A stretch of 64,000 nt of DNA from Glutamicibacter nicotianae (GTDB lineage Bacteria > Actinomycetota > Actinomycetes > Actinomycetales > Micrococcaceae), in contig NZ_BJNE01000006.1 of NCBI RefSeq assembly GCF_006539525.1, positions 124,001 through 188,000 on the forward strand. The letters are read 5' to 3'. The notes under the pieces were generated by a model that had not been told where the DNA came from, made no database searches, and saw only the letters and a program-made list of their open reading frames with translations. Shown here one piece after another: positions 1-64,000 of this stretch. The position numbers and the translations under genes are program-made. Position 1 is the stretch's first letter. Every line of letters begins with the position of its first letter.

Positions 1-109
1 AAGTACTCGTGGCGCACGCCAGCCTTTCATCGTGCGAAAAGTGCGCACATACAATCAGTAGGGAAAATCGACACGCTCGCCAGAAATGGCGGGACGAGCA
101 CCAAGGGAG

Positions 110-520
110 CTAGCCGCCCACCCCGGTCGAATGCTGATTAATGGCGGAACGGAGATCTTCCGGGAAGAGTTCCTTAACGTCTTTTTCGTAGTCGGAACCG
201 TCACTTGGACGACGCAGTTCTTGCCCGTCGATGCGGAATGGGAAGGCGTCGGCTTGAGCCGCGGCATCCGCGGATTCCTGGCTATCGGGTGCGCAGGTAG
301 CCCAGCCGTAGGTCGTGGAATCCTCGATTCGGAAAACTTCTACCTGGCATGTCGGTGAATCGATAACTGTTCCCTGCTCTTGGACGATATCGATGATTGA
401 TGCTCGTTCGCCATCCGACAGGGTGATCGGTTCGCTGCCAGAACCGCAGGAAGTGCATGCAACGGTCGCGGCGAGGATTGCACCGATGCCGAAACCGATA
501 CGCTTAATTTTCTGACCCAT
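110..520 (-). CDS. Small putative lipoprotein, function unknown
   Basis: Predicted 136-residue exported protein. The start chosen is the ATG at 520: it gives a short basic n-region (MGQKIKR), a hydrophobic core and a small-residue/Cys stretch (AATVACTSCGSG) resembling a lipobox, although neither Cys has an ideal -3 Leu. The mature part is acidic, with Cys in STPTCQ-like and WATCAP contexts that could form a disulphide. A longer frame reaches 667 but its first 49 residues look non-coding. It is divergent from dapB. No family is recognised; a membrane-anchored envelope protein is the most that can be inferred. Confidence 0.6.
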   Translation of the reverse strand: MGQKIKRIGFGIGAILAATVACTSCGSGSEPITLSDGERASIIDIVQEQGTVIDSPTCQVEVFRIEDSTTYGWATCAPDSQESADAAAQADAFPFRIDGQELRRPSDGSDYEKDVKELFPEDLRSAINQHSTGVGG

Positions 521-701
521 GGCCCTGCTCACTATTTGGGAACTCCTGACACATATTTTTCCCCTATTTGCTGGGCAAAACAAGTTGGACTGGCCGTAGG
601 GTGCCTCCGCAATAATTTGCCGACTGCTCCCTGCTGAGAAGTCGTTGCAAAACTCGAGAGAGATCACGTCATCGTTGGCAGGACTGGTGCGTTCAGGAGG
701 A

Positions 702-715
702 TAGGCTTAAGCCCA
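702..715 (+). promoter_or_regulatory. Leaderless promoter -10 of dapB
   Basis: TAGGCT (702-707) lies 7 nt before the dapB ATG, placing the transcription start at or next to the start codon. The only Shine-Dalgarno-like run (AGGAGG, 695-700) is 14 nt from the ATG, too far for normal use. Inferred from the pattern shared by other genes in the window. Confidence 0.55.
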
Positions 716-1473
716 TGAGTGCACAGATCAAGGTGGCCGTGCTCGGCGCGGCAGGACGAATGGGCTCGGAAGCGGTCAAGGCCGTGACTGAGGCTGCAGA
801 CATGGAACTGGTTGCAAGCTTGGGGCGAGGCGACGACCTGTCGCAGATCCTCCAAGCCGGAGCAACCCACATCGTTGACCTTTCCGTGCCAGCCTCCACC
901 GAAGACAATGTGCGTTTCGCCGTTGAGCATGGACTGCATGCGGTCGTCGGCACCACCGGCTGGGATGATGCCCGCCGGGCAAATCTGGAAGCGTTGCTCA
1001 GCGAGCATCCCGAAGCCGGTGTGCTGATTGCGCCCAACTTCGCCCTCGGCTCCGTGTTGGCCAGCGCGTTCGCTGCCACGGCAGCGAAGTACTTCGAATC
1101 CGTCGAAATCATCGAACTGCATCACCCCAATAAGGTGGACGCTCCCAGCGGCACCGCGGTGCGTACCGCTGAACTGATCGCCAAGTCGCGTGAAGCCGCT
1201 GGGGTACCAGCCAGCCCTGATGCTACCGAGACCCAGCTCGACGGTGCCCGCGGTGCAGTTGTCGATGGAATCAACGTCCATTCGGTCCGCTTGCGTGGCT
1301 TGGTAGCCCACCAGGAAGTGCTCTTTGGCGGACCCGGCGAGCAGTTCACGTTGCGCCATGATTCCTTTGACCGTGCCTCGTTCATGCCGGGCGTCCTTCT
1401 GGGCCTGCGCACTGTTGGCTCCCGTCCGGGGTTGACCTATGGGCTCGACGGCTATCTGGAGCTGGGCCAGTGA
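715..1473 (+). CDS. dapB: 4-hydroxy-tetrahydrodipicolinate reductase
   Basis: Cytosolic enzyme reducing the DapA product to tetrahydrodipicolinate with NAD(P)H, in the diaminopimelate/lysine pathway. The 252 residues match the short actinobacterial form. The N-terminal Rossmann fold carries GAAGRMG (11-17); the substrate domain carries the catalytic ELHHPNKVDAPSGTA segment (His136/137, Lys140). The ATG at 715 follows a leaderless -10. Its stop overlaps the next gene by 4 nt (GTGA), so the two are translationally coupled. dapA lies 1.7 kb downstream and dapF at 26.7 kb, as expected for the dispersed actinobacterial dap genes. Confidence 0.96.
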   Translation: MSAQIKVAVLGAAGRMGSEAVKAVTEAADMELVASLGRGDDLSQILQAGATHIVDLSVPASTEDNVRFAVEHGLHAVVGTTGWDDARRANLEALLSEHPEAGVLIAPNFALGSVLASAFAATAAKYFESVEIIELHHPNKVDAPSGTAVRTAELIAKSREAAGVPASPDATETQLDGARGAVVDGINVHSVRLRGLVAHQEVLFGGPGEQFTLRHDSFDRASFMPGVLLGLRTVGSRPGLTYGLDGYLELGQ

Positions 1474-1922
1474 AAACCAAACTCTGGGTAGGCGGCATTC
1501 TGCTGCTGTTCGCGCTGTACATTGGCATGACGTTCACCCAGGCCATCCGCCTGCTGAATACCGGGGAACTGGTCGCCCAGATCATGGGCATTGCGATCTT
1601 GGTGATTCCTGCCTTGTGCGTCTGGATACTGATTCGCGAAGTGCTCTTCGGTTTGCGCACCGAGAAGATGGGCAAGGCCCTGGCCGCTTCCGGTGAGCTG
1701 CCAGAAGATCTTCCCCGCATGCCATCGGGACGCTTCATCCGTTCGGCGGCCGACGCAGATTTCCCCATCCATCAGCGGGACGTGGAAGAGAACCCGGAAT
1801 CATGGAAATCCTGGTACCGTCTGGCGCTGGCATACGAAGCCTGTGGCGATAAGCCGCGGGCCCGCAAATCCATGCGTACGGCGATCACCTTTTGGCAAGC
1901 AGATCAGAAGGTCAGCCAGTAG
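1470..1922 (+). CDS. Membrane protein with C-terminal TPR-like segment
   Basis: 150-residue protein starting with GTG inside the dapB stop (GTGA overlap), hence coupled to dapB. Residues about 5-25 and 35-62 form two membrane segments. The cytosolic tail contains a single TPR-like helix pair (NPESWKSWYRLALAYEACGDKPRARKSMRTA pattern, with the spacing W..LA.AYE..GD...A). I recall a similar conserved protein next to dapB in other Arthrobacter genomes, but no function is known to me. A perfect inverted repeat follows it. Confidence 0.8.
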   Translation: MKTKLWVGGILLLFALYIGMTFTQAIRLLNTGELVAQIMGIAILVIPALCVWILIREVLFGLRTEKMGKALAASGELPEDLPRMPSGRFIRSAADADFPIHQRDVEENPESWKSWYRLALAYEACGDKPRARKSMRTAITFWQADQKVSQ

Positions 1923-1946
1923 AAATCACGAATACCAGCATAGTGC

Positions 1947-1980
1947 CGATGGCCCGGGCTCGTACGAGCCCGGGCCATCG
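1947..1980. terminator. Bidirectional terminator, perfect 17-bp palindrome
   Basis: The inverted repeat CGATGGCCCGGGCTCGT and its exact complement have no spacer and lie between the convergent dapB operon and the DUF418-like gene. There is no strong U tract, as is common in actinobacteria. It probably serves both directions. Confidence 0.75.
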
Positions 1981-1982
1981 TT

Positions 1983-3155
1983 CTAGAACTTCATCTTCGT
2001 TTCGGGATCGGTGTCAGCTCCGCTGAGTACCCTGACGCCATATTCCAGCGGGCCGGATGCCCGGCTGAAGCCGAGCCAAATTCCGCAGACGGCAGTGGCT
2101 GAACAGAGAATCCACCAGATGGCCGTCGGATCCATGTTCTCTTTCATCGCAGGCAGCAAGATGATGTGTCCGGCATACAGGGTCAGCGGTGCGCGGCCGG
2201 CGCCTGCCAGAATCCGGCCCAGCACGCCAAGTCGGCCAATAATCAGCGACAGCAGGCCGATGATTGCGGCGGCGCAGGCGGCGTTGTGCAGCGTGGACAG
2301 CAAGGAATTGCTGTGGCCGGTTGGCAACCAGAGGTAGGCGGGATTATCCAGGAACGGATCGAGATTGGTGCCCGGCAGGCGCCCGGTGGTGATCATTGTT
2401 GGAACGAGGGATAAGTCCAGACCCAGTTCTTGGGCTATGACCCCGGCATTCTTCATGCTCACCAGATGTCCCGCTGCGTAGGTCGCTGCTGCGATAAATG
2501 TCCCGCCCGCAGCAAGCAGGCCAGCAGTTCTCGTACTGCGAAGATTGCATCGTCCGATGGCTATTCCCAGCAAGCCGAATCCGAACCAGATCATCAAAGG
2601 GTAGTATCCGGTGACGGCCAGATCCTTGAGGAGTAATTGCGGGGTGAGAAGGTCTCCGAAGCTTGGATTATGGCCTAGAGAGTTCGCCATCCAGCTGCTG
2701 GCCAAGGGCCGCCACAGAACCGGCATCAGCAGCAGCCACAGGACTGAGACTACCCAAATAGTTATTCTTGTGAGCTTCAGAACCAGCGGAAGCAACAGAA
2801 ATAGTAGTCCATAGTGGACAAGAATGACTGCGATGGCTTCATTTATTGACCCAATGGCCATTCCGAGCACGGCAATAATTAATGCTCTCAGCACAAGGAC
2901 TGAGTAAACCTTAGGGTGGGAAAAGCCCTTCCGCGCCATGGATTTCGAGAGCAAACCCAGGGATAATCCGGCCAGCACCATGAACAGGACCGATGCCCTG
3001 CCGGAGGCGACAGCCCCGGTAAACGTTGGGGAGTAGGCGGGTGCGCCGCTGATTTCATACAGTGCGAAGACGTGCGCGGCGAACATGCCGAGGATGGCGG
3101 CAAGCCGCGCCGCATCCACGCCTAGGAGGCGCTGGGAACTACCCGAATCGTTCAT
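1983..3155 (-). CDS. Multi-pass membrane protein, DUF418/heparan-acetyltransferase-like
   Basis: About 390 residues with roughly ten hydrophobic segments. The N-terminus (RLLGVDAARLAAILGMFAAH) and the later GRAPLTLYAGHIILL resemble the RxxxLDxxRGxAilGm start and 'G..sLT.Y..q' C-terminal motif of DUF418/DUF1624 membrane proteins, a group related to membrane acyltransferases. The reaction and substrate are not inferable. Start: the ATG at 3155 gives the conserved N-terminus directly; an upstream ATG at 3224 would add 23 unrelated residues and overlap the dapA start. It is divergent from dapA. In M. tuberculosis thyX sits next to dapA; no thyX is present here. Confidence 0.75.
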   Translation of the reverse strand: MNDSGSSQRLLGVDAARLAAILGMFAAHVFALYEISGAPAYSPTFTGAVASGRASVLFMVLAGLSLGLLSKSMARKGFSHPKVYSVLVLRALIIAVLGMAIGSINEAIAVILVHYGLLFLLLPLVLKLTRITIWVVSVLWLLLMPVLWRPLASSWMANSLGHNPSFGDLLTPQLLLKDLAVTGYYPLMIWFGFGLLGIAIGRCNLRSTRTAGLLAAGGTFIAAATYAAGHLVSMKNAGVIAQELGLDLSLVPTMITTGRLPGTNLDPFLDNPAYLWLPTGHSNSLLSTLHNAACAAAIIGLLSLIIGRLGVLGRILAGAGRAPLTLYAGHIILLPAMKENMDPTAIWWILCSATAVCGIWLGFSRASGPLEYGVRVLSGADTDPETKMKF

Positions 3156-3209
3156 GGAATCATCGCACCACGAATAGTTCCAGGGATGCCAATGCAACAT
3201 GCGCGAGTG

Positions 3210-3223
3210 TAGATTTAATCCCA
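3210..3223 (+). promoter_or_regulatory. Leaderless promoter -10 of dapA
   Basis: TAGATT (3210-3215) lies 7 nt before the dapA ATG and no Shine-Dalgarno sequence is present, so a leaderless transcript is inferred. Confidence 0.55.
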
Positions 3224-4134
3224 TGGCTACAAGTGCAATTGATAATCAGGCATACCCGTTCGGAACCGTGCTGACCGCTATGGTCACGCCCTTCGACGAA
3301 GCGGGTGAAGTCGATTACGCGTTGGCCGCAAAACTGGCAACGAAGCTGGTTGATGATGGCTGCGACGGACTGGTTGTCACCGGCACCACCGGCGAAACCT
3401 CGACCTTGACCGATGAAGAGAACATCGAGATGTTCCGTACCGTCGCCAAGGCGGTGGGCGGCCGGGCCGCGGTGCTGGCCGGTTCCACCACCAACGACAC
3501 CCGCCACTCCATCAAGCTGTCGCTGGCTGCCAAGGAAGCGGGCGTCGACGGTGTGCTGTTGACCACCCCGTACTACAACAAGCCAAGCCAGGCAGGCGTC
3601 ATCGCCCACGTGAAGGCCATCGCCGAAGCTGTTGAGCTGCCCATCATGCTTTATGACATCCCTGGACGCACCGGCATTGCGCTGGCACCGGAAACCATTA
3701 TCGAGCTGTCCAAGATTCCTCAGGTCATTGCGCTGAAGGATGCCAAAGCGGATTACCAGTCCACCACCACCGTGCTGGCCAACACCGATCTGCACGTGTA
3801 CTCGGGCGATGACGGCCTGACCCTGCCACTGATGGCGGCCGGTGCGGTCGGCGTGGTTTCGGTCACCGCTCACGTTGCGGCCGCCAAGTACCGTACGCTA
3901 GTTAATGCAATGCATGCAGGAGATCTGGCAACTGCACGCACCACACACTTTGAGCTGGACGCGATCCAGCGCGGCATCATGGGCCACATTCAGGGCGCCG
4001 TTGCCGCAAAATATGGACTTCACTGGCAGGGTGTCCTGCCGAACACCGTCGTCCGGCTGCCGCTGTTGGCACCGTCGGACGCAGAGCTAGATGCCATCCG
4101 CGCGGACCTACGTGAAGGTGGATGGGATCTGTAA
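3223..4134 (+). CDS. dapA: 4-hydroxy-tetrahydrodipicolinate synthase
   Basis: Condenses pyruvate with aspartate semialdehyde, the committed step of diaminopimelate/lysine synthesis, in the cytosol. 303 residues, normal length for this TIM-barrel aldolase. The pyruvate-carboxylate site GTTGETSTLT is at 54-63, the catalytic Tyr in LYDIPGRTG is Tyr144, and the Schiff-base Lys in IALKDAK is Lys172. The start at 3223 (MATSAID) is preferred over an in-frame ATG at 3199 because of the leaderless -10. rnj follows after 19 nt and probably shares the transcript. Confidence 0.97.
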   Translation: MATSAIDNQAYPFGTVLTAMVTPFDEAGEVDYALAAKLATKLVDDGCDGLVVTGTTGETSTLTDEENIEMFRTVAKAVGGRAAVLAGSTTNDTRHSIKLSLAAKEAGVDGVLLTTPYYNKPSQAGVIAHVKAIAEAVELPIMLYDIPGRTGIALAPETIIELSKIPQVIALKDAKADYQSTTTVLANTDLHVYSGDDGLTLPLMAAGAVGVVSVTAHVAAAKYRTLVNAMHAGDLATARTTHFELDAIQRGIMGHIQGAVAAKYGLHWQGVLPNTVVRLPLLAPSDAELDAIRADLREGGWDL

Positions 4135-4153
4135 CGAAAGGGACTAACCACAT

Positions 4154-5860
4154 ATGACTGAGAGTTCAGTAGGCAAGGCTGACGCTGCGCGTATGCAGAC
4201 TCCGGCGAAGCTGAAGAAGGGGACAATGCGCATTGTTCCCCTCGGCGGCTTGGGCGAGGTCGGCCGAAACATGACCGTATTCGAACTCAACGGGAAACTG
4301 TTGATCGTCGACTGCGGCGTGCTCTTCCCCGAAGAGCACCAGCCTGGCGTGGATCTGATCCTGCCGGACTTCTCCTACATCAAGGACCGCCTGGACGACG
4401 TGGTGGGCCTCGTGCTGACCCACGGCCACGAGGACCATATCGGTGCTGTTCCTTACCTGCTGCGCCTGCGCGAAGACATCCCTTTGTACGGGTCCAAGCT
4501 GACCCTGGCCTTCGTTGAAGCAAAGCTGGCAGAACACCGCATCAAGGCCAACACCAACATCGTGGTGGAGGGCGAGATCGCGCAGGTTGGCAACTTCGAA
4601 TGCGAATTCGTTGCCGTGAACCACTCGATCCCCGACGCCCTGGCAGTATTCCTGCGCACCGAGGCCGGCACCGTGCTGCACACCGGCGACTTCAAGATGG
4701 ACCAGCTGCCGCTGGACGGCCGCATCACCGATCTGCGCCACTTCGCGCGTCTGGGCGAGGAAGGCGTGGACCTGTTCCTGCCGGACTCCACCAACGCCGA
4801 AGTCCCGGGCTTCACCGTGGCCGAACGCGAGATCGGCCCGGTCCTCGAAGCCAAGTTCGCGCGCGCCCGCCGCCGCATCATTGTCGCGTCCTTCTCCTCG
4901 CACGTGCACCGTGTGCAGCAGGTGCTGGATGCGGCCGCGATGCACGGGCGCAAGGTTGCCTTCATTGGCCGCTCGATGGTGCGCAACATGGGCATCGCCG
5001 AACGCCTGGGCTACCTCGACGTGCCGCAGGGCGTGCTGGTCGACCTGAAGCAGATCGACTCGCTGCCGGACCACAAGGTCGTGCTGATGTCCACCGGTTC
5101 GCAGGGCGAGCCGATGGCCGCCCTGTCCAGGATGGCCAACGGCGAGCACAAGGTCCAGGTCAACCCGGGCGACACCGTCATCCTGGCCTCCAGCTTGATC
5201 CCGGGCAACGAGAACTCGGTCTTCCGCGTGATCAACGGCCTGATGCGCCTGGGCGCGGAGGTCATCCACAAGGGCATGGCCAAGGTCCACGTTTCCGGCC
5301 ACGCATCGGCTGGCGAATTGCTGTACTGCTACAACATCCTGCGCCCGAAGAACGTGCTCCCGGTGCACGGCGAAACCCGCCACCTGATTGCCAACGGCCG
5401 GCTGGCCGCGCAGGCCGGTGTCCCGGAGGACAACGTGCTGCTGGCAGACGACGGTTCGGTCATCGACATGAAGGACGGCGTTGCGAAGCTCGTCGGCCAG
5501 GTCGAATGCGGATACGTCTACGTTGACGGCTCCAAGGTCGGCACCATCACCGACGATGACTTGAAGGACCGCGTCACCCTGGGCGAGGAAGGCTTCATCT
5601 CGGTCATCACCGTGATCAACCGCCAGAACGGCACGATCATCTCCGGCCCGGATATTCACGCACGCGGTGTGGCGGAAGAGGACTCGGTCTTCAACGAGAT
5701 CAAGCCGAAGATTGCAGCCGCGATTGTGGAAGCAGTGGGCAACAACCCGAACCACACCACGCACCAGCTGCAGCAGATCACCCGCCGCGTGATCGGCTCG
5801 TGGGTATCGCGCAAGCTGCGCCGCCGACCAATGATCGTCCCGGTAGTGCTCGAAGCCTAG
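4154..5860 (+). CDS. rnj: Ribonuclease J
   Basis: 568-residue metallo-beta-lactamase/beta-CASP exo- and endoribonuclease for 5' RNA maturation and decay. The zinc motif H-x-H-x-D-H is visible at residues 90-95 (HGHEDH), and the second-site His in NHSIPD and Asp in HTGDFK are present. The beta-CASP part includes STGSQGEP, and HVSGHAS lies in the C-terminal half. The ATG at 4154 is preceded by AAAGGGA. It follows dapA by 19 nt, the conserved actinobacterial dapA-rnj arrangement, and ends at a strong terminator. Confidence 0.97.
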   Translation: MTESSVGKADAARMQTPAKLKKGTMRIVPLGGLGEVGRNMTVFELNGKLLIVDCGVLFPEEHQPGVDLILPDFSYIKDRLDDVVGLVLTHGHEDHIGAVPYLLRLREDIPLYGSKLTLAFVEAKLAEHRIKANTNIVVEGEIAQVGNFECEFVAVNHSIPDALAVFLRTEAGTVLHTGDFKMDQLPLDGRITDLRHFARLGEEGVDLFLPDSTNAEVPGFTVAEREIGPVLEAKFARARRRIIVASFSSHVHRVQQVLDAAAMHGRKVAFIGRSMVRNMGIAERLGYLDVPQGVLVDLKQIDSLPDHKVVLMSTGSQGEPMAALSRMANGEHKVQVNPGDTVILASSLIPGNENSVFRVINGLMRLGAEVIHKGMAKVHVSGHASAGELLYCYNILRPKNVLPVHGETRHLIANGRLAAQAGVPEDNVLLADDGSVIDMKDGVAKLVGQVECGYVYVDGSKVGTITDDDLKDRVTLGEEGFISVITVINRQNGTIISGPDIHARGVAEEDSVFNEIKPKIAAAIVEAVGNNPNHTTHQLQQITRRVIGSWVSRKLRRRPMIVPVVLEA

Positions 5861-5868
5861 ACTTCCGG

Positions 5869-5912
5869 AATTATTGCCTCGAACCAATTATGGTTCGAGG
5901 CAATAATTTTTT
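5869..5912 (+). terminator. Rho-independent terminator of dapA-rnj
   Basis: A perfect 18-bp stem (AATTATTGCCTCGAACCA and its complement) with a 4-nt ATTA loop, followed by TTTT. The most canonical terminator in the window. Confidence 0.93.
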
Positions 5913-5948
5913 GGACAGCTCCAACAGTGCCTGTGTAGAAATTCAGTG

Positions 5949-6239
5949 TCATCCAACGAAACTCAAGAATGCAGGCTTCGGCCAGTCAGGCCGTTCGATT
6001 GCCGGAGCAGGACTTTGAGGCACGACGTGCCCCGTTTGCGCGTCCATGACAATGACCGAATCCCACTGGTCCGCATCGATCCGCTCCAGCACCTCCCCGG
6101 TGCGAGTGTCCATGATAACGGCGCTGTCCCAATCACCGGTTGGGGTAAAACCTTGCGTGTCAGCGATTGCTGGTGACGAGAGAGCCAAGGCACCAATTGC
6201 CAAAGCGGCAGTAGCCATGAATTTCGAGCGTTTGTGCAA
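5949..6239 (-). CDS. Small secreted protein with an internal repeat, function unknown
   Basis: 96 residues if translation begins at the TTG at 6239, which has GGAG 6 nt upstream on the coding strand; an ATG at 6218 would remove the basic n-region. A clear Sec signal peptide (HKRSKF, then a hydrophobic run, then SSPAIA|DT) is followed by a short acidic mature chain. The mature part has an approximate tandem duplication: WDSAVIMDTRTGEVLE and WDSVIVMDAQTGHVVP. No family recognised. It is convergent with rnj. Confidence 0.6.
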   Translation of the reverse strand: MHKRSKFMATAALAIGALALSSPAIADTQGFTPTGDWDSAVIMDTRTGEVLERIDADQWDSVIVMDAQTGHVVPQSPAPAIERPDWPKPAFLSFVG

Positions 6240-6406
6240 TGTATTCTCCAAATGCCGTAAAAATGCTTTTGGCTCACTCTACCGACATTCTGGTAGGAAT
6301 ACGGTAAGCGCCAAACTGTTTGAAGCTGAATGATTCCCGGCATTGGGTGCTGTCACAGCGCATTTGAGGCAGAATTGGGCTCAACGCTAGCTCAAGGAGA
6401 CGAAAC

Positions 6407-6466
6407 ATGCTCAGGCATCGCACAAGGTTCGGAATGAAACCGCCGAGGAGGAATGCGCATGATTGA
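6407..6466 (+). CDS. Possible 19-codon leader ORF coupled to the ABC operon
   Basis: ATG at 6407 preceded by AAGGAGA at ideal spacing. It encodes MLRHRTRFGMKPPRRNAHD, rich in Arg and His. Its stop overlaps the start of the ATPase gene by 8 nt, and a second Shine-Dalgarno (GAGGAGGA) lies inside it. This geometry suggests translational coupling or a leader peptide. Evidence is purely positional. Confidence 0.35.
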   Translation: MLRHRTRFGMKPPRRNAHD

Positions 6467-7286
6467 GTTCGAGAACGTCTCGAAGCACTATCCGGATGGC
6501 ACGGTTGCCGTCAAGGATTTCAGCCTGCAAATTCCGGCACACCGCACCACAGTCTTCGTGGGATCCTCAGGCTGCGGCAAGACGACCTTGCTGCGGATGG
6601 TAAACCGCATGGTTGATCCGAGCCATGGAGTGCTTCGGATCGATGGGGAGGACATCACCAACAAGCCAGCGGTGGAACTGCGTCGAAGCATTGGCTACGT
6701 CATGCAGAACTCGGGACTCATGCCGCATTTCACCGTCGCGGAGAACATCGCTACCGTGCCGCGGCTTCAAGGCATGTCCAAAGCCGCGTCACGCAAACGA
6801 GCCCTCGAACTCATGGAAACCGTAGGTTTAATTCCTGCGCAGGCCGACCGCTATCCGCACCAACTCTCGGGAGGCCAGCAGCAGCGAGTCGGTGTCGCCA
6901 GGGCACTTGCCTCGGACCCGAACATCCTGCTCATGGATGAGCCCTTCGGCGCGGTTGACCCTATCGTTCGCGCCGAGCTGCAAGAAGAATTGCTTCGACT
7001 CCAAAGAGAACTCGACAAGACCATTGTCTTTGTTACCCACGATATTGACGAGGCCTTCCTGCTGGGAGACCAGGTAGTGATTCTGGCGGCCGGCGCACAG
7101 AAGCTCCAAGTAGGCAGCCCCAGTGAAATTATTGAGCATCCAGCCAATGATTTCGTCGCCTCCTTCATCGGTGCGCAGCGTGGGTCCCGGGCATTGAGCC
7201 TGAAGCAGACGGAACATGGAACCGTCCTTATCGATGCCCAAGGTCGGACGCAGGGCAAGCTTGTCGAGGACGGAACAGTCCAGTGA
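6459..7286 (+). CDS. ABC transporter ATPase, OpuC/quaternary-amine type
   Basis: 275-residue nucleotide-binding subunit energising the two permeases that follow. Walker A GSSGCGKTT, Q-loop YVMQNSGLMPH, signature LSGGQQQRVGVARAL and Walker B ILLMDEPFGAVDP are all intact; FGAVDP is typical of the glycine betaine/choline subfamily. It lacks the C-terminal CBS pair of long OpuCA/ProV proteins. The ATG at 6459 sits 6 nt after GAGGAGGA; an ATG two codons upstream is possible. It overlaps the first permease by a GTGA. Substrate (glycine betaine, choline, carnitine or another betaine) is inferred from family only. Confidence 0.92.
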   Translation: MIEFENVSKHYPDGTVAVKDFSLQIPAHRTTVFVGSSGCGKTTLLRMVNRMVDPSHGVLRIDGEDITNKPAVELRRSIGYVMQNSGLMPHFTVAENIATVPRLQGMSKAASRKRALELMETVGLIPAQADRYPHQLSGGQQQRVGVARALASDPNILLMDEPFGAVDPIVRAELQEELLRLQRELDKTIVFVTHDIDEAFLLGDQVVILAAGAQKLQVGSPSEIIEHPANDFVASFIGAQRGSRALSLKQTEHGTVLIDAQGRTQGKLVEDGTVQ

Positions 7287-7969
7287 ACTGGATCCTGGAA
7301 AACCTCGGACTCATTGGGTCGCTTTCGCTGGAGCACCTGCGCCAGTCCGTGATAGCAATCGTTCTCGGATTCGCTGCGTCGATCCCGCTGGGTTGGGTGG
7401 CCTGGAAATACAAGCTCCTGCGCGGACCAGTCGTGAGCCTCACTGGATTGCTCTACACGATCCCTTCATTGGCTTTGCTGATGATACTGCCCGTGCTCAC
7501 CGGGATGAGCGCGATCAGCGAAGCCAACTTGATTCTCGCTCTGGCGATCTACGCGGTCGCCATCATGGTGCGCAGCGTGGTCGACGGGCTGAACTCGGTC
7601 GACCCGGCAACCAGGTCGGCGGCAACGGCCATGGGCTACGGAACGGCACGTCGTTTCTTTGCTGTTGACCTCCCGTTGGCCGGCCCCGTGGTTCTGGCCG
7701 GATTGCGCGTGACCGCGGTCAGCACGATCTCGCTGGCCACGGTTGGCATCCTGGTCGGCGTCACCAACCTGGGCTACTTGTTCACCAACGGCTTGCAGCG
7801 CCGCATTATCGAGGAAGTTCTGGCCGGCATTATCGCAGTGGCAGCGATCGCCCTGCTGGTCGACCTGCTGTTGCTTTTGGCGGGTCGTTGGCTGATGCCG
7901 TGGACCACGGCGAGCACCTTGAAGCGGCGAACGCCGGCGCCGAAGTCCACTGAACAGGCGGCATCATGA
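7283..7969 (+). CDS. ABC transporter permease, OpuC/quaternary-amine type
   Basis: 228-residue inner-membrane subunit with about six membrane helices. It carries the BPD_transp_1 cytosolic loop (AATAMGYGTARRFFAVDLPLAGP; EAA-type motif) that docks with the ATPase. GTG start in a 4-nt overlap with the ATPase stop. It is paired with the second permease and a binding lipoprotein, the four-gene OpuC/YehZYXW-like layout. Residues 210-228 form a basic cytosolic tail. Confidence 0.92.
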   Translation: MNWILENLGLIGSLSLEHLRQSVIAIVLGFAASIPLGWVAWKYKLLRGPVVSLTGLLYTIPSLALLMILPVLTGMSAISEANLILALAIYAVAIMVRSVVDGLNSVDPATRSAATAMGYGTARRFFAVDLPLAGPVVLAGLRVTAVSTISLATVGILVGVTNLGYLFTNGLQRRIIEEVLAGIIAVAAIALLVDLLLLLAGRWLMPWTTASTLKRRTPAPKSTEQAAS

Positions 7970-8694
7970 ATCTGATTTCCGATGCGCTGTCATGGATCTT
8001 CGCAGCTGAACAGTGGCAGGGCGATGGGGGACTGGCTGCCCTGCTGGGGCAGCACCTGCTGTTCACCGTGCTGGCAGTGCTGATCGCTGGCGTGATTGCC
8101 ATCCCCGCCGGATGGGCAATCGGGCACACTGGCAAAGGGCGCGAAATTGCGGTCGGCATCGCCGGCATTGCCCGGGCGGTGCCATCCTTCGGCTTGCTGA
8201 TCCTGCTGGTGCTGCTGCTCGGTGTACTGCACAAGCCAGAAGCGGCCCTGCTGACCTTCGTTGTGCTGGCGATTCCATCACTGCTTGCGGGAGCCTACAC
8301 CGGCTTCGAAGCCATTGACCGCAAAACCATTGACGCTGCCAGGGCCGTGGGGATGACCGAATGGCAGATACTCTTCAAGGTCGAGATTCCACTAGGCCTC
8401 GCCCTGCTCGTGGGCGGGATCCGCTCCGCGGTGCTTCAAGTAGTGGCCACGGTAACTGTCGCCGCCTACGTGAACCTCGGCGGCCTGGGCTTGCCCATCA
8501 TCACCGGACTGAACCTGCGGCGCTTCGACATGGTTCTGGGTGGAGCCTTGATGGTTGCGGCGCTGGCCCTTGTGCTGGACTTGGCATTTGCCATGGCCCA
8601 GAAAGCTGCCGTACCGCGCGGTCTGGGTGCACGCACGAAGAAGAAGTTCCACTATACCGATGACCAAATCACCCTCGAAAGGGAAATGTCATGA
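7966..8694 (+). CDS. ABC transporter permease, second subunit of the quaternary-amine system
   Basis: 242 residues, about six membrane helices, with EAA loop AARAVGMTEWQILFKVEIPLG. The first 25 residues (SWIFAAEQWQGDGGLAALLGQHL) resemble the amphipathic entry helix of OpuCD-like proteins. ATGA overlaps at both ends, so it is coupled to both neighbours. It forms a heterodimer with the preceding permease. Confidence 0.92.
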   Translation: MNLISDALSWIFAAEQWQGDGGLAALLGQHLLFTVLAVLIAGVIAIPAGWAIGHTGKGREIAVGIAGIARAVPSFGLLILLVLLLGVLHKPEAALLTFVVLAIPSLLAGAYTGFEAIDRKTIDAARAVGMTEWQILFKVEIPLGLALLVGGIRSAVLQVVATVTVAAYVNLGGLGLPIITGLNLRRFDMVLGGALMVAALALVLDLAFAMAQKAAVPRGLGARTKKKFHYTDDQITLEREMS

Positions 8695-9593
8695 ACAGGA
8701 AGCAGTTTTTCTCCACAAGCGCTCTCGTGCTGGCCGGAAGCCTGGTACTGGCCGGATGTTCCAGTGCGGACCCGCTGGCCACGGAAAGCGATGCCGCCCA
8801 GGATGGCGGAACAACGGTCGTGGTAGGTTCGCAGGCCTACTACTCAAATGAAATTGTCGCCGAGATTTATGCCCAGGCACTTGAAGGAGCCGGCATGGAA
8901 GTAGAACGGCAATTCAGCATCGGGCAGCGCGATGCCTACATGCCTCAGCTGGAAGACGGAAGCATTGACGTCTTCCCTGAATACACGGGCAACCTGCTGC
9001 AGTTCTACAAGGAAGACACCGAAGCACGTTCCTCCGAGGAAGTCTATGACGAGCTGAAGAAGTCCTTGCCTGAATCACTCGCGGTGCTCGAAGCCGCCGA
9101 GGCTTCGGACCAGGACTCCTATACGGTGACGAAAAAATTCGCCGAAGCCAACAACCTCACCAGCATCGAGGACCTTGCCGGCATCTCCGAACCATTGACC
9201 GTGGGCGGCCCGCCCGAACTTGCTGAGCGCCCCTACGGCCCCAAGGGCTTGGAAAGCACCTACGGCGTGAAGGCGGAGTTCTCTGCAACGGGCGATACGA
9301 CCGTTGAAGACCTGGTCGCCGGCACGGTGAATATTGCCAACGTCTTTACCGCCGATCCGCGCATCCAGACCGAGGACCTCGTGGTTCTGGAAGATCCGAA
9401 GTCGCTGTTCCTGGCGTCAAACGTGGTGCCATTGGTGGCTGCTGATCAATCCGAGGAATTGGCGGAAGTCCTCGATCCGGTCAGCGAGAAACTGACGGCG
9501 CAGGTTCTGGTGAACCTGAATGTCCAAAGCACCGTGGACAAGAAATCGGCAGCCGACATCGCTTCGGCCTGGCTGGCTTCCGAGGGACTCTAG
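8691..9593 (+). CDS. Glycine betaine/choline-type substrate-binding lipoprotein
   Basis: 300-residue lipoprotein with signal peptide and clear lipobox LAGC (SLVLAGCSS). The OpuAC-type binding domain covers about residues 40-298: VVVGSQAYYSNEIVAEIYAQALE, DVFPEYTGNLLQFY (the EYTG ligand-loop hallmark) and DLVAGTVNIANVFTADPRI. It captures the ligand outside the membrane and delivers it to the two permeases. Last gene of the ABC operon, ATGA overlap with the permease, followed by a terminator. Osmoprotectant uptake is the likely role; the exact ligand is unknown. Confidence 0.92.
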   Translation: MNRKQFFSTSALVLAGSLVLAGCSSADPLATESDAAQDGGTTVVVGSQAYYSNEIVAEIYAQALEGAGMEVERQFSIGQRDAYMPQLEDGSIDVFPEYTGNLLQFYKEDTEARSSEEVYDELKKSLPESLAVLEAAEASDQDSYTVTKKFAEANNLTSIEDLAGISEPLTVGGPPELAERPYGPKGLESTYGVKAEFSATGDTTVEDLVAGTVNIANVFTADPRIQTEDLVVLEDPKSLFLASNVVPLVAADQSEELAEVLDPVSEKLTAQVLVNLNVQSTVDKKSAADIASAWLASEGL

Positions 9594-9609
9594 CCCGCAA
9601 TCCAGCACA

Positions 9610-9670
9610 GAAAAGCAGCATCACGGCAGCCGTGCCGCCCGTTCAATATCGGGCAGTGCGGCTGCTTTTC
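9610..9670 (+). terminator. Terminator after the quaternary-amine ABC operon
   Basis: 10-bp outer arms GAAAAGCAGC/GCTGCTTTTC enclose a partly self-complementary interior (CACGGCAGCCGTGCCGCCCG...CGGGCAGTGCG). The right arm ends in TTTT. Confidence 0.7.
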
Positions 9671-9718
9671 ATTGCCCGAAAACGGCTTGGGCTGGGAAGA
9701 GCGCGGTGCTGACATATT

Positions 9719-9748
9719 TTGACAATTGATAATGATTCTCATTAGTGT
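9719..9748 (+). promoter_or_regulatory. Promoter with Fur-family operator of the metal/siderophore operon
   Basis: TTGACA (9719-9724) and TAGTGT (9743-9748) form a -35/-10 pair with 18-bp spacing. Between them is the perfect dyad TAATGA-TTC-TCATTA (9730-9744) within GATAATGATTCTCATTAGT, close to the Fur consensus GATAATGATAATCATTATC. Occupancy would block RNA polymerase. Fur versus Zur cannot be told from the site; the Fe-siderophore-type genes favour iron. Confidence 0.7.
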
Positions 9749-9821
9749 TTAGCGTTGTTGGCTGAGGACTCGCTGGAATTCGGCGGTCGACGCCCGCCTG
9801 CCATGAATGGAGCACTGATAG

Positions 9822-10841
9822 ATGAAAAAACTCAACCCCTGGAAGCTGGCCGTGCCAGTTGCAGTCTTGGCTTTGGTCACCGGATGCAGCACGCCGGCCG
9901 GATCCGCCAGCGGCGCGCCGCAGGGTGCCGAGACGACAAACCTTGTCCTAGACAGCTGCGGAAGGCAAGTAGTCTTCGACAAGGCCCCGGAAAGCGTTCT
10001 CGCTGTGGGCTCGGAAGCGCCAGCCCTATTGACTGCCGCTGGAGCGGGAGACAAGCTCACGCACTACGCAGGCAGCATGCAGGTGCCTTTCGACGAAGAA
10101 ACCATGGCGGTGGTGCGCAAAGCCGATCGGATCACCGAAGACTCCCATGACGTCTCCTACGAAATGATCCTGGCCTCGGGTGCGGACGTGGTGATCGGAA
10201 CCGATATCGCAGCCGGAATCGATCTGGATTCGTTGGCAGAGCGTTTGGAAAGCGCCGGAGTGAAGATGCTGACCGTCAGCGGGTACTGCGCTGGATTCGA
10301 GGATCGATCCACCGGAGGACTGAGCGGTTTCGACCAGATCTACAAGGATGTGGAATCCTACGGACAGCTCTTCGGCAACGAACAGATAGCCGCCGGCTCG
10401 GTGAAGGACATGCGCTCCCGCGTCGAGCAGGCAGCGCGCAATGCCAAGCAGGCCAGTGGGCAGCGGGGCATGCCGTTGTACGTGCCCGTCTCCGGCACCT
10501 TGGGATCCTATGGCCATGAATCCCTGATTGCCGAGCAGATGGAATTACTGGGCATGGAGAACGTCTTCAGCGACGTTCCCAAGCGCTACTTCGAGCCCTC
10601 CACCGAAGAACTCGTGAACAGCTCAGCCGACAAGGTCTTCGCCATGTACCTGCCGACCGGGTCCTCGAACTTGGAAACGGACCAGCAGGTCATCGACGAG
10701 CTGCGCAACCGCCCCGAATTGGCGGGTTTGCCCGCCATTGACCAGGACAGCGCCATCGTGCCGCTGAACTACTACTATTCCTCGCCCGGTCCGCTGGCCG
10801 TGGACGGGGTCGAGCTGATCGTCGACCGGCTGGCCCGTTGA
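9822..10841 (+). CDS. Iron/siderophore-type ABC substrate-binding lipoprotein
   Basis: 339 residues with signal peptide and lipobox VTGC, then a class III periplasmic-binding fold: a DSCGRQVVFDKAPESVLAVGSEAPALLTAAGAGDKL start typical of FepB/FecB/BtuF proteins, then SYEMILASGADVVIG and a C-terminal lobe. It binds a ferric-siderophore or similar chelate outside the cell. ATG preceded by GGAG at 9 nt. Its stop overlaps the MFS start by 1 nt (TGATG). Regulation by the operator at 9730 is inferred. Ligand unknown. Confidence 0.88.
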   Translation: MKKLNPWKLAVPVAVLALVTGCSTPAGSASGAPQGAETTNLVLDSCGRQVVFDKAPESVLAVGSEAPALLTAAGAGDKLTHYAGSMQVPFDEETMAVVRKADRITEDSHDVSYEMILASGADVVIGTDIAAGIDLDSLAERLESAGVKMLTVSGYCAGFEDRSTGGLSGFDQIYKDVESYGQLFGNEQIAAGSVKDMRSRVEQAARNAKQASGQRGMPLYVPVSGTLGSYGHESLIAEQMELLGMENVFSDVPKRYFEPSTEELVNSSADKVFAMYLPTGSSNLETDQQVIDELRNRPELAGLPAIDQDSAIVPLNYYYSSPGPLAVDGVELIVDRLAR

Positions 10842-12088
10842 TGAGCCAGCCCGACCTGCACACCACGCACCAATTGCCCAGCGAACGGCGCATTATCGCG
10901 GAGATCTGGCCTGCGCTGCTGGCCTCGGCACTGGGCTTGCTGCCCTTCACGGTGCTGAGCACCTTCCTGGTGCCCATCGCGGACTGGGCCGGGGCCGGCT
11001 ACGCCGAAACTGGAACCCTGCGCGGGCTGGCCGGCATTGGCGCGGTGCTCGCCGGAGTTGCGCTGGCCCCGCTGATCGGGCGCATCGCCCCGGGCACCGT
11101 GGCCGCCGCGGCGTTGGGATTGATGGGCCTGGCAGCCATCGTGGGAACCTTTTCGGGACTGGCCGCGCTGGCGGTATTCTGCCTGGCCACCGGCGTATCC
11201 AACGCCTTGCTGTACCCCGCGCTGTCCACCGCGGCCGCGGACCGGTTCGGCACCACGCCGGCCGCCGGCCGGGCGGCCACCTTGGTGATGACGGCCCAGA
11301 CTTTGGCTTCCACGGTGGGCGCGCCGCTGCTGGTGCTGCCGGCGCTGTTCTGGGGGTGGCAGGGCAATCTGGTCGCCATCGCCGTGCTCAGCATCGCGCT
11401 GATCCCGGCGGTGCTGCGCTACGGCCGCCGTGGCGCTGGGCACGCCGGGGACACCCCGGCCCCTGCCCGGCTGGGCTACCTTGCGGCCTTCCGCACCCTG
11501 GCTGGGGTGCCCGGAGCTCGGGCTCTGCTGCTGGTTTCCTTCGGGCGCGCCGGAGCCTTCATGGGGCATCTGGCCTTCCTCGCTCCGCTGTATGCCCAGA
11601 AATTCTCCCTGGATGCCAATTGGTTCGCCTTCGTCTGGTCGGTCAGCGGCGGGGCCTTCTTCCTCGGCCACCTGCTGGCCGGGCGAATGCTCAACACCGA
11701 AGACTCGCCGGCCCGCACCCGTGCCGTGATGGTTATCAGCCTGGGTATTTCGCTCGTGGCGCTGTCCGGGGTCTACCTCGCTCCGGTGCTGCCGCTGGCG
11801 GTGGCCGGCACAGCGGTGCTTTCGGCCAGCCACGCGGTGGTCTCGGCCGCCGTGATGAGCCTGCTGGTGAGCCGCTGCACGCAGGTGCGCGGCACCGCGC
11901 TGAGCCTGAACGCGGCCGGAATGTCCCTGGGCTTGTTCCTGGGCACGGCGGCTTCCGGCGCGGCGCTGGCCGGCTCCGGCTACCTGGCCGCCGCTGCCGT
12001 GCTGTGCGCATTGACATTGGTGGCGCTGGCTTCCGCGCTGACCCTGCGCACCCCTTCCCCTGCCAAAACCCTGGAAAGGCAACCATGA
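10841..12088 (+). CDS. MFS transporter in the siderophore-type operon
   Basis: 415 residues, about twelve membrane helices, major facilitator fold. Start at the ATG overlapping the upstream TGA; an in-frame TTG one codon earlier is less likely. Sitting between binding-protein and permease genes, it is co-translated with the importer (ATGA overlap with the FecCD gene). Siderophore-cluster MFS proteins usually export the siderophore or move the chelate; the direction cannot be judged here. Confidence 0.88.
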   Translation: MSQPDLHTTHQLPSERRIIAEIWPALLASALGLLPFTVLSTFLVPIADWAGAGYAETGTLRGLAGIGAVLAGVALAPLIGRIAPGTVAAAALGLMGLAAIVGTFSGLAALAVFCLATGVSNALLYPALSTAAADRFGTTPAAGRAATLVMTAQTLASTVGAPLLVLPALFWGWQGNLVAIAVLSIALIPAVLRYGRRGAGHAGDTPAPARLGYLAAFRTLAGVPGARALLLVSFGRAGAFMGHLAFLAPLYAQKFSLDANWFAFVWSVSGGAFFLGHLLAGRMLNTEDSPARTRAVMVISLGISLVALSGVYLAPVLPLAVAGTAVLSASHAVVSAAVMSLLVSRCTQVRGTALSLNAAGMSLGLFLGTAASGAALAGSGYLAAAAVLCALTLVALASALTLRTPSPAKTLERQP

Positions 12089-13191
12089 CCCCGTTGGATT
12101 CTGCAGTGCGAGCACACCGGGAGCCGCTGGCCGGTTCAGGCGATGATCTGGATCATGACCGGCGCGCCCGGCACGCATGGCTGTGGATTTGCGCGCTGCT
12201 GAGCGTGTTGCTGGTCTCTGTGCCGGTGGCCGTAGGGCTCGGCCCGGTGGCCATTGAGCCGGGCACCGTCCTGCAGATCCTCAAGGCGCACCTGTCCGGG
12301 GCAGCCGACTCCGGTGCCTTCAGCGCATCGGATGAGTCCATTGTCCTGCTGCTGCGCGTTCCGCGGGTCCTTCTGGGCGCCGCCGTCGGCGCCGGGCTGG
12401 CCCTGGCCGGGGTGGCGCTGCAGGCGCTGACCCGCAACATCCTGGCTGAACCGTACCTGCTGGGCGTGACCTCCGGGGCGTCCACGCTCTCGGCGGCCTC
12501 GATCCTCTTCGGAGCGGCCGCCGGCATCGGAACGGCCTCGCTGGCGGCCAGCGCCTTTGCCGGGGCGTTGGCCGCGGGGATCTTCGTCTACCTGCTGGCA
12601 CGGATCGGCTCCGAGATGACATCCACCCGTCTGGTCCTGGCAGGGGTGTCAGTGGGCTATGTGCTGCACGCGCTCACCTCGCTGCTGATTTTCGCTTCGG
12701 ATGATCCCAACGCCGGGCGTTCGGTGCTGTTCTGGACCCTGGGTTCCTTGGCGCAGGCTACCGGGCAATCGGTCATGATCACCTGGGTCGTGGTGCTCGG
12801 GACAGCTACGCTGCTGGCCTATTGGTCGCGGCCGCTGGATGCGCTGGCCATTGGCGATGGCACCGCGCAGGCACTGGGCATAGCTCCGGCCAAGCTGCGC
12901 GCGTCCGTCATGGTCGTGACCGCGGTGTGCGTGGGTGCGCTGGTCGCCTCCTCAGGCGGCATCGGGTTTGTCGGGCTGGTGATTCCGCACGTGGCCCGGC
13001 TGTGCGTTGGATCGACGCACCGGATCCTGATACCGGTCGCTGCGCTGCTCGGTGCGGTGTTCCTGGTCTGGGCCGATGTGCTGGCCCGGACTGCCATGGC
13101 GCCGCAGGAACTGCCCCTGGGCATCGTGACGGCGCTGCTCGGTGCCCCATTGCTGTTCGCGCTGGTTCGCAAGCTCAATGCGGCCCAGTAG
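12085..13191 (+). CDS. FecCD-family ABC permease
   Basis: 368 residues. The ATG at 12085 overlaps the MFS stop (ATGA). A cytosolic N-terminus of about 35 charged residues precedes some nine to ten helices. FecCD signatures: RVPRVLLGAAVGAGLALAGVALQ (the R-x-P-R start) and SGGIGFVGLVIPHVARL (conserved G-F-x-G-L-x-x-P-H-x-x-R loop contacting the ATPase). Only one permease is encoded, so it probably homodimerises as in BtuC/HmuU. Confidence 0.93.
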   Translation: MTPLDSAVRAHREPLAGSGDDLDHDRRARHAWLWICALLSVLLVSVPVAVGLGPVAIEPGTVLQILKAHLSGAADSGAFSASDESIVLLLRVPRVLLGAAVGAGLALAGVALQALTRNILAEPYLLGVTSGASTLSAASILFGAAAGIGTASLAASAFAGALAAGIFVYLLARIGSEMTSTRLVLAGVSVGYVLHALTSLLIFASDDPNAGRSVLFWTLGSLAQATGQSVMITWVVVLGTATLLAYWSRPLDALAIGDGTAQALGIAPAKLRASVMVVTAVCVGALVASSGGIGFVGLVIPHVARLCVGSTHRILIPVAALLGAVFLVWADVLARTAMAPQELPLGIVTALLGAPLLFALVRKLNAAQ

Positions 13192-13221
13192 GAAAAACGA
13201 ACCTGGAAGAAGGCAAGAAGA

Positions 13222-14019
13222 ATGATTACTGCTACCGATATATCCGTGGGCTATGGCGGAAAGCTGGTCATCGAATCGGCAGGGCTGCAAGCCGGCTCCG
13301 GGGAAGTGGTCGGGCTGATCGGCCCCAACGGCAGCGGCAAGTCCACCCTGCTGCGCACGCTCTATGCGGCGCTGAAGCCCACCGCCGGTCTGGTGCTTGT
13401 CGACGAGCGCCCGGTCACCGAACTGCGCGGCAACGAACTGGCCCGCAGGATTGCGGTCGTGGCCCAGGAAACCCCCACCGAATTGCCGGTCAGCGTCGCC
13501 GAAATGGTGCTCCTGGGCAGGGCACCGCACCGCAAGGCGCTGGCCGCCATGTCCCGCGAGGACCACCGGGCAGTTGCCTCGGCGCTGGCCCGGGTCGGCG
13601 CCCGGCACCTGGCCGACCGCCGCTATTCGACCCTCTCCGGGGGCGAGAAGCAGCGCGTGCTGGTGGCCCGGACCTTGGCCCAGCAGGCCGAGCACCTGCT
13701 GCTGGACGAGCCCACCAACCACCTCGACATCCGCTACCAGCATGAGCTGCTGCGCATGGTCGGAGAACTGGGAACCACCACGGTGGTGGTGCTGCACGAC
13801 CTGAATTTGGCGGCCCGCTACTGCAGCAAGCTGGTGCTGCTGGCCAACGGCGGAATCATCGCCGCGGGGACGCCCCACCAGGTGCTGGCGCCCGAACTCC
13901 TGCTGCAGGTCTACGGGATCCATGCACAGCCGGTGCTCGTGGACGGGATCCTGCAGCTGGTGTTCAGCCTGGCCGATGAGCCAGAACTGCAACATAGCGG
14001 AAGTCCGGTTCCCGGATGA
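13222..14019 (+). CDS. FepC/FecE-type ABC ATPase
   Basis: 265 residues. Walker A GPNGSGKST (about 35-43), Q-loop VVAQETP, signature LSGGEKQRVLVARTLAQ, Walker B HLLLDEPTNHLD (the TNHLDI sequence is typical of Fe-siderophore/cobalamin ATPases), and H-loop VLHDLNLAARYC. It drives the FecCD permease immediately upstream (30 nt). The Shine-Dalgarno-like AAGGCAAGAAGA precedes the ATG at 13222. Confidence 0.94.
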   Translation: MITATDISVGYGGKLVIESAGLQAGSGEVVGLIGPNGSGKSTLLRTLYAALKPTAGLVLVDERPVTELRGNELARRIAVVAQETPTELPVSVAEMVLLGRAPHRKALAAMSREDHRAVASALARVGARHLADRRYSTLSGGEKQRVLVARTLAQQAEHLLLDEPTNHLDIRYQHELLRMVGELGTTTVVVLHDLNLAARYCSKLVLLANGGIIAAGTPHQVLAPELLLQVYGIHAQPVLVDGILQLVFSLADEPELQHSGSPVPG

Positions 14020-14026
14020 TAGCCTG

Positions 14027-14065
14027 CCCGGTAGGCAAGCGCTGTCCACACGCCTGCCTGCCGGG
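14027..14065 (+). terminator. Possible terminator between the siderophore operon and mtr
   Basis: Arms CCCGGTAGGCA and TGCCTGCCGGG pair over 11 bp with one G-U, around a 17-nt loop. No T tract, so it may be a weak or partial terminator. Confidence 0.45.
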
Positions 14066-14098
14066 CCCCAAGCATTGACCGTGAAAGGTACACCTGCC

Positions 14099-15502
14099 AT
14101 GACGTCTTCCGCCGCTATCGAAGCAGACAAGCACTACGATCTGATCATCCTCGGCACCGGATCGGGCAACTCCATTCCGGGGCCTGAATTCGACGGGCAG
14201 TCCATTGCCATCATCGAGAAGGGCGCCTTCGGCGGCACCTGCCTGAACGTCGGCTGCATCCCGACCAAGATGTATGTCTATGCCGCAGACGTCGCCTTGG
14301 AAACCAGGGAATCGGCACGGCTGGGAATCGACGCCCAGGTCAATTCCGTGGACTGGCCCGGCATCGTCAGCAGGGTCTTCGGCAAGCGCATCGATCCGAT
14401 CGCCCAGGGGGGCGAGGAGTACCGCCGCGGCGAGCAGACGCCGAACATCGACGTCTATGACCAGCACGCGCGTTTCGTCGGCGAGCGCACGCTGCGCACC
14501 GGGCAGGGAGCAGAAGCCAAGACCATCAGCGCGGACCAGATTGTCCTGGCCGCCGGTTCGCGCCCCTTCATTCCGCAGGAAATCATTGATTCGGGGGTGC
14601 ATTTCCACACGAACGAGGACATCATGCGCCTGGCGAGCCAGCCGAAGTCCATTGTGATCATCGGCGGCGGCTACATTGCCATGGAGTTCGCCCACGTCTT
14701 CGAGGCGCTGGGCACCAAGGTCACCATCCTGGCCCGCTCCGAGCTGATGCGCCACCTGGATGCCGACCTGCGCGAGCCCTTCAACCAGCTGGCCGCCGAA
14801 CGCTACGACGTGCGCATGGGACGGACGGTGGCCAGCGCCGTGCAGGAAAGCGACGGGGTGGTGCTGACCCTGGATGACGGCTCCACCGCCAGCGCCGAGG
14901 TGCTGCTGGTAGCGACCGGGCGGGTGCCCAACGGCGACCAGTTGGACCTGCAGAATGCAGGCATCGCCTCGGACGACGGGCAGGTCAGCGTGGACGAATA
15001 CGGCCGCTCGACTTCCGCTGAAGGTGTCTGGGCGCTGGGCGATATTTCCTCGCCCTTCCAGCTCAAGCATGTGGCCAACGCCGAGATGCGCGCGGTGCGC
15101 CACAACCTGCTGAACCCGCAGGACATGGTGAAGATGCCGCACGAGCACGTGCCGGCCGCGGTCTTCACCCACCCGCAGATCGCCTACGTCGGGATGACCG
15201 AAGATCAAGCCCGCGAGGCCGGGCATGATGTCACGGTCAAGGTGCAGAAGTACGGGGACGTGGCCTACGGCTGGGCGATGGAAGATGGCACCGGCATCGC
15301 AAAGCTCATCGCCGACCGGGACACCGGCAAGCTGCTCGGTGCGCACTACATGGGCCCGCAGGCCTCGACGCTGATCCAGCAGATGATCACCGTCATGGCC
15401 TTCGGACTGGACGTGCGCGAGGTGGCAACCAAGCAGTACTGGATCCACCCGGCCCTGCCGGAAGTCACCGAGAACGCGTTGCTCGGCCTGGATTTCTCCT
15501 AG
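14099..15502 (+). CDS. mtr: Mycothione reductase
   Basis: 467-residue FAD/NADPH disulphide reductase that returns mycothione to mycothiol, the actinobacterial thiol buffer. The FAD-binding start DLIILGTGSGNSIPG and GS-N-S signature separate it from lipoamide and glutathione reductases. The redox pair is Cys48/Cys53 in GGTCLNVGCIPTK, the NADPH fold is IVIIGGGYIAMEFAHVFEALG, and the C-terminal HPALPEVTEN supplies the catalytic His-Glu. Start at the ATG at 14099 (MTSSAAIEADKHYDLI); the frame runs further upstream but overlaps the ATPase gene. Its location after an iron importer fits oxidative-stress housekeeping. Confidence 0.94.
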   Translation: MTSSAAIEADKHYDLIILGTGSGNSIPGPEFDGQSIAIIEKGAFGGTCLNVGCIPTKMYVYAADVALETRESARLGIDAQVNSVDWPGIVSRVFGKRIDPIAQGGEEYRRGEQTPNIDVYDQHARFVGERTLRTGQGAEAKTISADQIVLAAGSRPFIPQEIIDSGVHFHTNEDIMRLASQPKSIVIIGGGYIAMEFAHVFEALGTKVTILARSELMRHLDADLREPFNQLAAERYDVRMGRTVASAVQESDGVVLTLDDGSTASAEVLLVATGRVPNGDQLDLQNAGIASDDGQVSVDEYGRSTSAEGVWALGDISSPFQLKHVANAEMRAVRHNLLNPQDMVKMPHEHVPAAVFTHPQIAYVGMTEDQAREAGHDVTVKVQKYGDVAYGWAMEDGTGIAKLIADRDTGKLLGAHYMGPQASTLIQQMITVMAFGLDVREVATKQYWIHPALPEVTENALLGLDFS

Positions 15503-15577
15503 CGGCCGAAGCTGGTCAGTTCACTGGCCGCCGGCAGATGAATCCGCAGGCCAGTAGCCAATGGTGCCACGCTGTCC

Positions 15578-15590
15578 TAGGCTGAAGCCA
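15578..15590 (+). promoter_or_regulatory. Leaderless promoter -10
   Basis: TAGGCT followed by GAAGCC and the ATG at 15590. The same 15-mer, TAGGCTGAAGCCATG, occurs at the GNAT gene start at 50627 on the minus strand. Confidence 0.5.
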
Positions 15591-16051
15591 TGACTCGGAA
15601 TACCGCGCGAACCGCGACCTCGAAGACCGGCAGCTTGTTCCTGATCGCCGCGGGCGTGGGCTTGGGTCTGGGCGTGCTGGCGGTGCTCTGGATGTTCTGG
15701 CCGATCGGCCAGGATGGCTACGGCAGCAGCCTCGGCGAATTGGGCTTGCCGCTGGCCTGCGGCGCGATAGCCGGCGTGCTGATGGGGTTGATCTGCTGCA
15801 GCGGGGCGCATGCGGCCCTTGAAATCCAAGCCGCGGGGAAACCAGAGGCCAGTGGCACCCGGCAATCGGCAGCCGCCGGCCTCGGAGCTGCCGTCGCCGC
15901 CATGCTTCCCGCGGTGGCGATCGCCGCCATGGGCCTGGGCGATACGAATCCGGCACCATTCCTCGGTACTGCCCTGGGGCTGCTGGTGGTGTGCTTCGCC
16001 GCGGGATCCGCCATCCTGGCCGGGCTCAACTGCTGCACCGCCCGAGGCTGA
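15590..16051 (+). CDS. Small four-helix membrane protein, unknown
   Basis: 153 residues with hydrophobic segments at about 15-38, 50-75, 95-115 and 122-148, and a basic N-terminus (MTRNTARTATSKTG). CC pairs occur near positions 69 and 148. No family recognised. The following small secreted protein begins 136 nt after the stop. Good G+C-rich third-position bias supports coding. Confidence 0.65.
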   Translation: MTRNTARTATSKTGSLFLIAAGVGLGLGVLAVLWMFWPIGQDGYGSSLGELGLPLACGAIAGVLMGLICCSGAHAALEIQAAGKPEASGTRQSAAAGLGAAVAAMLPAVAIAAMGLGDTNPAPFLGTALGLLVVCFAAGSAILAGLNCCTARG

Positions 16052-16187
16052 AGATCTCGGGGGAGCGACGGCCCAAGCACCAGCTGGTTGCCAGCTGGGC
16101 GCCGCTGGCCGAGCACCGCTCGCTGTGGCAGGTTGGGAGGCGGGCGCCAGGTCCAGGCGCCGGTTCCAACGCAGAGAAGGAGAGCGC

Positions 16188-16439
16188 ATGAAGTCCGCAA
16201 GCCGCCTCGGCGCCTGCGCCACGGCAACGATGCTGGCCGGGGCGTGGGCGCTGGCAGCCATCCCGGCCGCCTACGCCAGCACCATGGCCTACACCCAGGA
16301 AGTCTCCAGCGCCGGCACCTGCGCCATGATGGAAACTGCCACGGTGGATGCCTTCGAGGCCTCCGGGTACCAGGTGGACAGCCATGCCTGCATGCCAAGC
16401 CCCGGCGGCTACACCCTGGTGATCGAGTACACGCCATAG
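16188..16439 (+). CDS. Small secreted protein, unknown
   Basis: 83 residues from the ATG at 16188, which has AAGGAG 5 nt upstream; longer upstream readings lack a ribosome site. Signal peptide MKSASRLGACATATMLAGAWALAAIPAAYAS with an AYA-type cleavage site. The mature chain of about 52 residues has two Cys (TCAMME and SHACMPS) that could form one disulphide. Function unknown. Confidence 0.6.
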   Translation: MKSASRLGACATATMLAGAWALAAIPAAYASTMAYTQEVSSAGTCAMMETATVDAFEASGYQVDSHACMPSPGGYTLVIEYTP

Positions 16440-16523
16440 CCCGGTCCTGCGGCGTGATGATTATCTAGCCGCTGCAGCACCCGTGCAGACGTGTAAATTC
16501 GGGGTGCATCCAGCGTATGGCGA

Positions 16524-16536
16524 TACCCTTGGAGTA
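16524..16536 (+). promoter_or_regulatory. Leaderless promoter -10 of ftsK
   Basis: TACCCT then 6 nt (TGGAGT) to the ATG. The GGAG is too close (1 nt) to serve as a Shine-Dalgarno, favouring leaderless initiation. Confidence 0.45.
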
Positions 16537-19526
16537 TGGCCCCACGTACCCAGTCTCAGGGGACGAAGAAGACTGCGACGCGCAAACCCAAGGCGTCCAG
16601 CTCCTCGTCCTCCAAGAAAACGCCCGAGAACCCGGATGCGGAACTCGCCCTGCCGCTGCGCGCAATCCGCAGCGTGTGGATGGGCATTGCCCGGATCTTC
16701 GGCGGCGCGTTCCGCCGCATCGGCGGAACCGTCAAGCCTGACTACGAGCTGCGCCGCGACGGCACCGGCTTGTTCCTCGCGCTGATCGCGATCATCGTCG
16801 CGGTCATCGAATGGTGGGGCCTGCGCGATGCCGGCTGGTTCGGCACCGGCGTGCACGCTGTCGCCGGCGGCACCCTGGGCTTCATGGCCGTGCTGCTGCC
16901 GGTCATCCTGTTCATCGGCGCCTTCCGGCTCTTCCGCTACCCCGAAGCTGTCACCGCGAACAACCGCATCGGCATCGGGCTGCTGATCATGACGCTCTCC
17001 GGCTCATCGATCGCCTCGCTGGCCAACGGCTCGCCGGCGGTCACCGACGACTTCGAAGCGCTGTGGAATGCCGGCGGCATGGCCGGGTCCATCCTGGGCA
17101 CCCCGCTGGGCCTGCTGATATCGGTTCCGGGCGCCATGGCGGTGTTCATTTTCCTGGTGTTCATGTCGATCCTGATCGTCACCGCCACCCCGGTGATGCA
17201 GATCCCTGCGCGCGTGCGCGCCGGCTACAACCGCCTGCTCGGCCAGGACCCGGATACGCCGCGCGCCACCCGGGCCACCGCCGCGATGGAACTGGATGCC
17301 ACCCGCGAAGACCACGACCAGTCCTACCTCTATCCCGAGGCCGAGGCCGAGGCCCCGGCACCGAAAAAGAAGAAGCCGGGCTTCTTCGAGCGCCGTGCAG
17401 CCGCCGCCCGCAAGGTCACCGAAGTCTACGACGTGGATGGGACGGAGAATTCCGACCGCTCCGGCGATATCGCCTACGACCAGGCGGTCATCGGCGAGGA
17501 TGATCCTGCCACCGACGCGATGCCTGCGGTCAACCGCAACTCCGGCAAGATCTTCGACGCCGACGAGGCGGCCACCCAGGCCATCGCCCGCCCGCAGCTG
17601 GATGGCTCCGGCCCCGCCGACGCCAGCGAAGACGCCGCCACAGTGGCGATCCCGAAACCGGCCGGCCCGCCGCCGGGGGTCAAACGCCCCACCAAGGCCG
17701 AGGCCGAAATGGCCGAGATCATGGCCAACATCGGGCTGAAGGCCGAACCCGAAGCCACCACCTCAGCGATGGACCAGGTCTCCTCGCGCGCCGCCGGGCT
17801 CGGAACTTCCCCGCAGGCGCCGATCCCGGCGCGCAGCGAGCAGCTGCAGCTCTCCGGGGATGTCACCTACACCCTGCCCGAGGAGCACTACCTGCCTGCC
17901 GGCCCGCCGGCCAAGGAAGCCTCCGAAGCCAATCAGGTGGTGGTCGACGCGCTGACCAACACGCTGCAGCAGTTCAAGGTCGACGCGCAGGTCACCGGCT
18001 TCTCGCGCGGCCCGACGGTGACCCGCTACGAGATCGAGCTGGCCCCGGGCACCAAGGTGGAGAAGGTCACCGCGCTGTCCAAGAACATTTCCTACGCCGT
18101 GGCCTCCTCGGATGTGCGCATCCTCTCGCCGATCCCGGGCAAGTCCGCCATCGGCATCGAGATCCCGAACACCGACAAGGAAGTCGTCGCCCTGGGCGAC
18201 GTGCTGCGCAGCTCCAACGCCCGCAAGTCCGAGCACCCGATGGTGATGGGCGTGGGCAAGGACGTCGAGGGCGGCTTCGTCGTGGCCAACTTGGCCAAGA
18301 TGCCGCACCTGCTGGTGGCCGGCGCCACCGGCGCGGGCAAGTCCTCGTTCGTGAACTCGATGATCACCTCGATCCTGATGCGCGCCACCCCCGACGAGGT
18401 GCGCATGGTCATGGTCGACCCCAAGCGCGTGGAGCTCACCGCCTACGAAGGCGTGCCGCACCTGATCACCCCAATCATCACCAACCCGAAGAAGGCCGCC
18501 GAGGCCCTGCAGTGGGTGGTCCGCGAAATGGACACCCGCTACGACGACCTGGCCAACTTCGGCTTCAAGCACATCGACGACTTCAACAAGGCGGTCAAGG
18601 CCGGCAAGGTGCACCCTCCCGAGGGTTCCAAGCGCGTGCTCAAGCCCTACCCGTACCTGCTGGTGATCGTCGACGAGCTCGCCGATTTGATGATGGTCGC
18701 CCCGCGCGATGTGGAAGAGTCCATCGTGCGCATCACCCAGCTGGCGCGTGCCGCCGGCATCCACCTGGTGCTGGCCACCCAGCGCCCGTCGGTGGACGTG
18801 GTCACCGGCTTGATCAAGGCCAACGTGCCTTCGCGCATGGCCTTCGCCACCTCTTCGGTCACCGACTCCCGCGTGGTCCTGGACCAGCCCGGCGCGGAGA
18901 AGCTGCTGGGCCAGGGCGACGCGCTGTTCCTGCCGATGGGCACCTCCAAGCCGATGCGCGTCCAGGGCGCCTGGGTCACCGAATCGGAGATCCACCGCGT
19001 CGTCGAGCACGTCAAGAGCCAGCTGCAGCCCGAATACCGGGACGACGTGATCCCGGCCGCCGAGAAGAAGAAGCAGATCGACGAGGACATCGGAGACGAC
19101 CTGGAGCTGCTGCTGCAGGCCACCGAGCTCGTGGTCACCAGCCAGTTCGGCTCCACCTCGATGCTGCAGCGCAAGCTGCGCGTGGGCTTCGCCAAGGCAG
19201 GTCGCCTGATGGACCTGATGGAATCGCGCGGCGTGGTCGGCCCTTCCGAGGGCTCCAAGGCCCGCGACGTGCTGATCCAGCCGGACGACCTGCCGATGGT
19301 GCTGGCCGCGATGCGCGGGGACGATCCGGCCACCAGCACCCCGTCGGCCACCGAGGCGGCGCTGGTAGCCGAGGCCAATGTGAACCATGCCGAGCCGGTC
19401 ACCGACTATGCCGAGGACCTGGTCGCCAGGGATCTGGAGGATCGCCCGCAGGCCGTGGACTACTTCGACGGCTCCGATGACGACGATTCGGGCGAGGACG
19501 CCTGGAACCTGACAGGAAGAAACTGA
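16536..19526 (+). CDS. ftsK: DNA translocase FtsK
   Basis: 996-residue septal DNA pump that clears and segregates chromosome termini during division. Basic Ser/Lys-rich N-terminus, four membrane helices at about 70-235, an acidic/Ala-Pro linker at about 240-470, then the RecA-like motor: Walker [11 protein letters not shown] near residue 594, Walker [14 protein letters not shown] near 707, and [12 protein letters not shown]. The C-terminal winged-helix gamma domain ([40 protein letters not shown]) reads KOPS sites. It is followed 5 nt later by pgsA and probably forms an operon with pgsA and cinA. Confidence 0.97.
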
Positions 19527-19531
19527 TACCC

Positions 19532-20134
19532 ATGAGCGAGCAAGCTGGCCGCAGTGCCCAGCCACCGGTACCGACGCTGAACATCGCCAACGTGCTCACC
19601 ACCATCCGCATCATCATGGTGCCGTTCTTCATCTGGGCGCTGATGGCGGACAACCACGAGCAGGGCCTGTGGCGCTGGGTCGCGCTGGCACTGTTCGTAG
19701 TGGCCATGTACACCGACAAGCTCGACGGGGACCTAGCGCGCAGCCGCGGGCTGATCACCAACTTCGGCAAGATCGCCGACCCGATCGCGGACAAGCTGCT
19801 CACCGGCTCGGCGCTGGTGTGCTTCTCGATCCTGGCCGAGCTGCCCTGGTGGGTCACCATCGTGATCCTGGTCCGCGAATGGGGCATCACCCTGCTGCGC
19901 GTGGTGGTCATCCGCTACGGCGTGATCGCCGCGAACATGGGCGGGAAGATCAAGACCGTGCTGCAGGCGATCGTGATCGGGGTCTACCTGCTGCCCTACA
20001 CCCACACCATCGACTGGCTGGGCACCGCGGCCTGGTACCTGATGCTGCTGACCCTGGCGGTCACCGTGGTCACCGGCATCGAATACCTCATCAAGGCCGG
20101 CCAGCTGGCGGCGGCCGCCAAGAAGCGGAAGTAG
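19532..20134 (+). CDS. pgsA: CDP-diacylglycerol-glycerol-3-phosphate phosphatidyltransferase
   Basis: 200-residue membrane enzyme making phosphatidylglycerophosphate from CDP-diacylglycerol and glycerol-3-phosphate. The CDP-alcohol transferase motif D-G-x2-A-R-x8-G-x3-D-x3-D is intact in DKLDGDLARSRGLITNFGKIADPIADK (read as spaced residues). About five to six membrane helices and a basic C-terminus (KKRK). Same position behind ftsK as pgsA3 in M. tuberculosis. ATG at 19532; the spacing to ftsK implies co-transcription. Confidence 0.94.
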   Translation: MSEQAGRSAQPPVPTLNIANVLTTIRIIMVPFFIWALMADNHEQGLWRWVALALFVVAMYTDKLDGDLARSRGLITNFGKIADPIADKLLTGSALVCFSILAELPWWVTIVILVREWGITLLRVVVIRYGVIAANMGGKIKTVLQAIVIGVYLLPYTHTIDWLGTAAWYLMLLTLAVTVVTGIEYLIKAGQLAAAAKKRK

Positions 20135-20140
20135 GGACAG

Positions 20141-20623
20141 ATGAAGCCCGCAGCCCCCGAGGTGATTGCCAAGGCCATCGACGGCGCCGTGCAGCTGGCG
20201 ACCGCGGAATCGCTGACCGCCGGAATGATCGCCGCGCGCCTGGCCGAAGTTCCCGGCGCCTCGGCCGTATTGCGCGGGGGAGTCGTCAGCTATTCCTCCG
20301 AGGTCAAGGCCTCGCTGCTGGGCGTCGACGAAGCACTGCTGGCGGCCAACGGTTCGGTGGATCCCGAGGTGGCCCGGCAGATGGCCGTCGGCGCGCAGCG
20401 AGCCTGCGGCGCCGACGCGGCGATTTCGGCAACCGGAGTCGCCGGCCCTGAGCCGCACGATGGCAAGGCCGTGGGCACCGTGTATATTGGATGGGCCATG
20501 GGAGCCGACTCCGGGTCCGAGGCCCACCACTTTGTGGGGGACCGGGCGCAAATTCGCGAGCAGAGCACCCAAGCGGCACTTCACCAGTTCGCTTCCATCT
20601 TGGATAAAGCTTCTTCACAGTAA
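20141..20623 (+). CDS. cinA: CinA-family nicotinamide-nucleotide amidohydrolase domain protein
   Basis: 160 residues comprising only the CinA C-terminal (PncC-type) domain, which deamidates NMN in NAD recycling in characterised members. Family marks: LATAESLTAGMIAARLAEVPGAS, GGVVSYSSEVKASLLGV, and AISATGVAGPEP with GTVYIGW. The N-terminal molybdopterin-like domain of full CinA is absent, normal for this locus in Arthrobacter. It starts 6 nt after pgsA. Confidence 0.9.
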   Translation: MKPAAPEVIAKAIDGAVQLATAESLTAGMIAARLAEVPGASAVLRGGVVSYSSEVKASLLGVDEALLAANGSVDPEVARQMAVGAQRACGADAAISATGVAGPEPHDGKAVGTVYIGWAMGADSGSEAHHFVGDRAQIREQSTQAALHQFASILDKASSQ

Positions 20624-20912
20624 GACACGAAATACTTTTCTTCCTGTGATATTACGCAAAAACCATCCCGGATGTGGCGTAGCTCGCATTTATGTGATTA
20701 GGGTGAACGTACGGGAACAAAATCGTATGACCTGTCGTTGTACGAATTGCAGGGCCGCAAGGATGGCCCCCGTATTTGATTAGATCTTCGAGATGGACCT
20801 AGGAGCAGAGGCTAAATTCATGGTCAAGCAACCCGTAACTGTCAATGGTGTCGTCCGTTGGCGCGATATGGGAGAAGCCCATATGGTCCAGCCCGAGAAG
20901 GAGGAGCACAAA

Positions 20913-21233
20913 ATGGTAGTACTCCGTCATGAAATCGGCGATGTCCTGCGCGACGTCCGCCAGCGCCAGGGTCGTACCCTGCGCGAGGTTTCGCACAGCG
21001 CACGAGTTTCCCTCGGATACCTGTCCGAGGTTGAGCGTGGCCAGAAGGAAGCCTCTTCGGAGCTGCTCTCCTCAATCTGCGTTGCGCTGGAAATCCCATT
21101 GTCATTGATGCTCCGTGAAGTATCCGAGCGCGTTGCCCTGGCAGAGGGCATTGCGGTCCCGGATACCGTCCCGACAGATATGGCCGACGAGTTTGCCGCC
21201 AAGGGCAACAGCAAGCCACTGGCCTCGGTCTAG
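20913..21233 (+). CDS. clgR: ClgR-type HTH transcriptional regulator
   Basis: 106 residues from the ATG at 20913, which has AAGGAGGAG 6 nt upstream; in-frame ATGs at 20820 and 20883 would add N-terminal residues and cannot be excluded. An XRE-type helix-turn-helix spans about 5-62 ([35 protein letters not shown], spaced residues); the near-invariant [17 protein letters not shown] is the ClgR/Rv2745c hallmark. ClgR activates clp protease and stress genes in actinobacteria. The location between pgsA/cinA and recA matches M. tuberculosis. A terminator-like hairpin follows. Confidence 0.88.
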
Positions 21234-21287
21234 CATCAATCTTTTTCAGGCCGCCGCTACTCAGTAATCGAGACTGCCGGCAGCCAT

Positions 21288-21322
21288 GCAAGGAGCCTGC
21301 GCGAAATGCGCGGGCTCCTTGC
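21288..21322 (+). terminator. Terminator after clgR
   Basis: 15-bp stem GCAAGGAGCCTGCGC / GCGCGGGCTCCTTGC with one G-U pair and a 5-nt GAAAT loop. Short T run (CTTT) after it. Confidence 0.75.
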
Positions 21323-21344
21323 CTTTGCGTGGGAGAATTATCAG

Positions 21345-21569
21345 GTGAAAATCAGCGATTTCTGGCGAAATATGGAAAACGAGTTCGGCCCGCGGTACTC
21401 CCGCGTGCTGGCCGATTCCATGGCCCTGACCGAACTCGGCAGCCTGACTGCGGCACAGGCGCTCGATAGGGGCATCAAGCCCAAGCAGATCTGGGAAGCC
21501 CTGTGCCGGGCGCAAGATGTTCCGGCTGAACGCTGGCTTGGCGTGGATATCGAGCCGAAGCAATCATAG
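21345..21569 (+). CDS. DUF3046 family protein
   Basis: 74 residues from the GTG at 21345 (GGGAG 9 nt upstream). Starts MKISDFWRNMENEFGPRYSRVLADSM and ends around CRAQDVPAERWLG, the full span of DUF3046, a small actinobacterial protein regularly found just before recA. No biochemical role is known to me. An upstream in-frame ATG would add 13 residues overlapping the terminator. Confidence 0.88.
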   Translation: MKISDFWRNMENEFGPRYSRVLADSMALTELGSLTAAQALDRGIKPKQIWEALCRAQDVPAERWLGVDIEPKQS

Positions 21570-21622
21570 GGGTTCCATTCGAATACCCATGCAGTAACTC
21601 TTCGAACACGCCGTGTTGAATT

Positions 21623-21651
21623 TCGAACACCTGTTCGGATAGGGTTATGCT
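21623..21651 (+). promoter_or_regulatory. recA promoter with LexA (SOS) box
   Basis: TCGAAC-ACCT-GTTCGG (21623-21638) matches the actinobacterial/Bacillus SOS box TCGAAC-N4-GTTCGA with one mismatch. TATGCT (21646-21651) is a plausible -10, with TCGAAC taking the -35 position (17-bp spacer), so LexA would cover the promoter. Confidence 0.8.
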
Positions 21652-21810
21652 GGAAACAACGCAGGAAACTGCGCCAAGAACTTAAGCACTGGGATTGTCC
21701 ACACTTCTGGGCTATCGGAGTCCAAAGTGTCGGTGGGCAAGCATACTGTCTATTGCAGGACAAAAATCATGAGCAAGTACGTAGCAGGCTTGCAAGAGCA
21801 AAGGTGAACC

Positions 21811-22863
21811 ATGGCAGCAAAAAATGATCGGGAAAAGGCGCTAGAGGCTGTCCTGGGCCAAATTGACAAGGCCTATGGCAAAGGCTCGGTCATGCGCCTG
21901 GGCGACGAAACCCGCGCACCCATTGAAGTAATCCCTACCGGCTCGGTTGCCCTGGATGCCGCCCTTGGCATTGGCGGATTGCCACGCGGCCGCGTGGTGG
22001 AGATCTATGGTCCGGAATCTTCGGGCAAGACCACGGTTGCCCTGCACGCAGTCGCCAGCGCACAGAAGGCCGGCGGTGTCGCGGCATTCATCGATGCCGA
22101 GCACGCGCTGGATCCGGAATACGCCAAGAAGCTGGGCGTCGACACCGATGCGCTGCTGGTCTCCCAGCCGGATACCGGCGAGCAGGCACTGGAAATCATG
22201 GATATGCTCGTGGGCTCCGGTGCACTGGATATCATCGTCATCGACTCCGTGGCGGCACTGGTTCCCCGCGCCGAAATCGAAGGCGAGATGGGCGACAGCC
22301 ACGTCGGCCTGCAGGCTCGACTGATGTCCCAGGCATTGCGCAAGATCACCGGCCGCCTCTCGGCCTCGAAGACCACCGCAATCTTCATCAACCAGCTGCG
22401 TGAGAAAATCGGTGTCTTCTTCGGCAGCCCGGAAACCACCACAGGTGGCAAGGCGCTGAAGTTCTACGCTTCGGTGCGCATCGATATCCGCCGCATCGAG
22501 ACCCTGAAAGAGGGCACCAACGCGGTCGGCAACCGTACCCGCTGCAAGATCGTCAAGAACAAGATGGCTCCTCCTTTCAAGCAGGCCGAGTTCGACATCC
22601 TGTACGGCCACGGCATCTCCAAGGAAGGCTCGCTCATCGACATGGGCGTCGAGCACAACCTGGTCAAGAAGTCCGGTGCCTGGTTCACCTATGACGGAGA
22701 CCAGCTGGGCCAGGGCAAGGAAAACGCCCGCCGCTTCCTGCGCGACAACCCGGATCTGGCCAACGAGCTCGAACGCCAGATCCTGCAGAAGCTCGGCGTC
22801 CTGCCAATGGAAGAAGTTGAAGAAGACGAGACAGAACTGCGAGTCGTCGAGGGCGATCAGTAG
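21811..22863 (+). CDS. recA: Recombinase RecA
   Basis: 350 residues, no intein. It forms ATP-dependent filaments on single-stranded DNA for recombination and LexA self-cleavage. Walker [38 protein letters not shown] and [29 protein letters not shown] are all present; the acidic C-tail ([17 protein letters not shown]) is typical. ATG after AAAGGTGAACC. The stop overlaps recX by 1 nt. SOS control by LexA is inferred from the box at 21623. Confidence 0.98.
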
Positions 22864-23762
22864 TGGCCTCAGGCTTCCAACGACGTAGCGTCCGACCCGG
22901 AAAGAATTCCGGGTCGGACGCTACGTCCGTTTCCAAAGAGTTCCAGGGCGACCTCGAAGACATGCCGGACTGGGCCAAGCCCAGCCCGGAAGAATTGGAA
23001 GCCCAAGCGGCTGGGGAATCAGCCAAGCGGGACCGGGAGGCTCAGCGGGCATCCCAGCGCGCTGCGGCGCCTGCAATGCCGGCCGGCAGCACCTCGCGAA
23101 CCATTGCCAGTTTCTCCGAGCAGCCGGCGAAACCGGGCAGCATCGAAGAGCTGCGCGCGGCCATGGAGCAGATTGTGGCTGCGCCCGCGCCGGCCAAACC
23201 GTCGAAGCAGGAACGCCGCGAAGCGCGCGAAGCGCGAAAAGCTGCCCGCCAAGCGGGGGAGCCTGAAGAGCTCAGCGACGACCAGTGGCGGGAAAAGGCG
23301 CGCGGAATTTTGCTGCGCCAGCTCACGGCCAGCGACAAGACCGCCAAGCAGCTCAAAGACAAGCTCCTTGAGAATGAATGCCCGGAAGACATTGCCGATG
23401 AGGTCATCGACCGCTATGCCGAGATCAACCTCGTGGATGATGAACGCTTTGCGAAGTCCTGGGTCGTTGCCCGCGCTCGCTCGCGTGGATTAGCCCGCGG
23501 TGCGATCAAGCGCGAGCTGCGCACCAAGGGGGTGGACGACGAGCTGGCCGCTGAAGCGCTGGAGCAAATCGATGACGAAGCGGAGGAGCAGCGAGCCCGC
23601 GAACTGGTGCGCGCGAAGCTGCGTCCCGAATCCATGGGCGCCGATCGGGACAAAGCCCTGCGCCGGCTCGTGGGGATGCTGGGCCGCAAAGGCTACAACG
23701 GCGGCATGGCGTTCAAGGTCGCCCGCGAGGAATGGGAAGAGCGCTTCGGCAATCGCTACTGA
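22863..23762 (+). CDS. recX: RecA regulator RecX with long N-terminal extension
   Basis: Modulates RecA filaments. GTG at 22863 overlaps the recA stop. The conserved RecX three-helix repeats occupy about residues 138-299 (REKARGILLRQLTASDKTAKQL..., DERFAKSWVVARARSRGLARGAIKRELRTKG). The first ~137 residues are a charged, Ala/Glu/Arg-rich extension, longer than E. coli RecX but common in actinobacteria. A perfect hairpin lies within codons 7-22; if translation starts at the ATG at 22962 (MPDWAKPS) the hairpin would be intergenic. It overlaps the convergent membrane-protein gene by 7 nt. Confidence 0.9.
   Translation: MASGFQRRSVRPGKNSGSDATSVSKEFQGDLEDMPDWAKPSPEELEAQAAGESAKRDREAQRASQRAAAPAMPAGSTSRTIASFSEQPAKPGSIEELRAAMEQIVAAPAPAKPSKQERREAREARKAARQAGEPEELSDDQWREKARGILLRQLTASDKTAKQLKDKLLENECPEDIADEVIDRYAEINLVDDERFAKSWVVARARSRGLARGAIKRELRTKGVDDELAAEALEQIDDEAEEQRARELVRAKLRPESMGADRDKALRRLVGMLGRKGYNGGMAFKVAREEWEERFGNRY
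22882..22927 (+). terminator. Perfect 21-bp hairpin between recA and recX
   Basis: GACGTAGCGTCCGACCCGGAA pairs exactly with TTCCGGGTCGGACGCTACGTC across a 4-nt AGAA loop, starting 19 nt after the recA stop. No T tract. It probably terminates most recA transcripts and limits recX expression, similar to the recA-recX terminator known in E. coli. Confidence 0.75.
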
Positions 23763-24079
23763 TGTCGTTTCGGATGCCGCCCTGGTGCGTTTCTCCGGCG
23801 CTCAAGCCAATCGTCAATGCCCTGGTAGGCCCAGAGGCTCAAGACCAGGACCCCGGCAAGCATCGAGCCGACACCGATATTGAACAGCAGGCTGTCGGTT
23901 TGTCCATCAATGGGCGGGATGATGCCAATAGCGATCGGGATGGCGAGAAGGAAAAGCGCGGATAATCCTGCCATCCACCAGTGGAAGATCTTCATGCCGC
24001 GCGACAACCGCAACGGTCGGTACTTGCCGGTTTTCTGGTGCTTGCCTGGCGAATGGTTTTCCACGGGTTGCCCTTTCAT
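23756..24079 (-). CDS. Small two-helix membrane protein, unknown
   Basis: 107 residues: a basic N-terminus (KYRPLRLSRGMKIFHWW), helices at about 32-53 and 66-88, and a very basic C-terminus (RRRNAPGRHPKRHQ). No Shine-Dalgarno is visible before the ATG at 24079; an alternative ATG lies at 23995. It overlaps the recX stop tail-to-tail by 7 nt. No family recognised. Confidence 0.55.
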   Translation of the reverse strand: MKGQPVENHSPGKHQKTGKYRPLRLSRGMKIFHWWMAGLSALFLLAIPIAIGIIPPIDGQTDSLLFNIGVGSMLAGVLVLSLWAYQGIDDWLERRRNAPGRHPKRHQ

Positions 24080-24224
24080 ACGCCGAATCAGCTATCGAAA
24101 AGCCTATTCCTTTTCCTGGCCTTCCACCCGAAGGCGCGCACCGACGGCCACTAGGCCGTAACCGTGAAGGCAACCAGGAGTCCAGCGGAGGCTCGCCTAC
24201 ATTTCAGCGGCACCCGATCTTCGG

Positions 24225-24237
24225 TAATCTTTAAGGG
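24225..24237 (+). promoter_or_regulatory. Leaderless promoter -10 of miaB
   Basis: TAATCT then TTAAGG and the GTG start at 24237; no usable Shine-Dalgarno. Confidence 0.5.
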
Positions 24238-25766
24238 TGACTGAGCAACATACCTTGAGCAACATCGGCAGCGAAGAACTACCCCGTACCTATGAGGTAC
24301 GTACCTTCGGCTGCCAAATGAACGTCCACGACTCCGAGCGCCTCTCTGGCCTGCTGGAAGATGCAGGGCTGAGCCGCAAGCCGGAAGAGCTGGCCGAAGA
24401 AGTCGCCGACGTTGTTGTCTTCAACACCTGCGCAGTGCGTGAGAACGCAGACAACAAGCTGTACGGGCACCTGGGCATGCTCAAGAACCTGAAGGCTGAA
24501 CGCCCCAATATGCAAATTGCCGTCGGCGGCTGCCTTGCTCAGAAGGACCGCGACACCATCATCAAGAAGGCCCCATGGGTCGACGTGGTTTTCGGCACGC
24601 ACAACATCGGCTCGCTGCCCACGCTGCTGGCCCGCTCGCGCCACAACCAGAAGGCGCAACTGGAGATCCTTGAATCCCTGGATGTCTTCCCCTCCACGTT
24701 GCCTACCCGACGCGAATCCGTGTACGCCGGCTGGGTCTCCATCTCCGTAGGGTGCAATAACACCTGCACCTTCTGCATCGTCCCTTCCCTGCGCGGCAAG
24801 GAGCGGGACCGCCGCCCGGGCGAGATCCTCGCCGAAATCCAGGCCCTCGTAGACGACGGCGCCATCGAAGTGACCCTGCTGGGCCAAAATGTGAACTCCT
24901 ACGGCGTGGAATTCGGAGACCGCCTGGCCTTCGGCAAGCTGCTGCGCGCTTGCGGTGAAATCGAAGGACTGGAACGCGTGCGCTTCACCAGCCCGCACCC
25001 GGCGGCCTTCACCGATGACGTCATCGATGCCATGGCGGAAACACCTAACGTGATGCCGCAGCTGCACATGCCGCTGCAGTCCGGCTCGGACAAGGTGCTC
25101 AAGGACATGCGCCGCTCCTACCGGTCCAAGAAATTCCTCGGCATCCTGGACAAGGTCCGCGAACGCATCCCGCATGCGGCAATCACCACCGACATCATTG
25201 TCGGCTTCCCGGGTGAAACCGAAGAAGACTTCCAGGCCACCCTCGACGTGGTTGAAGCGTCGCGGTTCTCCTCGGCCTTCACCTTCCAGTACTCCAAACG
25301 TCCGGGCACGCCGGCAGCCGACCTGGACGAGCAGCTTCCCAAGGCAGTGGTGCAGGAACGCTATGAGCGCTTGACGGCGTTGCAGGACCGCATTTCCAAG
25401 GAGGAGAACGCGAAGCAGCTGGGCCGTACCGTGGAAGTCATGGCCACCGACCAATCCGGACGCAAGGCCGAAGAGACCCACCGTTTCTCCGGACGCTCGC
25501 AGGACCAGCGCCTGGTGCACTTCTCGGTACCTGAAGGTGCCCAGGCCCCGCGCCCTGGCGACCTGGTAACCCTGCCGATCACCGAAGTGGCGGCATTCCA
25601 CCTGATCTCGGATCCCACCGTGGACCAGTACTCCCTGCGTCGTTCGCGCGCCGGGGATGCGTGGGACCGGGCGCAGGCCGAAAGCTGCGGGGTTCCAGCG
25701 CCGGCGGGGAGCGGATCCAAGGGCCGCACGAGCTTGGGCATGCCGACGTTGAAAGTGCGCAGCTAG
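24237..25766 (+). CDS. miaB: tRNA-2-methylthio-N6-dimethylallyladenosine synthase
   Basis: 509-residue radical-SAM methylthiotransferase adding 2-methylthio to i6A37 of tRNA. The N-terminal UPF0004 domain has Cys26, Cys65 and Cys99 ([18 protein letters not shown]) for the auxiliary cluster. Radical-SAM Cys173/Cys177/Cys180 are in GCNNTCTFC. The TRAM domain spans about 400-465. GTG start at 24237 with a leaderless -10. It is followed 4 nt later by miaA, the enzyme making its substrate. Confidence 0.96.
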
Positions 25767-25770
25767 CCAT

Positions 25771-26673
25771 ATGGCCACTTCGAACCTGCCGGTGATTGCG
25801 ATCGTCGGTCCCACAGGTACCGGCAAGTCGGACTTGGCCATCGCCGTGGCGCAGGAACTGGGCGGGGAAATCGTCAATTCCGATGCCCTGCAGTTCTACC
25901 GCGGCATGGACATCGGCACCGCGAAGCTGCCGGTGAATGAGCGTGGCGGCATCGAGCATCACCTGCTCGACACCATGGGCATCACCGAGGAAGCATCCGT
26001 TGCCGCCTTCCAAGCCGAAGCCCGCGACCACTTCGCCCAAATCCGTGCCCGCGGCAAGGTTCCGGTGATGGTCGGAGGCTCGGGACTGTATGTGCGGGCG
26101 GCCCTTGATGTCATCGATTTCCCGCCGACAGATCCAGACGTCAGGAAACGGCTGGAGGCCGAGGTCGAGGCTCAAGGAGACGGACCGCTGCGCCGCCGGC
26201 TGGCTGAGGTTGACCCGGTATCCGCAGCACGCAATCTTGACTTGCGCCGCGCGATCCGCGCCCTTGAAGTCCACGAGATTTCCGGTCGGGCCTTCAGCTC
26301 CTTCATGCCGCAACGCGAGTATGCCGCTCCGGCAATCCAGATCGGCTTGAACTACGACCGCCAGGCATTGCATGAGGCCTTGGAAACTCGAGTGCACAAG
26401 ATGGATGCCATGGGATTGGCCGCGGAAGTCGAGGGACTGCTCGGCCAGGGATTGCGCGACGGCAAGACCGCCTCGCGCGCCATCGGCTACCAGCAGTACA
26501 TCGACTTCCTCGACGGGCAGATCACCCGGGACGAAGCCATTGACCAGACGGTCATTGCCACCCGCAAGTTCGCGCGACGCCAAATCACCTGGTTCAACGC
26601 AGATGAGCGGGTCAACTGGCTGAACCCGCTGGAACCTGGGCTGCTGGAAAAAACACTGCAGATCATCGGCTAG
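25771..26673 (+). CDS. miaA: tRNA dimethylallyltransferase
   Basis: 300 residues. Transfers dimethylallyl to A37 of tRNAs reading UNN codons, the step before MiaB. P-loop [11 protein letters not shown] at about 13-23, [29 protein letters not shown], and RAIGYQQ near 240. Normal family length. Four nucleotides separate it from miaB and 32 nt from dapF, so a miaB-miaA-dapF transcript is likely. Confidence 0.96.
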
Positions 26674-26705
26674 CCAACGTACGAACGAAAACTCTAGGAG
26701 CATTG

Positions 26706-27641
26706 ATGTACCGCACCGAATTAGGTCAGCTGGCCGGACAACGTTTCGCCAAGGGCCATGCCACCGGCAACGACTTCGTGCTGATTGCCGACCCGGAAGC
26801 GCAGCTGGATCTCAACGCCGAACAGGTGGCGGCCCTGTGCCACCGCCGCTTCGGCGTTGGCGGTGACGGCCTGATCCGTGCCGTGCCCACCGCCAAGGTT
26901 CCCGGATACGAAGGGCAGTTCCTGGAGCATCCCAAGGCCTACTGGTTCATGGATTACCGGAACAACGACGGCTCCATCGCCGAGATGTGCGGCAACGGCG
27001 TACGCGCCTTCGCTCACTACCTGATTGCCGAAGGGCTCGTGAGCCTCCAGGTAGGGCAAAGTTTCCAGATCGGCAGCCGTGCCGGCGTCAAGGAAATTAC
27101 CCGACTCGCTGATGGCTACGCGGTGAACCTCGGCCCCTGGGGATTGATCTTCGAGCAGGAAGCCGCCGAAAAATCGGTGGACTCCATGGTCAAGCCCAGA
27201 GGCTGGGAGCAGGCGCTGCCGGCCTTGAGCATCACCATGGGCAACCCGCACACCGTAGTTGCCTTGCCAGACGTCCAGATGCTTGAAGAACTGGACCTGT
27301 TCCAAGCCCCAGAGGTATCTCCGGTCCCTGCCAACGGCACCAACGTGGAATTCGTGGTTCCTTCCGAGCCGCTGATCGAAGAGGACGGGGTTGCCCAGGT
27401 CCAGATGCGCGTCCATGAACGCGGGGTCGGCGAGACGCTCTCATGCGGTACCGGTGCGTGTGCGGCCGCGGCAGCCGTACGCTACTGGGCACGCAGCACC
27501 GCGCTGATCAACCAGTGGGCTGTCAAGGTGCCCGGCGGTGTCGTCGGCGTTGAATTCCGTGGAAATGCAGAGGGCGGCGAAGATACGATCCTCAGCGGCC
27601 CGGCAGACCTGGTTGCACGCGGGATCATCGGTTCAGAGTAG
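26706..27641 (+). CDS. dapF: Diaminopimelate epimerase
   Basis: Converts LL- to meso-diaminopimelate for peptidoglycan and lysine. 311 residues from the ATG at 26706 (AGGAG 5 nt upstream; the TTG one codon earlier is too close). The catalytic Cys pair is present: Cys95 in MCGNGVRAF and Cys247 in SCGTGACAAA. KGHATGNDFVLI starts the first half-domain. It ends at a strong bidirectional terminator. Confidence 0.96.
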   Translation: MYRTELGQLAGQRFAKGHATGNDFVLIADPEAQLDLNAEQVAALCHRRFGVGGDGLIRAVPTAKVPGYEGQFLEHPKAYWFMDYRNNDGSIAEMCGNGVRAFAHYLIAEGLVSLQVGQSFQIGSRAGVKEITRLADGYAVNLGPWGLIFEQEAAEKSVDSMVKPRGWEQALPALSITMGNPHTVVALPDVQMLEELDLFQAPEVSPVPANGTNVEFVVPSEPLIEEDGVAQVQMRVHERGVGETLSCGTGACAAAAAVRYWARSTALINQWAVKVPGGVVGVEFRGNAEGGEDTILSGPADLVARGIIGSE

Positions 27642-27658
27642 ACCTGATCGGCTCTATA

Positions 27659-27706
27659 GCAAAAATCGCAGAATAGCCTCGCGAGCGATTCTGCGATTTT
27701 GCTTTT
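27659..27706. terminator. Bidirectional terminator between dapF and the methyltransferase gene
   Basis: 13-bp stem AAAATCGCAGAAT / ATTCTGCGATTTT with a 13-nt loop. TTTT follows on the plus side and TTTTTGC on the minus side, serving both convergent genes. Confidence 0.88.
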
Positions 27707-27711
27707 GGCAA

Positions 27712-28317
27712 TCAGGCCGGACGCGCTACCTTCAGCACTCGGAAGGCCTTGGCGGTCGCTTCACGGGTGATCTTCCAATCCGAGGGAAGCTGCTCAACCA
27801 GCCACTTCTGCAGCGAATCGCTACCCAGGTTCTTCTGCACCACCATCCATGCCTCGCCACCCGGGGCCAACCGCGGCAACCACAGCATCAGCAATTCATG
27901 CAGGGCATCCTTGCCGATGCGAATGGGCGGGTTCGACCAGATGGTGTCGAATTGCAGGCTCGGATCCACGGACTCAGGGGTGCCGACAACTACGTTGGAC
28001 AAGCCGAGCGCCGCGGCGTTCAAGCGGGCCAGGTCGATGGAACGCTCATTGACATCCACGCCGTAGACCTCGGACTGGGGGGACTGCTCGGCGGCGGCCA
28101 GGGTGATGGGTCCCCAGCCGCACCCGATATCCAGAATACGTCCGCGAGGGGTTGGCACGTACTGCAGCAGCACCGCCGTTCCCTTGTCCAGACCGGCGGG
28201 GGAGAAGATTCCCGAGGCCGTCTGCACTTTGCGCAACGAGCCGTTGAGCTCGACTTCGATGGTGCGCCGTTCATCTGCCGAGGCCGGGCTGGCGGTGAAG
28301 TAGTGATCCGAGGTCAT
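27712..28317 (-). CDS. Class I SAM methyltransferase, RsmC/small-subunit type
   Basis: 201 residues, MTS ('methyltransferase small') domain. It begins DHYFTASPAS..., matching the HYFS..P start of RsmC-like 16S rRNA guanine-N2 methyltransferases. Motif I ILDIGCGWGPITL, acidic loop VYGVDVNE, and catalytic NPPI in IWSNPPIRIGKD. It lacks the N-terminal pseudo-domain of E. coli RsmC. The ATG at 28317 is chosen because TAAGCT sits 6 nt upstream (leaderless); a TTG two codons earlier is the alternative. rRNA target inferred. Confidence 0.86.
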   Translation of the reverse strand: MTSDHYFTASPASADERRTIEVELNGSLRKVQTASGIFSPAGLDKGTAVLLQYVPTPRGRILDIGCGWGPITLAAAEQSPQSEVYGVDVNERSIDLARLNAAALGLSNVVVGTPESVDPSLQFDTIWSNPPIRIGKDALHELLMLWLPRLAPGGEAWMVVQKNLGSDSLQKWLVEQLPSDWKITREATAKAFRVLKVARPA

Positions 28318-28329
28318 AGGCAAAGCTTA
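28317..28329 (-). promoter_or_regulatory. Leaderless promoter -10 of the methyltransferase gene
   Basis: On the minus strand TAAGCT, TTGCCT, ATG; no Shine-Dalgarno. Confidence 0.45.
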
Positions 28330-28409
28330 TCGCCCAGTACGGATACCCCAAAGATCAGCGTCGGCAACGTGAGCAAGGCGATATGGGCGTGCGCAGATAT
28401 CACTGATAG

Positions 28410-28652
28410 AGTTTTCCCTATGACTTTCATTTTCGTCTAATACGTAGCCCTCTTGGTTACCCGCGGTTCCACGAGCTGGCCGCGCAGTTCTTGCGCGCCC
28501 ACCGGGCTGAATCAGCAGACGGCAAAGTCATTTCCCATTACCTGGCAGTTCTTCTTTCCAGAACACCGCACACGCCGTTGCTTACCGGTAACCATGCATT
28601 CACCTGTCTGCCCATAGACCTTTACTCCTTGCAAAGGACCACGAATGTTTGA
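28410..28652 (+). other. Start-less open frame in the 414-nt gap before hflX
   Basis: The gap 28324-28737 has no clear gene. One frame stays open for 80 codons, with protein-like content (PRFHELAAQFLRAHRAESAD, HYLAVLLSRTPHTPLL) but no ATG or GTG and no Shine-Dalgarno. It may be a gene remnant, part of a long hflX leader, or chance. Family not recognised. Confidence 0.25.
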
Positions 28653-28737
28653 TGAACCAACCGAAACTGAACGCGCCACGTCGCAAAGTGGGGTCCACCC
28701 GCACTATTCTGGAAAGCGAAGTACTTCTAAGGAGACC

Positions 28738-30306
28738 ATGACTAACTCCGAGTCACACGAGCACGATTCGGCATCGATGGATGATGCCCAGATCCAGGCC
28801 GCCATCGATCGAATTCTCGCAGCCGATGATGCGCAGAGCCCGCAGGTTCAGCACTTCGGCGAAGAAGAGAATTCCATTTTCGCTGGCCAGGCTACTGCAC
28901 TGAACCGCTTTTCCTCAGGCCTCAGCAATTTCGACGGGGACCAGGAAGATCTGGAGGATCGCCGCGCGCTGCGTCGCGTCGCAGGCCTGTCCACGGAACT
29001 GGAAGACGTCACCGAGGTTGAATACCGCCAGCTGCGCTTGGAACGCGTCGTGCTGGCGGGCATCTGGAGCGATGGTACCGTCGCCGACGCCGAGAACTCC
29101 CTGCGCGAGCTCGCCGCCTTGGCGGAGACCGCAGGTTCCGAAGTCCTCGATGGCCTGGTGCAGCGCCGCAGCAAGCCGGACCCTTCGACCTTCCTCGGCT
29201 CGGGCAAGGCCGAAGAGCTGCGCGGAATCGTTGCGTCAACGGGTGCCGATACCGTGATTGTCGATGCAGAGCTGGCGCCATCGCAGCGCCGCGCCCTGGA
29301 AGACATCGTCAAGGTCAAGGTCATCGACCGCACCAGCCTGATCCTGGACATCTTTGCGCAGCATGCCCAATCGCGCGAGGGCAAGGCCCAGGTTGAACTG
29401 GCCCAGCTCGAATACCTGCTGCCACGTCTTCGCGGCTGGGGCGAATCGATGTCCCGCCAGGCCGGTGGCCGCGTAGGTGCCGCCGGTGGCGGCATCGGTT
29501 CGCGTGGACCGGGTGAAACCAAGATCGAGATGGACCGCCGCCGCATTCGCGACCGCATGGCGAAGCTGCGCCGCGAGATCAAGGCCATGAAGCCTGCGCG
29601 TGAAGCCAAGCGTGCCAACCGCAAGCGCAATGCGGTTCCAGCCGTGGCCATTGCCGGCTACACCAACGCCGGCAAATCCTCGCTGCTCAACCGCTTGACC
29701 AACGCCGGGGTGCTGGTGGAGAACGCGCTGTTCGCTACCCTGGATCCAACCGTCCGCCAGTCGGCGACCGAGGACGGGTTGACCTACACGCTGGCCGATA
29801 CCGTCGGCTTCGTATCCAACCTCCCGACCCAGCTGGTGGAAGCCTTCCGATCCACGCTGGAGGAAATCGCCGATTCGGATCTCATCCTGCACGTCGTTGA
29901 CGGGTCCCACCCTGATCCCGAAGGGCAGATCCAGGCCGTGCGCACCGTGCTCGGCGAAGTCGACGCGTTGAACATTCCAGAGATCATCGTGGTCAACAAG
30001 GCCGATGTGGCTGACCCGTTCGTCGTCGAACGCATCCGCAACCGGGAATCCAACACCGTGGTCGTCTCCGCGCACACCGGTGAAGGCATCCAGGAGCTGC
30101 TCGAAAAGATCAGCTCATCGATTCCACGCCCCGGCATCCAGCTTGAGGTGCTCATTCCCTACAACCGCGGGGATTTGATCGCCAAGCTGCACCAGAGCGA
30201 ATCAGAGATCTTGGAAAGCGAACACCTGGAGGAGGGCACCCGGATGATCGTCAAGGTGCGCGATTCCCTAGCTGCAGAGTTGGAGACCTTCAACCTTCAT
30301 GGATAA
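28738..30306 (+). CDS. hflX: GTPase HflX
   Basis: 522-residue ribosome-associated GTPase that splits stalled or stressed ribosomes. The ATG at 28738 has AAGGAGA at good spacing; an in-frame ATG at 28645 is less likely. A variable acidic N-terminus (1-75) precedes the HflX N-domain (VVLAGIW ... FLGSGKAEEL) and the glycine-rich linker GGRVGAAGGGIGSRGPGETK (20 residues). G domain: GYTNAGKSSLLN, DTVGF, NKAD. The stop overlaps the downstream helicase by 8 nt, implying coupling. Confidence 0.95.
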   Translation: MTNSESHEHDSASMDDAQIQAAIDRILAADDAQSPQVQHFGEEENSIFAGQATALNRFSSGLSNFDGDQEDLEDRRALRRVAGLSTELEDVTEVEYRQLRLERVVLAGIWSDGTVADAENSLRELAALAETAGSEVLDGLVQRRSKPDPSTFLGSGKAEELRGIVASTGADTVIVDAELAPSQRRALEDIVKVKVIDRTSLILDIFAQHAQSREGKAQVELAQLEYLLPRLRGWGESMSRQAGGRVGAAGGGIGSRGPGETKIEMDRRRIRDRMAKLRREIKAMKPAREAKRANRKRNAVPAVAIAGYTNAGKSSLLNRLTNAGVLVENALFATLDPTVRQSATEDGLTYTLADTVGFVSNLPTQLVEAFRSTLEEIADSDLILHVVDGSHPDPEGQIQAVRTVLGEVDALNIPEIIVVNKADVADPFVVERIRNRESNTVVVSAHTGEGIQELLEKISSSIPRPGIQLEVLIPYNRGDLIAKLHQSESEILESEHLEEGTRMIVKVRDSLAAELETFNLHG

Positions 30307-32296
30307 GCAAGAGCAGGCCCTGGGGCTCCTGGAGGCCGCGGTCACTTCCATGGGCGGTGCCATGCGCACCGGCCAGCAGGAAATGGTCAAGCATGTGGTC
30401 AGCGCGCTGGAAGATGAAAAGCACTTGCTGGTGCAGGCAGGCACCGGCACCGGCAAGTCGATGGGCTACCTGATTCCGGCGTTGGCCCACGCGCAGACCA
30501 GCGCCAAGCCGGTGATCGTCTCCACCGCGACCTTGGCGCTGCAATCGCAGATTGTCGGCCGTGACGTGCCGCGGTTGCTCGAATCGCTCAAGGGCAAGCT
30601 CTCGCGCCCGATGGATGTGGCCCTGCTCAAGGGACGCTCGAACTACCTGTGCCAGTACAAGCTCGGCGGCGGGTACCCGGATGACGAAGGCACGCTTTTC
30701 TCGATGGATGAGCCGGCAGCTCCTGCCGGCACCACCTATTCGCCGTTGGCCAGCGAGGTCATGAAGCTACGCGAATGGGCTGAAGAGACTGAGACCGGTG
30801 ACCGCGATGAGCTGGTGCCCGGGGTCAGCGACAAGGCGTGGAAGCAGGTCTCGGTTTCGGCCATGGAGTGCTTGGGGTCGCAGAAGTGCCCGATGGCTGA
30901 TGAATGCTTCTCGGAGATGGCTCGTGCCCGTGCCGCGGAGGCGGACGTGGTCATTACCAACCACGCCCTGCTGGCGGTATCGGCCTTCGAGGGGCTTTCG
31001 GTCCTCCCGGACTTCGAAGTCGCAATCATCGATGAGGCCCACGAACTGCAAGACCGCGTGACCAGCTCGGTGTCCGGGGCGCTCTCCGCACGCATGGTGC
31101 TCACCGCGGCAGGCGGCGCCAAACGCCATTGCGGAGTGAACGTGGACGAGATGGTCAAGGCGGCGAACCGCTTGGAGAAGTCGTTGACCGGTGTGCCCAC
31201 GGGACTGCTGGAACATGGCCTGCGCGAAGACATGGGCATCGCCCTGAACGACATCGTGGAACAGGCCCGGCTGGCGTTGGCGCTGTCCAAGCCCGAAGCC
31301 AATGCACCGGCTGACGGCGGACGACAGACCGCCCGCTCCCAGCTGCAGGCGGTGATGGACGATGCGATTCGCATGCTCGAATCCGAAGAGCGCCGCGAGG
31401 TGCTGTACACCACCCGTCCGCGGGAGTTTGTCGAAGGCCGGGGCTACGTCGAAGCTGACGAGACCCAGCCAGCCACGTTGAACGTTGCCCCGTTGTCCGT
31501 TGCCGGCAAGCTGCGCGAAGGGCTTTTCGACGGGCGCACGGTCGTCTTGACCAGCGCTACCTTGGCTATCGGCGCGCAGTTCGACTCGGTCGCAGGCTCC
31601 CTGGGTCTGATGGGCGCCGGGGCTCCGTCCTGGACCGGCGTGGACGTCGGCAGTCCCTTCGATTACCCGAAGCAGGGCATCCTGTACGTAGCCAAGCATC
31701 TGCCCAAGCCGGGCCGCCAACTGGCTGCCGAGACGCTGGATGAGATCGAGGATCTCATCAAGGCCTCCGGCGGCGGTGCACTGGCTCTGTTCACTTCGAA
31801 ACGCTCCGCCGAAGAAGCGGCAAGCATCTTGCGCGAACGCCTGGACGTGGAGATCCTGTGCCAGGGCGAGGGCAGCATGAAGTCGCTGGTCGAGCAGTTC
31901 AGCAGCGAACGCGACACCTGCCTGTTCGGAACCATGACCCTGTGGCAGGGCGTGGACGTGCCAGGAGATTCCTGCCGGCTGGTCATCATCGACAAGATCC
32001 CGTTCCCGCGCCCGGACGATCCGATCTCCAAAGCCCGTTCCGAGGACGTGGCCAAGCATGGCGGCAACGGCTTCATGCAGGTGGCCGCCACCCATGCGGC
32101 GATTCGCCTGGCACAGGGCGCTGGACGCCTGATTCGTTCGGTCGGGGACAAGGGCGTGGTGGCGATCCTCGATTCGCGCATGGCCACTGCACGGTACGGC
32201 AGCTTCTTGAAAGCGACGCTGCCGCCGATGTGGCCGACTGTCGACAAGAAGGTCATCACCGGAGTTCTCCAGCGCTTGAACCCGGACGGGAAATAG
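30299..32296 (+). CDS. DinG-family ATP-dependent DNA helicase
   Basis: 665-residue XPD/DinG-like superfamily 2 helicase. Q-motif region RTGQQEMV, Walker A QAGTGTGKSMGYL, DEAH box IIDEAHEL, motif III-like LTSATL, and C-terminal motif VI AIRLAQGAGRLIR. Cysteines suited to a 4Fe-4S cluster: NYLCQY and MECLGSQKCPMADECF. It overlaps hflX by 8 nt and ends at a terminator. The lexA/SOS genes lie 1.2 kb downstream, but no SOS box is visible at its own start. Probable role: unwinding repair intermediates or R-loops. Confidence 0.9.
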   Translation: MDKQEQALGLLEAAVTSMGGAMRTGQQEMVKHVVSALEDEKHLLVQAGTGTGKSMGYLIPALAHAQTSAKPVIVSTATLALQSQIVGRDVPRLLESLKGKLSRPMDVALLKGRSNYLCQYKLGGGYPDDEGTLFSMDEPAAPAGTTYSPLASEVMKLREWAEETETGDRDELVPGVSDKAWKQVSVSAMECLGSQKCPMADECFSEMARARAAEADVVITNHALLAVSAFEGLSVLPDFEVAIIDEAHELQDRVTSSVSGALSARMVLTAAGGAKRHCGVNVDEMVKAANRLEKSLTGVPTGLLEHGLREDMGIALNDIVEQARLALALSKPEANAPADGGRQTARSQLQAVMDDAIRMLESEERREVLYTTRPREFVEGRGYVEADETQPATLNVAPLSVAGKLREGLFDGRTVVLTSATLAIGAQFDSVAGSLGLMGAGAPSWTGVDVGSPFDYPKQGILYVAKHLPKPGRQLAAETLDEIEDLIKASGGGALALFTSKRSAEEAASILRERLDVEILCQGEGSMKSLVEQFSSERDTCLFGTMTLWQGVDVPGDSCRLVIIDKIPFPRPDDPISKARSEDVAKHGGNGFMQVAATHAAIRLAQGAGRLIRSVGDKGVVAILDSRMATARYGSFLKATLPPMWPTVDKKVITGVLQRLNPDGK

Positions 32297-32311
32297 CCGC
32301 AGCCAGAGCAC

Positions 32312-32353
32312 GAACTTGAGCTGTCCTCGGATTTGGGGCAGCTCAAGTTCTTT
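32312..32353 (+). terminator. Terminator of hflX-helicase operon
   Basis: Arms GAACTTGAGCTGTCC / GGGCAGCTCAAGTTC (one U-G) around an 8-nt loop, followed by TTT. Confidence 0.85.
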
Positions 32354-32430
32354 AAGCACTATCAGCAGGATGGTTGGAGATGCACTAAGGTCTGTGACAA
32401 GAACTGATGCCGCGTGAACCGGAAGGCACC

Positions 32431-33486
32431 ATGGAGTCCATGCAGGAATTGGCACACCAAGCCGCCATCGACACCCATCAGCGTTTCGGACGGCGCGTCT
32501 TGCGGCTGCCCGGAACCTGGATTGGGCAGAGCTACAGCAGGGCGCACCGGTTGCGCGACGGAAGCTTGCTCAGCGATCTCAATGGCTGCGCGCACCCGTT
32601 TTCGGAGTGGAACTATTGGTGGCAGGCGCATTATCTGGATGCCATCATTGATGACGGCCACTCCTATCTGGCCGCAGGCGACGCGGAATCGGCGCGTGCC
32701 GAGCTGGCCCGGGCCAATCATCTGTTGCGTGGCATTCGAATTCGCAACTTCGGGATGCTGCCCAACTACTTCTTCGACGATATGGCGTGGCTTGCCTTGG
32801 CCAGCGGCCGTCTGGCGCAGTTCACGCTGGCCGTGACGGGAGAAGGAAACCACGCTGCTCAGACTGCAATGCGGGTGCTGGGAGAACAGCTTCAAGCTGG
32901 CATGGACGAGGTGCTGGGCGGCGGCCTGTACTGGTCGAAAAATCGGGATTTCAAGAATACGCCGGCCAATGCGCCGGCGGCCCTGTTCTTCGGCCGAACC
33001 GGCCAGGAGGACACCGCACGGCAGGTCCTCCAATGGCTGGAGAAGAACCTGTTCAGCGCCGAGCGTGGGCTGTATCTGGACGGGCTGCGGTTGACCAGCC
33101 AGGGGCACACGATGGAGCCAGCGGTCTATACATATAACCAGGGCACGGTGCTAGGCGCGTTGCTTGAGCTTGGCGAGCCAGCCGATCTGGCTCACGCCCA
33201 GGTGCTGATCGATGCGACCACGCACTCGCTGTCTTCCGCGGCCCGAGTACTCGCGTTCAACCGCGGGGGAGACGGGAACCTTTTTGCCGGAATCCTGTGC
33301 CGGTATCTGGCCCTCGCCGCGAAAGATCACCGCTTGGAAGCACCAAGCAGGGAGCAGGCCAGGCAACTGGTCACGGCAACTGCAGGCCATCTGATCGACC
33401 AGGAACCGCGCCGGCTCTCGGCGGCAGTCCAGCGCTGGATGATCTTCGCCGCGGCCGCCCAGATCGAGCTCGAGGCCGGCGAGTAG
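32431..33486 (+). CDS. GH76-family (alpha-1,6-mannanase-like) protein, no signal peptide
   Basis: 351 residues from the ATG at 32431 (GGAAGG 4 nt upstream); an in-frame ATG at 32407 without ribosome site would add 8. Alpha/alpha-toroid GH76 fold: NYWWQAHYLDAIID near the start, the twin-Asp catalytic pair in YFFDDMAWLALA, WSKNRDFKNTPANAPAALF, and YTYNQGTVLGALLEL. Family members hydrolyse alpha-1,6-mannan or act as transglycosylases. With no signal peptide it is predicted cytosolic, suggesting internal glycan turnover rather than fungal mannan attack. Substrate inferred from family only. Confidence 0.82.
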   Translation: MESMQELAHQAAIDTHQRFGRRVLRLPGTWIGQSYSRAHRLRDGSLLSDLNGCAHPFSEWNYWWQAHYLDAIIDDGHSYLAAGDAESARAELARANHLLRGIRIRNFGMLPNYFFDDMAWLALASGRLAQFTLAVTGEGNHAAQTAMRVLGEQLQAGMDEVLGGGLYWSKNRDFKNTPANAPAALFFGRTGQEDTARQVLQWLEKNLFSAERGLYLDGLRLTSQGHTMEPAVYTYNQGTVLGALLELGEPADLAHAQVLIDATTHSLSSAARVLAFNRGGDGNLFAGILCRYLALAAKDHRLEAPSREQARQLVTATAGHLIDQEPRRLSAAVQRWMIFAAAAQIELEAGE

Positions 33487-33500
33487 CTGATTAAACGAAA

Positions 33501-33529
33501 ATTGCGCTGGTGCAAAGCACCAGCGCAAT
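33501..33529. terminator. Terminator between GH76 gene and lexA
   Basis: Perfect 13-bp stem ATTGCGCTGGTGC / GCACCAGCGCAAT with an AAA loop. On the minus strand it is followed by TTTTCG, so it best serves lexA. Confidence 0.85.
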
Positions 33530-33542
33530 ATCCACACGAAAT

Positions 33543-34262
33543 CTAGAGTGAGCGCATGACCGAGACGACCCGTCCCATGATCTTTGCTGCATCACCCAAA
33601 ATCGGTTCGTAGCGCGAGTTCTGTGGAAGCAGCCAAGTATGCCCATCACGCTGCCGGAAGGTCTTGACGGTCGCTTCCTCGTCCAGCAGGGCTGCGACGA
33701 TGTCGCCGTTGTCTGCCGTCTGCTGTCGGCGGACAACTACCCAGTCGCCATCGCAAATCGCGGCGTCAACCATTGAATCGCCGGAAACCTTGAGCATGAA
33801 CAGTTCCCCGTGGCCCACGAGCTGACGAGGCAACGAGAAAACATCTTCGACGGACTGTTCTGCCAGGATCGGACCGCCAGCAGCAATACGGCCAACCAGC
33901 GGAACCATGGTGGTGTCAGCAGAAGTGCTCAGCTCAATGATCTTGGCGTCTTCGCTGGCAGCCGGCTCGACCGGCTCCGAGACCTCGGCCTTTTCGGCAT
34001 CGTCGGACAATTGCAGCGGAAGCAGGATTTCCATCGCGCGCGGACGGCGTGGGTCTCGACGGATATAGCCGAGCTTTTCCAACTGGCTCAACTGGTGGGT
34101 CACGCTCGAAAGACTCTTGAGTCCGACAGCGTCGCCAATCTCACGCATCGATGGCGGATAACCGTTCTTGCCGATAGACCGCTGGATCGTCTCAAGGATC
34201 TTCTTTTGGCGAATCGTCAGCGAACGTGCATTCGATCGGGGAGTGCGTTGTGATGCTGACAT
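33543..34262 (-). CDS. lexA: SOS repressor LexA
   Basis: 239 residues. N-terminal winged helix (about 14-80: [51 protein letters not shown]). An acidic linker leads to the S24 autoprotease: cleavage bond Ala128-Gly129 in RIAAGGP, catalytic Ser163 in SGDSM and Lys200 in ATVKTF. Represses SOS genes until RecA filaments trigger self-cleavage. Divergent from the LysM protein, with SOS boxes between, so autoregulated. Confidence 0.97.
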
Positions 34263-34382
34263 GAGATTTTGCCTTCCCTAGCAATCATTCGAAAGTTTGC
34301 GTGTCCAAACTGTCGGAGCTAGATGGTGAGATGTTTTCATTGCTCGTCTACTTCGAAATCTTAGTAGATAAGCGAGCTTCTT

Positions 34383-34398
34383 TCAAAGATTTGTTCGA
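34383..34398. promoter_or_regulatory. Candidate LexA box near the lexA promoter
   Basis: TCAAAG-ATTT-GTTCGA: right half-site exact, two mismatches in the left. It is the nearer of the two boxes to lexA (start at 34262), suggesting autoregulation. Confidence 0.55.
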
Positions 34399-34448
34399 AA
34401 ACTTCTGGACAAGTTCCGCGAATCTCTGTTAGAACAGATATACGAGGT

Positions 34449-34464
34449 TCGAACAAGTTTTCGA
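34449..34464. promoter_or_regulatory. LexA box upstream of the LysM gene
   Basis: TCGAAC-AAGT-TTTCGA matches TCGAAC-N4-GTTCGA with one mismatch, 57 nt before the LysM ATG. It could serve both divergent promoters. Confidence 0.75.
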
Positions 34465-34520
34465 ATCCGTTCTTTCGAATAAAAATTCGCATCACTTGAA
34501 TTTCTTGAGGAGACAACGTC

Positions 34521-34874
34521 ATGGCTACCGTCGCACTTGACTCAGATCAGACCCAAGCGCCGCTGAAAATCCGCATCAACCGCCGCGGTTGGGCTGTGCT
34601 GGTGGGGATGCCCGTTTTCGCACTCACGATCGCTGCTGCTTTCTTCTTCTCCATGTTCGCCTCTGACGCGCATGCCGCGGCAGAAGATCCTGCTGGGGTT
34701 GGAACCATCGATGTCACCGTGATCCCCGGGGATACGCTATGGAGTTTGGCTCGCGACTATGCCACCGGTTACGACGTGACTTCCGCAGTTGGCCACATCG
34801 CGGAGCTCAACGCCTTGGACGGCAGCGAAATCCAGGTTGGAGATACCTTGTCGATTCCGGTCCTCGCCGGTTAG
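34521..34874 (+). CDS. LysM-domain protein, likely SOS-induced division regulator (YneA/Rv2719c-like)
   Basis: 117 residues: basic N-terminus, one membrane anchor at about 28-50 (WAVLVGMPVFALTIAAAFFF) ending in AHA, then an extracellular LysM domain at about 62-115 (VIPGDTLWSLARDYA ... GSEIQVGDTLSIPV). The ATG follows GAGGAGA. Single-pass LysM proteins divergent from lexA are known as SOS division inhibitors in Bacillus (YneA) and as Rv2719c in mycobacteria; C. glutamicum DivS occupies the same place. Size, topology, position and the SOS box support the same role here, by inference. Confidence 0.78.
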   Translation: MATVALDSDQTQAPLKIRINRRGWAVLVGMPVFALTIAAAFFFSMFASDAHAAAEDPAGVGTIDVTVIPGDTLWSLARDYATGYDVTSAVGHIAELNALDGSEIQVGDTLSIPVLAG

Positions 34875-34942
34875 CTTCCCCCGCTGGCTAGAGTTTGTTA
34901 CCTGCAGCCGTAGCGGATTCACTGGCGGGCTCGCTGCGCACG

Positions 34943-34955
34943 TAGACTTGATGCG
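34943..34955 (+). promoter_or_regulatory. Leaderless promoter -10 of the his genes
   Basis: TAGACT, TGATGC, then the hisC GTG at 34955. No Shine-Dalgarno. Confidence 0.6.
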
Positions 34956-36061
34956 TGAATGACCGCAGTGAACTTTTGAGTCAGCTGCCCTTGCGTGAGA
35001 ATCTCCGCGGGCTATCCCCTTATGGCGCACCGCAAATTGACGTGCCGATCCAGCTGAACGTCAACGAGAACACCCATCCGTTGCCACCGGTAGTCGTAGA
35101 CGCCATTGCCCAGGAAGTGGCCAAGGCAGCGGCAAGTCTGAATCGCTATCCCGACCGCGAGTTCACCGAGCTTCGTGAACTTCTTGCCGATTACCTCGGC
35201 CACTCGCTCACCAAGGAGAACATCTGGGCCGCGAACGGTTCGAATGAAATCCTGCAGCAGATCCTGCAAGCCTTCGGTGGTCCAGGCCGTACCGTGATGA
35301 GCTTCGGCCCCACCTACTCCATGTACCCGCTGTTGGCCAGTGGTACTGATACCACCTATATCGCCGGTGAACGCGCCGAGGATTTCACCCTGTCCGCCGA
35401 ATCTGCAGCCGCGCAGGTCCACGAGCACAAACCGAATATCGTGTTCCTGTGCTCGCCGAACAACCCAACCGGCACCGCCCTTGGCCTTGATGTCATCACG
35501 GCCGTGTACGAAGCCATGAGCGAGCACAACGGCATGGTGATCGTTGACGAGGCGTACGCCGAATTCTCCTTGGCCAGCACCAAGTCCGCACTGAGTCTGC
35601 TTGAAGGCCGCCAGCGATTGATCGTCTCGCGCACCATGTCCAAGGCATTCGGCCTAGCCGGCGCACGCGTCGGCTACCTGGCCGCCGCGCCAGAGGTCAC
35701 CGATGCCATCCGCTTGGTGCGGCTGCCGTACCACCTGTCGGCCGTGACCCAGGCAACGGCGATCGCCGCCTTGAAGAACATCGAGTTGCTGCTGGCGCAG
35801 GTCGAAGACATCAAGTCCCAGCGTGACCGCATCGTCGCGCGCTTGAAGGAACTGGGCCTGAAGCCATCGGTCTCCGACTCCAACTTCGTCTTCTTCGGTG
35901 GCGTCGAAGACCCCCACGCTATTTGGGAAGGCCTGTTGGAAGCCGGCATCATCATCCGCGACAATGGAATTCCGGGGACCTTGCGTGTTACGGCCGGAAC
36001 CGAATCAGAAACCACAGCCTTCTTGGAACGACTTGCCGAACTGCTCGGCTCGCAGAAGTAA
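34955..36061 (+). CDS. hisC: Histidinol-phosphate aminotransferase
   Basis: 368-residue PLP enzyme, histidine pathway. Class I/II aminotransferase fold: [29 protein letters not shown], and the Schiff-base Lys230 in [17 protein letters not shown]. The GTG start is supported by the leaderless -10. hisB follows after 22 nt. Confidence 0.95.
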
Positions 36062-36083
36062 TCAAAGACAAGCGAAGGAAGAC

Positions 36084-36704
36084 ATGTCTGCCGAATTGAT
36101 TGGCGCACGTCGCGCCCGCATGGAACGCGTGACCAGCGAATCGTCCGTATTCGTTGAATTGGATCTCGATGGAACCGGCGTCTCGGAGATCAGCACCTCG
36201 GTGCCGTTCTATGACCACATGCTGACTGCGCTCTCCAAGCATTCGCTCATCGACCTCACCGTGCGTGCTACCGGCGATACCCACATCGATGTCCACCACA
36301 CCGTTGAGGACACCGCGATCACCATCGGCGAAGTGCTGCGCGTGGCGCTGGGCAACAAGGCAGGCATCCGCCGCTTCGGCACCTCCTACGCTCCGCTGGA
36401 CGAGGCGCTGTCCCGTTCAGTCGTCGATGTCTCGGGCCGGCCATACCTCGTGCACTCCGGCGAGCCTGCTGGTCAGGAATACCACTTGATCGGCGGGCAC
36501 TTCACCGGCTCGATGACCCGCCACGTCTTCGAAGCCATCACCTTCCACGCACAGATCTGCGCTCACATCGAGGTGCTCTCGGGCCGCGACCCGCACCACA
36601 TTGTCGAAGCGCAATTCAAGTCCTTCGCCCGCGCCTTGCGCGAAGCCGTAGAGCGCGATGAGCGCATGGGCGACAAGATCCCATCCACGAAGGGTGCCCT
36701 GTAA
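36084..36704 (+). CDS. hisB: Imidazoleglycerol-phosphate dehydratase
   Basis: 206 residues, monofunctional actinobacterial HisB without the phosphatase domain of the E. coli fusion. The Mn-binding His/Glu repeats are visible: [52 protein letters not shown] at 36084 after GAAGGAAG. hisH begins directly after its stop. Confidence 0.97.
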
Positions 36705-37340
36705 GTGGAGAAGAAAACAGTAGTTGTCCTGGACTACGGTTCAGGCAACGTCCGATCCGCCGTGCGCGCCTTGGAAGCCGCCGGCGCCGAGGTGGAACTG
36801 ACCGCAGACCCGAAGAAGATCGTGGCTGCCGACGGACTGGTAGTCCCGGGAGTCGGCGCCTACGCCTCGGTCATGGAACAGTTGACCGCAACCGGGTCCC
36901 TGCGCTGGATCGGCCGCCGCATCGCCGGTGGCCTGCCCGTCTTGGGGATCTGCGTGGGCCACCAGGTCTTCTTTGAAGAAGGCGTGGAGCACGGGGTGAA
37001 AACCGAAGGCATCGGCGAATGGCCGGGCAAGGTTGAACGCCTCCAGTCGGATGTCATTCCGCACATGGGCTGGAACACGGTGCGCCCGCCGGAAGGATCC
37101 AAGCTTTTCGCAGGCATCGAGGACGAGCGATTCTACTTCGTGCACTCCTACGCTGTGCAGAAGTGGGAATTCGACGTCACCCAGCCAGCGATGACCCCGC
37201 CGCAGGTGACCTGGTCGACGCACGGGACGCCATTCGTGGCCGCCGTCGAGAACGGCCCGCTCTCGGCAGTCCAGTTCCACCCGGAGAAGTCCGGCGACGC
37301 TGGCGCACAGCTGCTGCGCAACTGGTTGGGGACACTCTAG
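36705..37340 (+). CDS. hisH: Imidazole glycerol phosphate synthase, glutaminase subunit
   Basis: 211 residues. Releases ammonia from glutamine for HisF. Class I glutaminase triad: nucleophile Cys in [13 protein letters not shown] and the His-Glu of VQFHPEKSG. It starts with YGSGNVRSA typical of HisH. GTG start with zero spacing to hisB. The partner gene hisF is not in the window. Confidence 0.96.
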
Positions 37341-37342
37341 GC

Positions 37343-37492
37343 ATGTGGAGCCTCATCTTGGGTGTTATCGGGGCCTTCCTGATCGGCGGGGCCATTTCGC
37401 TGAAGAACCAGAAGGCCCATATTTCATGGATCATCGCGCTCTGGGTGCTTGCAGGCATGAGCCTGATCGCAGCCTGGGCCCTGACCTACTAA
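37343..37492 (+). CDS. 49-residue two-helix membrane protein inside the his cluster
   Basis: ATG 2 nt after the hisH stop. [20 protein letters not shown] and a second segment, [19 protein letters not shown], flank a short KNQKAH loop. The tight spacing on both sides (29 nt to hisA) implies co-transcription. I recall similar tiny ORFs between hisH and hisA in related Arthrobacter, with no known function. Confidence 0.65.
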
Positions 37493-37521
37493 CCACTTTT
37501 TACTTCTTCACTAAGGACATC

Positions 37522-38259
37522 ATGAGCGAGCAACCAATCCTCGAACTCCTGCCTGCGGTAGATATCGCCGGCGGCCAGGCAGTGCGCCTGGTCCAGGGCG
37601 AAGCCGGTTCAGAGACCGGATACGGCGACCCGCTGGAAGCTGCGCTTTCCTGGCAGAACGCCGGGGCCGAATGGCTGCACCTGGTCGACCTGGACGCAGC
37701 CTTCGACCGCGGAAGCAATGTCGAGATCGTCCAGCGCATTGCCAAGGAACTGAACATCAAGGTCGAGCTCTCCGGCGGCATCCGCGACGACGCCTCCCTG
37801 GAACGTGCACTGGAATTCGGCGCTACCCGCGTCAACCTCGGTACCGCCGCACTGGAAAACCCGGAATGGACGAAGCAGGCCATCGCCCGCCACGGCGACA
37901 AGATCGCCGTGGGCATGGACGTGCGCGGAACCACCTTGTCCGGCCACGGTTGGACCAAGGACGGCGGCGACCTGTGGGACGTCCTAGCTCGCTTGGAAGA
38001 CGCCGGATGCGCCCGCTATGTTGTCACCGACGTGACCAAGGACGGCACGCTGCGCGGTCCAAACGTTGAACTGCTGCGCGAAATCGCTGCCAAGACCAGC
38101 AAGCCGATTGTCGCCTCGGGCGGCATCTCCTCGCTCGAAGACCTCCGCGTCTTGCGTGAGCTGGTTCCTGAAGGCATCGAAGGCGCCATCATGGGCAAGG
38201 CGCTGTACTCAGGCCAGTTCACCTTGCAAGAAGCGCTCGATGTGGCAGGCCGCCGCTAG
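37522..38259 (+). CDS. hisA: Bifunctional HisA/TrpF isomerase (PriA)
   Basis: 245-residue (beta/alpha)8 barrel. [17 protein letters not shown] carries the first catalytic Asp; [16 protein letters not shown] carries the second; [10 protein letters not shown] and VASGGISS bind phosphates. In most actinobacteria this enzyme isomerises both ProFAR (histidine) and PRA (tryptophan) as PriA; dual activity is inferred from lineage. ATG after AAGGACATC. A strong terminator follows. Confidence 0.94.
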
Positions 38260-38277
38260 GCACCAAGCACCATCCGC

Positions 38278-38318
38278 GAAAGGCGATTCAGAAGCTCCCT
38301 GCTTCTGAATCGCCTTTC
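38278..38318 (+). terminator. Terminator of the his cluster
   Basis: Perfect 18-bp stem GAAAGGCGATTCAGAAGC / GCTTCTGAATCGCCTTTC with a 5-nt loop. Confidence 0.88.
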
Positions 38319-38467
38319 CATTTGTGAAGCCAGATTCCTGCAATACCTTCTCCTGGCAGCGATGGCGCACAGCTGGCAGGGGATGAAATCTGAAATGCCC
38401 CGCTCGGGGTGTCCAAGCTCATGAATGCAGTTTTGGAACTTCCTGCCAACAACCTCGAAACCACCGA

Positions 38468-38480
38468 TAGCATGGAGCTA
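38468..38480 (+). promoter_or_regulatory. Leaderless promoter -10 of the SseB gene
   Basis: TAGCAT, GGAGCT, ATG at 38480. GGAG is only 2 nt from the start, so leaderless initiation is favoured. Confidence 0.45.
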
Positions 38481-39361
38481 TGAGCACCGAGCAACCTGAA
38501 TCTGCACCCAAACGCCATCTGCCGGGACATATTGTCGCTGCGCTGGCGCAGGCAGGTTCAAAAACCGACTCTGCCGGCCAGGATTGGGAAGGCCGCGACC
38601 TGAGCGGCGAAGGCAACCCCCTGCATAACTTCGACAAGGACGACGGCAAGGCCGACGCCAATGTCGTTGCCGCCTTGGCAGCCTTGCGAGCCGGCACCGC
38701 GGGGGAGGGCGAAGTGCATCAATCCTTGTCACAGGCGCGCGTTTTCGTTGCGGTGGTCGCCCAGCTCGGTGAAGAAGCGATGACTGAACACGGCTTCGCC
38801 TCCGATAAGGAAGCCGATATGGCGCTGGTGAAGATCAAGGCTCCGGATGGCCGCATGGCCCTGCCGATCTTCACCACAGTTGAACGGCTTCAGACGTGGC
38901 ACAAGGAAGCTCGGCCGGTGGCGGTCTACGCCCCGCGGGCGGCCCTCTCGGCAGTCAGCGAGGAATGCCAGCTGCTGGTCCTCGATCCCGGAAGCGATTT
39001 CACCTTCGTGCTTCGACGACCCGGGGTCTGGAACCTGGCTAAGCAGATCGAGTGGATTCCGAGTTATCAGAATCAGCAGATCGCCAACCTGGTGCAGGAT
39101 GCAACCGAAGGCTTCAGCCAGTTGCAGACCGTCAAGGTTGCCCCGGGCAGGGGAGTCGGCTCCCGCAGCAAGGACGGGCAAGTTGTCCTTGGCGGAGGTT
39201 CCGGACCGGAACTCAACCTGCAGTTCGTCTTTGCTCCTGGAACGAGCGAGAACGACGCACGCGAGGCAACTCGCGCAATCCACGGGCGTTTGTCCCAGAA
39301 CACCGAATTCGCTGAAGCAGTGGATTCCCTCGAACTCAGTTTGCACAGCGCGCCGAGCTAG
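38480..39361 (+). CDS. SseB family protein
   Basis: 293 residues. The SseB N-terminal-like domain covers about 80-185 (ARVFVAVVAQLGEEAMTEHGF, DMALVKIKAPDGRMALPIFTTVERLQTWH); the FTS...L.W pattern is the family hallmark. The name derives from an enhanced-serine-sensitivity phenotype; the molecular role in actinobacteria is unknown. In Arthrobacter it regularly follows hisA. The C-terminal half (residues 195-290) is less conserved. Confidence 0.82.
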   Translation: MSTEQPESAPKRHLPGHIVAALAQAGSKTDSAGQDWEGRDLSGEGNPLHNFDKDDGKADANVVAALAALRAGTAGEGEVHQSLSQARVFVAVVAQLGEEAMTEHGFASDKEADMALVKIKAPDGRMALPIFTTVERLQTWHKEARPVAVYAPRAALSAVSEECQLLVLDPGSDFTFVLRRPGVWNLAKQIEWIPSYQNQQIANLVQDATEGFSQLQTVKVAPGRGVGSRSKDGQVVLGGGSGPELNLQFVFAPGTSENDAREATRAIHGRLSQNTEFAEAVDSLELSLHSAPS

Positions 39362-39402
39362 ACCGGCGGGCTCCTTTTGACCAGATAAGGAACTTTCCGG
39401 GC

Positions 39403-40740
39403 ATGAAAAGCTATTGGCAGATCCTGCGCCAGCCGCAGATCTCACTGTTGTTGCTGATTGGCATGATTGCCCGCCTGCCGCACTCTGCCTTGAGCATGCT
39501 GCTGCTCCTGCATCTGGTGAACAACCTCGACCAATCCTGGGTTTCAGCGGGCCTGGTCACGGCAGTCATGACCCTGGGCATCGCCATCGGCGCCCCCTGG
39601 CGCGGAGCCCGCGTGGATGTCTGGGGACTGCGCCGCGCGATGATCCCCTCGGTGATCGTCGAAACCCTCGTCTGGTGCACGGTGCCCCATGTTCCGCTGG
39701 TTTGGGTCTACCCCTTGGCCTTCATCGGCGGGCTCTTCGCACTGCCGGTCTTCTCCGTGGTGCGTACCGCCCTGGGCATCATGACCACCGGTGAGCAGCG
39801 CCGTACCGCCTTCGCCCTGGACGCAACCGCCACCGAACTGGTGTTCATCGTCGGCCCGGCCAGTGCCGGCATTGTCGCCACCCAGGTCAGCAGCGTCATC
39901 GGCTTGAGCGTAATTGGCGTAACCTCGACGGTGGCCGGTTTGGCGCTGATGATACTGAATCCGCCAACACGCAGCGACGACCCCAAGGCGATTGCTTCGC
40001 GGGCCAACGTGCACGAAGAACGCCTGGGCGCGGAAGCCAGCTTCATTGCCGCCGCACCGATGGGCGTGCCCGAAGTCGAAGGCGAGCTGATTGCCGCCGG
40101 CATGAAATCCGCCCGTGCCCGGATCAAGCAGCGCGGACGCAACTTCAAGAACCGTTTCAACTGGGTCAGCGCTTCGGTCCTGGCGGTCTTCATCGCCTCG
40201 GCCGGAGCGGGCATGCTGCTCACCGGCACCGAGGTGGCCATCGTGGCCGAACTGGATGCGTCGGCGCAAAGCCACCAGCTTGGGCTGGTGTTCTTCTTCT
40301 GGTGCGGCGCCTCGCTGATGGGCGGCCTGATCTACGGGTCGATGACCCGGGTCATCTCTCCGCTGGTGCTGCTGCTGAGCATGGCAGTGCTGACCATACC
40401 GATGTATTTCGCGTGGGATACCTGGTCATTGGCGCTGTTCTCCGCCCTGCCCGGCTTCCTCTGCGCGCCAACTCTGTCGGCGGCTTCCGAATGGCTCACC
40501 GACCTGGTGGCCGAAAAGCGCCGCGGCGAAGCCATGGGCTGGTACGGTTCGGCGATGACCGCGGGTACCGCGCTGGGCTCTCCAATCACCGGCATCTTCG
40601 TCGACAACCTCGGTCCGGCCCCTGCCTTCATCGGCATCAGCACGATGGCCGCGCTGGTTGTAGTGATCGCGCTGATCGCCCAGCAGATCCGCCGTCGCGT
40701 GCGCCGTGCCCGCCGCCGTCGCCTGGAAACGATCGCCTAG
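39403..40740 (+). CDS. MFS transporter
   Basis: 445 residues, twelve predicted helices. MFS loop GAPWRGARVDVWGLRRAMIP (G-x3-D-R-x-G-x-R/K-like) after helix 2, and a basic cytosolic loop between helices 6 and 7 (residues ~200-245) rich in Arg/Lys. Ends RRRVRRARRRRLETIA. Substrate not inferable. It lies 41 nt after the SseB gene and overlaps the convergent GNAT gene by 4 nt. Confidence 0.85.
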   Translation: MKSYWQILRQPQISLLLLIGMIARLPHSALSMLLLLHLVNNLDQSWVSAGLVTAVMTLGIAIGAPWRGARVDVWGLRRAMIPSVIVETLVWCTVPHVPLVWVYPLAFIGGLFALPVFSVVRTALGIMTTGEQRRTAFALDATATELVFIVGPASAGIVATQVSSVIGLSVIGVTSTVAGLALMILNPPTRSDDPKAIASRANVHEERLGAEASFIAAAPMGVPEVEGELIAAGMKSARARIKQRGRNFKNRFNWVSASVLAVFIASAGAGMLLTGTEVAIVAELDASAQSHQLGLVFFFWCGASLMGGLIYGSMTRVISPLVLLLSMAVLTIPMYFAWDTWSLALFSALPGFLCAPTLSAASEWLTDLVAEKRRGEAMGWYGSAMTAGTALGSPITGIFVDNLGPAPAFIGISTMAALVVVIALIAQQIRRRVRRARRRRLETIA

Positions 40741-41288
40741 GCGCGAGGCGCTGGCCTGAGCCGCGAGTACATGTACATGTCCTTGCGGTCGGAGCCCACC
40801 CGTTCCCAGCTGCGCAGCAACCCTTCGCGCTGGAAGCCGCAGGCTTCGGCGGTCCGCCACGACCCCTCGTTCCAGGGCTCCACGTAGAGCTCCACCCGTT
40901 CGATGCCCGGATGCTCCAAGCCCCAGCCCGCCAGCGCCGTCAATGCCTGCTTGGCAATGCCCCGGCGCCGGAACCCTGGGGCGATCCAATATCCGATGCT
41001 TGCCCGGCCCTGATGGGCATCGCGCAGCCAGAGGCCGATCTGCCCGGCGGCAGCATTTGTCATCGCGTCGGCGATGGCAAATGAGTAGCCGCTGCCCTCG
41101 GCGACCCGGCGATGCTGGCGTTCGATGAATGCCGCGTAGTCCGCTTCGGTCCCTTGTGCCGGGACAGTGGTGATCCGAGGAATGTACGGGTCGGCGGACG
41201 CCTGCCGCACGGTGGGGATATCGCTGGGCTGGAAGGGACGCAGGCGGTAGGCCCCGGCGTCCAGCACTGGCTGTTCGAGCATCTTCAT
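40737..41288 (-). CDS. GNAT acetyltransferase, RimJ/RimL type
   Basis: 183 residues. The N-terminal YRLRPFQPSDIPTVRQASADP pattern and acetyl-CoA site IAPGFRRRGIAKQALTALAGWG (R-x-x-G-x-A), then VELYVEPWNEGSWRTAEACGFQREGLLRS. Such proteins acetylate N-termini of ribosomal proteins, or small molecules and antibiotics; target unknown. Minus-strand TAGGTT lies 6 nt before the ATG. Confidence 0.85.
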   Translation of the reverse strand: MKMLEQPVLDAGAYRLRPFQPSDIPTVRQASADPYIPRITTVPAQGTEADYAAFIERQHRRVAEGSGYSFAIADAMTNAAAGQIGLWLRDAHQGRASIGYWIAPGFRRRGIAKQALTALAGWGLEHPGIERVELYVEPWNEGSWRTAEACGFQREGLLRSWERVGSDRKDMYMYSRLRPAPRA

Positions 41289-41300
41289 GCTTCCAACCTA
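41288..41300 (-). promoter_or_regulatory. Leaderless promoter -10 of the GNAT gene
   Basis: On the minus strand TAGGTT, GGAAGC, ATG. Confidence 0.45.
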
Positions 41301-41384
41301 GCCGGTGATCCAAACAACAATGGACCCGTTTCCCGAAGGAAACGAGTCCATGATGTTAATCTCTTAAAATTCAGCCAATATTAC

Positions 41385-41750
41385 CTAGTTGACCGGTCCG
41401 GTGAACTTCTCGCCCGGGCCCTTGCCTGGTGCATCGGGGATGATCGAAGCTTCGCGGAAGGCGAGCTGGAGGCTGCGCAGGCCGTCGCGCAAAGGCGCTG
41501 CGTGCTGCGAGCCGATCTCCGGCGCACCGGCGGTGACTAGGCCTGCCAGTGCGGTGATCAGCTTGCGGGCCTCATCGAGATCCTTCAGCTCATTGGCATC
41601 TTCGCCCTCTGCAAGGCCGCACTTGACGGCAGCTGCACTCATCAGGTGGACAGCGGCGGTGGTGATGATTTCAACTGCTGCAACTTCAGCGATATCGCGC
41701 ACCTGCTGGTCCACGGAGTGCTGGTGCGAGTTGGTGTCTTCGTTAGTCAT
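41385..41750 (-). CDS. DUF1844 domain protein
   Basis: 121 residues from the ATG at 41750 (MTNEDTNSHQ); the frame runs further upstream without coding signal. DUF1844 core: VRDIAEVAAVEIITTAAVHLMSAAAVKCGL followed by DLDEARKLITALAGLVTAG. Small cytosolic helical protein often found beside infC in actinobacteria; function unknown. The Gly/Pro-rich tail ends KFTGPVN. Divergent from the infC operon. Confidence 0.85.
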   Translation of the reverse strand: MTNEDTNSHQHSVDQQVRDIAEVAAVEIITTAAVHLMSAAAVKCGLAEGEDANELKDLDEARKLITALAGLVTAGAPEIGSQHAAPLRDGLRSLQLAFREASIIPDAPGKGPGEKFTGPVN

Positions 41751-41830
41751 ACTGCTAAGCTTGTCACAGACCGACTCGATGCCGGTACTTCTCGCAGTTC
41801 TCCAGTTAGCCCTGGACGAGGGATTCGTAC

Positions 41831-41836
41831 TAGTAT
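41831..41836 (+). promoter_or_regulatory. Candidate -10 of the infC-rpmI-rplT transcript
   Basis: TAGTAT about 210 nt upstream of infC, just before a structured leader: hairpin GGATCGCA/TGCGATCC (41904-41923), then the attenuator. No convincing -35 was found. Confidence 0.4.
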
Positions 41837-41973
41837 TGAGCCATGCAAGTGGAGGCCAACTCCCACCCGCTGTCGCCGTTTCAGGCTTCCGGGTAATTCG
41901 GCAGGATCGCAGCAATGCGATCCCCTAGCGCTTACGCGGGAACTTTCCCGTGTTCGGCTATGTCGTTCTTTCT

Positions 41974-42014
41974 GGCCTTCGCCTGCAATCGCAGACGGAG
42001 GCCTTCTTTGTTTG
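41974..42014 (+). terminator. Attenuator-type terminator in the infC leader
   Basis: Stem GGCCTTCGCCTGC / GCAGACGGAGGCC (two G-U pairs), AATC loop, then TTCTTTGTTT. It ends 32 nt before the infC start, so read-through must be controlled; L20- or IF3-type leader control is the natural comparison. Confidence 0.72.
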
Positions 42015-42046
42015 CGGTCATGGATTACGAATTTCAGGAGTGACAC

Positions 42047-42730
42047 ATCAGCGATCCACGCATTAACGAGCGCATTCGCGTGCCAGAGGTACGTCTCGTC
42101 GGCCCTAATGGTGAGCAGGTAGGCATCGTCCGCATTGAGGACGCGCTTCGTCTTGCTCTCGAGTCCGATCTGGACTTGGTCGAGGTGGCACCCAGCGCCA
42201 AGCCTCCAGTGTGCAAATTGATGGATTTCGGCAAGTACAAGTACGAAGCCGCCGTCAAGGCTCGCGAAGCTCGTAAGAACCAGACCAACACGGTCTTGAA
42301 GGAAGTCCGCTTCCGCCTGAAGATCGACACCCACGACTACGAGACCAAGGTCGGCCACGCACTGCGCTTCTTGGGCGCAGGCGACAAGGTCAAGGCCATG
42401 ATCCAGTTCCGTGGTCGTGAGCAGCAGCGACCAGAAATGGGCATCCGCTTGCTTGAAAAGTTTGCAGCAGACGTCGCCGAAGTTGGGGTCATTGAGTCCA
42501 GCCCGCGCATCGATGGCCGAAACATGGTCATGGTTGTTGGTCCGCTGAAGAACAAGGCAGAGGCTCGCCGCGAGCAGCAGCAGAAGTCGGGTGGCCGCAA
42601 TTCGGCCAAGCGCAAGATCCGCACCGACGCTCCGGTTGAGACCGAGGGCCAGAATGTCGCAGCTTCCATGGATGATGACGCCCGCGCCAAGCTGGAGCAG
42701 GCACGTCAGGCAGCTGAAGGCGACGCCTAG
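42047..42730 (+). CDS. infC: Translation initiation factor IF-3, ATC start
   Basis: 227 residues if started at the ATC at 42047. AGGAG (42036-42040) lies 6 nt upstream, and an in-frame stop (42041-42043) excludes anything earlier than 42044. The N-terminus then reads [28 protein letters not shown], the family-typical IF3 start; the next canonical codon, GTG at 42080, would delete that conserved segment. N-domain to about 85, linker [19 protein letters not shown]-domain to about 180, then an actinobacterial charged tail. IF3 rejects non-AUG initiation, so this start implies autoregulation. Confidence 0.93.
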
Positions 42731-42849
42731 CCAAGCCTGTTGGGCTTTCGGGCCCGTCACCGTTCACGGTGAAGGAACTTCCTCCGGGAAGATCCAACTA
42801 CAAGAGAACAACAGCGGTCACCTTTATCGGGGCCCGCTTCGGATGATCC

Positions 42850-42872
42850 CCACCCGGTGCCTTACCGGGTGG
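42850..42872 (+). promoter_or_regulatory. Hairpin upstream of rpmI
   Basis: CCACCCGGT / ACCGGGTGG with a 5-nt GCCTT loop ends 7 nt before the rpmI Shine-Dalgarno (AAGGAGA). Possible site for L20-type translational control; no direct evidence. Confidence 0.4.
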
Positions 42873-42895
42873 AGCACGTAAGGAGAACGGCAGCT

Positions 42896-43090
42896 ATGCC
42901 GAAGTTCAAGACTCACAGTGGCGCCAAGAAGCGCTTCAAGCTCACCGGCAGCGGTAAGCTCGCTCGCCAGCAGGCCAACCGTCGCCACTACCTGGAGCAC
43001 AAGTCCTCGCGCGTTACCCGTCGCCTGGCTTCTGACCAGATCGTCGCCAAGGCCGATGTGAAGACCATCAAGCGGATGCTGGGCCTCTAA
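42896..43090 (+). CDS. rpmI: 50S ribosomal protein L35
   Basis: 64 residues, very basic: [20 protein letters not shown], then the [17 protein letters not shown] segment characteristic of L35. ATG at 42896 after AAGGAGA. Middle gene of infC-rpmI-rplT; the gaps on both sides (165 and 104 nt) contain hairpins that may tune relative synthesis. Confidence 0.97.
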
Positions 43091-43194
43091 GCTCTCCCTT
43101 TCGCACTACGGGGAAGCAATACCCCACCACCCATAGATTTCACCCATCCCGCGGCATTGCGGGCACTGGGGAACTGACTTGAAGGAGTACACAC

Positions 43195-43842
43195 GTGGCA
43201 CGTGTGAAGCGGGCAGTAAACGCCCACAAGAAGCGTCGCGTCGTTCTGGAACGCGCAAAGGGTTACCGCGGTCAGCGTTCGCGCCTGTACCGTAAGGCCA
43301 AGGAGCAGCTGCTCCACTCGTTCGTTTACAGCTTCAACGACCGCCGTAAGCGCAAGGGCGACTTCCGCCGCCTGTGGATCCAGCGCATCAACGCTGCATC
43401 CCGCGCCAACGGCATGACCTACAACCGCCTGATCCAGGGCCTGAAGGCTGCCCAGATCGAGGTTGACCGCCGCATGCTCGCAGAGCTGGCTGTTTCGGAC
43501 TCGAACGCTTTCGCCACCCTGGTGAAGGTTGCAAAGGACGCTCTTCCAGCTGACGTCAACGCACCAAAGGCTGCTGCTGAGGTTGCTGCCCCTAAGGCTG
43601 AGAAGGCTCCAAAGGCTGCTGCCAAGGCTGTCGAGGGTGAAGGCGTAATCAAGGCTGTTGAAGGCGAAGACGCTCCTGAGGGCTTCGTCATCAAGGGCAA
43701 CGCCGGCTCGAACAAGTACCACGTTCCAGGTTCGACCTGGTACGAGCAGACTGAAGCAGAGTACTGGTTCAACTCCATCGAAGCTGCCAAGGCTGCAGGC
43801 TTCGAACCAGCTGGCGGAGAATCCCGTCAGCAGATGAAGTAA
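43195..43842 (+). CDS. rplT: 50S ribosomal protein L20 with C-terminal sunset-like domain
   Basis: 215 residues, against about 118-130 for ordinary L20. Residues 1-117 are canonical ([53 protein letters not shown]). Residues 118-162 are an Ala/Lys/Glu/Pro linker with the repeat AVEGEG..KAVEGED. Residues 163-207 read [20 protein letters not shown] ... [19 protein letters not shown], resembling the 'sunset' domain (GN..S..YH.P.S..Y..T.AE.WF....A..AGF). GTG start after GAAGGAG. The added domain would project from the ribosome; function unknown. Confidence 0.95.
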
Positions 43843-43889
43843 ATCTCTTCTCCCTTTGAGCTGAGGCTCAGGTAGGACAGATCACAACG

Positions 43890-43926
43890 AAGGACGGGTC
43901 CCGCGCATAGCGCGGACCCGTCCTTT
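43890..43926 (+). terminator. Terminator of infC-rpmI-rplT
   Basis: AAGGACGGGTCCCGCGC / GCGCGGACCCGTCCTT (one bulged C), ATA loop, followed by a short T-rich end. Confidence 0.85.
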
Positions 43927-43941
43927 GCGTGCATCTACCGG

Positions 43942-43954
43942 TATTCTCGAGTCA
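43942..43954 (+). promoter_or_regulatory. Leaderless promoter -10 of the TrmH-type gene
   Basis: TATTCT, CGAGTC, ATG at 43954. Confidence 0.55.
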
Positions 43955-44832
43955 TGAGCAGTTTTCCTCCAGAAGTGATGTCCAATCCACGCGCTGAACG
44001 GGTCAAGGCCATCGCGCGGCTGGCCAAGATCAAGGGCCGCGAAGCCACCGGTGAATACCTCGCCGAAGGCCCGCAGGCTGTTCGCGAAGCGCTCAAGGCC
44101 CATCTGGAGGACGACAACCTGGTCCAAGGCGTCTACGCCGTCGGCGGCTTCCTGGAAAGCCACGAGGAATTCGCGCAGCTGCTCGACGAGGCGAAGGTGC
44201 CAACCCGCATCGTCACCGGCGAGGTGCTGCACGCCATGGCCGACACCCAGACCCCGCAGGGCATCCTCGCGGTCGTCGCCATGTCCCAGCCGCAGCTGAG
44301 CGAGGTGCTGGACACCAAGCCGAAGCTGATCGCCGTGCTCTGCCGCGTGCAGGATCCGGGCAACGCCGGCACCATCCTGCGCGCCGCCGATGCCGCCGGA
44401 GCTGATGCGGTGATCCTGACCAAGGGCAGCGTGGACATCTACAACCCGAAGGCCGTGCGCTCCACCGCCGGCTCGCTGTTCCACCTGCCGGTACTGAGCA
44501 ACATCGAATTCGACCACCTGGTCGCCGCCGCGAAGAGCACCGGAAGCCAAGTGCTGGCAGCCGACGGCTATGCCGCCCACAACCTCGATACCCTGCAGGA
44601 TGCCGCCGTGCTGCGTGCACACCAACCGGGCACCGCCGCGCCCGAAGGCCAGCCGGTGCTCGAAGCGCCCACCCTGTGGCTGTTCGGCAACGAAGGCCAA
44701 GGCCTGGACGAGCACGAGAAGGATGCCGCCGACTACCGAGTGGCAGTGCCGCTCTACGGTGTCGCCGAATCCCTGAACGTGGGGACCGCATCCACCGTCT
44801 GCCTGTACGCCTCGGCCCGCGCCCAGCGCTAG
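43954..44832 (+). CDS. TrmH/SpoU-family RNA methyltransferase
   Basis: 292 residues. An N-terminal substrate-binding domain (residues 12-110, EYLAEGPQAVREAL) precedes the SPOUT knot: motif 1 VQDPGNAGTILRAADAAGADAV, motif 2 LWLFGNEGQGL, motif 3 VPLYGVAESLNVGTASTVCLY. It 2'-O-methylates rRNA or tRNA ribose; target unknown. Residues ~215-235 contain a loop insertion (HQPGTAAPEGQ). Lies between rplT and pheS as in relatives. Confidence 0.92.
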   Translation: MSSFPPEVMSNPRAERVKAIARLAKIKGREATGEYLAEGPQAVREALKAHLEDDNLVQGVYAVGGFLESHEEFAQLLDEAKVPTRIVTGEVLHAMADTQTPQGILAVVAMSQPQLSEVLDTKPKLIAVLCRVQDPGNAGTILRAADAAGADAVILTKGSVDIYNPKAVRSTAGSLFHLPVLSNIEFDHLVAAAKSTGSQVLAADGYAAHNLDTLQDAAVLRAHQPGTAAPEGQPVLEAPTLWLFGNEGQGLDEHEKDAADYRVAVPLYGVAESLNVGTASTVCLYASARAQR

Positions 44833-44857
44833 GCGCAGAGGAGCATCCTGAACACCC

Positions 44858-45298
44858 ATGAGCACTGAACTCAAGCAAATTGTCGCCGTGGCCATCGTCG
44901 ATGACCTGGCGAAGCCCACCAAGCTATTGGCCGCGCGCCGCAACCGCCCAGCGGCCCTCGCCGGGCTCTGGGAATTTCCCGGCGGAAAGGTCGAACCGGG
45001 GGAGAGCGAAATCGAGGCCGTGCACCGCGAGCTGCGCGAAGAACTCGGGGTGCAGCTGCGTCTTGGCGCCCCAATCCCGGGCCCGCATCCGCAAGGCTGG
45101 CAGCTGAACGAGAAGGCCGCCATGCGCATGTGGTTCGCCCAGATCGCCGAGGGCGAACCAGCACCCCTGGACGGGCATGACCAGCTGGCCTGGCTCCAGC
45201 TCGATGACTCGCTGGGCGCTATCGTTCCATGGATTCCAGCCGATGCGCCGATCGTTGCGGCATGCCTGGCCCAGGCACGTGCAGGGGCGCAGCGCTGA
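44858..45298 (+). CDS. Nudix hydrolase, MutT-like
   Basis: 146 residues with an intact Nudix box G-x5-E-x7-R-E-U-x-E-E-x-G-U at about 43-65 (starting [20 protein letters not shown]). WEFPGGK just before it and the compact length fit MutT-type pyrophosphohydrolases removing 8-oxo-dGTP, or related (d)NTPases. It starts 25 nt after the methyltransferase. Substrate is inferred. Confidence 0.88.
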
Positions 45299-45372
45299 AC
45301 ACCCGTAAGCTTGATACCACGCCAGCATCTGGCATATTGCCTATCACCGATATTTTTTGAGGAGCACACTTC

Positions 45373-46014
45373 GTGAAGCGAATTATGAGCGTTATCGCTC
45401 TGGCCTTCGCCGCCGTCCTAGCACTTTCCGGCTGCGTCAACATGAACGCAGAAGTCGACATCTTGGGCAAGGACAAGGTCGCCGGGGCCATGCAGCTGAC
45501 CCTGCACAAGTCGACGCTCAACGGCGTCAGCTTCGAGGAAGTCCTCAACAGCCAGATCGACATCGAAGCGATGGAACAGCAGCTGGGGGACAAGTGGACC
45601 TACAGCAACGTTGATGATGGCGAGAACGTGGGCCTGCGCTTCGAGACCACCAGCCCGATGACCTACGTCCAGCTGGCCGACGCATTCAGCCTCTTCGGCT
45701 TCGAGATCAACCTGAGCGACGACGGGCAGGAATACACCTTCTCGATGCCGGGCGACAAGGCAGCCGTGGATTCCTCCTTCACCGAAGCTAACCTGCACGT
45801 CACCTTCCCGGGAGCTGTCACCTCGCACACCCCGGGTACCGTTGAGCACCACACCGTCACCTTCGACATGATCCAGGGCGCCGCCGCCTACGAGGCCACC
45901 GGCAAGGTCAACCACGCCATGTTCTACTCCGCAGTGTTCGGCGGTGCGCTGCTGGTCTTGAGCCTGGTCTTCGTGGCTGCATTCGCACCCAAGGCCGCCA
46001 AGGAAGCTCACTAG
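45373..46014 (+). CDS. LppM-domain lipoprotein
   Basis: 213 residues. Signal peptide with lipobox ALSGC (residues 17-21), a LppM domain (VNMNAEVDILGKDKVAGAMQLTLHKS ...), one C-terminal membrane helix at about 182-202 (FYSAVFGGALLVLSLVFVAAF) and a short basic tail. LppM is a mycobacterial envelope lipoprotein linked to phagosome interaction; in soil-type actinobacteria the role is unknown. GTG at 45373 preceded by GAGGAG. Confidence 0.8.
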   Translation: MKRIMSVIALAFAAVLALSGCVNMNAEVDILGKDKVAGAMQLTLHKSTLNGVSFEEVLNSQIDIEAMEQQLGDKWTYSNVDDGENVGLRFETTSPMTYVQLADAFSLFGFEINLSDDGQEYTFSMPGDKAAVDSSFTEANLHVTFPGAVTSHTPGTVEHHTVTFDMIQGAAAYEATGKVNHAMFYSAVFGGALLVLSLVFVAAFAPKAAKEAH

Positions 46015-46053
46015 AAAGCGGCAACCCCGCTTCAAGGTAAGAAGCTTCACGCC

Positions 46054-46089
46054 AAGGGCCCGTCATCGGTGAAACGATCACGGGCCCTT
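46054..46089 (+). terminator. Terminator before pheS
   Basis: AAGGGCCCGTCATCG / CGATCACGGGCCCTT, 15-bp stem with one C-C mismatch and a 6-nt loop. Confidence 0.8.
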
Positions 46090-46156
46090 AGCCATAGAAT
46101 GGAAGCAGAGAATTCTACGCGTAAGTACAAGATAAGAGTAAGGATCGATCGATCCC

Positions 46157-47236
46157 ATGTCTGATCAGACAACTGAACAAGCTCCTGTCGGGGAGTCAAA
46201 TGTTCCGCACCCAACCGATGAAGCAGGCATCCAGCATGCGGTCGACGCCGCCCTGGCAGCCATCGAGGCAGCTGGCGACCTGAACGAGCTGAAGGAAGCC
46301 CGCTTGGCCCATACCGGCGAAAAGTCGGCGCTGTCGCTGGCCAACCGGCAGATCGGCAAGCTGGACAAGTCCGAAAAGGCCGTGGCCGGCAAGCTCGTGG
46401 GCGGGGCCCGCGGACGGGTCAACAAGGCGCTGGCCGCCCGCACCGTGGTGCTGGAAGAAGCCGAAGCCGCCCGCATCCTCATCGAGGAAACCGTGGACGT
46501 CACCGCGGCAGCCCGCCGCCGCCGCGTCGGCGCCCGCCACCCGCTCTCGGTGCTGCAGGACCGTGTCGCTGACATCTTCGTCGGCATGGGCTGGGAAATC
46601 GCCGAGGGCCCGGAAGTCGAATCCGAATGGTTCAACTTCGATGCGCTGAATTTCAAGCCGGATCACCCGGCCCGCGAAATGCAGGACACCTTCTTCGTGG
46701 AGCCTGCCGACGCGCACCTGGTGCTGCGCACCCATACCTCCCCGGTGCAGGTCCGCTCGATGCTCGAGCGTGATGTGCCGGTCTACGTGCTGTGCCCTGG
46801 ACGCACCTTCCGCACCGATGAGCTGGACGCCACCCACACCCCGGTCTTCCACCAGTTCGAGGGCCTTGCCGTGGACAAGGGCCTGACCATGGCCGACCTG
46901 CGCGGCACCCTGGAGCACTTCGCCCGGCAGATGTTCGGCGCCGAAGCGCAGATCCGCCTGCGCCCTGCCTACTTCCCTTTCACCGAGCCATCGGCCGAGC
47001 TGGACATCTGGCACCCGGGTGCCAAGGGCGGTCCGCGCTGGATCGAGTGGGGCGGCTGCGGCATGATCAACCCGAACGTGCTGCGCGCCGCAGGCATTGA
47101 TCCGGAAGAGTACTCCGGCTTCGCCTTCGGCATGGGCATCGAGCGCACGCTCATGTTCCGCAACGATGTCCCCGACATGCACGACATGATCGAGGGCGAC
47201 ATCCGTTTCAGCCAGCACTTCGGGATGGAGATCTAA
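46157..47236 (+). CDS. pheS: Phenylalanine-tRNA ligase alpha subunit
   Basis: 359 residues. The N-terminal coiled coil (about 20-95) binds tRNA; the class II catalytic core has motif 1-like [36 protein letters not shown], motif 2 [20 protein letters not shown], and motif 3 [14 protein letters not shown]. Forms an alpha2-beta2 enzyme with PheT. ATG at 46157; pheT starts 3 nt after the stop. Confidence 0.97.
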
Positions 47237-47239
47237 GCA

Positions 47240-49783
47240 ATGCGTATTCCACTATCTTGGCTGCGCGAGTACGCGCAGGTACCAGCCGACGCCTCGGCTG
47301 AAGACGTCATGGCAGACCTGGTCAAGGTCGGCCTGGAGGAAGAAGACGTCCACCGCCCTTCCGATGAGCTCTCGGGCCCCATCGTGGTCGGCCAGGTGCT
47401 GTCCCTGGAAAAGGAAGTCGCCTCCAACGGCAAGACCATCAACTGGTGCCAGGTCCGCGTGGTTCCCGAAGGGGCCGAGCAAACCCTGGCCGGCAAGGGC
47501 ATCGACCCGTCCGGCGTGCAGGGCATCGTGTGCGGCGCGCACAACTTCGTGGAAGGCGACAAGGTTGTTGTCACCCTGCCCGGTGCCGTGCTGCCCGGGG
47601 ACTTCAAGATCTCCCCGCGCAAGACCTACGGCCACACCTCGGCCGGCATGATCGCCTCCAGCCGCGAGCTGGGCATCGGCGATGACCACGACGGCATCAT
47701 CGTGCTCTCCCGCCTGGGCCTGGACCCTCAGCTGGGCACCGACGTCATGGAGCTGTTCGGCCTGGATGACCAGGCGGCGGAGATCAACGTGACCCCGGAC
47801 CGCGGCTACTGCTTCTCGATCCGCGGCGTAGCCCGCGAGTACGCGCTGGCCACCGGCACCTCCTTCACCGATCCGGCTTCGAAAGTGGTCGTCTCCGACG
47901 CGGCAGAAGCCGGCCATGAGGTCGTGCTGGCCGATGAGGCGCCGATCTACGGCGTGCCTGGCTGCACCCGCTTCGTGACCCGCGAGGTCAACGGCATCGA
48001 CCCGAGCCGTCCGACCCCGCGCTGGATGGCATCGCGCCTGCAGCTGGCCGGCATGCGCTCGATCTCGCTGGTTGTCGACATTTCCAACTACGTGATGCTT
48101 GAACTCGGCGCGCCGCTGCACTTCTACGACGCTGACAAGCTGACGGGCGCCATCACCGTGCGCCGTGCCGCCGCAGGGGAGAAGCTCACCACCCTGGACG
48201 ACAAGGAACGCGAGCTGTCCGTCGAGGACCTGCTGATCACCGACGAGTCCGGCGCCATTGGCATTGCCGGCGTCATGGGCGGCGCGGCCACCGAGGTCTC
48301 GCATTCGACCAGCCGCGTGCTGATCGAAGCCGCCCACTTCGATGCCGTGTCCATCGGCCGTTCGCGCCGCCGCCACAAGCTGCCGTCCGAAGCTTCCAAG
48401 CGCTTCGAACGCGGAGTGGACCCACGCATCATGCAGATCGCCGCCCAGCGCGCCGTGGACCTGCTGGTGGAGCTGGCCGGCGGCACCGAAACCGCCAAGG
48501 TCACCGATGCGGGCCAGATTCCTGCCGACACCACGATCCAGCTGCCGGCAGGATTCGCTGGCGCACTGGTCGGGGTGGACTACACCGACGAGCAGACCAT
48601 CACTGCGCTGGAAGGCATCGGCGCAAGCGTCGAGCAGAACTCCGAGGGCTTCGCCGTCACCGCGCCAAGCTGGCGCCCGGATTTGGCCATCAAGGAAGAC
48701 CTGGTCGAGGAAGTAGCCCGCGTCGTCGGCTACGACCAGATCCCGGCGACCCTGCCGGTGGCACCTCCGGGCCGCGGCCTGACCCGCACCCAGTCCCAGC
48801 GCCGCCGCCTGCTGCAGGGATTGGCGGATGCAGGGCTGACCGAGGTCTTGAACTACCCGTTCGTGTCCGAAGCGCAGAACAGCACCTTCGGTGCCGCGCA
48901 GGCGGGAACCGAGGTGAAGTCCATTTCGCTGGCCAACCCGATCTCCAAGGAATTCCGCTTCCTGCGCACCTCGCTGCTGCCAGGACTGCTGGAAACCGCC
49001 CGCCGCAACATCGGCCGCGGCTTCCGCGATCTGGCGCTGTACGAGGGCGGACTCGTCTTCCTGCCAGGTGAGCAGCTGGGCTCCTCGGTGCTGCCTCCGC
49101 TGGGCGCCAAGCCAAGCGATGAGGTCCTGGCCGAGCTGTTCAACGGCGTCCCGAACCAGCCATGGCACCTGGCCGCAGTGCTCACCGGCCGCGAGGCAAC
49201 GCCTGCTGCCGGCTTCGCACCGCGTGCTTGGGACTGGGCCGACGCACTGGATGCCGCCTACTGCGCGGCGAATATCCTCGGCGTTGAGCTGGAGGTTGCC
49301 CAGGGCAGCCACCAGGCCTTCCACCCGGGCCGCGTCGCGGCGCTGAAGGTTGCTGGCGAGATCGTTGGCTACGCCGGCGAACTGCACCCGGCGCTGCTGA
49401 AGGATGCGGACCTGCCAGCTCGCACCGTGGCCATGGAACTGGACGCCGCTGCCATGATGGCCGCTGCACCTGCCGTGGTGGTCGCCCAGCAGCACCTGTC
49501 CACACAGCCGCTGGCTACCCAGGACGTGGCACTGGTTGTCGACCAGGACGTCGTGGCCGGCGATGTGCGCGACGCGGTGCGTGAAGGTGCCGGTGAACTG
49601 CTCGAAGACATCGCGCTGTTCGACGTGTACCAGGGCCAGGGCATCGAAGACGGCAAGAAGTCTCTGGCCTTCGGCCTGCGTTTCCGTGCCGCCGACCGCA
49701 CCTTGACCGCCGATGAGGCGTCCGAGGCCCGCGCCGCCGCGGTGGCAGTGGCTACCGAGAAGTTCGGTGCTTCCCAGCGCTAG
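47240..49783 (+). CDS. pheT: Phenylalanine-tRNA ligase beta subunit
   Basis: 847 residues. EMAP-type tRNA-binding domain at about 40-160, B3/B4 editing domain (residues ~210-395), B5 domain, catalytic-like core, and C-terminal FDX-ACB domain (residues ~750-845: LSTQPLATQDVALVVDQDV ... LFDVYQGQGIEDGKKSLAFGLRFRAADRTL). It starts MRIPLSWLREYAQVP, the family-typical N-terminus. Clears Tyr-tRNAPhe and completes the heterotetramer with PheS. Confidence 0.97.
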   Translation: MRIPLSWLREYAQVPADASAEDVMADLVKVGLEEEDVHRPSDELSGPIVVGQVLSLEKEVASNGKTINWCQVRVVPEGAEQTLAGKGIDPSGVQGIVCGAHNFVEGDKVVVTLPGAVLPGDFKISPRKTYGHTSAGMIASSRELGIGDDHDGIIVLSRLGLDPQLGTDVMELFGLDDQAAEINVTPDRGYCFSIRGVAREYALATGTSFTDPASKVVVSDAAEAGHEVVLADEAPIYGVPGCTRFVTREVNGIDPSRPTPRWMASRLQLAGMRSISLVVDISNYVMLELGAPLHFYDADKLTGAITVRRAAAGEKLTTLDDKERELSVEDLLITDESGAIGIAGVMGGAATEVSHSTSRVLIEAAHFDAVSIGRSRRRHKLPSEASKRFERGVDPRIMQIAAQRAVDLLVELAGGTETAKVTDAGQIPADTTIQLPAGFAGALVGVDYTDEQTITALEGIGASVEQNSEGFAVTAPSWRPDLAIKEDLVEEVARVVGYDQIPATLPVAPPGRGLTRTQSQRRRLLQGLADAGLTEVLNYPFVSEAQNSTFGAAQAGTEVKSISLANPISKEFRFLRTSLLPGLLETARRNIGRGFRDLALYEGGLVFLPGEQLGSSVLPPLGAKPSDEVLAELFNGVPNQPWHLAAVLTGREATPAAGFAPRAWDWADALDAAYCAANILGVELEVAQGSHQAFHPGRVAALKVAGEIVGYAGELHPALLKDADLPARTVAMELDAAAMMAAAPAVVVAQQHLSTQPLATQDVALVVDQDVVAGDVRDAVREGAGELLEDIALFDVYQGQGIEDGKKSLAFGLRFRAADRTLTADEASEARAAAVAVATEKFGASQR

Positions 49784-49799
49784 GCCCTGAATGTGCCGC

Positions 49800-49842
49800 A
49801 TGCCCTGCTGCTATCTCGGGAATCGGGATAGCAGCAGGGCAT
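49800..49842 (+). terminator. Terminator of pheS-pheT
   Basis: Perfect 16-bp stem ATGCCCTGCTGCTATC / GATAGCAGCAGGGCAT with an 11-nt loop, followed by TTT. Confidence 0.88.
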
Positions 49843-49938
49843 TTCGCGTTCTGGCCGTGCACAGGGACTGCATGTTTGAGGTCTACACTTGATCTGGGAT
49901 GAACCGACACGACGTCGAGATGCAGCAGGAGGCTGGAA

Positions 49939-50148
49939 GTGAAGGGATTGCGTTCTTGCGGTGCTGTGCTGCTGGTGTTCTTCCTCGGCATCTTGGCCGT
50001 TGCCGTGCTCATCGCGGCCGGATGGGCGGCGGTGCTGTTCATCCAGCGCGGCGCAGGAACCCACCTCGATGAGCCGCCCACGCCGAGCGTGTCGGTGGAG
50101 GAAGAAGCACCCGATCCGCTTCGCCCGTCGGAAACGTTCACGCCCTAG
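49939..50148 (+). CDS. 69-residue single-pass membrane protein, unknown
   Basis: GTG at 49939 after AGGAGG. Short basic N-terminus (MKGLRS), one long helix at about 8-35 (GAVLLVFFLGILAVAVLIAAGWAAVLF) and an extracytoplasmic Pro/Glu-rich acidic tail (DEPPTPSVSVEEEAPDPLRP). It overlaps the convergent GNAT gene by 4 nt. No family recognised. Confidence 0.6.
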   Translation: MKGLRSCGAVLLVFFLGILAVAVLIAAGWAAVLFIQRGAGTHLDEPPTPSVSVEEEAPDPLRPSETFTP

Positions 50149-50627
50149 CTGGCAGGCGGCATCTGAACGGTGCGCATAGCCAGTGTCAGCGTAATGAGCC
50201 CGGGTCCTTCCCTCGCCTGGGCGATGAACCCGTAGCGGACAAGCACTTTCAGCGACGCGATATTCGCGTCGTCCACCCGTGCGATAAAAGCGCTGCGGCC
50301 GGATTCCTGCAATTGTGAGAGCCCTTCGCCGACGACTGCCTTCGCCAAGCCTTGGCCCCAGTATTCCGGGTCGATCCAATAGCCGATTTCGGTGGCCTGC
50401 CCGCGTTCGGTAGCGGTGAAGAGGCCAACCGGTGAATTCTGGCGGCGCGCGATGAACCAGGAGATCGACGGATCGCTCAGGGCGTGCTCCACGCGTTGCG
50501 CGGTGTATTCGTGGCTCCAGGTGCTGCCATCTCCGATAAAGGCCGTGACGCGTTCATCTGCCGCGAGGCGTGCAACGAAATCCGTATCTGTCGTGGCCAT
50601 CGGCGTTAGCACCAGTGAAGGACCCAT
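50145..50627 (-). CDS. GNAT acetyltransferase
   Basis: 160 residues, RimJ/RimL-like GNAT. ATEIGYWIDPEYWGQGLAKAVVGEGLSQL contains the acetyl-CoA loop (G-Q-G-L-A), and FIARVDDANIASLKVLVRYGFI matches the C-terminal strand region. Minus-strand TAGGCT lies 6 nt before the ATG. Substrate unknown. Confidence 0.82.
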   Translation of the reverse strand: MGPSLVLTPMATTDTDFVARLAADERVTAFIGDGSTWSHEYTAQRVEHALSDPSISWFIARRQNSPVGLFTATERGQATEIGYWIDPEYWGQGLAKAVVGEGLSQLQESGRSAFIARVDDANIASLKVLVRYGFIAQAREGPGLITLTLAMRTVQMPPAS

Positions 50628-50639
50628 GGCTTCAGCCTA
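50627..50639 (-). promoter_or_regulatory. Leaderless promoter -10 of GNAT gene
   Basis: Minus-strand TAGGCT, GAAGCC, ATG, identical over 15 nt to the promoter/start at 15578-15592 on the plus strand. Confidence 0.5.
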
Positions 50640-50839
50640 TGCCGGTACGGCAGGAAGGCAAGCTTCGTTTCACGAGCCAAGCGGTTTCATGGCAAGAACC
50701 GTCAGTTCCCAGTAAAGACGGCCATGGCTTGGACTGGAGACCGAAATTTGGACTTGATCTGATTGAGTCGCACCGAGTTTGCGGGCATTGCTTGGAACAC
50801 TGGCCTCTTCCATTCCCGTGGCAGGCACGGCAAAACAAA

Positions 50840-50873
50840 AGCAGGGAACGACGAAATTTCGTCGTTCCCTGCT
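50840..50873 (-). terminator. Terminator of the phosphoribosyltransferase gene
   Basis: Perfect 34-nt palindrome AGCAGGGAACGACGAAA / TTTCGTCGTTCCCTGCT. On the minus strand it is followed by TTTTGTTTTG. Confidence 0.9.
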
Positions 50874-50887
50874 GAAGTTGAAGAACA

Positions 50888-51409
50888 TTACTTGGTTCCG
50901 CCAGCGGTAATCGGTGGCAAGTCCGACCATGGGAAGGTAATCCACTTATCGGTGCGGCGCCATTCATAGTCCGGGACCATGATGGTGCGTGGCTTGGTGT
51001 ACAGGCAAACGGTCTTCACATCGGCGCCCCAGGCGGACACCAGATCGACAACCTTTTCGAGGGTGCGGCCGGAGTCGGAGACGTCGTCGACGATCAGGAT
51101 CTTCTTGTCGCGCAGGTGGCCGTCATCAAGCATTGGGGGAAGAACCACTGGTTCAGGCAGGACGGTGCCGATGCCGGTGTAGAACTCCACGTTCAGCGCA
51201 CCGCAGGCCTTGACACCCAGGGCGTAGGAAATGGAGCCGGCGAGCAGCAGGCCGCCTCGGGCAACTGCCAGGACGATGTCTGGCTCGAAGCCATCGTCGA
51301 CAATGGTCTGTGCCAGCTCGCGGGATGCCGCACCGAAGGTGTCCCAGGTGAGGATTTCGCGCTCTGGTTCTGAAAGGACGGATGCCCCTGAATCGTCAAT
51401 GCTAGTCAT
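50888..51409 (-). CDS. Purine-type phosphoribosyltransferase
   Basis: 173 residues. PRPP-binding motif ILIVDDVSDSGRTLEKV at about 105-121, and upstream DIVLAVARGGLLLAG forming the hood and pyrophosphate loop. Resembles xanthine/hypoxanthine phosphoribosyltransferases of the Gpt type, salvaging purine bases to nucleotides; base specificity is not certain. Single-gene unit with leaderless-type promoter and its own terminator. Confidence 0.86.
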   Translation of the reverse strand: MTSIDDSGASVLSEPEREILTWDTFGAASRELAQTIVDDGFEPDIVLAVARGGLLLAGSISYALGVKACGALNVEFYTGIGTVLPEPVVLPPMLDDGHLRDKKILIVDDVSDSGRTLEKVVDLVSAWGADVKTVCLYTKPRTIMVPDYEWRRTDKWITFPWSDLPPITAGGTK

Positions 51410-51421
51410 TCTGCAATTTTA
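51409..51421 (-). promoter_or_regulatory. Leaderless promoter -10 of the phosphoribosyltransferase gene
   Basis: Minus-strand TAAAAT, TGCAGA, ATG. The rest of the 294-nt gap to 51703 shows no recognisable element. Confidence 0.5.
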
Positions 51422-51703
51422 TCCCCGAATTCGTGGCAGCGATGCACAGTTGAAACCGACCGTTCACTTTTTCCTGCTGAGCCCGGAGGATTCCCATCCG
51501 CTGATTAGGCAAGAATAGGCATGCAATGGACCAGCTTGAGGAATCCATCACTTTTGGCGAAACCGTGCCAGGTGCCGGCGCATTGCGGGCTCGATGCGCC
51601 AAAAGCCTTCTTAATGATGACCCGTGCCGCATCCAAGATCGCTAGGATGGGAGAAAGGCCATCAGCCGGAGATAATCCGGAATCCCCATGAAGGAGACGC
51701 AAC

Positions 51704-53218
51704 TTGAGCCCACGAACCTGGAACATCCGGATAGCCGGTGCCGCAGCCATGCTCTCTTTGGGACTGGCCGGGGCGTTGCCTGCCGCGCATGCGGCCATCG
51801 GAGTACAGGTCGCTGCGGGGCAGAACCTGGAATCGGTCACCATCGATGACTCCACGGGCAAGCTCAATGAGCAGCGGCTGCGTGATGCCTTGGAAGAACT
51901 CGATTTCAATGAGCCGACCGATGTGGCGATCTACGCCCGTAACGGGGAATACTCCGACGACATCAACACCAAAACTCTCGACTACGCCAAGTCAACGCAT
52001 CCCGAATGGATATCCGGCAAGCCCGAAGACTACGGCGACTACTGGGCCGACGGCCTGTTCATCATCACCTTGTCCATCGAAGGAGAGGGAGACGGGCAGA
52101 TCGGCACGTACTTCGGTGAAGACCGCAAAGTTTCCGAGAGCTCCATGGAGAGCATCCATGAAGCCGGCTACGACGATTTCAACCTGTCCCGCTGGACCGA
52201 TGGCGTCATCGCCGTAGCCGACAAGGCATCCGTGATCATGAATCGTCCCTGGTACCAGCACCCTGCATTGTGGATTACCACCGGCATCGGTGGACTCGTT
52301 GCCGCCAGCGTCGGCGGAGCCGTGCTGCATACCCGGTCGGCACGGCGGAAAACCTTCGCCGAAGAACTGCACCAAGGCACCCTGCACCTGACCAACGTCA
52401 CGATGGATCTGGAAGAAACCGAACTGGCGGCCCGTACATTGCCGTCCGCTTCAGGGCATGCCGCCGAGCTGGAACAGCGCTTCAGCAAGTTCATGGCCAA
52501 ATACCGAGACTGCTTCGAAGCGCAGCAGTCGCTGGAGCAACAGAGCAAGAAAGAGCGTTCGGGCACCAACGGCGTGCGCCAGGCCAAGGAATTCCGCGAG
52601 TCAACCCAGTCCTTGGACCTGACGGATGACGCCATCATCGCCGCGGCCGCGCTCTATACCCGTTCGGCCACATGGCAAGATGCCTGGCATGCGCAGACCA
52701 AGCCGCTGGAAGAAGACCTGGACGATATCAGGGAATTGCTCAATGACGTCGAGCCGGAGCTGATGGGCAGCGCTGCCGCTCTGGCTTCCTACCGGGAAAC
52801 AGCAACCACAGAGCTCAACAAGCTGACGGCGCAGCTGACCGAAGAATCGATCACCGTGGACCAGGCACTCGATGGATTATCCGCATTGCGTGCAGAGCTG
52901 ACCGAAAAGCTGGACGTCTTCGCCCAAGCGCAAATCGAGGTGTACGCGGAGAATGCGGAAGAGAAGGCCGATATGCAGTCGGAGCTCAAGAAATCCCGGT
53001 ACGAAACCCGTGCCTATGACGGCCGTTCCGGCACCATCTTGGATGTCCTGAATCCCGCCTCGATGTATTGGCGGGTGAGCGGCTACCACCACGGATATTC
53101 TTCAGGCGTCAGCGCAGTAACTGCCTCGCGTGAAGCGGCGAGCTCCTCCGGCGGAGTATCCAGCGGCTACTCCGGTGGCGGAAGCTTCTCGGGCGCTGGC
53201 GGATCCTCCCGCTTCTGA
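51704..53218 (+). CDS. Secreted/membrane DUF5129-like protein with TPM-type N-domain
   Basis: 504 residues. TTG at 51704 is supported by GAAGGAGA 6 nt upstream. Signal peptide to ALPAAHA (about 31). An extracytoplasmic domain at 35-165 (DVAIYARNGEYSDDINTKTLDYAKSTHPEW, GDGQIGTYFGEDR) resembles TPM/YgcG proteins. Membrane helix at about 185-207, then a long helical cytosolic part (215-430) and a Gly/Ser-rich tail ending GGGSFSGAGGSSRF, also typical of TPM proteins. The DUF5129 assignment is from memory. The downstream pseudogene begins in its stop (TGATG). Confidence 0.72.
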   Translation: MSPRTWNIRIAGAAAMLSLGLAGALPAAHAAIGVQVAAGQNLESVTIDDSTGKLNEQRLRDALEELDFNEPTDVAIYARNGEYSDDINTKTLDYAKSTHPEWISGKPEDYGDYWADGLFIITLSIEGEGDGQIGTYFGEDRKVSESSMESIHEAGYDDFNLSRWTDGVIAVADKASVIMNRPWYQHPALWITTGIGGLVAASVGGAVLHTRSARRKTFAEELHQGTLHLTNVTMDLEETELAARTLPSASGHAAELEQRFSKFMAKYRDCFEAQQSLEQQSKKERSGTNGVRQAKEFRESTQSLDLTDDAIIAAAALYTRSATWQDAWHAQTKPLEEDLDDIRELLNDVEPELMGSAAALASYRETATTELNKLTAQLTEESITVDQALDGLSALRAELTEKLDVFAQAQIEVYAENAEEKADMQSELKKSRYETRAYDGRSGTILDVLNPASMYWRVSGYHHGYSSGVSAVTASREAASSSGGVSSGYSGGGSFSGAGGSSRF

Positions 53219-53760
53219 TGAAATCCAGCAAGATCTTCGAGGACCTGTTTCCGCCGCCGGTGCGGGTCGTTTAGACCCGCATCGAGCTGGTGGAAGGCCC
53301 GTACTATCCCGAAGAAGAACGGTACATCGCCGATGCGGTGCCCGACAGGCAGCGTGAATTCCGCACCGTCCGGGTGTGCGCTCGCCGAGCCCTTCGAAAA
53401 CTGGGCCATAAAGGCGCTGCCCTGGTCCCGGATGAGAAGCGGGCACCAATCTGGCCAGCTGGCGTTGCCGGGAGCATGACCCACTGCGCGGGCTTCCGGG
53501 CAGCCGCGGCAGCTTCCACGAATGATATCCGTGGCGTGGGCATCGACGCCGAGCTGCACGTCCCGTTGCCAGAAGAAATCCTCGACATCATCTCGCTTCC
53601 CGAAGAGCGGCCGATGGTCGAAGACCTATCGGCACGCTATCCGGATATCTTCTGGGAGCGGCTGATCTTCAGCGCCAAGGAAAGCGTCTTCAAGGCCTGG
53701 TTTCCGCTGACCAGGCAGTGGCTGGATTTCCTGGAATGCCGAATTCTCATCGATGCGCCA
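53218..53760 (+). pseudogene. 4'-phosphopantetheinyl transferase remnant (nonsense plus 3' truncation)
   Basis: Reads MKSSKIFEDLFPPPVRVV, then TAG at 53272, and continues in the same frame: TRIELVEGPYYPEEERYIADAVPDRQREFRTVRVCARRAL, GSMTHCAGFRAAAA, GVGIDAELH, WERLIFSAKESVFKAWFP and WLDFLECRILID. These are the Sfp/EntD-type PPTase hallmarks (GID-x-E, the W-x-K-E-A/S-x-x-K motif). The C-terminal ~25 residues are missing: coding stops near 53755, where the minus-strand NRPS remnant begins. Active enzymes load carrier proteins of NRPS/PKS systems. The start overlaps the DUF5129-like stop. Non-functional unless the TAG is an error. Confidence 0.82.
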
Positions 53761-54010
53761 GCACGCCGATGCGGTCGCCCGCGCCCAGGCCCTGCTCGTG
53801 CAGCCGCCGGGCCTTATCCTTGACCTCGTCCAGGAATTCCGCGTAGCTTTCCACGCGCTGCCCGTCGTCGCTGGCCGGAGCGCCGGGGTGGGCCTTTGCA
53901 GTGGCCTGCAGGATGTCCATGAGGGTGCGCGCAGGCGGCGCCAGGGCACCGGAGGGGAACTGGGGTGGGTGGATTGGTGCATCCGGCGCTGGAGTTTGTC
54001 CGTTATCCAT
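53747..54010 (-). pseudogene. NRPS/AMP-binding synthetase N-terminal remnant
   Basis: About 87 codons on the minus strand from the ATG at 54010 (MDNGQTPAPD); the open frame extends back to 54115. PPARTLMDILQATAKAHPGAPASDDGQRVESYAEFLDEV ... LGAGDRIGV is the opening of an adenylation domain (Pls/PosA-like NRPS or acyl-CoA ligase). The frame breaks just after GDRIGVLA, at the junction with the PPTase remnant; all core AMP-binding motifs are gone. A deletion joining two convergent genes explains both truncations. Confidence 0.75.
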
Positions 54011-54175
54011 GCTGATCGGATCCGTCCCTTCACTAAAGTGCGTGTCGGTCCGCTGGGGGAGAGCGGTCCGGAAGCGAAGCGGATCCTGGAGGGGCGGAAC
54101 GCGGGGTTCCATCAACCATTAAAGCGTGCCGCGGGCGGACCGCCGCAAGAATATGGTTGAACTGTCATGCATCTC

Positions 54176-55099
54176 TCAACTGTTGCGCACCGCCTGCAGC
54201 AGCCTGCGCGGGGTATCGTGCAGCACGTCGCGCATCCATCCCGCGCCCAGCGACCAGGATTCCAGCGCCTGGATCTGGTGGCTGTAGGAATAGGGGATAT
54301 TCGGGAAGTCGGAGCCGAACACGATCTTGTGCGAGAGCCCGGCCACGAGCCGCGGATATTCCGCCGGCAGCGGGGCGATGCGGTTCATGAACCCGGTGCC
54401 CACCATGGTGGTATCCAGGTAGACGTTGGGATTTTCTGCGGCCAGCTGCGCGAACTGCACGTAGTCGGGCAAGCCGGCATGGGCGATGACCAGCACCAGC
54501 TGCGGATGCCGTGCCACCAGTTCGCGGATCGGCTCGATCCCGGTGAACCGGCCGGCATGCGGCCCATGCCCGCAATGGATCACCACCGGCGTCCGGGCCT
54601 CGGCGACCAGCTCCCAGGCGCCTTCGAGCAGCGGATCGAGCGGGGTGAAGCCGCCCACCTGCACGTGCACCTTGAACAGCTGCACCCCCTCGGCCAGCGC
54701 GGCGCGCACCAGTTCGGCGGCCCCGGGCTCCGGGTAGAAGGTGCCCGAACGGATCGCCTTGGGATGGCGCTGCGCGAACTGCCGCGAGTACTCGTTGAGC
54801 CAGGCGGCCATGTCCGGGCGGTGGGCATAATTCAAGGTGCCGTAGGCGATCACGCCCAGTTCCTCCAGCGCGGCGACGCGCTGCGCTTCGGGCATCCGGT
54901 AGCTGATCGGCCACGGGTGCCCGGTGCGCTGCGCTTCGCCATCGAAGTAGGACCAGACCTTGGCCAGCACGTTATCCGGCATGAAGTGCACGTGCAGGTC
55001 AATCAGCCCCGGGATGCCCAGGGCCTGCAGGTACGCCGGCACCTCCTCGTCGGTGGCGGGGCCGATGCCGGCGTGCCGGCCGGATTGATGCTCGTTCAT
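54176..55099 (-). CDS. Amidohydrolase-family metal-dependent hydrolase (ACMSD-like)
   Basis: 307 residues from the ATG at 55099. TIM barrel with metal-site motif IDLHVHFMP (H-x-H) near the start, VVIHCGHGPHAGRF, LVIAHAGLPDY and a late catalytic Asp in VFGSDFPNIPYS. This set matches the amidohydrolase 2/ACMSD group, which decarboxylates or hydrolyses aromatic or lactone substrates. It lies 16 nt behind the quinone oxidoreductase gene, same strand, probably co-transcribed. Substrate unknown. Confidence 0.86.
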   Translation of the reverse strand: MNEHQSGRHAGIGPATDEEVPAYLQALGIPGLIDLHVHFMPDNVLAKVWSYFDGEAQRTGHPWPISYRMPEAQRVAALEELGVIAYGTLNYAHRPDMAAWLNEYSRQFAQRHPKAIRSGTFYPEPGAAELVRAALAEGVQLFKVHVQVGGFTPLDPLLEGAWELVAEARTPVVIHCGHGPHAGRFTGIEPIRELVARHPQLVLVIAHAGLPDYVQFAQLAAENPNVYLDTTMVGTGFMNRIAPLPAEYPRLVAGLSHKIVFGSDFPNIPYSYSHQIQALESWSLGAGWMRDVLHDTPRRLLQAVRNS

Positions 55100-55115
55100 G
55101 GCTGGGGATCCTGTG

Positions 55116-56084
55116 CTAGGGAACCAGGATGATCTTGCCGGTGGTGGCCCGCGATTCCAGCGCGGCGTGGGCCGCGGCGGCCTCGGTGAGCGGGTACTCG
55201 GCGCCGATGCGCACATCGATCTGGCCGGCGGCGACCCAGCCGAAGATGTCGCCGAAGCGCCAGTGCAGCTCCTGCTCGGTGGCCAGGAAGTCGTCGAGCT
55301 TCGGACGGGTCACGCTCAGCGAGCCGCCGGCGTTCAGCCGCTGCAGATTGAAGTCGGGCACCTGGCCGGAGGCGCCGCCGAAGAGCACCAGCGTGCCGCG
55401 CCGGCGCAGCGCCGCCAGCGAGGTCTCGAAGGTGTCCTTGCCGATGCCGTCGTAGACCGCATGCACTCCCGCCCCGCCGGTGGCCTGCTCGACGGTGGCC
55501 GCCACCTGGTCGTAGTCCACCACGTAGTCGGCACCGGCCGCCTTGGCCAGGTCCTTCTTCTCCTGGGTGGAGGCGGTGGTGATCACCGTCGCCCCCTTGA
55601 GCTTGAGCAGCTGGGTGAGGATCAGGCCCACGCCGCCGGCGCCGGCATAGGTCAGCACCACGTCGCCGGAGCGCACCATGTAGCTCGAATGCACCAGGTA
55701 GTGCGCCGTCATGCCCTGCAGGGGCAGCGCGGCGGCGATATTCAGGTTCACCGCGTCGGGCACCTTGCCCGCCCGCTTGGCATCCACCAGCGCGTACTGG
55801 GCGTAGCCCCGGGAACCGGAGGCGGTGGCCACCCGGTCGCCGACCTTGTAGTTCTGCACGCCGTCGCCGATCTGCTGAACCACGCCGGAGAACTCGGTGC
55901 CCGGGGTGAAGGGGTAGTCCACCGCGTACACGCCGCTGCGCTGGTAGGTTTCGATGAAGTTCACTCCGGTGGCGGCGATCTTCACCAGCAGCTGGCCCGG
56001 TCCCGGGGCAGGGACCGGGATTTCTGCCGGCACCAGTCCGCTGGCGTCGGACGGTTCGTTGACCACGATGGCTTGCTGCTGCAT
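55116..56084 (-). CDS. Zinc-less quinone oxidoreductase (zeta-crystallin type, MDR family)
   Basis: 322 residues. GroES-like N-domain (TGVNFIETYQRSGVY, the QOR signature) lacking zinc-binding Cys, and Rossmann NADPH site VLTYAGAGGVGLILTQLLKLKGATVI (A-G-x-G-V-G). Reduces quinones or related enones with NADPH in the cytosol. ATG at 56084 with AAGGAG 9 nt upstream. First gene of a two-gene unit with the amidohydrolase. Confidence 0.92.
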   Translation of the reverse strand: MQQQAIVVNEPSDASGLVPAEIPVPAPGPGQLLVKIAATGVNFIETYQRSGVYAVDYPFTPGTEFSGVVQQIGDGVQNYKVGDRVATASGSRGYAQYALVDAKRAGKVPDAVNLNIAAALPLQGMTAHYLVHSSYMVRSGDVVLTYAGAGGVGLILTQLLKLKGATVITTASTQEKKDLAKAAGADYVVDYDQVAATVEQATGGAGVHAVYDGIGKDTFETSLAALRRRGTLVLFGGASGQVPDFNLQRLNAGGSLSVTRPKLDDFLATEQELHWRFGDIFGWVAAGQIDVRIGAEYPLTEAAAAHAALESRATTGKIILVP

Positions 56085-56244
56085 GGAATGGCGCTCCTTG
56101 GCTCTGCAGATCTCGAAACTCTGCGTATCTGGATCCCGGCGCTCGATGCGCTCGATGCCGGGCGGTCTCTACGGCCAGTGTAGGACTTCGGGCGGCCGTG
56201 CGGGCGCCGCGCGGGTGGATGTCGGGTTACGTGACGAAGAATTT

Positions 56245-56280
56245 TATGAATATTTATTAGCGTGCGTGAATATTTCGCGG
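56245..56280 (+). promoter_or_regulatory. Tandem ARG-box-like operator of the arginine operon
   Basis: Two direct TGAATATTT copies (56247-56255 and 56267-56275) exactly 20 bp apart, the first in TATGAATATTTATTAG, close to the ArgR half-site pair TGAAT-N4-ATTCA. They end one base before the argC -10. ArgR, encoded as the last gene of the operon, is the expected ligand. Confidence 0.75.
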
Positions 56281-56293
56281 TAGAATCTGGTCA
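56281..56293 (+). promoter_or_regulatory. Leaderless promoter -10 of argC
   Basis: TAGAAT, CTGGTC, ATG at 56293; immediately downstream of the ARG boxes. Confidence 0.6.
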
Positions 56294-57324
56294 TGACGAT
56301 TTCAGTAGCTGTTTCCGGCGCCAGCGGATACGCCGGCGGCGAGGTCCTGCGCATCCTCGCGGCGCACCCAGAGGTAGAGATCGGCGCGATCACCGCGCAT
56401 TCGCAGGCCGGGCAGCGCCTCGGCTCGATCGCCCCGCACCTGCATGCGCTCGCCGACCGGGTCCTGGTGGACACCACCGTGGAAAACCTTGCCGGACACG
56501 ACGTGGTGTTCCTGGCCCTGCCGCATGGCGCCTCGGCCGCCGTGGCCGCCGCCCTGCCCGAGAACACCCTGGTCATTGATGCCGGCGCCGACCACCGGCT
56601 GGAATCGGCCGCCGCCTGGGAGAAGTTCTACGGCTCCGAGCACGCAGGCTTCTGGCCCTATGGCCTGCCCGAGCTGCCCGGGCAGCGCCAAAAGCTGGCC
56701 GGAACCAAGCGCGTCGCCGTCCCCGGCTGCTATCCGACCGGCGCCCAGCTGGCCCTGGCCCCCGGCTTCGCCGCCGGGCTGCTGGAAGCCGACGACGTGG
56801 TCATCATCTCGGCTTCGGGCACCTCGGGCGCCGGCAAGTCGCTCAAGCCCCACCTGCTGGGCAGCGAGGCGATGGGCTCGATGAGCACCTACGGGGTGGG
56901 CGGATCGCACCGCCACATCCCGGAAATGGAGCAGGGCTTCTCCAAGCTGGCCGGCGAAGAAGTCACCGTCTCCTTCACCCCGACCCTGGCCCCGATGCCG
57001 CGCGGCATCCTGACCACCGCCACCGCCAAGGTGAAGCCGGGCGTCACCGCAGCGCAGCTGCGCGAGGCCTGGACCGAGGCCTACGCTCACGAGCTGTTCG
57101 TGCACCTGCTGCCCGAGGGCCAGTGGCCGACCACCGGTGCGGTGCTCGGATCCAACCACGTCCAGCTGCAGCTGGCCTTCGATACGCACGCGAACCGCGT
57201 GATCGCCACCGCCGCGCTGGATAACCTGACCAAGGGCACCGCAGGTGCCGCCGTCCAGTCGATGAACATCGCGCTGGGACTGGAAGAAAACACCGGACTG
57301 CTCATGCAAGGAGTCGCACCGTGA
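56293..57324 (+). CDS. argC: N-acetyl-gamma-glutamyl-phosphate reductase
   Basis: 343 residues. Third step of arginine synthesis, NADPH-dependent. Rossmann [16 protein letters not shown] at about 7-22; catalytic Cys in [15 protein letters not shown]; substrate loop [11 protein letters not shown]. First gene of the argCJBDFR operon, behind the operator and a leaderless promoter. Its stop overlaps argJ by 4 nt (GTGA). Confidence 0.97.
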
Positions 57325-58535
57325 GCCTCGCCTACACCCCCACCCGTCCCTCGGCATCCGGCACCGGCGTCACCGCCCCGGCAGGCTTCGCGGCCGCCGG
57401 CGTGCCGGCAGGGCTGAAGTCCACCGGCAAGAACGACGTGGTCGTGGTGCAAAACCTCGGCCCGCAGTTCACCGCCGCCGGCGTGTTCACCTCCAACCGC
57501 GTGGCCGCCGCCCCGGTGCACTGGTCCAAGCAGGTGCTGGCCGATGGCCGCATCGACGCGGTGGTGCTCAACTCCGGCGGAGCGAACGCCTGCACCGGCG
57601 CCGAAGGCTTCGCCAACACCCATAAGACCGCCGAATACGCCGCGCAGCTGCTCTCGGTTTCCGCCGGCGATGTTGCGGTGGCCTCCACCGGGCTGATCGG
57701 CGTGCAGCTGCCGATGGACAAGCTGCTTCCCGGCGTGCAAGCAGCCGCCAGCGCCTTGGCCAGTGACCAGAACGCCGCCGATCAGGCGGCCGCGGGCATC
57801 ATGACCACCGACACCGTGCCGAAGCTGGTCTCCCGCATCGTCGGGGCCCCGGGCTCCGGCCAGGTGGTCATCGGCGGCATGGCCAAGGGCGCGGGCATGC
57901 TCGCCCCGGCGCTGGCCACCATGCTGGTGGTGCTCACCACCGACGCGCAGCTGACCGCCGAGCAGGCCGATGCGGCCCTGCGCGCCGCCACCGCGATGAG
58001 CTTCGACCGCGCGGATTCCGATGGCTGCATGTCCACCAACGACACCGTGCTGCTGCTGGCCTCCGGCGCCTCGGGCACCACCCCGGACCTGGCCGACTTC
58101 ACCGCCGCGCTGACCGACGCCTGCTGCGAGCTGGCGGCGAAGCTGATCGAGGATGCCGAAGGGGCCGATCACACCATCGCGATCCGCACCTTCAACGCCG
58201 CCACCGAGGCCGACGCGCTGGAAGTCTCCAAGGCCGTCTCGCGCTCCAACCTGGTCAAGACCGCCGTCTTCGGCAAGGACCCGAACTGGGGCCGCGTGCT
58301 CTCCGAGGTCGGCACCACCAAGGCGGCCTTCGAACCCGACGAGCTGAACGTCTCGATCAACGGCGTGATGGTCTGCAAGAACGGCGGCGTCGGCGAGGAC
58401 CGCAACCTGGTCAGCCTCGAGGAGCGCAATGTGCGCATCGAGATCGACCTGAACGCCGGCACCGAGGAAGCGACCGTGCTGACCAACGACCTGACCCACG
58501 ACTACGTCCACGAGAACTCCGCCTACTCCAGCTAG
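57321..58535 (+). CDS. argJ: Glutamate N-acetyltransferase / ornithine acetyltransferase
   Basis: 404 residues. Recycles the acetyl group from N-acetylornithine to glutamate. Self-cleaving Ntn-type precursor: the cleavage/nucleophile Thr is in [17 protein letters not shown]. The N-terminal [18 protein letters not shown] and C-terminal [12 protein letters not shown] are characteristic. Whether it also has N-acetylglutamate synthase activity cannot be read from sequence. GTG start, coupled to argC. Confidence 0.96.
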
Positions 58536-58557
58536 GCAGAAGCAAGGGAATTCAGCT

Positions 58558-59508
58558 ATGGCCCACACCGCCCGCACCAACCTGGATACCGCCCAGTCCA
58601 AGGCCGAAGCGCTGATCGAGGCGCTGCCCTGGATCCAGCGCTTCGCCGGGAGCACCATGGTCATCAAATACGGCGGCAACGCGATGGTCAACGACGAGCT
58701 GCGCCGCGCCTTCGCCGAGGACATCGTGTTCCTGCGCCACGCCGGAATCAACCCGGTCGTGGTGCACGGCGGCGGCCCGCAGATCAACAAGATGCTCGAC
58801 ACCCTGGGGATCGAATCGGAATTCCGCGGCGGGCTGCGGGTGACCACCCCCGAGGCCATGGACGTGGTGCGCATGGTGCTCACCGGCCAGGTGCAGCGCG
58901 ACCTGGTCGGCCTGATCAACTCGCACGGACCCTACTCGGTGGGCATGTCCGGCGAGGACGGCGCCACCTTGCAGGCGGTGCGCACCGGCACCATCGTCGA
59001 CGGTCTGCCGGTGGATCTGGGGCTGGTCGGCGAGGTCACCCGCGTGCGCACCGACCAGGTCGACTCGCTGGTGGACGCCGGGATGATCCCGGTGATCTCC
59101 ACCGTCGCCCCGGAGTTCGACGCCGACGGCGAGCCCACCGGCGCGGTGCTGAATGTCAACGCGGATACCGCCGCGGCGGCGCTGGCCACCGCGCTGGGCG
59201 CTGCCAAGCTGGTGATCCTCACCGACGTGGAGGGGCTGTACGCGGCCTGGCCGGACAAGTCCTCGCTGATCAGCTCCATCACCAACGACGAGCTGCGCAC
59301 GATGCTGCCCGGCCTGGAATCGGGCATGATCCCGAAAATGGGCGCCTGCCTCAAGGCCGTCGACGAGGGCGTGGGGCAGGCCCACATCGTCGATGGCCGC
59401 CAGCCGCACTCGATGCTGCTGGAAATCTTCACCACCGCCGGCGTGGGCACCCAGGTGCTCCCCGCCGCCAACACCGCAAGCAACACCGCACAGAAGGACG
59501 CCAAGTGA
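58558..59508 (+). CDS. argB: Acetylglutamate kinase
   Basis: 316 residues. Second step of the pathway and usual arginine-feedback point. [12 protein letters not shown] is the phosphate loop, [13 protein letters not shown] the substrate site, and [17 protein letters not shown] plus LTDVEGLY the ATP site. The N-terminal helix region present in arginine-sensitive hexameric enzymes (residues 10-25) is there. Overlaps argD by 4 nt. Confidence 0.97.
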
Positions 59509-60770
59509 GCGAGCACGCCGACCCAACCACCGATTCCGCGCTGGCCGGCAGCGCAGCCGCCGAGGTGGCCGGGCTGAGCCAGCTCTCCTCGGCCGCCCTG
59601 GCCGACCGCTACTCCAACTCCCTGCTGGGCGTCTTCGGCACCCCGCAGCGGGTGCTGGTGCGCGGATCGGGCTGCCACGTCTGGGATGCCGACGGCAACC
59701 AGTACCTGGATCTGCTCGGCGGCATCGCGGTGAACACCCTCGGCCACGGGCACCCGCTGCTCGCCTCGGTGATCTCCAGCCAGCTGGCCACCCTGGGCCA
59801 TGTCTCGAACTTCTTCACCAGCCCCAGCCAGATCGCGCTGGCCGAGAAACTGCTGGAGATCTCCGCCGCCCCGGCCGGCTCCAAGGTGTTCTTCGCCAAC
59901 TCCGGCACCGAAGCCAATGAGGCGGCGCTGAAGCTGACCCGGCGCAATGCCGGCACCGCCGACGCACCGCGCACCAAGGTGATCGCCCTGGAACACGCCT
60001 TCCACGGCCGCACCCTCGGCGCGCTGTCGCTGACCTACAAGGAGAAGTACCGCGCCCCCTTCGCCCCGCTGCCCGAGAACGTGCAGTGGATCGAGGCGGG
60101 GAACATCGAGGCGCTGCGCGCCGCGGTGGACGAGACCGTCTCGGCGGTGTTCATCGAGCCGATCCAGGGCGAGGCCGGGGTGCGGCTGCTTTCTGCCGAG
60201 TACCTGGCCGCCGCCCGGCAGATCACCCGCGAGGCCGGCGCGCTGCTGGTCTTCGACGAGGTGCAGACCGGCATGGGCCGCACCGGGTCGTTCTTCGCCT
60301 CCGCACCGGTGATCCCGGATGTGATGACGCTGGCCAAGGGCCTGGGCGGCGGCTTCCCGATCGGCGCGATGATCGTCTTCGGCGAAGAGAACACCAAGTG
60401 GCTGGCCCCGGGCGACCACGGCACCACCTTTGGCGGGAACCCGGTGGCCTGCGCCGCGGGCCTGGCGGTCATCCACACCATCGAAGCGCAGAACCTGCTG
60501 GCCCATGTGCGCGCCACCGGCCAGTGGCTGCGCGAGCAGCTGGCGGGCATCGAGGACATCTGTGCGGTGCGCGGCGCCGGGCTGCTCACCGCCTTCGAAC
60601 TTGTTTCCGCGAACGCGCCGAAGCTGGTGGCCGCGGCGCTGGATGCCGGCTTCATCGTGAACGCCACCGACGAGCAGACCATCCGCCTGGCCCCGCCGCT
60701 GGTGATCACCACCGAGCAGCTGGGCACCCTGATCGCCGCCCTGCCGCAGCTGATCAGCGCGGCCAGCTAG
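59505..60770 (+). CDS. argD: Acetylornithine aminotransferase
   Basis: 421 residues, class III PLP transaminase. [45 protein letters not shown] and the Lys in [14 protein letters not shown] are present. GTG at 59505 overlaps the argB TGA. The N-terminal extension ([19 protein letters not shown]) is longer than in E. coli ArgD. May also act on succinyl-diaminopimelate, as known for some ArgD. Confidence 0.96.
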
Positions 60771-60822
60771 CCGCCGGCATGAACCTCGCCACCACCCCTG
60801 AGACGAGCAAAGGAATCACCCC

Positions 60823-61782
60823 ATGAGCGCAACCCGCCACTTCTTGACCGACCTGGATTTCACCCCCGACGAGCAGTCCAAGGTGCTGGATCTGGCCGCG
60901 GCGATGAAGGCCGACAAGTACGGCTACGCCCCGTACGCCGGCCCGCAGACCGTCGCGGTCTTCTTCGACAAGACCTCCACCCGCACCCGGGTCTCCTTCC
61001 ACGCCGGCATCGCCGAACTGGGCGGCTCCCCGCTGGTCATCAACTCCGCCGATTCGCAGCTGGGCCACAAGGAGTCCATCGCCGACTCCGCCAAGGTGCT
61101 CGAGCGCATGGTCTCCACCATCGTGTGGCGCACCTTCGCCCAGTCGGGCCTGGAGGAAATGGCCGCGAATTCCTCGGTGCCGGTGATCAACGCGCTGTCC
61201 GACGACTACCACCCCTGCCAGCTGATCGCCGACCTGCTCACCGTGCGCGAGCACAAGGGCAAGACCAAGGGGCTGACCATGAGCTACCTGGGCGACGCGG
61301 CGAACAACATGGCCAACTCCTACCTGCTGGCCGGGGTGACCGCCGGCATGCACGTGCGCATCGCCGGTCCCGAAGGCTACCTGCCCGAGGCGCGCATCGT
61401 GGAGGCCGCGCAGCAGCGCGCCGCGGAAACCGGGGGATCGGTCATGATCACCACCGATGCCGCCGCCGCGCTCGCCGACGCCGACGTGGTCGTCACCGAC
61501 ACCTGGGTCTCCATGGGCCAGGAGGACGAGAAGGAAGCACGGCTGAAGCTGTTCACCGGCTACTCGGTGACCGCGCAGGCGATGAAGCTGGCCAAGGACG
61601 ACGCGATCGTGCTGCACTGCCTGCCCGCCTACCGCGGCTACGAGATCGACGCGGAGGTGATCGACGGCCCGCAGTCGGTGGTGTTCGACGAGGCCGAGAA
61701 CCGCGTGCACGCGCAGAAGGCGGTCATGACCTGGCTGATGGTCGCTTCCGGCCTGGCCGAAGACGACCGGGTGGAGCTCTAG
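60823..61782 (+). CDS. argF: Ornithine carbamoyltransferase
   Basis: 319 residues. Makes citrulline from ornithine and carbamoyl phosphate. Carbamoyl-phosphate site STRTRVSFHAGI; HPCQ in DDYHPCQLIADLLT; ornithine site DTWVSMGQ; HCLP in LHCLPAYRGYEI. Lies 52 nt after argD. argG and argH are not in the window; immediately after argR an unrelated DUF222 gene follows. Confidence 0.97.
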   Translation: MSATRHFLTDLDFTPDEQSKVLDLAAAMKADKYGYAPYAGPQTVAVFFDKTSTRTRVSFHAGIAELGGSPLVINSADSQLGHKESIADSAKVLERMVSTIVWRTFAQSGLEEMAANSSVPVINALSDDYHPCQLIADLLTVREHKGKTKGLTMSYLGDAANNMANSYLLAGVTAGMHVRIAGPEGYLPEARIVEAAQQRAAETGGSVMITTDAAAALADADVVVTDTWVSMGQEDEKEARLKLFTGYSVTAQAMKLAKDDAIVLHCLPAYRGYEIDAEVIDGPQSVVFDEAENRVHAQKAVMTWLMVASGLAEDDRVEL

Positions 61783-61783
61783 G

Positions 61784-62287
61784 ATGTCCGCCCAGCCCAG
61801 CACCAAGACCGCCCGCCAGGCCCGCATCCGCGCCTTCTTGGGAAACAACTCCGTCAAGTCCCAGGCCGAGCTGCTGGGCCTGCTCAAGGAGGACGGGCTC
61901 GAAGTCACCCAGGCCACGCTCTCGCGCGACCTGGTGGAAATCGGCGCGGTGCGCATCCGCGACAACTCCGGCCAGCTGATCTACGCGGTGCGCCAGGAGG
62001 GCGGGGACCGTTCCCCGCAGACCGCGATCACCCAGGAAGTGCTCGACGCGCGCCTGGCGAAGATCTGCGCCGAGCAGCTGGTCACCGCCGAAGCCAGCGG
62101 CAACATCGTGGTGCTGCGCACCCCGCCAGGCGCCGCGAACCTGCTGGCCCTGGCCATCGACCACTCGCAGATGCCCTCGATCCTGGGCTGCATCGCGGGG
62201 GATGACACCATCATGCTCACCACCCGCTCGGTCGACGGCGGCGCCGAAGTCGCCGCCCGCTTCCTGCAGCTGGCCGAGCCCCGCTAG
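61784..62287 (+). CDS. argR: Arginine repressor ArgR
   Basis: 167 residues. N-terminal winged helix (QARIRAFLGNN, VKSQAELLGLL, VTQATLSRDLVEIGAVRI) and C-terminal hexamerisation/arginine-binding domain (LRTPPGAANLLALAIDHSQMPSILGCIAGDDTIML: GD-D-T contacts arginine). ATG 1 nt after the argF stop. Last gene of the operon it is expected to repress through the boxes at 56245-56280. Confidence 0.97.
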   Translation: MSAQPSTKTARQARIRAFLGNNSVKSQAELLGLLKEDGLEVTQATLSRDLVEIGAVRIRDNSGQLIYAVRQEGGDRSPQTAITQEVLDARLAKICAEQLVTAEASGNIVVLRTPPGAANLLALAIDHSQMPSILGCIAGDDTIMLTTRSVDGGAEVAARFLQLAEPR

Positions 62288-62300
62288 GCACCAGCACCCT

Positions 62301-62335
62301 AGCCGCCGCGAACTTCTCCACAGTTCGCGGCGGCT
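62301..62335 (+). terminator. Terminator of the arg operon
   Basis: Perfect 14-bp stem AGCCGCCGCGAACT / AGTTCGCGGCGGCT with a 7-nt loop. Confidence 0.85.
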
Positions 62336-62372
62336 TCGCCATGCCCGCCCCGTAGCGCCGGATGATCGGTGC

Positions 62373-64000
62373 ATGGAACAACACGAACACGTCGGCACCC
62401 AAGGCACCGCAGGGCCTGCCGATCCGGCCACCGGCCTGGCCGCCGTATTGGCCAGCACCGCAGAGCAGCTGGCCAGCGGAACCCCGCTGGATGCGGCCAG
62501 CCTGCTGCGTGAAGAGGCCGCGTGCCTGAACCTGTTCCAGCACCTCGGCGCCCAGGCCTCGCGCAGCACCGATCCGCGCCTTGCCCTGGCCCACGCCTAC
62601 TTCGCCGAAGCCTTCGGCCAGCACACCACCCGCGCCCTCATCATCGCCGCAAGCCTGGTGGAAACCACCGCAGCCCACGCCCTGGACCTCGATGAGTTCG
62701 ACCACCTGCGCGCGGGCACCACCGACTTCAGCGCCCCGCCCCAATTCGCGCCCGGCCGCACCGTCTACCTGGATGCCGCCACCGTGCTCTCGCAGCTGCT
62801 GGATCTGAACTATTTCGAGGCCGACCGCCGCGTCAAGGACGCCCACCTGATCCATGCCCGCAAGGACATCTCCGGCGCCGCCTGCGCCCCGCGCTTCACC
62901 CTGCTTGCCGAGCACTTCGCAGCCCCCGCCCCCGGCCTGCCGGCTGCCGCCTCGGCCACCGCTGATACGAGTACCGCGGCGTCGTCCGCGCCCGCCGGCT
63001 GGGCCCTGCCGGCGCTGCACAACGCCCCGGACCCGCGCGAAGTGCTGAGAACCGCCCGCGCGCTGGACAAGTTCGAACCCGAAGACACCACCTTCGACGG
63101 CCTGCCCACCGCGGCGACCGCCAAAGCCGCCGACGGCATCTTGCTGGAGGAACACGCCGCCACGCATCTGAAGGAAGACCGGATCCGCATCCGCCAAAAG
63201 CGCATCAACGGCTTGATCAAGGACTACAAGGACGCGCACGCCCAGGGCAAGACCCCGAAACTGGGCCTTTTCCGAGGCAAGGTGGTCAACGGCGTGCATG
63301 AATTCATCGTGCGCGTGCGGGAGATCGACGCGGAGCTCTGGGAATCGCTGATCACGCAGGCCGACAACAAGCGCACCAAGGCCGGGGCCGCCGCCCGCCA
63401 AGCAGCAGACGCAGCAGATGCCGCCGGCGATGACCCGGCAGACGGCCAACCCTCCGGCAACAGCAGCTCAAATCAACAACCCGGAGATCCCGGCGATCCA
63501 GCGGCTCCCGGGCGGCCCACCGCCCGCAACGGCACAGAAGCCCCCGACGCGCCCGAACCCGGCGACCAGCCAACGCAGAATGGCGCGACCGGCCAAGACC
63601 CCGCGGGTGACGGGCTCTGGCACAGCGGCCAGCCGGCCCCGGACTGGGCGGGAGTTGGGCTCGACGATCCACCCGATGGAACCCCACCCGATGGAACCCC
63701 GCCAGATGATGCCCATCCGGATCCGGACCCGCCGGATAGGCCGAACCCGCAGGACCCGCTACCGGGCCTGCCGGACACCTGCTCGGTACCCGAACGCCGG
63801 CTCAACGCGCTGAACGCGATCCTGCGCAATACCGGCAGGGAAAGCAACGGCCAACGCATCATCCCTGAAATCGTGGTGCACGCGCACCTCGAAGATCTCC
63901 AGGATCTCGCATCGCTCACCGGCGTCAGCGCCCACGGCGTGAAAATCCCAGCGCCGCAGCTGCGCACCGTGCTGTGCGAAGCGAAGGTGCTCAGCCCGAT
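62373..64000 (+). CDS. DUF222/HNH-type protein, 3' end beyond the window
   Basis: At least 542 codons from the ATG at 62373, open to the window edge. Helical N-part (LAAVLASTAEQLASGTPLDAASLL, DLNYFEADRRVKDAH), then a middle section AWESLI-like (DAELWESLITQADNKRTK), a Pro/Asp/Gly-rich low-complexity stretch (about 395-475, with PPDGT repeated in tandem), and IIPEIVVHAHLEDLQDL ... LRTVLCEAKVLSP. This matches the DUF222 proteins of Micrococcaceae that normally end in an HNH nuclease domain, a multi-copy 13E12-like family. The HNH part is expected past 64000 and is not seen. Confidence 0.8.
   Translation, partial: MEQHEHVGTQGTAGPADPATGLAAVLASTAEQLASGTPLDAASLLREEAACLNLFQHLGAQASRSTDPRLALAHAYFAEAFGQHTTRALIIAASLVETTAAHALDLDEFDHLRAGTTDFSAPPQFAPGRTVYLDAATVLSQLLDLNYFEADRRVKDAHLIHARKDISGAACAPRFTLLAEHFAAPAPGLPAAASATADTSTAASSAPAGWALPALHNAPDPREVLRTARALDKFEPEDTTFDGLPTAATAKAADGILLEEHAATHLKEDRIRIRQKRINGLIKDYKDAHAQGKTPKLGLFRGKVVNGVHEFIVRVREIDAELWESLITQADNKRTKAGAAARQAADAADAAGDDPADGQPSGNSSSNQQPGDPGDPAAPGRPTARNGTEAPDAPEPGDQPTQNGATGQDPAGDGLWHSGQPAPDWAGVGLDDPPDGTPPDGTPPDDAHPDPDPPDRPNPQDPLPGLPDTCSVPERRLNALNAILRNTGRESNGQRIIPEIVVHAHLEDLQDLASLTGVSAHGVKIPAPQLRTVLCEAKVLSP

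Follow-up and report, generated by a model that had tools for sequence, protein, structure and literature searches.

What is a second domain doing at the end of a ribosomal protein that normally does without one? The question is raised by the gene for ribosomal protein bL20 (rplT) in the window, a 64,000-nucleotide stretch of Glutamicibacter nicotianae DNA. The gene is a single open frame on the plus strand (43195-43842; GTG start, TAA stop) encoding 215 amino acids, with a Shine-Dalgarno-like AAGGAG (43182-43187, plus strand) placed so that the GTG lies 7 bases downstream. Residues 1-117 (43195-43545) form the bL20 core, to which the bL20 chains of the PDB align, and which passes TIGR01032 (residues 2-114; 136.9 bits, cut-off 65.65) and PF00453 (residues 3-109; 138.9 bits, cut-off 30.8). 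An Ala/Lys/Glu/Pro-rich linker of 43 residues (residues 118-160; 43546-43674) leads to a sunset domain with a conserved lead-in (residues 161-208; 43675-43818), within which the sunset model NF051437 matches residues 166-207 (43690-43815) over its full profile (1-42; 67.5 bits, cut-off 27, E 7.4e-19). The last seven residues, ESRQQMK (43819-43839), extend a PAGG-x-x-x-Q segment that the family's ribosomal tails conserve, and residues 118-215 contain no cysteine.

The surroundings of the gene are the usual ones. On the same strand, infC (encoding IF-3, TIGR00168; 42080-42730) and rpmI (encoding bL35, TIGR00001; 42896-43090) precede rplT, rpmI immediately so, in the order infC-rpmI-rplT; an RNA-methyltransferase-like gene lies on the 3' side and pheS further off. 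A promoter scan found none, and an Rfam scan of 41800-44000 returned no RNA family at gathering score, with two matches far below it.

The fusion is a member of a variant already present in NCBIfam (release 20.0): residues 1-215 align to positions 1-219 of NF051450, 'L20, sunset domain variant', at 428.2 bits (cut-off 375, E 8.7e-129), with no visible difference from the model. The scan output gives this entry a protein name and no function, and our literature searches found no paper on the L20-sunset variant. The sunset variants of L17 (NF051448), L4 (NF051449) and S2 (NF051451) share the tail and the style of linker with the L20 of the window, and their tail profiles cross-match; they differ from it in the ribosomal protein that carries the tail. 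ArfC, a membrane protein, has a cysteine-free domain in common with the window's tail, which reaches 49.5 bits against the ArfC variant NF051433; the whole protein falls short of the cut-off of that model (62.2 vs 100 bits, residues 110-205 only). An earlier note, made from the letters alone, had read the gene as L20 fused to a C-terminal domain resembling the sunset domain of ArfC, and mentioned similar modules on some further ribosomal proteins of actinobacteria. The fusion is borne out by three models over cut-off (NF051450, NF051437 and TIGR01032), the proposed limits of linker and domain were correct to within a few residues, and NCBIfam names the fused domain sunset, as in ArfC; as for other ribosomal proteins, L17, L4 and S2 variants are catalogued, and uL22 and bS16 are newly added here. 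Beyond the NCBIfam entries, the present analysis contributes the selection acting on the domain, its predicted, possibly Ada-like fold, the range of its carriers, its gain and loss, the distinction between acidic and basic copies, the copying of tails between genes and its presence in uL4 of Cutibacterium acnes.

Sunset domains of any type occur in 294 of 395 genomes of the window's family (Micrococcaceae), in 28 of 32 genera. A census of 80 of these 395 genomes, covering all 32 genera, was read match by match save for one match below cut-off (G155:C7); a sunset match was present in 69 of the 80. Every census genome has one L20 and one L17 gene. The L20 gene bears a sunset tail over cut-off in 30 of them, L17 bears one in 18 and L4, identified from the fetched sunset loci, in seven; L17 and L4 tails occur together in four genomes, and an L20 tail together with either in none of the 80. 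Altogether 52 of the 80 genomes have a tagged ribosome, one with a frameshifted L20 tail (G105) being counted, and 28 have none, some of them congeners of tagged genomes. The tail in 30 of the 80 genomes and 92 distinct open L20-sunset genes rule out an artefact of assembly or frameshifting. In named genomes 571 stretches were matched, and the best 80 of the 571 are all L20 tails, a ranking biased to L20 by a query that began with the window's own tail; they come from Glutamicibacter, Paeniglutamicibacter, Arthrobacter, Paenarthrobacter, Zafaria, Zhihengliuella, Haematomicrobium and others, and the closest among these best 80 are Arthrobacter sp. NIO-1057, MYb214 and Glutamicibacter ardleyensis, in agreement with the window's origin in Glutamicibacter. 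The frameshifted L20-sunset gene of G105 (L122) lies in an assembly of 350 contigs and possibly reflects a sequencing error. Five L20 genes without the sunset domain (L173-L177; 147-159 residues) keep an Ala/Lys-rich C-terminal extension, and two of these genomes tag L17 instead.

Selection separates the domain from its linker. After identical genes had been collapsed, dN/dS was estimated for core, linker and sunset domain separately, giving 0.069, 0.259 and 0.065 for 13 genes of the window's genus (78 pairs), 0.037, 0.216 and 0.082 among Paenarthrobacter-like genes (17 genes, 136 pairs), and 0.171, 0.262 and 0.201 among Paeniglutamicibacter-like genes (8 genes, 28 pairs). Across all 92 distinct L20-sunset genes (4,181 of 4,186 pairs) the values are 0.111, 0.402 and 0.181, so that in this largest set the sunset domain changes more quickly than the core. 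Within the window's genus, selection on the domain is as strong as that on the L20 core; the domain is held tighter than the linker in all four gene sets, clearly in three and by a small gap in the Paeniglutamicibacter-like genes. Translation of the tail is implied by these ratios, and a low value in the domain beside a high one in the linker indicates that the sequence of the module matters and that of the linker much less. Of 60 columns in an alignment of 23 chosen L20, L17 and L4 tails, 24 are invariant.

Structure prediction divides the tail in the same way. Given an alignment of 77 sequences (selected from 120 distinct domains, with near copies and broken ones left out), AlphaFold2 modelled the domain with a mean pLDDT of 89.7 and a pTM of 0.73, placing strands at positions 10-13, 18-20 and 34-36 and a helix at 39-44. 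In a model of the full-length protein the same elements return in the tail at a pLDDT of about 70-76, and residues 122-147 of the linker fall below 50; the sunset domain is accordingly predicted to be compact and the linker disordered. The nearest fold in a Foldseek search is a weak match, the N-terminal domain of Escherichia coli Ada (1u8b; E 0.18, probability 0.89, TM 0.60), and among 25 chains compared only three, all E. coli Ada, have a Z of at least 2 (1u8b, 4.6; 1zgw, 4.3; 1wpk, 4.2). The Pfam Ada_Zn_binding family (PF02805) touches 23 of the 77 family members, with a best E of 8e-4; the window's tail is not one of them, Pfam as a whole finding nothing there and PF02805 no match even at E 10. 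An hhalign comparison joins 19 columns (probability 75), within which both share an A-x-A-A-G-F-x-P stretch and the cysteine pair of the Ada segment FRPCKRC falls on FEPAGGE. The metal-binding domain of Ada holds zinc with four cysteines; the sunset tail, in contrast, has none and is acidic. The sunset domain may therefore descend from, or resemble, an Ada fold minus its zinc site, a weak match that does not imply a function.

One sunset tail is present in a solved ribosome. When all PDB sequences were compared with the domain profile, a single convincing protein emerged, L4 of 8crx (chain e) and five more entries, at residues 243-290 (E 2.4e-21), with the runner-up at E 2.3. Entry 8CRX is the 70S ribosome of Cutibacterium acnes, and its tail is a ribosomal sunset tail like that of the window, placed on uL4 and not on L20. 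The structural report describes the uL4 extension as exposed to solvent and as exceeding that of E. coli by 100 residues; it has no density and is called 'likely disordered' (PMC10085706). A flexibly tethered, folded module would give the same picture, and the extension annotated as likely disordered contains a module that is predicted to fold.

The module is not confined to ribosomes. Sunset domains were found at E 1e-6 in 33 of 396 genomes of a phylum-wide survey and in 36/79, 2/36 and 24/61 genomes of chosen groups, and at E 1e-15 in 170/245 and 109/396 genomes of further chosen groups, all of these counts taking in exported and membrane carriers. Outside the Micrococcaceae census tails were sampled by best score, and the frequencies of carriers there are no estimates. 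The carriers identified outside the family are uL4, uL22, uS2, bS16, NusA, the gamma subunit of the F1 ATP synthase (AtpG), three complex I subunits (NuoC, NuoJ and NuoE) and an ion-pumping membrane pyrophosphatase; bL17 tails also occur outside Micrococcaceae, and a bL20 tail was found in a genome (G490) related to the window at phylum level only. The ribosome is thus tagged through six proteins (bL20, bL17, uL4, uL22, uS2 and bS16) and complex I through three. For bS16, uL22, NusA, AtpG, NuoC, NuoE, NuoJ and the pyrophosphatase the NCBIfam scans returned no variant model of their own; what these eight match is the ordinary family of each, the general sunset model and variant models that belong to other carriers. 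Remaining carriers are ArfC-like proteins with a single transmembrane segment, exported proteins, or carriers to which no assignment was made. NuoE was named by eye in two loci (L416 and L446).

Two kinds of sunset domain can be told apart by cysteine and charge. Where the carrier is an identified ribosomal, NusA or energy-complex protein, 162 of 163 distinct tails lack cysteine, the exception being one uL22 tail, which has one. For other copies the labels 'secreted' and 'membrane' were themselves set by the presence of cysteine, so that the cysteine status is independent only for identified carriers. Among the family-survey loci, mean net charge is -3.6 for L20 tails (n=30), -3.1 for L17 (n=23) and -2.9 for L4 (n=21); non-ribosomal copies average +3.9 with cysteine (n=38) and -5.2 without (n=11, of which two are fragments of ribosomal tails). 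Many of the cysteine-bearing copies have signal peptides by eye, and the exported ones include thermonuclease-like proteins. On a simple reading of these patterns, copies outside the cell would be held by a disulfide and those inside would have none. In the window's genome the sunset model detects, besides the L20 tail, a second domain (G000:C1:533338-533475, or L002:1501-1638), which has two cysteines and ends a protein with an apparent signal peptide; at E 10 the model finds no other cysteine-free copy in that genome. A general link between ribosome and membrane through the pairing of sunset domains was considered and rejected, this genome having only the L20 tail and the one exported protein. 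Among viral contigs, 64 pattern matches yielded no confirmed sunset domain.

These observations are consistent with the sunset domain being a flexibly tethered docking module for a complex rather than for a single protein, a reading to which we give about an even chance of being right. A normal bL20 would be made and built into the 50S subunit, as its intact core suggests; the flexible linker at its C-terminus would hold the folded module off the ribosome surface, presumably in solvent, where it would serve as a docking tag for a putative partner. The bound partner would be brought to the ribosome, or the ribosome to a particular place or state; the point of attachment would be of little import, the tagged entity being the complex. 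That the complex is the target is suggested by the tagging of complex I through three subunits and of the ribosome through six. The docking reading itself is favoured because the module is far better conserved than the linker, because the attachment point varies and the tagged complex stays constant, and because the copies concerned are acidic and nearly all free of cysteine; the exposed uL4 extension of C. acnes, reported to lack density, is as expected of a tethered module. Against it, the tag can be lost and many relatives do without it; the faster change of the domain than of the core over all L20-sunset genes, and the small gap between domain and linker in the Paeniglutamicibacter-like ones, also count against it. 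Moreover, 50 further distinct cysteine-free tails sit on carriers without assignment, many with a single transmembrane segment by eye, so that a restriction to large machines is not established. Among the uses that the earlier note had offered, a recruitment tag would fit best.

The other uses offered there, metal binding and envelope anchoring, could appeal to the Ada-like fold, to the exported relatives and to the ArfC-like single-transmembrane carriers. For metal the tail is ill equipped, its residues 118-215 being without cysteine and the C-terminal cysteine pair of the Ada zinc site aligning to Ala/Gly, which tells against that proposal of the note; envelope anchoring seems unlikely for an acidic, cysteine-free copy on a ribosomal protein, and no membrane-anchored cysteine-free copy was found by the sunset model in the window's genome. 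Taken together we regard the two as very improbable. The same structural likeness might instead make the tail an Ada-like nucleic-acid binder holding mRNA, rRNA or DNA near the ribosome: two of the three best structural matches (1u8b, 1zgw and 1wpk) are DNA complexes, the Ada family reaches 23 of the 77 aligned members, and there are thermonuclease-like proteins among the exported carriers (by eye). Ribosomal copies are acidic, however, the positive charge lying with the non-ribosomal cysteine-bearing ones; the Ada cysteines are absent, and a Z below 8 may mean a common arrangement only. Nucleic-acid binding is improbable in our view, if somewhat less so than a role peculiar to L20, for instance in building the 50S subunit, in contacting rRNA or in the autoregulation of L20. 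Such a role is favoured by the early action of bL20 in assembly, by its activity as a translational repressor and by the L20 tail in 30 of the 80 census genomes; the occurrence of the module on bL17, uL4, uL22, uS2, bS16, NusA, complex I and ATP synthase contradicts it, and the Rfam scan gave it no RNA element at gathering score, leaving it hardly to be expected.

The history of the tails bears on a further alternative. On a species tree of 49 genomes (a quick tree from 15 proteins of the ribosomal gene cluster, with six rows less than half filled), the L20-tail state changes seven times, the L17-tail state eight times and a three-state character (L20, L17/L4 or none) 15 times, and in genera g10, g24, g26 and g31 the tail state differs between members. 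In a tree of the tails themselves (57 columns and 288 rows with many unresolved forks, using 10 of the 80 named loci and leaving out L124-L183), the L20 tails of Micrococcaceae lie all on one side of a branch, apart from the L17/L4 tails (one change), a pattern that needs no more than one origin within the family and, after it, either losses or transfers of the tailed gene. Reading the 300 bases 3' of the stop codon in three frames showed no decayed tail in the untagged L20 genes of 11 genomes. The mutual exclusion of L20 and L17 tails (31 genomes, G105 included, v 18, and both in none of 80) has a hypergeometric probability of 3e-5 on raw counts; it is weakened when phylogeny is considered, because only five independent supported contrasts remain, which fall short of significance in a sign test (median p 0.5), and it may be explained by shared ancestry. 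At times tails are also copied from one gene of a genome to another: in G1234 the uL4 and bL17 tails with their lead-in (L435 and L436) reach a DNA identity of 96% over 198 bases, a sign of recent copying, against 91% between this uL4 tail and that of a congener. For the bS16 and bL17 tails of G1273 the figure is 91%, and for the remaining within-genome pairs compared it ranges from 64 to 83%.

Repeated gain and loss, direct copying and tailless congeners are what would be expected if the tail were neutral or selfish, spreading by recombination of gene ends and tolerated where C-termini are exposed, and in the Paeniglutamicibacter-like genes domain and linker indeed evolve at near rates (0.20 v 0.26). 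Such a tail is hard to square with a domain that in the window's genus is as constrained as the core beside a drifting linker, and with the invariant columns shared by L20, L17 and L4 tails; we consider neutrality unlikely, though well short of negligible. The docking reading can also be carried further, to a general address label on the large machines of actinobacteria, recognised by one shared cytosolic receptor, which would gather ribosomes, NusA-bound transcription, complex I, ATP synthase and membrane pyrophosphatase by way of the acidic, cysteine-free module; the label would have spread by copying of 3' ends, and a lineage could tag a given complex through any subunit that came to carry it. 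This bolder version is rather doubtful. What lends the locus its interest is the wider pattern of one travelling module on the major machines of actinobacteria: six ribosomal proteins, NusA, complex I, ATP synthase and membrane pyrophosphatase carry it, and it is often lost and, in the window's genus, strongly selected while kept. A receptor, if there is one, would reveal how these bacteria arrange or shut down their principal machines, with the tail as a convenient handle.

Single genomes illustrate how tags combine. One (G1402) tags uL4, bS16, bL17 and NuoE, and another (G506; L296 and L297) tags uL22 and NusA, with uL4, named by eye, tagged too. The ion-pumping membrane pyrophosphatase (L438:668-4735, in G1435) is 1356 residues long and ends in two or three copies of the sunset domain. 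In one family (f128; L374-L400), whose genomes mostly have two sunset matches, the 24 loci read comprise 18 ArfC-like single-transmembrane proteins with a nearly invariant, cysteine-free sunset domain and six L17 tails.
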